Of a DNA stretch of 33,844 nt, positions 1 to 33,844 are shown piece after piece. The position numbers and the translations under genes are program-made. Below the pieces are notes generated by a model. That model saw only the letters and a program-made list of their open reading frames with translations, was not told the origin of the DNA and made no database searches. Numbering within the stretch: the stretch's first letter is position 1; each line of letters begins with the position of its first letter. The DNA comes from Bacteroidota bacterium. Its GTDB lineage: Bacteria; Bacteroidota; Bacteroidia; JABEUT01. Location: NCBI GenBank assembly GCA_021823405.1, contig JAKAOA010000015.1, positions 1-33,844 of the forward strand, written 5' to 3'.

Positions 1-224
1 TTTTGTTTTGTTGTTATTACAAATATAACACCTCTTCATATGTCTATCTAATTGAATATCAATTATTTATGAACAAAGTAATTAACACTCCTTATCCCGA
101 ACTCACGTTAAATAGGGTTTTCAATATTTCTACCACCTGCGGGATTTCTTCCGAATTTATTTTGAAATACAGTTTGCATATTATCAATTAATTACAACAA
201 AATTAAGTAATTTCGTTGGTCAAA

Positions 225-1457
225 TCACCTTTCATTTCCATCTTCATCATAATACGCTTTTTTACCTTTTATTCCTTTTACAAAGGTAACACATTCTTTT
301 ATCATTCCATTCTCGTAAAAAAACTTTTCTACTCCATCAATAGTATCATTTCTATACGAACATTCTAATTCCTCCTGTCCATTCTCATAAAAGGATTTAA
401 ATATCCCATTTTTTCTTCCCTTAACTACTTGCTTTTCGTATCTTAACTCACCTGTTAGATAGAATCCTTTTTCCTGCCCGTTTTCCTGTCCTGCCTTAAT
501 TTGTACTTCATCCTCTAGTTGCCCATTATTGAAATAGCCCCGCAGCCACCCATTAACCACCCGAACCCCTTTTACAGTAAGGTATTTTGCCGAAACGTAT
601 TTTCCTCCCTTATAAGTTATAACACCGCGTAACTTCCCGTTTTCATAATACCATTTAATAATGCCATTTATTTCTCCATGATAATGTGGTATTTCCTCCA
701 TCGTCCTTCCGGATTCAAAATACATTCGTGATATACCTTCTTCCGTATCATTTACAAAATTAAGTTCTTCCCTTAATTTTCCTGATTCATAGTATACCTT
801 CTCAAGTCCATTTAGAGTATTATTGACGTAAGGTATTTCAATTCGTACCCCACCATTCATAAAGTATCCTTTTCCTATGCCTGTCAATTTACCCGAATTC
901 CAATTTAATTCTATATCTGGTTTTCCATTTATATGATAGCCTCTTTCCAGACCGTTTATGGAATCATTTTTATAAGGCGCTATCCTTCTTAGCGCTCCGG
1001 TAGAATAATATATCCTTCTTATCCCATTTCGCTTTCCATATATAAAAGTATCGATACCTTGTAATTCACCATTTTCAAAATACCACTTCTTGGCACCGTT
1101 CGCTTTGCCATCTTTGTAGAACCCCTCTACTTTAAGTTTACCGCTTTTGTAATAGGATTTTACTATACCGTCCAATTTCCCATTCGTGTGAGGCAATTCT
1201 TCCCGGAGTTCCCCATTCTTATAAAATCCAAATCTCATACCATATATTTCACCGTCTTTGTAAACTGTCAGATAATAGTAAGGCGCATTGGCATCGGAGG
1301 TAAATTGATTAGCAGAATCAGCATACTCCAACCATTTACCAACTTTTCTCCCAAAATCATCCTTTTTGTTTTTGGCTTCGCTTTTATTTCGGAATCCCTC
1401 GCTGGGATAATAGTTGCAGGCGGCGAAGAGTAAAAGGAGAAGAAATAGATTCTTCAT
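225..1457 (-). CDS. YwqK/MORN-variant repeat lipoprotein (toxin-antitoxin system YwqK family antitoxin-like)
   Basis: 410 aa; lipoprotein-like N-terminus (MKNLFLLLLLFAAC); many ~23-aa repeats of the type YYENGKLRG...YKNGxxNG; overlaps the pth stop by 4 bp. Confidence 0.8.
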   Translation of the reverse strand: MKNLFLLLLLFAACNYYPSEGFRNKSEAKNKKDDFGRKVGKWLEYADSANQFTSDANAPYYYLTVYKDGEIYGMRFGFYKNGELREELPHTNGKLDGIVKSYYKSGKLKVEGFYKDGKANGAKKWYFENGELQGIDTFIYGKRNGIRRIYYSTGALRRIAPYKNDSINGLERGYHINGKPDIELNWNSGKLTGIGKGYFMNGGVRIEIPYVNNTLNGLEKVYYESGKLREELNFVNDTEEGISRMYFESGRTMEEIPHYHGEINGIIKWYYENGKLRGVITYKGGKYVSAKYLTVKGVRVVNGWLRGYFNNGQLEDEVQIKAGQENGQEKGFYLTGELRYEKQVVKGRKNGIFKSFYENGQEELECSYRNDTIDGVEKFFYENGMIKECVTFVKGIKGKKAYYDEDGNER

Positions 1458-2032
1458 TTCTTTGTATTATGCATATTCATTGCCCTTTCTATCCCTATCA
1501 GGCAATATGTCTCAATAGCATCAACCGCATTGGCGATATATTCATTTAGTTTAATTTCTTCCTCTGTTGTCCAATTACCCAAAACATAGTCCACTTGCCC
1601 GCCTTTAGGGAAGTTACTCGCGATGCCGAAGCGTAAACGGGCGTAATTGTTGGTTTGCAGCGTTTCATCAATGCTTTTTAAGCCGTTATGACCGCCGTCG
1701 CTGCCATTTGCCTTCATCCGAATAGCGCCGAAAGGCAATGCCAAATCATCCAGCGCTACGAGCATATTGGGCAGTTCTATTTTGCTTTCGGCAAGCCAGT
1801 AGCGCACGGCTTTACCGCTTAGATTCATATAGGTTGACGGCTTTATCAATATTATCTTTCTGCCTTTAAGCGTGCATTCAGTAACAGATGCATACCTGCC
1901 GACCGACCATTTTGCGCCGGCGGCTGCCCATTTTGCGGCGCAGGCGTCAACTATTTTAAAACCGATATTATGGCGCGTATTCTCGTACTCGTCGCCGATA
2001 TTGCCAAGTCCTGCTATGAGGAACCTGTTCAT
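1454..2032 (-). CDS. pth: Peptidyl-tRNA hydrolase
   Basis: Motifs FLIAGLGNIGDEYENTRHNIGF, KPSTYMNLSGKAV and NGSDGGHNGLKSI are typical of Pth. Confidence 0.96.
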   Translation of the reverse strand: MNRFLIAGLGNIGDEYENTRHNIGFKIVDACAAKWAAAGAKWSVGRYASVTECTLKGRKIILIKPSTYMNLSGKAVRYWLAESKIELPNMLVALDDLALPFGAIRMKANGSDGGHNGLKSIDETLQTNNYARLRFGIASNFPKGGQVDYVLGNWTTEEEIKLNEYIANAVDAIETYCLIGIERAMNMHNTKK

Positions 2033-2047
2033 TATGCCATGAGATAA

Positions 2048-2743
2048 TTATTTCTTGGCAGCCGGTTTTTCTTCCTTCTTGGCGGCGGCAGGGGCAGCGG
2101 CAGGAGCGGCGCCGGGGGCAGCGGCAGGAGCGGCGCCTGGAGCAGCCGCGCCTGGTGCGGCAACAGCAGCTGTGGCACCCGGTGCGGTAGGCAATTCGGC
2201 TTCGCGGGTCATCTTAACAGATACTACGGCGGCGTTCGCCGGGTCGAGTAACGTCAACTTACCCAGCTTCATATCCTTCACTTTAATGCTGTCTCCCAGA
2301 TCAAGGTTGTTCACATCAAGGGTAACGTGATCCGGAATATCTTCCGCCATGCCTTTAATACTCAAACGACGTATTTTAATTTGCAGTTTCCCGCCTTTTT
2401 TAACTCCCGGAGGAGAGCCGGTAGTAATTACAGGTAATTTCACTTTAAGGGGTTTGCCCGGTATCGCTTCCAGAAAATCAACATGCGATACCGTATCCGT
2501 AATTTTATCGAACTGCGAATCCTGTACTATGGCTTTGAACTCTTTGCCTTCCAGATTCAGATTAACCAGATAGGCGTCGGGGCTGTAAAGCAGTTTGGAA
2601 AATTGGTTGGTGTGAACAGAGAAAAATATTTGTTCTTTTCCACCGTATAATACGCAGGGAATATTGCCCGTTTTACGCATGGTGATTGCATCCTTGGTGC
2701 CTTTATTTTTGCGAATAGCGCCGCTTATTGTCAGTGTTTTCAT
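2048..2743 (-). CDS. rplY: 50S ribosomal protein L25/general stress protein Ctc with Ala/Pro-rich C-terminal tail
   Basis: N-terminus ISGAIRKNKGTKDAITMRKTGNIPCVLYGG and the L25 beta domain; A/P/G-rich tail ending KKEEKPAAKK; next to pth and prs. Confidence 0.93.
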   Translation of the reverse strand: MKTLTISGAIRKNKGTKDAITMRKTGNIPCVLYGGKEQIFFSVHTNQFSKLLYSPDAYLVNLNLEGKEFKAIVQDSQFDKITDTVSHVDFLEAIPGKPLKVKLPVITTGSPPGVKKGGKLQIKIRRLSIKGMAEDIPDHVTLDVNNLDLGDSIKVKDMKLGKLTLLDPANAAVVSVKMTREAELPTAPGATAAVAAPGAAAPGAAPAAAPGAAPAAAPAAAKKEEKPAAKK

Positions 2744-2808
2744 AAAAGATATTTAATGATTATTCGTAGATGAGGGTTCCATTGTTAATTTGGACATGTT
2801 TTTATAAA

Positions 2809-3741
2809 TCAGAAGACGAAATTCGCGCTGATGGATTCAAAGTTATTAATTTTGTTGATAACGTCGGCAAATAATGGCGCTACCGACAGTACTTTGATTT
2901 TGTCACTCTTTTCCTTTAGTGGAATACTATCAGTTACAACCAGCTCTTTAAGTCCTGACTTTTCGATGCTTTCATAGGCCTTTCCAGAAAGAACTGCATG
3001 TGTGCAGCATGCTCTTACGCTTTTAGCTCCCATATCCACCATCATATTGGCTGCCTTGGAGAGGGTGCCTGCGGTGTCTACTATGTCATCGAGAAGGACT
3101 ATGTCTTTGCCTTCCACTTCGCCGATGGCTGTCATTTTATCCACCACATTCGCCTTGTAACGCTGTTTGTAGCATATCACTATCTCCGATTTAAGAAAAG
3201 TAGCATAAGCATTGGCTCTTTTGGAACCGCCTACATCGGGCGAAGCGATAGTGAGATTGGGCAGATGGAGATTCTGTATATATGGAACGAAGAGATAAGA
3301 GGCGAAGAGGTGATCTACCGGCAGGTCGAAAAAGCCCTGTATCTGATCTGCATGAAGGTCCATAGTAACAATTCGAGTGATGCCGGAAGCCGTAAGCAGG
3401 TTAGCCATCAGTTTGGAACCGATTGCCGTCCGCGGTTTGTCTTTACGGTCTTGCCGTGCGAAGCCGAAATATGGTATTACGGCTATAATCTGCTTTGCGG
3501 AAGCTCTTTTGGCTGCGTCAGCCATCAGCAATAATTCGAAAAGATGGTCTGTGGGCGGCTGTGTGCTTGCTATCAGAAAGACGGAACATCCCCTTACAGT
3601 TTCCTCGAATGATGGTTCAAACTCCCCGTCGCTGAAGCGAAGTATGCTCATTTTACCAAGCGGCTGACCATGACATTCGGCTATTTTTTCAGCCAAAGCG
3701 CGGCTTGAACTTCCTGCAAATAATTTTACCGGCGGATTCAT
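2809..3741 (-). CDS. prs: Ribose-phosphate pyrophosphokinase
   Basis: Motifs KLFAGSSSRALAEKIA, FSDGEFEPSFEETVRG, PYFGFARQDRKDKPRTAI and the PRPP loop VLLDDIVDTAGTL. Confidence 0.96.
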   Translation of the reverse strand: MNPPVKLFAGSSSRALAEKIAECHGQPLGKMSILRFSDGEFEPSFEETVRGCSVFLIASTQPPTDHLFELLLMADAAKRASAKQIIAVIPYFGFARQDRKDKPRTAIGSKLMANLLTASGITRIVTMDLHADQIQGFFDLPVDHLFASYLFVPYIQNLHLPNLTIASPDVGGSKRANAYATFLKSEIVICYKQRYKANVVDKMTAIGEVEGKDIVLLDDIVDTAGTLSKAANMMVDMGAKSVRACCTHAVLSGKAYESIEKSGLKELVVTDSIPLKEKSDKIKVLSVAPLFADVINKINNFESISANFVF

Positions 3742-3759
3742 TTTTTTTCAAAAGGGGTG

Positions 3760-3767
3760 CAAAGATA
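3760..3767 (-). promoter_or_regulatory. Putative -7 box (TATCTTTG) upstream of prs
   Basis: Reverse complement matches TAnnTTTG ~20 bp upstream of the prs start. Confidence 0.4.
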
Positions 3768-3866
3768 ATTAAGAATTGATAATTACGAATGAAAAAATAG
3801 CCGGATGGTAGTCAATTATTAACTTCCGGCTGCCTCGGAACAGCAGTAATGGTTCTCGGGACGAAT

Positions 3867-4505
3867 CTAACCGGCTTGTATCGCTGTTGCAATGGGGGTA
3901 ACCTGCGCCATTCCGTGAAAAAGATACCGTTCTCCTGTACTTATTTTGGTGCAAAGATAGCGTGTACGTCTTTTTTCTCCTTTCACGATTATCTCATTTC
4001 CGGTAGTGCGGAAGGTTGTGCCTGACGGAAGATCTTCCAAAAAAACCATCCCATTCTGAACTATATCGTACCTGTTCAGCGTTTTGAATAATTTTTTGTC
4101 GTTGCAAACGGAAGCCGAAGGGTTAACAAGATATTCTTTGAGGGCTGAAAGCACATCGGCTGGATAAACAGTTTCGTTAAGAAACGGTGTAAGCAGGGTA
4201 CGATATTCGTGTTTCCATTCTTTGCCGTGCGATTGTATGTTGTTTCCATACTTTTTCCATGCCGACAGATGGGCTACTTCATGTATTAGGGTGGTAAGAA
4301 ATGCATACCGATTCAGGTCGTGGTTTATGGTTATCTGATGATTGTTACCATTTACGGGAGGACGATAATCTCCATATACGGAGTTGCGCTTTTTCTTTAT
4401 TTTCAGCTTAAAATCAAATACATATATCCATTGGGCTATATTGTTAACTGCCGCTTCGGGAATATATTTCTTCAGTATCGCCTTGTTCCTCTCCAGTTGT
4501 TCCAC
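3867..4505 (-). CDS. SprT-like domain-containing zinc metalloprotease-like protein
   Basis: HEVAHLSAW (HExxH) followed by SHGKEWKHEYR, the SprT family arrangement. Confidence 0.8.
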   Translation of the reverse strand: MEQLERNKAILKKYIPEAAVNNIAQWIYVFDFKLKIKKKRNSVYGDYRPPVNGNNHQITINHDLNRYAFLTTLIHEVAHLSAWKKYGNNIQSHGKEWKHEYRTLLTPFLNETVYPADVLSALKEYLVNPSASVCNDKKLFKTLNRYDIVQNGMVFLEDLPSGTTFRTTGNEIIVKGEKRRTRYLCTKISTGERYLFHGMAQVTPIATAIQAG

Positions 4506-4509
4506 TTCG

Positions 4510-4517
4510 CAAATTTA
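4510..4517 (-). promoter_or_regulatory. Putative -7 box (TAAATTTG) upstream of the SprT-like gene
   Basis: Reverse complement matches TAnnTTTG a few bp upstream of the start. Confidence 0.35.
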
Positions 4518-4654
4518 TAGCTTATATTTTCGTTCCTGCAGATTGTGCAAAAATATTTGGCGCCGATTGATGGCTTTAATTTCAGTCCATTTTCTCCACA
4601 ATGGGTTTGCATGGGTATCCACTTTTCAGAGTATTTTTTAGTTATATACTTGAT

Positions 4655-5119
4655 TTACAGGTTGTTGATTGTATACACAGGGTATACGAAAGTATACCAC
4701 CCGTATACCTTGAGTAATGACTGCAATAGCCGAGTTATTCGCCGTATATTAACTGCATAACCTAAAAACCGCTCAAAAAACTTACGTGAAGTGAGAACAC
4801 TTTTTATGCTGATAATCATGCTGTTCATATCAAAGGTGTTCTCACTGTTCACACTATTCGCACTTTGCCAAAAGGCGGTTAAACTGTTCTCACTGATATG
4901 GTATTGCACCTGTGTACCGATTGGACAGTTTTGCACAGGTTCCCTATAAAAAGTGTCCAAATTTACCATTCTGGTTGTTCCCGGCAGGGGCATTCTGGTT
5001 GAAGTGAACCTGTATAAATCATCCCCTGCAGCTATTAAACTGAACGGGTTAACACTTTTCTGCCTTCTAAAAATCATAATATGTTGATTTGCAAGTTTAT
5101 TCAATTTAAAACAGCCCAA
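4655..5119 (-). CDS. Hypothetical ORF, possibly degenerate; overlaps a repeat-rich stretch
   Basis: 154-aa ORF with no recognisable domain. Contains phased GTATAC and GTTCTCAC repeats; may be non-coding. Confidence 0.25.
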   Translation of the reverse strand: MGCFKLNKLANQHIMIFRRQKSVNPFSLIAAGDDLYRFTSTRMPLPGTTRMVNLDTFYREPVQNCPIGTQVQYHISENSLTAFWQSANSVNSENTFDMNSMIISIKSVLTSRKFFERFLGYAVNIRRITRLLQSLLKVYGWYTFVYPVYTINNL

Positions 5120-5272
5120 AATCTGTTAACCCGTGTCAACCCGTTAAATTAATTGAGCGTATCTGTTTTGTTCAGAATAGTTGTCTTGGTCACAATTTTT
5201 GTACGCCTGCTTTGTTGTTCATCTTTCCTTTAATTTACACGTAAAGTTTTGCCACCTGCCGAATAAGACGTT

Positions 5273-5340
5273 TATCTCATAGTTCATCGCTTATAGCTTA
5301 TATCTCATAGTTTATATCTTATCTCTAATATCTCATAGTT
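5273..5340. repeat. Three exact copies of TATCTCATAGTT at 28-bp spacing
   Basis: Copies at 5273, 5301 and 5329; the intervening 16 nt are not conserved. Confidence 0.85.
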
Positions 5341-5440
5341 TTAAAATGCGAATATATATATTATTTATTACATATTACATATATTGATACTTTATCTATT
5401 AACAATCTGCCTCACCCAGCCATTACTCTGCCTCACCCTG

Positions 5441-5464
5441 CCCTCTCCTTGAGTAAGGAGAGGG
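5441..5464. repeat. REP-like hairpin CCCTCTCCTT-GAGT-AAGGAGAGGG
   Basis: Perfect 10-bp stem, 4-nt loop, intergenic. Confidence 0.85.
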
Positions 5465-5493
5465 TGAATGGCGAAAAATACTATCCCTTTTAG

Positions 5494-5602
5494 GCGTGGG
5501 CATCCTGCTCGTGTCAAATATTTTATACTTATCGCTCATCGTTTTTTTTAAGAAATAATCAAGATCCAAAAATAATCTAAAGCACGAGCGGGATGCTCGC
5601 GC
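5494..5602. repeat. Imperfect 20-bp inverted repeat (GCGTGGGCATCCTGCTCGTG / CACGAGCGGGATGCTCGCGC)
   Basis: Arms 5494-5513 and 5583-5602; near-complementary. Confidence 0.75.
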
Positions 5603-5808
5603 TTACAGGAGGGACACTATTGATTTTTAATTATTAAAGGTCAAAGCTAATTAATTCTTTTTGCAGTTTCAAACTGCTAATAATGATTGGTCGTAGGCGC
5701 GCAAGAAAGTGCACTTTACTTACTTGTGCTCAACTCCCACTGCTCGACAAACTACACCGAACGGGGATGATTGTTCACTTAGCAAGTAAGCGTACGATTA
5801 GTTTATTA

Positions 5809-7665
5809 TTATTTTGCAATTACCAGTTTTCGGATTACACTACCGTTGTCACTATTAAATCGTACAAAATAGATACCGGAAAGAAGCATACCGGTATTAA
5901 AAGTGAGAACATGGGTGCCTTGCAACATTCTGCCCTCATTAATATAAGAAACCTTCCGTCCAAGTGCATCAAACATTTCTACGTTCATATTTTGATCACT
6001 TGTCAGTTTGATAGAAGCATTTACAAGACCTTTCGTCGGATTCGGATAAAGATCCAGATAGCCAATACCACCATTTACTTCATGCAACCCCGCGAGCAAC
6101 GTTATGGGCATTGAAGCGCTCTGGTAGACAAATTTGCTGCTGTCGTTCTGGATAAATACTACGATGTGTTCTCCAGTGGAATCATAAGGGTTAGTTTTGG
6201 CATTGTCGCTCCATGCATGAATCTTAATCCACCTGAAGGTGATAGTATCTGATTGACCGTTGGTGAAACTTGCAAGGGTAATACCTCCAAAAGTTGGCAT
6301 CATTCCTTCGGCTACCTGAGGAAAATCGGTTACATACTGATAATAGTTGTCATTAATTATGCCTGTACCTATTGGCGGAGCAAATGCATACTTTGGGGGA
6401 TTAGAAGCTTGATCCGAATCATATTTTATTGTATCAACTGTTATAACGGACCGTGCCACCAATCCTGAAGGCATATTGTAATATGCCTGTATAACTGCTT
6501 TTGCACTATAAACTTTTGTGTTGGCATCGTAGGTTGCAGATGTGATTGAGATAGTGAAAGGCGAGCCGATACTCATGGCATCATGCAACATAATACTGTT
6601 CATACCTTTGGGATTGTAGGTCTTATTAAAAGTACTTCCATAATAGTTTTCGCCATCTATCCTACCTCCTCCCATGCGTAAGTAGGGTATACTATTGTAA
6701 AAGGTGGTTTCACGAGGTTTTGAAACAGAGTCGCGTGCAATAGTATCTATTGTACCCAAAAGGTAACGAACAGTTTGCGTGGCAGGATTATTTGATAAAA
6801 CTGAATCAATATTAGGATCTGCATACATACAGCTTCCACCAGCGAAAGTAAAGTCTTCATATAAGACACTTTTTACCTGAGGATTATAAGCGGGTAATAC
6901 ATTGGGTGAAAATTCATACCAAACATTATCAGTATTGAAGGGGCTCCAGGTAATACTTTGAAGATTTGGAGACCCGGGTACTGATAATGCCTGTGTATTG
7001 TCTATTTGTACACCCCAAGTCATATTCAATGGATGGTAAGGCATTGATGGGTTGCCTAGTATATCTCCACATTCATCTACCAGATAGATATTATTTGTTG
7101 TTTCTTCCAGAACGATGGCAAGCATGTTTTGGGAGTTGGTATCAGCAGGATTGCCGGCATACCACCACACTATCCAAAGCTGGCGGTTAGGAGCTGTTCC
7201 ATATACTTTTGTATAGATTTTCCCTCCTCCTGCAGCCCCTGTAAGTCCCCATACACATACTGTACTATCAGGAATTGAACCTGTTGGCAGAGCTACATTA
7301 TTCGGTCCTGCGGGTATATTTGCCAGTTTCGAAAAAGTTATATATCCCGACGTTGATATTTTGTAACTATTTACGGGACCTCCATTGAAATCAAAAGTAA
7401 AAGGCATGGTTTGCAGAGGCAAGTATTGGAGAACGTAATTCTTTGCCCAATTGTATGAATAGAGGATAGTTGCCCCGGCTGGCAGTCCGTACATTGAGCC
7501 ATCAGTGTCGTTGTTAATACCTCCCGGATTGCCCGGAGCGACACACTGAATTTCATGATACTGCGCCCTTATAAAGGAAAGATGAATGGTGAAAAGAATA
7601 AAACAGATGAAAATTTTCATTGTTTGTTTCATTTTGCGCACGGGTGTGAACTGTCTTTTTTTCAT
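5809..7665 (-). CDS. Secreted protein with T9SS type A sorting domain
   Basis: Signal peptide (ICFILFTIHLSFIRAQ); C-terminal LDLYPNPTKGLVNASIKL...ALGRKVSYI...GIYFVRFNSDNGSVIRKLVIAK. Confidence 0.85.
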   Translation of the reverse strand: MKKRQFTPVRKMKQTMKIFICFILFTIHLSFIRAQYHEIQCVAPGNPGGINNDTDGSMYGLPAGATILYSYNWAKNYVLQYLPLQTMPFTFDFNGGPVNSYKISTSGYITFSKLANIPAGPNNVALPTGSIPDSTVCVWGLTGAAGGGKIYTKVYGTAPNRQLWIVWWYAGNPADTNSQNMLAIVLEETTNNIYLVDECGDILGNPSMPYHPLNMTWGVQIDNTQALSVPGSPNLQSITWSPFNTDNVWYEFSPNVLPAYNPQVKSVLYEDFTFAGGSCMYADPNIDSVLSNNPATQTVRYLLGTIDTIARDSVSKPRETTFYNSIPYLRMGGGRIDGENYYGSTFNKTYNPKGMNSIMLHDAMSIGSPFTISITSATYDANTKVYSAKAVIQAYYNMPSGLVARSVITVDTIKYDSDQASNPPKYAFAPPIGTGIINDNYYQYVTDFPQVAEGMMPTFGGITLASFTNGQSDTITFRWIKIHAWSDNAKTNPYDSTGEHIVVFIQNDSSKFVYQSASMPITLLAGLHEVNGGIGYLDLYPNPTKGLVNASIKLTSDQNMNVEMFDALGRKVSYINEGRMLQGTHVLTFNTGMLLSGIYFVRFNSDNGSVIRKLVIAK

Positions 7666-7789
7666 GATAGTTTGAATTTAGGGTTAAGAATTTACCGTCA
7701 TTTTATTATTTGCTTTTTGGTTAAGCCATTCCTTAATACATATACATTTGATTATTAATGATTTATGATAACTTTTCTTTCGCACAATG

Positions 7790-8650
7790 CTATTTGATTA
7801 TAATGGTTCCCCCGCACAAAAGATTTTCATCTTCTGATAAAATCTTATATGTGTAAGTTCCGTTAATTAAATCGTTTAAATCAACCGTATTGAACTCTGA
7901 TAACAGCTTGCTTTTGTAAACAATCCTACCAAAAACATCTTGAATTTCAATGATATATGTGCTTCCAATATGATATTCGCTAATGACAATTGGAAATGAC
8001 GCATTATCTTGGTTTAGATGAACATTATTGTAAAACGTTTCATTTCCAACCAATACGGATGAATTCTCTATAGGGGCATTATCCGGCAAGTTAAAGTTTC
8101 GTATAAGTTTATACCCTGTACCGTCGGTATTTATTGAAAATAGCATCTTCAGTTCATCATTTCTTCCATCAGAAACCATCCCCAGCAGGCTATTTCCGTG
8201 AATGGTTAAATTCCCATAGGGGTTTTCAATGGTGGTTACAGCAAATCGGTGCAAAACATTAAAGGAATACCCATTTGTATCTATTGAATAAATGACCTCA
8301 TAAGAGCTTTCTCCACTATATAGTGCCATTCCATAAAGCTTTGCCCCTTGTAGCAAAACGGAACCGGACAAATAAGCAGCATCAGTGTCATGCAACAGAT
8401 GCAAAACTTTATAATCTGTTCCATCATCATGCATTGTAAAAAGAACCCCATCTCCTGAATGTGACTTATTGCTTTGCTTTAAAGCATACAAATTTTCTCC
8501 CGAAATTACCGCACTGCCCAAAGATTGGACCCTGTTTATATTGACGGTTTTGTCCGAATTATATATTTGTGCACTCAAAATAGAAGTAGAAAAAAATAAT
8601 ATTTCAAAGGCGGTGATATAAGCGAATTCTTTCCCCCTGCGTAAAAACAT
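7790..8650 (-). CDS. Secreted GloVer-repeat-like protein with short T9SS-like C-terminal domain
   Basis: Repeats of LFTMHDDGTDYKVLHLL / IYSIDTNGYSFNVLHRF / LFSINTDGTGYKLIRNF; C-terminal IEIQDVFGRIVYKSKLLSEFNTVDLNDLINGTYTYKI. Confidence 0.7.
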   Translation of the reverse strand: MFLRRGKEFAYITAFEILFFSTSILSAQIYNSDKTVNINRVQSLGSAVISGENLYALKQSNKSHSGDGVLFTMHDDGTDYKVLHLLHDTDAAYLSGSVLLQGAKLYGMALYSGESSYEVIYSIDTNGYSFNVLHRFAVTTIENPYGNLTIHGNSLLGMVSDGRNDELKMLFSINTDGTGYKLIRNFNLPDNAPIENSSVLVGNETFYNNVHLNQDNASFPIVISEYHIGSTYIIEIQDVFGRIVYKSKLLSEFNTVDLNDLINGTYTYKILSEDENLLCGGTIIIK

Positions 8651-8684
8651 ATTTTTAGATTTAAATATGATTTATTTTGTGCGG

Positions 8685-8692
8685 CAAAATTA
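8685..8692 (-). promoter_or_regulatory. Putative Bacteroidota -7 box (TAATTTTG) upstream of the 7790-8650 gene
   Basis: Reverse complement matches TAnnTTTG about 35 bp upstream of the start codon. Confidence 0.35.
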
Positions 8693-8848
8693 GAACCACT
8701 GTAGTTCCCTGTCAATAGAACAAAAGGACTATTTTTCATCGAGACCCCAATGCCTAAAAAGCGCATCTATCTTATTGATTTTTAGATTATTGATGTTATT
8801 TCGAGTAATTTTCTAATTTTGTGGTCATAATCCGGTGAACATCATTTT

Positions 8849-9658
8849 ATGAACGAACATAAGATTCCCTTCAGGGGTAAATCGCTTTCTTCCAGGTCAG
8901 CAGGTGATGAAAAAATGGCTGCCATAATATTTATTCACGGTGGTTCCATGTCATCCAAGATCTGGCAGAAGCAATTTAATTCGGAACTATCCCGTAACTA
9001 CCACCTTATTTCGTATGATTTGCCCGGGCATGGCGAAAGCGACAATATCAGTAATTACAAACTGTCAGAATTGGCCGCATCTCTTGCCGCGGTCGTAAGA
9101 TACTTTTCACCAACCCAATTTGTGGCAGTCGGCAACAGCCTTGGCGGGAATGTGATTCTTCAAATCGCTGATGCGTTAACCAATTGCAGGGGCATAGTCT
9201 TACTGGACACACCGCCCGTTGGTAAGCCGCCGGAAATGGAAAAGGTTTTCCTGCCCAATGAGGCCATAGGAATGTTTTTTGCCAGGGATTACGAAAAAGC
9301 CAAGTTACCCGCTATTATGGAGTTACTATTTCACCGGGCCGACCATGCACCCGGCTTTGTGATAAGCGATTTCGAAAGAACCGATGGCTTGTCGCGGCAG
9401 GCTTTAGCCGAAACCGTTGAGGGAATGGATTATCAGGATGAGATTGCTGTGCTGAACGAGATGGAAATACAAGTTGCAATTATGCTTGGAATACGTGAGA
9501 AAATGCAAAACGTTGATTATTTTAAATCACTGAAATTCCCTTGTTTGTGGAAGGACAGGGTACACCTGATTGAGGATGCTGCCCACTGCGCCCAATGGGA
9601 AAATCCGGCGGCGTTCAATAACTTACTTCTGGAGTTCTGCCGGGAAAGGTTAAATTAA
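8849..9658 (+). CDS. Alpha/beta hydrolase (paralogue A)
   Basis: IFIHGGSMSSKIW oxyanion region, nucleophile elbow GNSLGG (GxSxG), catalytic His region AAHCAQWENP. Confidence 0.9.
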   Translation: MNEHKIPFRGKSLSSRSAGDEKMAAIIFIHGGSMSSKIWQKQFNSELSRNYHLISYDLPGHGESDNISNYKLSELAASLAAVVRYFSPTQFVAVGNSLGGNVILQIADALTNCRGIVLLDTPPVGKPPEMEKVFLPNEAIGMFFARDYEKAKLPAIMELLFHRADHAPGFVISDFERTDGLSRQALAETVEGMDYQDEIAVLNEMEIQVAIMLGIREKMQNVDYFKSLKFPCLWKDRVHLIEDAAHCAQWENPAAFNNLLLEFCRERLN

Positions 9659-10432
9659 TCCGCTGCTTATAACATACCTGCTCAATTCAGCTGTATTTCT
9701 GCAACGGGTCTTTTCTAACAGGTTGCGCCGGTGCGCCCTGACTGTGTAGGGGCTTAGTTTCAACCTTTCAGCAATTTGGTTGCTGTTATGACCCTGCAGA
9801 ATAAGCTTCGCTATTTCAATTTGCCTCGGCGAAATATTCATGTTCTTGTTCAGGGTTTTTCCCGGCAGGAATGTTACTGTTGACCCTTGGTTACCATGCT
9901 TTGAGATGGAAAAGGTGATATTATTGTCCAGTTTATGTGCAGTTATATCCGTACAAATTCCCAGTACGAGCAGCGGATTATTTTGCGGGTCTCTGTTCAA
10001 GACTACAAACTGCTGCAATGCTTTCATGAAGATTCCATCTTTTTTCCTGTACCTTAAATTGAATGAAAATCTTGTGGTTTTCAGTTCTTCTTCCTGCATT
10101 GTTTTCGCGTAGTCGAGGAATTGCGCAAAAACATGATGTGCTATAACATTAAGGTCATCCGGATGATATCTCGAATGGCTGAATTTGAGTCCTCCGTTCC
10201 GCACATATTCTTCAATTGTATAACCGCTCAAGCTATGCCAGTTTTCACTCAGGGAAAGATACTCTCCGGTGCTAAAATCCAAAACAAATACCGTACAGGG
10301 CAAAAGACTTATGATGTTCTTTAATAAATTAAAACCCTTCAGGTAATAGCGGAAATCCTTTATCTTTTGAAGTTCGTTATTCTCTCTTAATTCTGTGAGA
10401 TATTTGTAATAGGTCGAAGAGGAGTTTGACAT
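9650..10432 (-). CDS. PAS domain-containing LuxR-type transcriptional regulator (paralogue A)
   Basis: PAS (VFVLDFSTGEYLSLSENWHSLSGYTIEEY...HPDD...GICTDITAHK) plus C-terminal LuxR HTH (ISPRQIEIAKLILQGHNSNQIAERLKLSPYTVRAHRRNLLEKT). Confidence 0.9.
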   Translation of the reverse strand: MSNSSSTYYKYLTELRENNELQKIKDFRYYLKGFNLLKNIISLLPCTVFVLDFSTGEYLSLSENWHSLSGYTIEEYVRNGGLKFSHSRYHPDDLNVIAHHVFAQFLDYAKTMQEEELKTTRFSFNLRYRKKDGIFMKALQQFVVLNRDPQNNPLLVLGICTDITAHKLDNNITFSISKHGNQGSTVTFLPGKTLNKNMNISPRQIEIAKLILQGHNSNQIAERLKLSPYTVRAHRRNLLEKTRCRNTAELSRYVISSGLI

Positions 10433-10495
10433 ATAAATGGCTTAAAGGAAAGTATTTGTAGAAAAGGGTAATGAAATATCGCGGTGCGGCCTTGT

Positions 10496-11269
10496 CTAAA
10501 TCAATCCATTATTGGCAGCGTAATTGCATAACTCCGCAACATTCCTGCACTTCGTTTTATCCAGCAGGTTACGCCTGTGTGCCCTAACTGTGTATTGAGA
10601 TATTATTAGCTTTTCGGCAATTTGCCTGCTGTTCAATCCATCCATAATACTTTTTAGCACATCATACTCGCGCCTTGTTATGTTGAGCCGCTTACTGACC
10701 GTGCTTTCGGAAAAGGTAGCCAGTTTCAGTCCATTTTTGTCGTTGTAGTTTGAAACTGAAAACACTACCTTGCTATCTGTTTTATACGCGGTAATATCTG
10801 TACATAAGCCAAGTGTAATCAATGGATTACGCTCTTTGTCCCATGCAATAATGTAATATTGTTGCAATAATTGGGCATAGCTTCCGTCCTTCCTTTTGGT
10901 CCTGTAATTCATCGAGAATTTCGTATTTCTTAATTCTTTTTCCGTCAAACCTCTGGAGTATTCCATGAACCGCCTGAAAACCTTGCTTGAAATAGCTGCC
11001 ATATCATCCGGGTGTATTCTTTCCAGCAGCAAACCCTGCCCCATTGTTATGAATTCGTCCCTGGTAAATCCGAGGACAATTTGCACGTTCTCGCTAAGGA
11101 AAAGATATTTCTGCGTTCGGTAATCGAGAATATAAACGATTCCCGGAAGGAGGTCAATGGTTTTTTTGAGTAATGCAAACTGGAGCAGGTAGGAATTTAC
11201 GTTCCCGTACTTGACCAATTCAGTTTTCCCCTTAATCCATCTAAGATAATCAAAGTAAAATTGCGGCAT
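10496..11269 (-). CDS. PAS domain-containing LuxR-type transcriptional regulator (paralogue B)
   Basis: PAS (VYILDYRTQKYLFLSENVQIVLGFTRDEF...HPDD...GLCTDITAYK) plus LuxR HTH (ITRREYDVLKSIMDGLNSRQIAEKLIISQYTVRAHRRNLLDKTKC). Confidence 0.9.
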   Translation of the reverse strand: MPQFYFDYLRWIKGKTELVKYGNVNSYLLQFALLKKTIDLLPGIVYILDYRTQKYLFLSENVQIVLGFTRDEFITMGQGLLLERIHPDDMAAISSKVFRRFMEYSRGLTEKELRNTKFSMNYRTKRKDGSYAQLLQQYYIIAWDKERNPLITLGLCTDITAYKTDSKVVFSVSNYNDKNGLKLATFSESTVSKRLNITRREYDVLKSIMDGLNSRQIAEKLIISQYTVRAHRRNLLDKTKCRNVAELCNYAANNGLI

Positions 11270-11289
11270 ATATTTAATGGGATAGGCAT

Positions 11290-12102
11290 TCAGGGTTTTA
11301 AGGTATCGGAGCAGAATTCGTGAAGCAAGCCGTTAAATGCCTCTGCATTTTCCCATTGAGGACAATGAGCCGCATTCTCTATCAAAATGGTTTTACCACC
11401 CCACAAATTTGCTACATCGAGGGTATCGAAATAGGCGTTATTAATTAGTTTTTCCTCCTTGCCCGAGACGATAGCTACCGGGTAAGGGTGCGCTTTCAGT
11501 ATTTCGTTTTCATCGTTATAATCCGATGTGTTCACACTTTCCATAACCATCTGCCTGTTTAAGCCGTCGGCCCTTACATAATCCGGTATAACAAAATCGG
11601 GCGTATCTTTAAGATTGTGAAAAACAATACCCGGAATTTTGTCGAGGTTCGCACGGTCAATTTCCCTCGCAAATAACATTCCGATGTATGGATTAGGAAT
11701 CAAAGCATTCTCCAATGCGGGCGGTTTGCCAAGCACAGGTGAATCAACCAGCATGATGCCTTTGCAACCGCTTGCAACCGTTGATGCCTGCAGGGCGAGA
11801 TTTCCTCCAAGGCTGTTTCCCACCATAACGAATCTTTTAGGAGAAAAATGTTTCAACACTTTGGTAAGGGATTCTGCCAAAACGGGCAATCCATAGGATT
11901 CCAGGTTATCACTATCTCCATGCCCGGGCAGGTCGAAGGCTATTAATCGGTACCTCTCCAATGCGGCGCCTTCAAACTGTTTCCGCCATATTTTGGATGA
12001 CATGGAATTGCCATGGATAAATATAATGCCATCATTTCCTTCCTTGCCGGCAGAAGTTGCGGCTAAATATTTTCCCCTGAATGGCACTTTGAATTTCTTC
12101 AT
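11290..12102 (-). CDS. Alpha/beta hydrolase (paralogue B)
   Basis: IFIHGNSMSSKIW, GNSLGGN elbow, AAHCPQWENAEAFN; aligns along its length with 8849-9658. Confidence 0.9.
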   Translation of the reverse strand: MKKFKVPFRGKYLAATSAGKEGNDGIIFIHGNSMSSKIWRKQFEGAALERYRLIAFDLPGHGDSDNLESYGLPVLAESLTKVLKHFSPKRFVMVGNSLGGNLALQASTVASGCKGIMLVDSPVLGKPPALENALIPNPYIGMLFAREIDRANLDKIPGIVFHNLKDTPDFVIPDYVRADGLNRQMVMESVNTSDYNDENEILKAHPYPVAIVSGKEEKLINNAYFDTLDVANLWGGKTILIENAAHCPQWENAEAFNGLLHEFCSDTLKP

Positions 12103-12178
12103 GTTGTTTGTTGTAATGTATGCTTACGACTAATAAATTATTCCAAAAATAAGCAAAAAACTGATTCAAGCCCCCCGT

Positions 12179-12254
12179 ACCCGCTAAGGTCAATTCACCT
12201 GCATTTGTTTTGTGCCTGCCTGCTACAGTTCGGGCAGGAATTGCCTTAGTGGGT
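12179..12254. repeat. Hairpin repeat element 1 (ACCCGCTAAG...CTTAGTGGGT)
   Basis: 76 nt; ends pair as ACCCGCTAAGGTCAATT / AATTGCCTTAGTGGGT; inner stem CCTGCC...GGCAGG. Confidence 0.8.
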
Positions 12255-12328
12255 AAATAGTCCTTATAAGTTATACTTAAAAATAGTTTTCATTTGCAAA
12301 TATAATAAGCACAGCTTACTTTTTACTA

Positions 12329-12380
12329 ACCCACTAAGCCAGTCCGCAAAACAAATTACAGCGGGCTGAACTTAGCGGGT
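12329..12380. repeat. Hairpin repeat element 2, inverted relative of element 1
   Basis: 52 nt; ACCCACTAAGCCAG...CTGAACTTAGCGGGT; the reverse complement shares ACCCGCTAAG, ATTTGTTTTG and CTTAGTGGGT with element 1. Confidence 0.8.
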
Positions 12381-12483
12381 ACTGGTTAACCTTGGTTTAC
12401 CAATTAATTGCTGTTCTTTGATATAAAAACATTCATAATACTGGTACTTACGGGCAGTATAGAAAGTAATGTGCGTCTGGGCA

Positions 12484-12942
12484 TTAATTGGTGATGGTAA
12501 CTGCGCCGCTTGTAGAATTAAAATTGACCGTATATTCCTTCAGCCCGAGGGTACTGGGTCCTGAAAGCACACTCCCGTTGGTCAAACTATAGGTGGAACT
12601 GCACTCGAGACAAATGGCGGTAAGATTGTTTTGAGCCACAACAATACCGTTATTATCGGACAGATTATAGGTGCAGGTGCGGTCGAATGCTACCAGCTGC
12701 TGGCTGCCTGAACTATTTAGCCGGTACACCATTATTCCCCTGTAACCAACGCTGCTTAGATAAACCACATTGCCCACGGTTTTTAGCCCTGTATATCCTA
12801 CATTATTGATATTGAAACTTACATTTACAGCTACATTGGGCACGGGTGAACTTTCATCAGGATTATTGCCTTTCCCGCAACCGGCTACCCCCAGCAGGCA
12901 CGATAAAAATCCTATAACCGAGAGCCGTTTAAAATTTTTCAT
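12484..12942 (-). CDS. Small lipoprotein with degenerate Rieske-like sequence
   Basis: Lipobox LGVAGC; FDRTCTYN ... AICLECSSTYSLTNGSVLSGPSTLGLKEY resembles the Rieske CxH...CxxHGSxF..G.v..GPa layout, with ligand positions altered. Confidence 0.6.
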   Translation of the reverse strand: MKNFKRLSVIGFLSCLLGVAGCGKGNNPDESSPVPNVAVNVSFNINNVGYTGLKTVGNVVYLSSVGYRGIMVYRLNSSGSQQLVAFDRTCTYNLSDNNGIVVAQNNLTAICLECSSTYSLTNGSVLSGPSTLGLKEYTVNFNSTSGAVTITN

Positions 12943-13083
12943 ACCAACAAAGTTAGAACAAAGATATGAAACTTTGAATTATATTAGAGTTTATTCCGAT
13001 TAAGTTTCACATCTGTCCGGGGAAAATTAATTCGGCAGTCAAACACTTGTGTTTATTCAACTTTGCTTATCCATTCCATTTTA

Positions 13084-13179
13084 GGGCGTGCCCCCAAGCT
13101 GCACAAGGGGTCGGGCTATCCGCTGCAAGTCCTCTCCGCCTTTAGGCGGCTGCGGGCTTTCCACTTCTATCCCTCACGC
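13084..13179. repeat. Bacteroidota-type dispersed intergenic repeat (GGGCGTGCCCC...GGGGTCGGGCTATCCGCTGCA...CCACTTCTATCCCTCACGC)
   Basis: Sequence resembles a dispersed element I recall from Bacteroidota genomes; contains hairpin CCGCC-TTTA-GGCGG. Confidence 0.6.
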
Positions 13180-13386
13180 AAAATACAGGTAAAACAGGAA
13201 CCCATGCCGGACTGATTAATGCGGTTAAGCTATTCCCATGAGGTATGTCGGCTGCATTTCAGGCAGTGGAATCTTAAAGAGAGTCCCTTTATACCGGAAG
13301 TTCCATGGTATACCGATATGAATGTTTTGCATTTTCATTCTTTGTCGGTATATTTTGCGTTACGCCGGCGCTAAACCTAAGGTGGC

Positions 13387-13416
13387 ACACATTCGCAAAA
13401 TCGCTTACGGGCTGTA
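13387..13416 (-). repeat. Partial copy of the TAGTG/CACTA 70-bp repeat
   Basis: Reverse complement TACAGCCCGTAAGCGATTTTGCGAATGTGT matches the first 30 bp of the 28806-28875 copy at 24/30. Confidence 0.5.
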
Positions 13417-13521
13417 TATAAATAAAATTAAGGCATTCAAGGATTCAATCATTATTTTGCCGGACAGTATACCCTAATATTTTAGCATAAGATTAAGCCA
13501 ATTACTAATACGTAAAATGTA

Positions 13522-13529
13522 TAACTTTG
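13522..13529 (+). promoter_or_regulatory. Putative -7 box TAACTTTG upstream of gldA
   Basis: Matches TAnnTTTG; only 4 nt before the ATG; no clear -33 element. Confidence 0.35.
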
Positions 13530-13533
13530 CATT

Positions 13534-14448
13534 ATGTCGGTTACGGTGGAGCATATTACAAAGATATATGGCGTTCAAAAGGCGCTTGATGACGTATCGT
13601 TTAGTATAAAGAGCGGCGAGGTGGTCGGCTTTCTCGGACCCAATGGCGCAGGCAAAAGTACTATGATGAAAATACTTACCTGTTACCTCCCGCAAACATC
13701 GGGCAGAGCCACGGTATGCGGTTATGATGTTTCGGAACAATCTTTGGAAGTGCGCAAGAATGTTGGCTATCTGGCAGAAAACAACCCGCTCTATCTCGAT
13801 ATGTATGTTAAGGAATATCTCTCATTTATTGCCGGCATTCATCATTTACCGGATGTCAGAAAGCGCATAGAGGAGATGATAGAAATAACGGGACTTACAA
13901 TAGAACAACGAAAAAAAATAGGCGCGTTATCCAAAGGGTACAGGCAGCGCGTAGGGTTTGCACAAGCGCTGTTGCATAATCCGAAGGTTCTTATTTTGGA
14001 TGAGCCGACAAGCGGACTGGATCCAAACCAACTTGGAGAAATCCGTAACCTTATTGTACAGATTGGTAAAGAAAAAACCGTAATCCTCTCTACACACATC
14101 ATGCAGGAGGTGGACGCGGTATGCGACCGGGTTATCATTATCAATGCCGGTAAGATAGTAGCCGATAAACCTACCGGCGAACTTAAAAGCGGCAAAGGCG
14201 AGTATTTACTTATAACAATTGAATTCGATAAAGAACCCGATATTGAAAAACTGAAACGCATTCCGGGGATAATTGAAATAATTAAGACAGGGCAAGCCGC
14301 CGTCTTACAAATTCATGCAACAATAGAAAGAGACGTGCGCGGCGATATATTCAACTATGCGGTAAGCGAAAACCTTAAAGTGCTTACCTTGCATAAAGAG
14401 GAAAAAAAGCTGGAAGAAGTGTTTAAGGATTTAACAGTTTCCGGTTAA
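13534..14448 (+). CDS. gldA: Gliding motility-associated ABC transporter ATP-binding subunit GldA
   Basis: Walker A GPNGAGKST, signature LSKGYRQRVGFAQALLHNPKVLILDEPTSGLDPNQ; overall GldA-like start MSVTVEHITKIYGVQKALDDVSF. Confidence 0.88.
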   Translation: MSVTVEHITKIYGVQKALDDVSFSIKSGEVVGFLGPNGAGKSTMMKILTCYLPQTSGRATVCGYDVSEQSLEVRKNVGYLAENNPLYLDMYVKEYLSFIAGIHHLPDVRKRIEEMIEITGLTIEQRKKIGALSKGYRQRVGFAQALLHNPKVLILDEPTSGLDPNQLGEIRNLIVQIGKEKTVILSTHIMQEVDAVCDRVIIINAGKIVADKPTGELKSGKGEYLLITIEFDKEPDIEKLKRIPGIIEIIKTGQAAVLQIHATIERDVRGDIFNYAVSENLKVLTLHKEEKKLEEVFKDLTVSG

Positions 14449-14502
14449 TTCTAACTTCGTTATCTTTATTCATCTTACATTTTTAAGTCCGTCCCGTTAT
14501 TC

Positions 14503-15267
14503 ATGAAACAAATCTTACTACTGCTCGGTTTTCTTATTTTTCTGCATCCTGCCGACGGACAATACCGCTATGGAAACAATTCTTATCAGAAAAAGAGATT
14601 TTCTTTCTCCTTCAATCTCGGGGTCGGCATACCTATGCAGGATTTCGCAAAAGGCGGGCACCCCGATTCCACTCATGCGGTAGGGTATGCCAATCCCGGC
14701 TTTCATTTTGAAGTATGTATAAGTTACCTGTTCCTTGATTATGTGGGCGTTGCCGCAACCCTTGACAATTCATTATGTCCTTTAAACACTGGCGCTTACG
14801 CCAGCGCTTACAACGTACCGGACAGTTTCAGCGTGAGCGCCCAAGGCAATCACTATATTGCATCCTATCTTATAGGTCCTTATCTTAATCTGCCGGTGAA
14901 CAACAAGTTTAACATTGAAATAAAAGCGCTTGGCGGACTGGTTTCGGCTACCTATCCGGATATTACGATACAGCCGAATGATTTTAACAATCCTACATTT
15001 CAGGAATTCAAATATGCCCATGCACAGAATTTCGGTTACATGCTCTCGGCTTGCGGTAAGTTTATGGTTCAACAAAATCTGGCGCTAACTGCTACCGTTA
15101 GCTACACTTCATCGCAAATCGTTTATCCCGGGGGAGTGTTTGAAGTCACAACCCCTCCTATTCTGCAATCCCTTACCCCTCGAACTTATACCGGTTTCTC
15201 ATTCACTAATATGGATATGCAGCTTGGGCTATTGAGTTTTACTGTTGGCGCTGCCTTATGCTTCTGA
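14503..15267 (+). CDS. Outer membrane beta-barrel protein
   Basis: Signal peptide (LLLLGFLIFLHPADGQ); alternating aromatic/hydrophobic strands; C-terminal GLLSFTVGAALCF. Confidence 0.65.
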   Translation: MKQILLLLGFLIFLHPADGQYRYGNNSYQKKRFSFSFNLGVGIPMQDFAKGGHPDSTHAVGYANPGFHFEVCISYLFLDYVGVAATLDNSLCPLNTGAYASAYNVPDSFSVSAQGNHYIASYLIGPYLNLPVNNKFNIEIKALGGLVSATYPDITIQPNDFNNPTFQEFKYAHAQNFGYMLSACGKFMVQQNLALTATVSYTSSQIVYPGGVFEVTTPPILQSLTPRTYTGFSFTNMDMQLGLLSFTVGAALCF

Positions 15268-15293
15268 CGAACGTATTCATCAGACAGGTACAA

Positions 15294-15374
15294 AATTTGG
15301 AGCAAGAATTTGAAAAGTGGAAAGGTGGACTGGAGCAGACAGATGATGTGTGTGTGATAGGGATAAGAATTTAA
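15294..15374 (+). pseudogene. 3' relic of a SpoIIE/PP2C-type phosphatase gene
   Basis: Encodes NLEQEFEKWKGGLEQTDDVCVIGIRI*; 67/81 nt identical to the last 27 codons of the 19687-22041 gene. Confidence 0.75.
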
Positions 15375-15419
15375 CTTTAGCAGGTTAGGAATAGACCGCC
15401 TTCTTTTATCCAAAACGCT

Positions 15420-16469
15420 CTATTTAGGTTGTACTTGTGAGTTCAGAACCTGATCATTTGCCGCCCTGTACTGAAGAATATTTAAGTAATCCAATGCAAG
15501 CTGTCTGCCCCCTATTTCATAAGATTTTTGCACACAACTAATAGCGCTGTCAACCTTGCCGTTCATTTCACTGATAATACCCATATTGTAATATGCTTTA
15601 GCCCTTTTCCTCCATTTCGGGTTTCCGGTTTCCCTTTCCCATATCGCCGCTGCGCCGTTCCAGTCGCCTGCATCTGCCATGCGTCTTGCTATTTTAAAGT
15701 CGCGGTTGCCTCTTATATAGAACTCGCGGCTTACGCGGATTATAGCCGGTATCGTCCTGGAAGCATAGTTCTGTCCAAGCTGGTAACTTGTATTCATAAC
15801 TACTTGTTTATGGTCCATAAGTCCGTAGGCGGCATCACGCGGATTCAGGAAGTTTCCCTGAAACGTTAATCCCTGTCCCAGATTGTAGCCGTCCAGTATC
15901 AATTTATCGCGCGGGTCATATATTCTCCAGCCGGTATTAACTTTTGTTCCGGCTGTTGTATTGTTTGCAAGCCCCATTATGCCCCCGCTCAAAACCCCTT
16001 GGGCTGCCTGCATCACCCTTACTCTGGTATCGGTGTGGAACATCTCCAACGAAAAAAGCACATCCACATTGTTCCGGCGGCAGATGTCTTCTATTTCGCC
16101 CCACGATAGAGGCGGCGGGAATATGTCGGGATAACTGTTTATAAAATGCAATGAATTCAGGACTGCTATTTTGCTGTAATCGTTGGTCTGCGAGAGTGCG
16201 TCTTTTAATCCCCGTATACACTCATTACTGCAGTCGCTATCCAGTTTTGCGCTTTTTGCCGACAGTACATCGTCTATCTCTTTACGCACCTTATTGGAAT
16301 CGGAAATTATACTCCGGTTAATGATGCCCACATTTTTCACATACGCCGGTATTGTTACCGGAGCCGGTACCGTAATATTAAAATAGACCTCTTCGGTACA
16401 GGAATGTAGAGTAATAGAAGCAACTGCAAGATAGGAAATCTTCCGGATTGATTTAAAGTTGAGATTCAT
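15420..16469 (-). CDS. DUF6340-like lipoprotein with C-terminal TPR-like region
   Basis: Lipobox near SITLHSC; TEEVYFNITVPAPVTIPAYVKNVGIINRS; C-terminal AKAYYNMGIISEMNGKVDSAISCVQKSYEI. Confidence 0.7.
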   Translation of the reverse strand: MNLNFKSIRKISYLAVASITLHSCTEEVYFNITVPAPVTIPAYVKNVGIINRSIISDSNKVRKEIDDVLSAKSAKLDSDCSNECIRGLKDALSQTNDYSKIAVLNSLHFINSYPDIFPPPLSWGEIEDICRRNNVDVLFSLEMFHTDTRVRVMQAAQGVLSGGIMGLANNTTAGTKVNTGWRIYDPRDKLILDGYNLGQGLTFQGNFLNPRDAAYGLMDHKQVVMNTSYQLGQNYASRTIPAIIRVSREFYIRGNRDFKIARRMADAGDWNGAAAIWERETGNPKWRKRAKAYYNMGIISEMNGKVDSAISCVQKSYEIGGRQLALDYLNILQYRAANDQVLNSQVQPK

Positions 16470-16473
16470 TGGG

Positions 16474-16481
16474 CAAATTTA
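16474..16481 (-). promoter_or_regulatory. Putative -7 box (TAAATTTG) upstream of the 15420-16469 gene
   Basis: Reverse complement matches TAnnTTTG just upstream of the start. Confidence 0.35.
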
Positions 16482-16538
16482 TAACTTATCATCTCTACAT
16501 TACAGTGTTTTACAAAATTTAACATTGCCGTTCCATTT

Positions 16539-16608
16539 TAGTGCTCCTAAACGGTTTTGCCAACGCGTCCCGATAGTTATCGGGCCGCTCAACTCCCACT
16601 CTTCACTA
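16539..16608 (+). repeat. 70-bp dispersed element, copy 1 (TAGTG...CACTA)
   Basis: Gapless 56/70 match to the reverse complement of 28806-28875; similarity stops at both ends. Confidence 0.85.
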
Positions 16609-16622
16609 TATTTGAACCCAAG

Positions 16623-17426
16623 ATGAAAAGCGGAAAGACGACCGGCAGGATTGCAATAGTAAGCGCATCGGAGGAGGAATCGGGCTTTGCCGGATTAACT
16701 AACTGCGGCTTTAAACGTAAGCGCATTGCCGGCTACGACTTTTACGAAGGCGAAATTCAGGGCGCCCCTGTGGTTTTACTCATAACGGGTTGGGGCAAAG
16801 TGCGCGCCGCACAAAGCGTTACCTTGCTGCATCATCATTACCCTGTAACGCGGCTTTTTTTTGTAGGCGCATGCGGCGGCATTGGCGAGTGGCAAAGGGG
16901 CGATATATGCATACCCGCACTGTTCGATTATTACGACTTTAACGTCTTCCCTTTACTAAAATCGCACATTTACCCTCAATTTGAACCGCATGGCTATCTG
17001 GCTTTAAAGCATAATGCCGGCATGATAAAACTGGTGGAAAGGTTACTGGCGGAATTCGGCAGGGTATTTTATGGATTGGCTTTAACGGGCGATTCGTTTG
17101 TTACTGATAAAGAGGTAATTCACCGGACGGGTAAATTGGATAAATTTTACAAGAAACTGTTGCCCGAAATGATGAAAAGAGGGAGGGAAGCGAGCGGCGG
17201 CTCGTTAAACTTGCCGGCGTTGTTAAAAAAATCGCCAAAGGGCGCCATTATTGATATGGAGAGCGCAGTAATTGCCGAAACATGCGTGAATCTGAACATT
17301 GACTTTTTAGTTATCAGGATAGTTTCAGATTCCATTGATAGCAATTCCCATAACGATTTTACTGCATTCCTTACAGAAACAATGCCCCGTATGACTGATA
17401 AAATTATTCAAATAATCTGCAAATAA
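16623..17426 (+). CDS. Nucleoside phosphorylase-superfamily protein, MTA/SAH nucleosidase-like
   Basis: RIAIVSASEEESGF, LITGWGKVRAAQSVTLL, FFVGACGGIGEWQRGDICIP, LTGDSFVTDKE, IDMESAVIAETC. Start placed at internal ATG 16623 because the upstream part of the ORF (from 16557) lies in the repeat. Confidence 0.8.
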   Translation: MKSGKTTGRIAIVSASEEESGFAGLTNCGFKRKRIAGYDFYEGEIQGAPVVLLITGWGKVRAAQSVTLLHHHYPVTRLFFVGACGGIGEWQRGDICIPALFDYYDFNVFPLLKSHIYPQFEPHGYLALKHNAGMIKLVERLLAEFGRVFYGLALTGDSFVTDKEVIHRTGKLDKFYKKLLPEMMKRGREASGGSLNLPALLKKSPKGAIIDMESAVIAETCVNLNIDFLVIRIVSDSIDSNSHNDFTAFLTETMPRMTDKIIQIICK

Positions 17427-17432
17427 TCTGTC

Positions 17433-17981
17433 ATGAAAAGATACACCGTGCCTGAACTGAAATCGTTGGTTGGAAGGTATAAGGATTTTCCTGTAAAAGG
17501 GATAAATTTTTTCGACCTGAACCCTTTGCTTTATAATCCTAACGCCCGAAGTTCAATTATAGCCGATTTCGCAAAAAATATGCCCGTAAGCGATAACACA
17601 GTGATTGCCGCGCCCGAAGCCCGCGGGTTTATATGGGGTTCAATGCTGGCGCACACACTTTCGGTTCCATTCATTCCCATACGTAAGAAGGGAAAACTGC
17701 CCGGCAACCTGGCTGTTCATTCCTACAACCTCGAATATGGCTCCGGCGAATTGTTCATTCAGTCAGCGCGGCACCTGCCCGGTTTCAAAAAAGGTACTGG
17801 GGTGATAATAGTGGATGACGTTCTTGCAACCGGAGGCACCGCTATGGCATGCGCCGAACTTGTGCAAAAAATAGGAGGCAAAGTGGCGGCGTTTTATTTT
17901 GTGCTGGGCATAGCGGATTTAAAAGGTGCAGACGCGCTGAAAGATTATTCTGCCGTTATCCGCACTACGCTCCAATTCTGA
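17433..17981 (+). CDS. apt: Adenine phosphoribosyltransferase
   Basis: DFPVKGINFFDLNPLL, APEARGFIWGSMLAHTL, PFIPIRKKGKLPG, PRPP motif VIIVDDVLATGGTAMA. Confidence 0.93.
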   Translation: MKRYTVPELKSLVGRYKDFPVKGINFFDLNPLLYNPNARSSIIADFAKNMPVSDNTVIAAPEARGFIWGSMLAHTLSVPFIPIRKKGKLPGNLAVHSYNLEYGSGELFIQSARHLPGFKKGTGVIIVDDVLATGGTAMACAELVQKIGGKVAAFYFVLGIADLKGADALKDYSAVIRTTLQF

Positions 17982-18113
17982 TAAGGATAGGAAGATAACG
18001 TCTGTACCCGAGTCGATGACTTACAAGTAAATTGATTCATTTTGCTTGCCGACAGAGTGATTTTTATTTCATCTTTGCATAATATTCCATCTGTAAGAAC
18101 TAAAAGCAAAAAA

Positions 18114-19673
18114 ATGCCTGAAAGCATACTGATACTCGATTTCGGTTCGCAATACACGCAGCTTATCGCCCGAAGGGTTCGCGAGCTGCAGGTATATTGC
18201 GAGATTCATCCATACAACCATGCCAAAGAGGCGCTTAAGTCAATGGGCAATATTAAGGGCATTATCCTCTCCGGAAGCCCATTTTCGGTGCATGATAAAA
18301 ACGCTCCTATAGTTGACCTTAACTTTTTGAGCGGCAAGGTTCCTTTACTTGGAATATGTTATGGGGCACAGCTTATGGCGCATCTTTGGGGCGGCAAGGT
18401 AGGCAGGTCGGCAAGCCGCGAATATGGCAGGGCAATACTGCATATTACTGATACCGGTAACAAACTGCTGAAGGGAATGAGTAAGGAAAGTCAGGTGTGG
18501 ATGAGCCATGGCGATACTATTCTTCAACTTCCCTTTTACAAGAAAGACAGCAATGAAAGCTCCAGAGTTATAGCAAGTACATCGGATGTGAAAGCGGCGG
18601 CATTCGCTTTTCCGTCAGGTAAAGTATTCGGCATACAGTTCCATCCGGAAGTGTACCACACCGCGGAAGGCACTAAGTTGCTGAAAAATTTTGTCATTGG
18701 AATATGCGGCTGCAAAGCCGACTGGACATCCGCGGCATTTATTGAAACCACCGTAAACGAACTGAAAAAGACGATAGGAGCGGATAAAACTGTGCTCGGT
18801 CTGTCGGGCGGCGTTGACTCGTCGGTGGCGGCTATGCTGCTCCATAAAGCCATCGGCAAAAATCTGCACTGCATATTTGTGGATAACGGGCTGCTGCGCA
18901 AAAACGAATTTAAAAGCGTGCTCGACTCATACCGTCATATGGGTTTGAATGTAAAAGGCGTGAATGCAAAAAAAGAATTCTATAAAGCCCTGAAAGGCAT
19001 AAACGACCCGGAGAAGAAACGCAAGGCAATAGGGCGTATTTTCATTGAAATCTTTGATAAGGAAGCGCACCGGATTAAGAATGTAAAATGGCTCGCCCAA
19101 GGCACCATCTACCCCGATGTAATTGAATCGGTTTCGGTAAAAGGACCCTCTACCACTATCAAGTCGCACCACAATGTTGGCGGCTTGCCGAAGAAGATGC
19201 GGCTGAAGGTGACGGAGCCCTTGCGGGCGCTCTTCAAGGATGAAGTGCGTAAGGTGGGCGCCGAGTTGAAAATAGACAAAAATATTCTGAATCGTCATCC
19301 TTTTCCCGGTCCGGGACTCGCCATTCGCATATTGGGAGACATTACTCCCGAAAAGGTAGGACTGTTGCAGGAAGCGGATGCTATTTTTACGGACAATCTG
19401 AAAAAGACAGGGTTATACGATAAGGTGTGGCAGGCGGCGGTTATCCTGCTACCCGTAAGAACTGTAGGCGTTATGGGCGATGAGAGAACCTACGAGAATG
19501 CGGTAGCGCTACGCGCCGTAACCTCTACCGACGGCATGACCGCCGACTGGTGCCATCTGCCTTATGATGTTTTGGCTAAAATCTCTAATGAGATTATCAA
19601 TAAAGTGCGGGGGATAAACCGTGTAGTATATGATATTAGTTCGAAACCGCCCGCTACAATAGAGTGGGAGTAA
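18114..19673 (+). CDS. guaA: GMP synthase (glutamine-hydrolysing)
   Basis: [70 protein letters not shown]-terminal [13 protein letters not shown]. Start at 18114 preferred over 18042. Confidence 0.96.
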
Positions 19674-19686
19674 AAAATCCGGAACG

Positions 19687-22041
19687 ATGAGAACACGGAC
19701 TACCGGTAGTGCCTCAATACTGATTCTATTGGTTATTATTATTCTTTTTATTCAACCATGGGGTGGCGTAATCATGGCGCAGAAACCTAACAAATCGGAT
19801 TCGTTATTAATAGCGTTAAATGGGACTCATCAGGATAGTACAAGGTATAAAATTCTTTTCAAATTAGGGTTATTCTTTATGAATCGGTTGCCTGATTCTG
19901 CCAGTGTATTTTTTCGGGACGCGGTGCAGGTTGCCGATAAAATGAATGACAAAACGAAGAAAGGAGTCGCTTTAAGGGAGATCGGATGGGATTGCTTAAT
20001 TTTGGGCAGAACTGATACAGCGTTAAAATTCTTCTTTAACGCCTCGAATCTTGCAGACACTACCCAAGGGTATAAAGCGAAGGAATTATTAGCTGGAGCG
20101 CTATCCAATATCGGCACTGCATTAAGCTCTAAAAGCAATTACCCGGAAGCGTTGGATTATTATCAGAGATCTTTAAATGTATTTAACGCAATACACCATA
20201 AGTCGGGGGCAGCGACTGACCTTGCCAATATCGGAATACTGTTTCGTAAAGAGGCGAATTACCCTCAAGCATTAGAGTATTATTTCAAAGCCCTGAAAAT
20301 AGCAGAGGAATTAGGAAATCCGCTTGATCAGGCACATTATCTTGGAAGTATCGGTAACGTTTATGCACTCGAGAATAACTATTCCAAGGCGCTTGATTAT
20401 TTCCTTAAATCGTTGACAATTCTACAAGAAAAAGGCGATAAGTACGGTGAGTCCTCCATCTTTGGCAACATAGGTAATATTTATACCGCCGAAAAGAATT
20501 ATGAACGCGCCATGGAATATTATGAAGATGCCATTAAGTTATCGGATGATCTGGGAGACAGGGCTACTAAGGTTATTAACCTTGGTAATATTGGCGATGT
20601 ATACATGAGTGAGAACAAATATCCACAGGCGCTCGAGTATTATTTTAATGCGCTGAAATTAGCGAAACAGGTCGGAGATAAGGATCAGGAGACAACAAAT
20701 CTGGGGAACATCGGATATGTTTACCTGAAAACAAAAAAAATCGAATTGGCTCATCAAGTTTTAATCAAAGCCCTGTTTTTGAGTGATAGCATAAAAACTT
20801 TGGATGATACAAGACAGATTGAGTTGAATTTAAGTGGTGTAGACAGCGCGCTTTCGCAAACCGCAGGAAAAAAAGGAAATTGGAAAATCGCCAAGCTTTA
20901 TTCAGATAGCGCATTGTCTCATTATAAAAGTTATGTTGCAGACCGCGATAGCATTATCAATACCAAAAACATAAGGAAACAAGCCGATTTGGAGGCCGAT
21001 TTCGACTATCAGCAGAAGGAGTCCCTTCGTAAGACTTCAGAAGAAAGAAGGACGCTTCAATACCAAGAAGCCCGAAAGCGCCAGCGCATAATTACCTATA
21101 CCATTGCGGCAGCGTTGCTCTTGGCTATGCTCTTTTCATTATTTGTAGTGCAGCGATTACGCATAACACGCAGACAAAAAGCCATAATAGAAGAACAAAA
21201 ACAGACCGTTGACCAACGCAATAAAGATATATCGGACAGTATTAAATACGCCAAACGCCTTCAAGATGCCATTCTGCCGCCGATAGCGAAGATAAAAAAA
21301 TATTTCCCGGATTCCTTTGTACTTTATAAACCGAAAGACATTGTTGCCGGAGATTTTTATTGGATTGAACGTATTGCCCTATCCCCTCTCGTTAATCAGG
21401 GAGAGACGGAGGGGAGCGAGGTTATACTGATAGCTGCCTGCGACTGCACTGGTCACGGTGTACCGGGCGCTTTGGTCAGTGTTGTGTGCTCTAACGCCTT
21501 AAACAGAGCAGTGAAAGAATTTAATATTCATGAACCGGCCAAAATACTTGATAAGACGAGGGAACTCGTGTTGGATACTTTTTCTGCTGGCGACAAAATA
21601 AATGACGGAATGGATATTTCTCTGACAGCCATATACCGTAATACCGGTAGTTACAGGGATACTAAAATATTTTGGAGCGGAGCAAATAATCCGTTATGCT
21701 ATAAACCAGATGAAAAGAATGAAATGCTGGAAATAATGCCCGATAAACAACCGATAGGATTTTTCCCTGAAATGAGGCCATTTAATAACCACGTTATCAC
21801 TGTTCCGTCATTAGACGGTCAATTTTCAGGCAGTTTATATTTATTCACCGACGGCTATGCAGACCAGTTTGGAGGTCCAAAAGGGAAAAAATATAAATAT
21901 ACGCCATTTAAAGAGAAACTTTTGTCTATCAGCGATAAACCGATGAAGGAACAAAAAGTAATTTTGGAACAAGAATTTGAAATGTGCAAAGGCGAACAGG
22001 AACAAACGGATGATGTATGTGTGATTGGAATAAGGATTTAA
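19687..22041 (+). CDS. TPR repeat protein with transmembrane segment and C-terminal SpoIIE/PP2C-type phosphatase domain
   Basis: Repeated GNIGNVY..xNYxxALxYY TPRs at ~40 aa; TM segment IITYTIAAALLLAMLFSLFVV; SpoIIE core FVLYKPKDIVAGDFYWIE, DCTGHGVPGALVSVV, LFTDGYADQFGG. Confidence 0.9.
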   Translation: MRTRTTGSASILILLVIIILFIQPWGGVIMAQKPNKSDSLLIALNGTHQDSTRYKILFKLGLFFMNRLPDSASVFFRDAVQVADKMNDKTKKGVALREIGWDCLILGRTDTALKFFFNASNLADTTQGYKAKELLAGALSNIGTALSSKSNYPEALDYYQRSLNVFNAIHHKSGAATDLANIGILFRKEANYPQALEYYFKALKIAEELGNPLDQAHYLGSIGNVYALENNYSKALDYFLKSLTILQEKGDKYGESSIFGNIGNIYTAEKNYERAMEYYEDAIKLSDDLGDRATKVINLGNIGDVYMSENKYPQALEYYFNALKLAKQVGDKDQETTNLGNIGYVYLKTKKIELAHQVLIKALFLSDSIKTLDDTRQIELNLSGVDSALSQTAGKKGNWKIAKLYSDSALSHYKSYVADRDSIINTKNIRKQADLEADFDYQQKESLRKTSEERRTLQYQEARKRQRIITYTIAAALLLAMLFSLFVVQRLRITRRQKAIIEEQKQTVDQRNKDISDSIKYAKRLQDAILPPIAKIKKYFPDSFVLYKPKDIVAGDFYWIERIALSPLVNQGETEGSEVILIAACDCTGHGVPGALVSVVCSNALNRAVKEFNIHEPAKILDKTRELVLDTFSAGDKINDGMDISLTAIYRNTGSYRDTKIFWSGANNPLCYKPDEKNEMLEIMPDKQPIGFFPEMRPFNNHVITVPSLDGQFSGSLYLFTDGYADQFGGPKGKKYKYTPFKEKLLSISDKPMKEQKVILEQEFEMCKGEQEQTDDVCVIGIRI
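21383..21414. repeat. REP-like hairpin-derived sequence inside a coding region
   Basis: CCCCTCTCGTTAATCAGGGAGAGACGGAGGGG; resembles the reverse complement of the intergenic hairpin at 5431-5470. Confidence 0.5.
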
Positions 22042-22057
22042 CTTTGCGGGGCAAAGG

Positions 22058-23701
22058 GTGGAAATAACATGCAAAGAACAAATTTACACACTAAGAAAAA
22101 TTTCTGGTGAAATGCCTCTCATGAAATTAAGATACAATGACGCCGGTTATTTTGGGGGGCAGCAGCAATGGCTGGTGATTAGAAACCATATTTTGGCTTT
22201 CACTTTTGCCATTTGCTTTCTTCCGGGTGTTGCACAAAATTTAAAGAACGGTTATAATAAATTCTATTATCCCAACGGTAAGGTTTCAAGCGAAGGAACC
22301 GTTCGCGACGGGAAACCGGATGGCTATTGGAAAAACTATTATGAAGACGGCAGATTGAAAGCGGAGGGCAACAGAAAGAACTTTCAATTGGATAGTATTT
22401 GGAAATTTTATACTGAACAAGGACTGATGTACTTAAGTTTTTACTATAAGGACGGAAAAAAAACAGGACCTAAAACAACATATCTTCCGGTTCCAAAAGA
22501 TAGCAGCAAGGGTATCTTGTCTTCCATCGAAAACTATAGAAATGATACACTTGAAGGCGAAGCCCGTTATTACCGGGACGGAAAATTATTTCAAACGGTT
22601 AGCTATAAGAACGGACTGCCCGAAGGTCTTTCCTTTCAATATTCTCCCGATTCAACCATTAACTGTATAATTTTATACAAGGGCGGTTTTATTAAACGGC
22701 TTAATAAAATAAATCAATATAACCCGCAAGGTCACAAAGAGGGATTGTGGCAGGGCTTCTATCCTAACGGTTCAGTAAAATGGGAATGTACCTATATTGA
22801 CGGCAAAATAGAGGGCTATTACAAAACCTATGGTCCGGATGGCAGCGTGGTTACTATAAAGAAATATATAAATAATGTAGTTCAGAATAATGCGCCGGAA
22901 CTCGCTAAACTGGAGGTGAAGACGGAATATTTTGATAACGGACATATACAGGAAACAGGACCCTATAAGGACGGAAAACCTTTCGGAGCACATCGTATTT
23001 TTGACTCTACCGGCAAAGAAATTAAAGCTCAAATATACGATAGCGGACGGGTAGTCGCCGAAGGAATATTAGACGAAAGCGATATGCAGGAGGGATATTG
23101 GAAGGATTACCACTCAAACGGGACTATATTGAGCGAAGGCAACTACGTACATGGTGTTAAAGTAGGGGAATGGAAGTTCTATTACTCCAACAGCAATAAA
23201 TTTGAAATCGGGAAATACGATGGCAAAGGCAGACCAACTGGCAAATGGCTTTGGTATTACAATGATGGCAAGTTATTGAGACAAAGTAGTTTTCATAATG
23301 GATTGCAGGATGGTGATTTTGTGGAATACAGCGATTCGGGCAGCGTTATTACGAAGGGCGAATATATGGATGGGTTAAAGGAGGGCGACTGGATTTATAT
23401 AATGGGCAATTTTAAAAGTATAGGAAAATATTTAGATGACATGAAGGACAGTATCTGGAAGGAATATTACAGAAATACGGGTAAAGTGCGTTTTATTGGC
23501 GATTATAACCAAGGCAGACCCGATGGAAAACACATTTGGTACTATCCAAGCGGACGCAAGGAACTCGAAGGAGAATATTCAATGGGACTAAGAGAAGATA
23601 AATGGAAGTATTACGATAAAGATGACGGCACAATTTGGTTAACCATAACCTATAGAGATGATGAAGAGGTTAGATATGACAGAACCAAAGTGGAACCTTA
23701 A
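22058..23701 (+). CDS. YwqK/MORN-variant repeat protein (start uncertain)
   Basis: Repeats FYYPNGKVSSEGTVRDGKPDGYWKNYYEDGRLKAEG...; signal-like segment ILAFTFAICFLPGVAQ. Confidence 0.75.
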   Translation: MEITCKEQIYTLRKISGEMPLMKLRYNDAGYFGGQQQWLVIRNHILAFTFAICFLPGVAQNLKNGYNKFYYPNGKVSSEGTVRDGKPDGYWKNYYEDGRLKAEGNRKNFQLDSIWKFYTEQGLMYLSFYYKDGKKTGPKTTYLPVPKDSSKGILSSIENYRNDTLEGEARYYRDGKLFQTVSYKNGLPEGLSFQYSPDSTINCIILYKGGFIKRLNKINQYNPQGHKEGLWQGFYPNGSVKWECTYIDGKIEGYYKTYGPDGSVVTIKKYINNVVQNNAPELAKLEVKTEYFDNGHIQETGPYKDGKPFGAHRIFDSTGKEIKAQIYDSGRVVAEGILDESDMQEGYWKDYHSNGTILSEGNYVHGVKVGEWKFYYSNSNKFEIGKYDGKGRPTGKWLWYYNDGKLLRQSSFHNGLQDGDFVEYSDSGSVITKGEYMDGLKEGDWIYIMGNFKSIGKYLDDMKDSIWKEYYRNTGKVRFIGDYNQGRPDGKHIWYYPSGRKELEGEYSMGLREDKWKYYDKDDGTIWLTITYRDDEEVRYDRTKVEP

Positions 23702-23713
23702 ATTTACTATAAT

Positions 23714-24406
23714 ATGCATGAAGAACGGCATTTTAAGCAACCCGCTTTTGTCAGGGATGTAATCATCGGGCTTTCCGATGGAATAACTGTACCCTTCGCA
23801 TTAACCGCGGGAATAAGTGGAGCGATACACAATAATATGCTCATTGTTACAGCAGGCATAGCCGAAATCTGCGCCGGTTCTATCTCTATGGGATTGGGCG
23901 GTTTCCTTTCCGCCAAAACCGAAGAGGATCATTATAATAATGAACTGAAACGAGAATACCGTGAGGTGGAGATAATACCTGAAAAGGAAAGAGAAGAGGT
24001 GAGAGAGGTATTTGCCAATTACGGATTATCTAAGGACGCACAGGATATGTTGGCAGACGAAATATGTAAGGATAAGAAAGTTTGGGTTGATTTTATGATG
24101 CGTTATGAACTGGGGCTGGAAAGACCTGATGCAGGCAGGGCGCACCGAAGCGCTTTCAATATTTCAATGTCCTACATCGTAGGAGGGCTTATCCCGCTTA
24201 TGGGTTATATTTTCACCTCAAGTACCGAAAGAGGCCTTTTAAGTTCATCTATTATTACCATCCTCTGCCTTATTTTTTTCGGCTATCTCAAGAGCAAATA
24301 TACCGGCCAGAACCCTCTCATGGGTTCCTTTAAAACTACCGGTATAGGAATCCTTGCAGCTGCTTCGGCATTTGCATTTGCCTATTTCTTCAACCACAAA
24401 ATGTAG
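23714..24406 (+). CDS. VIT1/CCC1 transporter family protein
   Basis: VRDVIIGLSDGITVPFALTAGISGA and AGSISMGLGGFLSAKTEEDHY motifs; C-terminal TM segments. Confidence 0.9.
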   Translation: MHEERHFKQPAFVRDVIIGLSDGITVPFALTAGISGAIHNNMLIVTAGIAEICAGSISMGLGGFLSAKTEEDHYNNELKREYREVEIIPEKEREEVREVFANYGLSKDAQDMLADEICKDKKVWVDFMMRYELGLERPDAGRAHRSAFNISMSYIVGGLIPLMGYIFTSSTERGLLSSSIITILCLIFFGYLKSKYTGQNPLMGSFKTTGIGILAAASAFAFAYFFNHKM

Positions 24407-24491
24407 AATTTACAAAATGCCAAATATTGTATGCTTACAACCAATAAATTACTCCAAAGCTAAACAAAAACGTAATCGGCGGTAATTTTCA

Positions 24492-24620
24492 TCAGGGAAG
24501 TAGCTCTTTCAGCCGGTTGGCTTTGTGGTCGGGGAGTTTTGAGAGGGTTGTTTTCAACCATTGCAGTGGCTCCACGCCTTTCAATTTGCAAGTGGCTATT
24601 TGGGAATCCGGCATAGCAGC
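24492..24620 (-). pseudogene. IS66-family transposase C-terminal remnant
   Basis: One minus-strand frame reads MPDSQIATCKLKGVEPLQWLKTTLSKLPDHKANRLKELLP*, matching the IS66 C-terminal pattern (GTCKLxxVxPxxWLKxxLxxIPDHxxNxLxELLP). Confidence 0.7.
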
Positions 24621-24748
24621 GTAATGCGCCTGTATGGCGCGCGCATGGGTAAGTAGTATCAGCGTATTTTAGAAACAATCTTATTAACCGCGCCATGTTT
24701 CTAACTCTTACTTTGCTGTCTGAAAGTTTTGCTTAAATTTGCTTATTC

Positions 24749-25264
24749 TTGCCATTTGCGTATATGCCAGGTTTCTTGAAAATGAAGAAATATTACCCTG
24801 TTTTTTTTACCTTCAGTTTAAGTATTACCTTACTATTCCTCTATCCTGTAAGTTCCGGTTCAGCTTGCCCTACGCATAAGTATATTGCCGGCGCAATAAT
24901 GGCAAAAGGCGTTGCGGGCTGTGAATGGTCGGATATTATTCCGCCGTTAGCCGGCAACGATACCGATTCCATTTATGTACCCAATGTGTTCACCCCGAAC
25001 GGTGATGGCATCAATGATGTGTTAACCATTTATGCCAAAGGAATAACCTCGTTTTCGATAGAAATTTTTGACCGTTGGGGACAATTGGTATTCATAAGCA
25101 ACTACACAACTATCAGCTGGGACGGAAGGACAAACGGCGGGGTAAAAGTTTCTGACGGAGTATACTATTACGTAATAAAAGCCACATCGGAATCTGGCAA
25201 GGATATGAGCAGAAAAGGTACCGTAACAGTGATCGGTAGCAGGGCAAACGGTAACGGCAATTAA
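24749..25264 (+). CDS. Short T9SS type B (gliding motility-associated C-terminal domain) cargo protein
   Basis: YVPNVFTPNGDGINDVLTIYAKGITSFSIEIFDRWGQLVFISN...WDGRTNGGVKVSDGVYYYVIKA. Confidence 0.88.
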   Translation: MPFAYMPGFLKMKKYYPVFFTFSLSITLLFLYPVSSGSACPTHKYIAGAIMAKGVAGCEWSDIIPPLAGNDTDSIYVPNVFTPNGDGINDVLTIYAKGITSFSIEIFDRWGQLVFISNYTTISWDGRTNGGVKVSDGVYYYVIKATSESGKDMSRKGTVTVIGSRANGNGN

Positions 25265-25271
25265 TAGACCT

Positions 25272-26903
25272 GTGTCAAAAAAAATATGGATGACTACCGG
25301 TAAATTGATGTTACCCTGCACCATCTTTATTTTGTTCTTACTAATTTCCTACTACGCCTTTCCTCAAACCGACATCTGTATTGACAGCGTGAATGCCCCG
25401 GAGGAAACATCCATCGCCTTTTCAACTGTAAATCCGGCGGATATTGTTGCCGGCGCTAATATTACTCTTAGCTATTATTCGCAAGATACAGGCAGAACTT
25501 GGAAAATCGGGATGATGAAATCGCCCTACGGTGTCTGGGGCGACCCGGTTGTGATAAGCGATACTACAGGAAATTTCTACTTCTTCCACCTCTCAACGCC
25601 TTCCAACGGACATTGGCTCGACCGCATGGTCTGCCAGAAATCGAAGGACGGGGGTAAAACCTGGAGCGACGGAACATATACAGGTCTTAACGGTGCAAAA
25701 AACCAAGATAAACCCGGCGTTGCCATCGACCTGACCAACAGCCCTTACCGAAACCGCATCTATCTTGCATGGACTCAATTCGACCTTTATCACTCCCATG
25801 CTCCGCTTGACAGCAGCCGCATCCTGTTCTCATATTCCTCCGATGGCGCCAAAAGCTGGAGCAAGCCGGAGCGGATAGACAGCCATGCCGGCGACTGCCT
25901 CGACGGCGACAATACAGATGAAGGAGCAGTACCTTGTGCCGGACCTGAAGGACAGGTATATATCTCCTGGGCTGGTCCGCAAGGGCTGGTATTCAACAAA
26001 AGCGCCGATGGCGGAAAGACCTGGATGCCAATCGAGAAAAAGATAACGCCCATAATTGGAGGATGGGATTACGATATTGGGGGCATTGACCGTTGTGACG
26101 GTTTGCCAATCACCTGCTGCGACATAAGCAACAGCCCCTACCGCGGTACCATTTATATTAACTGGAGCGACCAGCGCAACGGTACCGATAATACTGATAT
26201 ATGGCTTGTAAAATCGGAAGACGGGGGTAATACATGGAGCAACCCCTTGCGAATAAATAATGATAAGCCGGGAAAAAAGCCAAGTCAGCATTTTATGTCG
26301 TGGCTCTGTGTTGACCGCATGACGGGTTACCTCTATTGCCTCTTTTACGACCGAAGGAACCGGCAGGGCGATACAACCGATGTCTATCTTGCTGTATCTG
26401 AAGACGGCGGCAATTCATTTGTTAATTTCAGGATAAACGACCGCCCCTTTGTGCCAACATCGTCTGACTTTTTCGGCGACTATATCTGCGTTCAATCATT
26501 TCATGATATAGTCCGTCCGCTCTGGATGCAACTGAATAATCACAAGTTAACTCTCTGGACAATGCTGCTGAACAACGCCGACCTTTCATGGGCTTTGGGA
26601 CAGCCGCGAGCCGCCATTCCGGTGGAAGAACCGGTGACCATGCCCGCCGATAGTAAAGAAAACGAGTCGCTCTGGTTTACTTGGCGCATGCACCGCGCCG
26701 ACACGGTAAGTTTATCTGTTGTAGATATTATGGGTAAAACAGTTTGCCGGCTATTCAACCGCCAATACATGAATGGCGGTGACCACGAATATATCCTGAA
26801 TATGGCAGAACATCGGCTGCCGGCAGGGGTTTATGGTTATAAATTGGAGACCGGAGATGGGTGCAGATGTAAAAGTTTTGTTGTGTACTCGGATTCCATG
26901 TAA
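25272..26903 (+). CDS. Secreted Asp-box (BNR) sialidase-like protein with T9SS type A-like C-terminus
   Basis: Asp-box motifs SKDGGKTW, SSDGAKSW, SADGGKTW, SEDGGNTW, SEDGGNSF; C-terminal VVDIMGKTVCRLF...LPAGVYGYKLETGDG. GTG start at 25272. Confidence 0.75.
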   Translation: MSKKIWMTTGKLMLPCTIFILFLLISYYAFPQTDICIDSVNAPEETSIAFSTVNPADIVAGANITLSYYSQDTGRTWKIGMMKSPYGVWGDPVVISDTTGNFYFFHLSTPSNGHWLDRMVCQKSKDGGKTWSDGTYTGLNGAKNQDKPGVAIDLTNSPYRNRIYLAWTQFDLYHSHAPLDSSRILFSYSSDGAKSWSKPERIDSHAGDCLDGDNTDEGAVPCAGPEGQVYISWAGPQGLVFNKSADGGKTWMPIEKKITPIIGGWDYDIGGIDRCDGLPITCCDISNSPYRGTIYINWSDQRNGTDNTDIWLVKSEDGGNTWSNPLRINNDKPGKKPSQHFMSWLCVDRMTGYLYCLFYDRRNRQGDTTDVYLAVSEDGGNSFVNFRINDRPFVPTSSDFFGDYICVQSFHDIVRPLWMQLNNHKLTLWTMLLNNADLSWALGQPRAAIPVEEPVTMPADSKENESLWFTWRMHRADTVSLSVVDIMGKTVCRLFNRQYMNGGDHEYILNMAEHRLPAGVYGYKLETGDGCRCKSFVVYSDSM

Positions 26904-27110
26904 GTTTGTAAGAGAAAAAGCGCGTATAATCAGAGTATAGAGTGGGCTTTGGGTTTGTGCATTTTTCAAATTCAATGGTAGTTGGCATAAATGAATTCTG
27001 TCGCAGTTTAAAGAGACAAAATCACCCCCGCACTAAAAATCAACTTACATTTGACTGTTTTCAAACGCTGAATAAAAACTACTTATTAACCCTAAATCAT
27101 ATAAACCCAA

Positions 27111-28655
27111 ATGCAAAGAAAAGATATAGAACAGGCGCTCGACGAATTCGGTTTGAAAGGAACCTTGCAAGGCGCAAGTACCGGAACCCGCTGGCTAAAT
27201 ACCGGAGGAGCAATACTTGAGTCCTATTCCCCCATTAACGGGGAATTGCTTGGCAGCATAAAACAAGCCGCCGAGAGCGACTATGAAAAGGTAACGACTT
27301 TAGCAGCCGAAGCATTTAATCTATGGAGAACCATGCCTGCACCGCACCGCGGCGATATAGTAAGGCAGATTGGTAACGAACTGCGGCGGTACAAAGAGCC
27401 ATTGGGTAAACTTGTATCTTATGAAATGGGAAAAATATTGCAGGAAGGGCTCGGAGAAGTGCAGGAAATGATAGATATCTGCGATTATACGCTCGGCATT
27501 TCGCGTCAGCTGTACGGGCTTACTATGCACTCGGAAAGACCCGAACACCGGATGTATGAGCAATACCACCCCCTTGGGATAGTAGGCGTCATTTCGGCAT
27601 TCAATTTTCCGGTAGCGGTATGGTCATGGAACACGATGATTGCGCTCGTATGCGGTGATGTATGCATCTGGAAGCCATCCAAGAAAGTACCATTGTCCGC
27701 CATTGCCTGTCAGAAAATAATTGCCCCGGTGCTTGCCCGCAACAACGTGCCGGAAGGTGTAATTTCATTGATTGTGTGCGACCGTAAGGTCGGCGAACTG
27801 CTTATTTCAGATAAGCGGATTCCGCTCGTTTCGGTAACCGGCTCTACACGCGTAGGTAAAAGAGTAGCGGCTATTGTAGGCGAACGGCTCGGTCGCACCA
27901 TACTCGAATTGGGCGGCAATAACGCCATTATCATCACCCCCGATGCTGATTTAAAAATGGCGGTGCAGGCGGTACTCTTCGGCGCAGTTGGTACAGCCGG
28001 ACAGCGATGCACTACTACCCGCCGGCTTATAATTCATGAGAGCATTTACGATAAAATGAAAACATCGCTGCTTCACGCCTATAAGCAGGTGCGCATAGGT
28101 AATCCGCTTGATAGCGATACGTTAATGGGACCACTGATTGATAAGGATGCGGTAAAGGACTATCTGAATGCCATAGAACAAGTGAAGAAAGAGGGTGGAA
28201 AAATACTGTGCGGCGGCAATGTTCCAGAAGGTAAGGAATATGCTTCAGGTTGTTATGTAACGCCGGTTATCGCCGAAGTAAATAATGATTATGAAATAGT
28301 TCAGCATGAAACCTTCGCTCCTATCCTCTACCTCATAAAATATAAAACTTTCGACGAAGCTATCGCCATCCAGAATGCTGTTCCGCAAGGGTTATCCTCG
28401 TCTGTTTTTTCCAATAACGTCCGTGAAACTGAAAAGTTCCTATCACATTCCGGCTCCGACTGCGGTATTGCAAATGTGAATATAGGCACTTCGGGCGCTG
28501 AAATAGGTGGCGCCTTCGGCGGCGAAAAGGAGACCGGCGGCGGAAGAGAATCGGGTTCCGATGCATGGAAGGCATATATGAGAAGGCAAACTAATACTAT
28601 AAACTACGGCACAAAACTGCCGCTAGCACAAGGCATAAAGTTTCAGGTTGAATGA
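27111..28655 (+). CDS. Aldehyde dehydrogenase, ALDH7-like (alpha-aminoadipic semialdehyde dehydrogenase type)
   Basis: VISAFNFPVAVWSWN, SVTGSTRVGKRVA, LELGGNNAIII, GAVGTAGQRCTTTRRLI, ETFAPILYLIKYKTFDEAI. Confidence 0.88.
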   Translation: MQRKDIEQALDEFGLKGTLQGASTGTRWLNTGGAILESYSPINGELLGSIKQAAESDYEKVTTLAAEAFNLWRTMPAPHRGDIVRQIGNELRRYKEPLGKLVSYEMGKILQEGLGEVQEMIDICDYTLGISRQLYGLTMHSERPEHRMYEQYHPLGIVGVISAFNFPVAVWSWNTMIALVCGDVCIWKPSKKVPLSAIACQKIIAPVLARNNVPEGVISLIVCDRKVGELLISDKRIPLVSVTGSTRVGKRVAAIVGERLGRTILELGGNNAIIITPDADLKMAVQAVLFGAVGTAGQRCTTTRRLIIHESIYDKMKTSLLHAYKQVRIGNPLDSDTLMGPLIDKDAVKDYLNAIEQVKKEGGKILCGGNVPEGKEYASGCYVTPVIAEVNNDYEIVQHETFAPILYLIKYKTFDEAIAIQNAVPQGLSSSVFSNNVRETEKFLSHSGSDCGIANVNIGTSGAEIGGAFGGEKETGGGRESGSDAWKAYMRRQTNTINYGTKLPLAQGIKFQVE

Positions 28656-28658
28656 AAA

Positions 28659-28689
28659 AAAGCCCCGAAACATTTGGTCGCGGGGCTTT
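28659..28689 (+). terminator. Rho-independent-like terminator after the ALDH gene
   Basis: AAAGCCCCG ... CGGGGCTTT, perfect 9-bp stem, just after the stop codon. Confidence 0.7.
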
Positions 28690-28753
28690 GCGGAGAAAAA
28701 TCAGGTACTATAAAAAAACAGGTCTATTTTTAATGCTATACCGACCACAATTG

Positions 28754-28773
28754 AACCCGATAGCTATCGGGTT
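28754..28773. repeat. Perfect 20-bp palindrome AACCCGATAGCTATCGGGTT
   Basis: Self-complementary; core shared with the 70-bp element. Confidence 0.85.
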
Positions 28774-28805
28774 GTTAAAATTCACAAACCCCATTAAGCG
28801 TATTT

Positions 28806-28875
28806 TAGTGAAGATTGGGAGTTAGGCGTCTTGATAGCTATCGGGACGCAGTCGCAAAATCACTTACGAGCACTA
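28806..28875 (-). repeat. 70-bp dispersed element, copy 2 (inverted relative to 16539-16608)
   Basis: Gapless 56/70 identity with copy 1. Confidence 0.85.
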
Positions 28876-28880
28876 TATCT

Positions 28881-30086
28881 TTATAGGCGTATGCAATAAC
28901 CTATACTCAATTCGCTAAAATCCGCCTGCCCGAAATTGGCATCAATGTTGGCGCCGATAAATACGTTCATCCTGCTGTATTTATAAGGTGATATAATGTA
29001 ATAGTTCAATCCGAGACGCACAGGAAATATGCTTTTCAGGTAATAAACAGTAGATGTAGTGGAGCCCTCATAACTCTTATAAAACTGATAATAAAATGGT
29101 TTATAGAGATTTATCCCACCCTCCATATCAAGCCCGAAATGCCCGACAAGAAGTTCGCAGCCGATGGAAAAGAAAACATTGGAGCTTTGCCATACAGAGT
29201 ATGGAACCGACTGGTAGTCCATCAACTCGCCATAATTACGGTAAGTAAGTCCGCTTCGAAGTTTTATATGATTATTCAATATAACTCCTGCAGAAACGGC
29301 GGTGGAAAATACGCCATATTTTGGTGTTTCCACAGGTCCGTAGGGGCTGCCTCGCGCATGAAAACCCTCGCCTGTACGAACCTGCAAAAAATAACTGTGA
29401 GGATTCTTTTCTCTGTTCTTTTCCGTATAAACGAAATCGGGGCGAACGGGGCGTTGCCTGAATTGCGCCCCTATACCTATTAATGCCGAATTTAATCCAA
29501 GATTCGGTAAAGCAGTATGACCGTCGGAGCTGTGGCAGTATCCGCCTGACAAGAAGAAATCGTATTTATCGGTAATAAATAAGGTGCGGTAGAAAAAAAG
29601 TTTAAATGCCCATGTAAAAGGGTTGCCAATCGCATAGTTTTGGGGGTTCCGCAATGTGTCGTAATGCGTAGTGAAATAGGAAGCCCCTATGCCCAGCTTA
29701 AAATACCAGGTCTTCTTTTGTCGCCTGGTTGTGTTGAACGCAATGTAGGGTATAAGGTCTATTTCATCGCCAAAGATGCTTTGATTGCCCAGTTGCGAAA
29801 AAGCAAGCGAAATTCCGATATCAGGATGATTGTAATATTTTGCCCAGGGTTTGTCGTCTATATTTGAGGAGCCGACATCCAGCATTATGGTCTCTTTCAG
29901 CCCTGATGCCGGGTATTGCTGGTAATTGGGTACTATCCATCCGGCAAAAAGTTCAGGTTCAATGTATAATGACCGACAAGATTTCAGCGTGTCGCTTTGA
30001 CCGAAGCCGGAAGTTGGACTAAAAATGGCTATCAGGAGAAGGTATAAACTGCCGCGCATAAAATCTTGAAAGGAATGGGAAGACAT
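28881..30086 (-). CDS. PagL-like acyloxyacyl hydrolase / outer-membrane barrel protein
   Basis: Signal peptide; YYNHPDIGISLAFSQLGN, WYFKLGIGASYFTTHYD, GGYCHSSDGHTALPNLGLN (lipid A deacylase-like His-x-Ser region). Confidence 0.65.
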   Translation of the reverse strand: MSSHSFQDFMRGSLYLLLIAIFSPTSGFGQSDTLKSCRSLYIEPELFAGWIVPNYQQYPASGLKETIMLDVGSSNIDDKPWAKYYNHPDIGISLAFSQLGNQSIFGDEIDLIPYIAFNTTRRQKKTWYFKLGIGASYFTTHYDTLRNPQNYAIGNPFTWAFKLFFYRTLFITDKYDFFLSGGYCHSSDGHTALPNLGLNSALIGIGAQFRQRPVRPDFVYTEKNREKNPHSYFLQVRTGEGFHARGSPYGPVETPKYGVFSTAVSAGVILNNHIKLRSGLTYRNYGELMDYQSVPYSVWQSSNVFFSIGCELLVGHFGLDMEGGINLYKPFYYQFYKSYEGSTTSTVYYLKSIFPVRLGLNYYIISPYKYSRMNVFIGANIDANFGQADFSELSIGYCIRL

Positions 30087-30089
30087 ATT

Positions 30090-30800
30090 TCAAAAACTAA
30101 TTTTCATTAGTCCGAAATTAGTGAAATTAATTACCAGTATTTGATTATGGAGATAATCCCTATTGAGTATTATCTTTATTGCTTCGTTGGCAAGCAGGCA
30201 GCCGGTCATTCCTGTTACCGTTCCCAATACACCGTTTTGGGAACAGTTCGGTATATCTTCCGGGTTGGGAGGTTCCGGGAAAATATCCCTCAAATTCCTG
30301 CCTCCTTTGTGATTAAACACAGCCACCTGCGCCTCAAAACCCAATATACTTCCATATACAAGCGGTTTGCCCAATGAAACGCAGGCATCGTTCACGATAT
30401 AGCGAGTCATAAAGTTATCGGAGCCGTCTATAACAATATCAAATCCTTCAATTATTTTTTTGGCGTTCGTTTCATCGATCATAGTTTTGAACGGCATGAA
30501 CTTAACGAACGGGTTAAGCGCCGAAAGTTTTGAAAGCGCAATATCGGTTTTGTGTTTTCCGATCTCTTCAGCGGTATAAAGTATTTGCCTGTGTAAATTG
30601 GTCGCATCCACTACATCGAAATCCGCTATACCGATAGCGCCTACTCCTGCCGCGGTAAGATATTGTAATGCAGGGCAGCCAAGCCCGCCGGCGCCTATTA
30701 CTAATATCTTCGCCGATTTGAGTTTAACTTGTCCGTCGTAGCCGATTTCCTCCAGGAGCAGCTGTTTACTATACCTTTTAAATTCCTCCGGACTAATCAT
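30090..30800 (-). CDS. thiF: ThiF/MoeB/HesA-family adenylyltransferase, probably ThiF
   Basis: RYSKQLLLEEIGYDGQVKLKSAKILVIGAGGLGCPALQYLTAAGVG; operon context with thiH, thiG and thiE. Confidence 0.88.
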   Translation of the reverse strand: MISPEEFKRYSKQLLLEEIGYDGQVKLKSAKILVIGAGGLGCPALQYLTAAGVGAIGIADFDVVDATNLHRQILYTAEEIGKHKTDIALSKLSALNPFVKFMPFKTMIDETNAKKIIEGFDIVIDGSDNFMTRYIVNDACVSLGKPLVYGSILGFEAQVAVFNHKGGRNLRDIFPEPPNPEDIPNCSQNGVLGTVTGMTGCLLANEAIKIILNRDYLHNQILVINFTNFGLMKISF

Positions 30801-30803
30801 CGG

Positions 30804-31946
30804 TTAAAATTGGATTGAGTGACGATAACCGCTTGCTCTCGTAAAATTCTCCCAGTCCTTCCATACCGGTTCATAACCCTGCTTCTTTATCATTTCTGAA
30901 ATTTCGACCGGCGAACGACTGTCATCAATTTCAAATTGCTCAAGTGATTCAGGTTCGACAAAGTAGCCGCCGGGGTTGGTTTTAGAGCCGGCGCTCATAG
31001 TGGTAATACCCAACTTTATTATGTTGTCCCTGAATTTTTCCGGTTCGCGCGTGGAGATAGATAATTCAATATCTTCATTAAATAAGCGATAGGCGGCGAT
31101 AAGCTGCACCAGATCGCGGTCGGCGATAATCCGGTTGCCTATACTTACCCCTTCAGCAGGTCGGATACGCGGAAAGGAGATGGAGTATTTAGTTTGCCAA
31201 TATTTCCTCGAAAGGTAATCGAGATGAAGCGCACAAAAGAAGGAATCGATACGCCAGTCCTCCAATCCAAGCAAAACCCCTAACCCTATTTTATGTACGC
31301 CCGAATTCCCAATGCGGTCAGGCGTTTCGAGGCGATAATCAAAATTCAATTTCCTCCCCTTTGTGTGATAATTCCTGTATGTTTCATTCCTGTAAGTTTC
31401 CTGGTAAACCAGCACCGAATATACCCCGGAATGATGCAAGGCCGAGTATTCAGATGCTTAGAGCGGCTGTACTTCTACTGAAATAGTTGAAAAATAAGGG
31501 CGAATGGCTTTAACGGCGTTCAGAAAATAGGGAAGATTTACTGTGCGGTTTGCTTCGCCGCTCACAAGGAGCACGTTGCTGAAACCCATCTGTTTAATCA
31601 CCTTCGCCTCCTGAATAATTTCATCCGGCGTAAGCGTTCTGCGTTTTATTTTATTGTTGTAACTGAATCCGCAATAGGTGCATACATTGTTGCACTCGTT
31701 GCTCAAATACATTGGGGTATAAAGCTGAATGGAGTTTCCGAACCGTTTCAATGTTTTCTCCCTGCTTTTTCTTGTCATTTGTTCCAGAAAAGCTCCGGCT
31801 GGCGGACTAAGAAGGGCTTTAAAATCCTCTAAAGTGACCTTGTCCGATTCTAATGCATGCCTTACATCGTATTCCGTCTTTGAACCGATACTTTGTTCCA
31901 CATCCTTCCAATTGTAACTTTCAAATAATTCTTTAAAACTATTCAT
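30804..31946 (-). pseudogene. thiH: 2-iminoacetate synthase ThiH interrupted by an in-frame TAA (31458-31460)
   Basis: N-half ORF 31458-31946 with radical-SAM CNNVCTYC; C-half ORF 30804-31439 (YQETYRNETYRNYHTKGRKLNFDYRLETPDR). Same frame; joined reading VEVQPL*ASEYSALHHSGVYSVLVYQETY. Confidence 0.88.
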
Positions 31947-31964
31947 CCTTTTTATTTATTATTT

Positions 31965-32729
31965 TCAATCTTCAAGGAATGAAGTAAGCGGGCTTGAACC
32001 TATCGCCGATTCAGCCATGCGGCCAAGTCCCGCCATAAAAGCCCTTCTGCCTGCCATAACTGCATCTTTGAATGCTGAAGCCATTTCCACAGGGTTGTGC
32101 GCTACTGCAATCGCGGTATTCACCAGTACGGCGGCGGCGCCTATTTCCATTGCTTTGGCTGCATCAGAAGGGGCTCCTATTCCCGCATCCACCACTACCG
32201 GTACATTGCTTTGTTCTATGATTATCTTCAGGAAATCTATAGTTTTCAGCCCTTTGTTACTGCCAATAGGCGAACCCAGGGGCATAACGGCGGCGGCGCC
32301 CGCATCCTCCAATCGCTTGCACAAAACCGGGTCGGCGTGAATATAAGGCAACACAATGAAACCTGACTTAACCAGTTCTTCCGTTGCCTTAAGCGTTTCG
32401 ATGGCATCTGGCATAAGATAGCGCGGGTCGGGATGTATTTCCAATTTCAGCCAGTTGGTCTCGAGCGCTTCGCGAGCTAATTGCGCTGCAAAAACGGCTT
32501 CCCTGGCATTACGTACGCCGGAGGTGTTGGGCAGCAGTGTAATATTTGGTCGGGTTAAATATCTCACCATGTCGTCATCCCTGTTATCAATATCTACTCT
32601 TTTTAACGCGACGGTAACCATTTCGCTTTCCGCGGCAATAACGCTGTCCTGCATTATTTGCATTGATGAGAACTTGCCGGTGCCAAGGAATAGATGCGAG
32701 GTGAAGGTTTTATGGGAGATGGTCAGCAT
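31965..32729 (-). CDS. thiG: Thiazole synthase ThiG
   Basis: [50 protein letters not shown]. Confidence 0.95.
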
Positions 32730-33378
32730 AATTTTTATTCAATTTATGATATAACATTTTTATCATTTCTTCTTTCTCATTTGCTCTTGTAATCTCCCCC
32801 GAAACTGCAACACCATATATACCGGCTTCCATTAATTCCGCGACATCATCTTTGCATATACCGCCTATACCATAAACGGGGACGGCTATTTTAAGCTGCC
32901 GGAGTGTACTCATTATTTTTCTGAATCCTTCATTACCCAGTATAGGGCTTAGTTTCTGCTTTGTGTCCGTATACCGGTAAGGACCAAGACCGATATAATT
33001 GCAACCCTCTTTAACCCGCTGCAAACAATCGGAAAGGGTATTGGCGCTACCTCCTATTATTTTATTTTCGCCTAATAACGCTCGAGCTTCGGCAACGGCG
33101 CTATCCATTAAACCCAGATGCACGCCATCGGAATCTGATTCTTGCGCAACTTTCACAAAGTCATTCACAATAAAGGTCGCTTTGTATGTTTCACTAAGTT
33201 TCTTAACTTTTGCTGCGACTGCAATATTCTCTGAATATTCGAAATTCTTCATTCTTAACTGAACCCAATTACAACCGCCTTCCAATGCCATACGTATATT
33301 ATTAATATGCTCCTCACCGGTTGCCCCTTGCGATATGTATTGCAACCTGTCCAAACTATACTTACGCATGATAACCAA
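32710..33378 (-). CDS. thiE: Thiamine phosphate synthase ThiE
   Basis: [49 protein letters not shown]. Confidence 0.92.
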
Positions 33379-33844
33379 TTAACGATTTATTACTTTTTAA
33401 AAACTTTTCAGTATATCTTTTTGCAAGAACGCAGGATTCTTTAATGTTTTTCCCCAGGGCAACATTGGAAGCGATGGCAGCCGACAGAGCGCATCCGGAA
33501 CCGTGCTTCGGATAAACTTTAGCGGCAACCGGACCAATTTTATGAACGTCTATGCCATCAAAGAGATAATCAATCCCCAAATTTACTTTGTTATGTCCGC
33601 CTTTCAGGAATATATTGCAATATTGCGATAATATTCTTCCTGCCTCTTCCGCCGACTTATTATTGGCAAGTATAGCCGCCTCATTGCAGTTGGGAGTAAG
33701 AAGATCAATTTGGCGCAGAACCTGTAAAAACATATTTTCATCAGGCCGATTACTAATATTATATCCCGTTGTCGTTTTTAATATTGGGTCAATAATTATT
33801 TTTATGTTTTTATTATGCCCCTTAATTAAATTAACCAGAGTATG
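33362..33844 (-). CDS. thiD: Hydroxymethylpyrimidine (phosphate) kinase, partial (5' end beyond window)
   Basis: Frame stays open to the window edge: IIIDPILKTTTGYNISNRPDENMFLQVLRQIDLLTPNCNEAAILA...ILKGGHNK...KHGSGCALSAAIASNVALG. Confidence 0.88.
   Translation of the reverse strand, partial: HTLVNLIKGHNKNIKIIIDPILKTTTGYNISNRPDENMFLQVLRQIDLLTPNCNEAAILANNKSAEEAGRILSQYCNIFLKGGHNKVNLGIDYLFDGIDVHKIGPVAAKVYPKHGSGCALSAAIASNVALGKNIKESCVLAKRYTEKFLKSNKSLIGYHA

Follow-up and report, generated by a model that had tools for sequence, protein, structure and literature searches.

The pairing of an alpha/beta hydrolase with a PAS domain is best described for RsbQ and RsbP, where the RsbQ hydrolase and the PAS domain of RsbP form a bipartite sensing module that occurs with three types of output (Nadezhdin, Brody and Price 2011, PMC3183031). 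The outputs reported in that survey are phosphatases, kinases and cyclases only, the cue is still to be determined, and the text names neither LuxR nor Bacteroidetes (PMC3183031). Among other alpha/beta hydrolases, relatives of AidH degrade AHLs, and Tyr160 of AidH has been reported to be important for catalysis (PMC9728292). The primary substrate of AiiO, an AidH-like enzyme, is unclear, and expression of the related gene aiiO does not respond to AHLs (PMC6739375). In the open-access literature we found no relevant published description of a hydrolase and PAS-LuxR pair in Bacteroidota.

Here we describe a hydrolase and PAS-LuxR gene pair that is present in two copies within the window, i.e., the whole stretch of Bacteroidota DNA that was analysed (33,844 nucleotides). 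The locus comprises the following features:

8814..8821, + strand: match to the -7 box, TAATTTTG, upstream of hydA; a consensus match only
8849-9658, + strand: hydA, alpha/beta hydrolase of 269 aa, AidH branch
9650-10432, - strand: luxA, PAS-LuxR regulator of 260 aa
10496-11269, - strand: luxB, PAS-LuxR regulator of 257 aa
11290-12102, - strand: hydB, alpha/beta hydrolase of 270 aa, AidH branch
12144..12151, - strand: match to the -7 box, TATTTTTG, upstream of hydB; a consensus match only

A preliminary description of this DNA had reported the four open reading frames in this order, with intergenic gaps of 20 and 63 nt along hydB-luxB-luxA and a 9-nt overlap (9650-9658) between the convergent 3' ends of hydA and luxA. 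Both the layout and the coordinates were reproduced, as were the paralogy and the motifs GNSLGG, AAHCxQWEN, HPDD, DITAxK and YTVRAHRRNLL. Pfam searches placed Abhydrolase_1/6 in hydA and hydB, and PAS_3 followed by GerE in luxA and luxB, the PAS_3 score of luxA (24.9 bits) being just below the cut-off of 25.6. The two hydrolases share 51% identity over 268 aa (E 1e-99) and the two regulators 44% over 255 aa (E 2e-77), by which measure hydA/hydB and luxA/luxB are true paralogue pairs. It is probable that hydB, luxB and luxA form one transcript with hydB at its head; hydA stands apart from it. The upstream boxes of hydA and hydB were called with the Bacteroidota -7 consensus, which we take to be TANNTTTG. 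A shared operator upstream of these two genes was also considered and was dropped, as its best match was equalled in 8 of 100 shuffles.

The hydrolases belong with AidH by sequence, fold and phylogeny. AidH was the best PDB match in single-sequence searches (4e-25 vs 8e-11 for the next unrelated entry) and in profile searches (E 2e-55 vs 2e-25 for the next), and it was also the best fold match to the AlphaFold model of hydB (pLDDT 94.9), with a TM score of 0.93 and an rmsd of 1.8 A, compared with a TM score of 0.82 for the next match. In a maximum-likelihood tree the paired hydrolases and the AidH-like proteins of Pseudomonadota and Actinomycetota formed a single clade of 25 rows with 100/100 support, to the exclusion of generic hydrolases, and the AidH group from outside Bacteroidota was a subclade within it (support 88/86). 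The preliminary description had drawn a parallel with RsbQ and the RsbQ-like plant receptors D14 and KAI2. As a family assignment this is not upheld, since AidH is the nearest characterised relative and none of the three appeared among the 60 best sequence matches or the 50 best fold matches.

The catalytic triad is intact. The AidH columns S102/E219/H248 hold Ser, Asp/Glu and His in 17/17 aligned paired hydrolases (15 relatives and the two window copies), with the acid motif of the relative L055 (QAENELV) displaced by one residue in the alignment. In hydB the aligned residues are S97, E217 and H246, and the triad of hydA is likewise complete; E219G and S102G are mutants named in the titles of AidH PDB entries. 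The oxyanion-region motif reads HGGS in hydA and HGNS in hydB. The column of AidH Tyr160 is occupied by I, L, V, A or M in all 17 paired hydrolases, in a cap domain that aligns poorly, which is no more than a hint that the substrate may be something other than AHLs. The hydrolase is probably intracellular.

The association of the hydrolase with a LuxR-type regulator extends well beyond this locus. Searches covered an estimated little over 1,100 distinct genomes of the same phylum together with a plasmid collection, fewer than the summed searches would give because the draws overlap. A LuxR-type regulator was the immediate neighbour of 17/17 strong hydrolase relatives outside the window, and these were spread over 13 genera besides that of the host. 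At class level (395 genomes) a strong relative was present in 8 other genomes and adjoined a PAS-LuxR gene in every one (8/8), and two further class-level draws, centred on other members, added 5 more strong relatives, again all paired (5/5). The phylum draw (396 genomes) yielded 3 strong relatives, each adjoining a LuxR-type regulator, and 5 weak generic hydrolases (E about 1e-30 to 1e-33), none of which was paired; a clear score gap separated the strong relatives from the weak. On a plasmid of Hymenobacter tibetensis the hydrolase gene is followed by a LuxR gene about 30 nt downstream. Among seven sampled AidH-like genes of other phyla, a LuxR-type neighbour was found in none.

With the window included, the 19 pairs comprise 9 tandem, 9 convergent and 1 divergent arrangement, and the retention of adjacency through changes of order argues for functional coupling. 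The partner is a PAS-LuxR protein by PAS_3 or profile match in 15/17 cases, some of the PAS_3 scores lying just under the Pfam cut-off; the other two partners (L057 and L090) have GerE and an N-terminus in which no PAS was recognisable. All-against-all comparison of the flanks found no third gene recurring beside the pairs, and the two genes seem to make a complete unit. The hydrolase and PAS-LuxR pair is a genuine conserved module and not a local accident, and the co-occurrence across Bacteroidota on which the earlier proposal depended is borne out. Its distribution is patchy: the genus, family and order of the host are represented by the same 11 genomes, and the locus is present in 1/11, that of the host. 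No other close copies of either family were found in the host genome, where pattern searches of the contigs gave 0 matches for the hydrolase and 2 distant, PAS-only matches for the regulator.

Several pairs adjoin genes for T9SS proteins. T9SS sorting tails occurred in 14/14 genomes checked, with 90 T9SS-type genes in the host genome and more than 100 in most of the paired genomes checked; together with the Hymenobacter copy, these tails point to Bacteroidota as the phylum. T9SS-secreted neighbours were considered as a shared regulon and this was dropped, as the 2-4 found among about 24 flanks are near expectation.

The preliminary description had also proposed that the trees of the two families be compared, and the comparison agrees with coupling, as pairwise distances in the one tree are correlated with those in the other (Mantel r 0.69, p 1e-4; on the thinned set, r 0.55, p 9e-4), with shared species history contributing to the correlation. 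Regulators that have a hydrolase partner fall in more than one clade of the PAS-LuxR tree (8 changes, against a mean of 12.8 in shuffles). The hydrolase subfamily is thus coherent, with partners that come from a wider pool, and strict one-to-one co-evolution of hydrolase and regulator was dropped for this reason. Within the window, hydA and hydB are each other's closest relatives, as are luxA and luxB (99-100% bootstrap), and the simplest history is that the pair was duplicated once, anciently and within this lineage, after which hydA was inverted. Among the genomes examined, a locus with two strong hydrolases of the family occurs only in that of the host; loci with one strong hydrolase and extra regulators are found elsewhere (L026, L069, L079 and L083). 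Between luxA and luxB, identity is about 58% in the HTH regions and about 40% in the PAS domain and remainder (counted by hand). As a hypothesis only, these values would fit regulators with similar DNA targets and possibly different inputs.

In the AlphaFold model of luxB (pLDDT 85.9) a low-confidence strand and loop, with no coiled coil, joins an N-terminal PAS domain to a C-terminal GerE helix-turn-helix. The fold matches of the model were, in order, 3clo (an uncharacterised LuxR protein of Bacteroides), VqmA with bound autoinducer and the light sensor EL222; their whole-chain TM scores were low (0.30-0.49) owing to the way the domains are arranged. VqmA (6ide, 6ugl, 6kju) is thus the best characterised fold match. 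No LOV cysteine motif was visible in the luxA and luxB sequences. The DIT motif is kept in both regulators as CTDITA, in a column where the Asp is at least 90% conserved.

Given the conserved pairing and the correlated trees, a role in small-molecule sensing is the most likely and most economical reading, and to this extent the earlier proposal of a hydrolase passing a small-ligand signal to its PAS-LuxR neighbour stands; its ligand step is kept here in conditional form. More specifically, we put at about an even chance a two-gene sensor, present here in two copies, in which an ester or lactone would be made or cleared by the hydrolase and read by the PAS-LuxR partner. We infer that the hydrolase is catalytic: a serine hydrolase of the AidH branch, with its Ser-Asp/Glu-His triad, would open or cleave an ester- or lactone-type metabolite and so govern its level. 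The N-terminal PAS pocket of the partner would bind and read either the substrate or the product, and ligand-bound PAS would then alter transcription through the C-terminal LuxR/GerE DNA-binding domain, in the manner of VqmA and DPO. Counting against this reading are the paired regulators falling in more than one clade, the two partners in which no PAS was recognisable, the Tyr160 column, and a triad that RsbQ needs as well. As regards the ligand, LuxI (PF00765) was absent from 12 of the 14 paired genomes searched, the host genome among them; the exceptions were G741, with one match over the cut-off, and G562, with one sub-threshold match. The absence from the host genome makes a self-made AHL unlikely. 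A bolder version makes the pair a phylum-wide, LuxI-free module, in which the AHL-lactonase-like hydrolase would produce or adjust a signal, a lactone or ester other than an AHL, to which a dedicated PAS-LuxR receptor responds. We offer it tentatively and consider it doubtful in this full form.

The hydrolase could instead act as a receptor by contact, docking on the PAS domain so that ligand occupancy or turnover is relayed from protein to protein, with DNA binding as the output. There is an experimentally supported precedent in RsbQ and the PAS domain of RsbP, a contact-dependent module with 45 adjacent gene pairs and three output types (PMC3183031), and the pairing observed here is equally tight, with correlated hydrolase and regulator trees. 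Retention of the triad does not separate an enzyme from a receptor, because RsbQ also needs its triad (PMC3183031). However, the hydrolase lies on the AidH branch and RsbQ is not its nearest relative, the PAS domain has a DIT motif that the PAS domain of RsbP lacks, and the luxB model is without a coiled-coil linker, and we consider a contact receptor unlikely. Slightly less improbable, though still an outside candidate, is a plain enzyme with a local regulator, in which PAS-LuxR detects an external lactone or ester and induces the hydrolase to degrade it for detoxification, nutrition or quorum quenching. AHL degradation by AidH relatives (PMC9728292) would suit this role, and with LuxI missing in 12/14 paired genomes any AHL would be foreign. 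If this were so, the hydrolase should occur without its regulator in some genomes, yet this was seen in 0/17 cases; the regions upstream of hydA and hydB have no shared operator-like motif (8 of 100 shuffles equal), and aiiO expression shows no response to AHLs (PMC6739375). Convergent order, seen in 9/19 pairs, does not discriminate in respect of this explanation.

The association could also be that of a coincidental or mobile cassette, the two genes travelling together by horizontal transfer without functional coupling. The patchy occurrence (1/11 genomes in the host genus) and the copy on a Hymenobacter plasmid are what such transfer would produce, but adjacency was kept in 17/17 pairs over 13 genera while the order was rearranged, and no gene recurs beside the pairs. 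Chance adjacency would be expected at roughly 1-2% per genome by our own estimate, which assumes about 30 such regulators in 3,500 genes, and we regard uncoupled co-transfer as very improbable.

If the bolder version of this sensor holds, chemical communication or metabolite sensing of this kind would be native to Bacteroidota, and part of the AidH branch would gain a physiological setting. The pair would also point to signalling chemistry in this phylum that operates without LuxI. As the output is a transcription factor, a reporter assay would be easy to set up, and the questions of the RsbQ-PAS cue and the AiiO substrate would become testable.

When set against known systems, the hydrolase is most similar to AidH of Ochrobactrum sp. 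T63 (PDB 4g5x, 4g8b-d, 4g9e, 4g9g; relatives JydB and AiiO), with which it shares the triad columns, the HGNS motif and a clade. AidH is a metal-independent AHL lactonase with about 23% identity to hydB in structural alignment. It differs at the elbow, which is GWS in AidH and GHS or GNS in most of the paired hydrolases, and a LuxR-type neighbour accompanies the paired Bacteroidota hydrolases but not the sampled AidH-like genes of other phyla. The regulators have the same order of PAS then HTH as VqmA, a PAS-LuxR receptor through which Vibrio cholerae senses the autoinducer DPO, with whole-chain TM scores of 0.30-0.33; VqmA is not known to act together with a hydrolase encoded beside it. OryR, XccR and the plant-associated LuxR solos beside pip resemble the present system in that a LuxR-type gene adjoins an alpha/beta hydrolase gene and the signal is not made by LuxI. 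Regulators of the OryR/XccR type have an autoinducer-binding domain rather than PAS, and pip encodes a proline iminopeptidase. The LuxI/LuxR form of quorum sensing differs in having a cognate LuxI, which is missing from the host genome.

The likeness to RsbQ-RsbP is one of plan, in that a hydrolase gene adjoins a gene whose product begins with a PAS domain and ends in an output domain, and this arrangement recurs in distant bacteria. In RsbQ-RsbP the hydrolase is always immediately upstream, whereas here the genes are in tandem in 9/19 pairs. The PAS domain of RsbP is without the DIT motif that luxA and luxB have, and RsbP-type proteins usually have a coiled-coil linker and a PPM phosphatase, histidine kinase or diguanylate cyclase as output, in place of the GerE/LuxR HTH found here. 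By the defining features tested, the system is not a member of RsbQ-RsbP; by analogy, it may work like that module without being one. The parallel drawn in the preliminary description is thus apt for the adjacency of hydrolase and PAS and for the possible mode of working, and fails on upstream order, DIT motif, linker and output. We file the hydrolase/PAS-LuxR system, with its AidH-branch hydrolase, DIT-type PAS and DNA-binding output, as a variant on the hydrolase and PAS plan.

Multiplied regulators near a hydrolase of the AidH branch, to which hydA and hydB of the window belong, are a recurrent feature, with two or three LuxR-type regulators arrayed by a single hydrolase at three loci from elsewhere:

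L079:6696-9644, LuxR-type regulator array and one hydrolase, genome G477
L026:1579-4677, LuxR-type regulator array and one hydrolase, genome G328
L069:3959-6393, LuxR-type regulator array and one hydrolase, Hymenobacter tibetensis plasmid

Beyond this branch, the pairing of hydrolase and PAS-LuxR regulator may extend to more distant alpha/beta hydrolases. Two further PAS-LuxR genes (L029:560-1507 and L041:2118-2936) each adjoin one, with E-values of 1e-7 and 1e-10, respectively, against the family profile, and the L041 regulator clusters with the Hymenobacter regulator (support 100/100). At L090 (G1165:C32:58072-58830), one in-frame TAA lies inside the hydrolase match region; the 254-aa ORF is intact despite it, and this TAA is probably its terminal stop. 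One LuxI-family hit (PF00765; 31.5 bits, above the cut-off) lies at L067 (G741:C15:15058-15369), in a genome whose estimated contamination is 9%; it could represent either a contaminant or a distant acyltransferase.

Adjoining hydA, the window encodes a 618-aa T9SS type A sorted secreted protein and a GloVer-repeat protein whose T9SS tail is weak (5809-8650). T9SS neighbours were also seen at other hydrolase/regulator pairs, at a frequency not above expectation. Elsewhere, the window carries two MORN-repeat proteins, one at 225-1457 and the other next after a TPR and SpoIIE (PP2C-type) phosphatase, with which it spans 19687-23701.

In genome G083 (L083:7110-11120), the hydrolase/PAS-LuxR pair adjoins a two-component system, since two genes come next:

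L083:8704-9330, NarL-type LuxR protein, after the pair
L083:9327-11120, TPR histidine kinase, after the NarL-type LuxR protein
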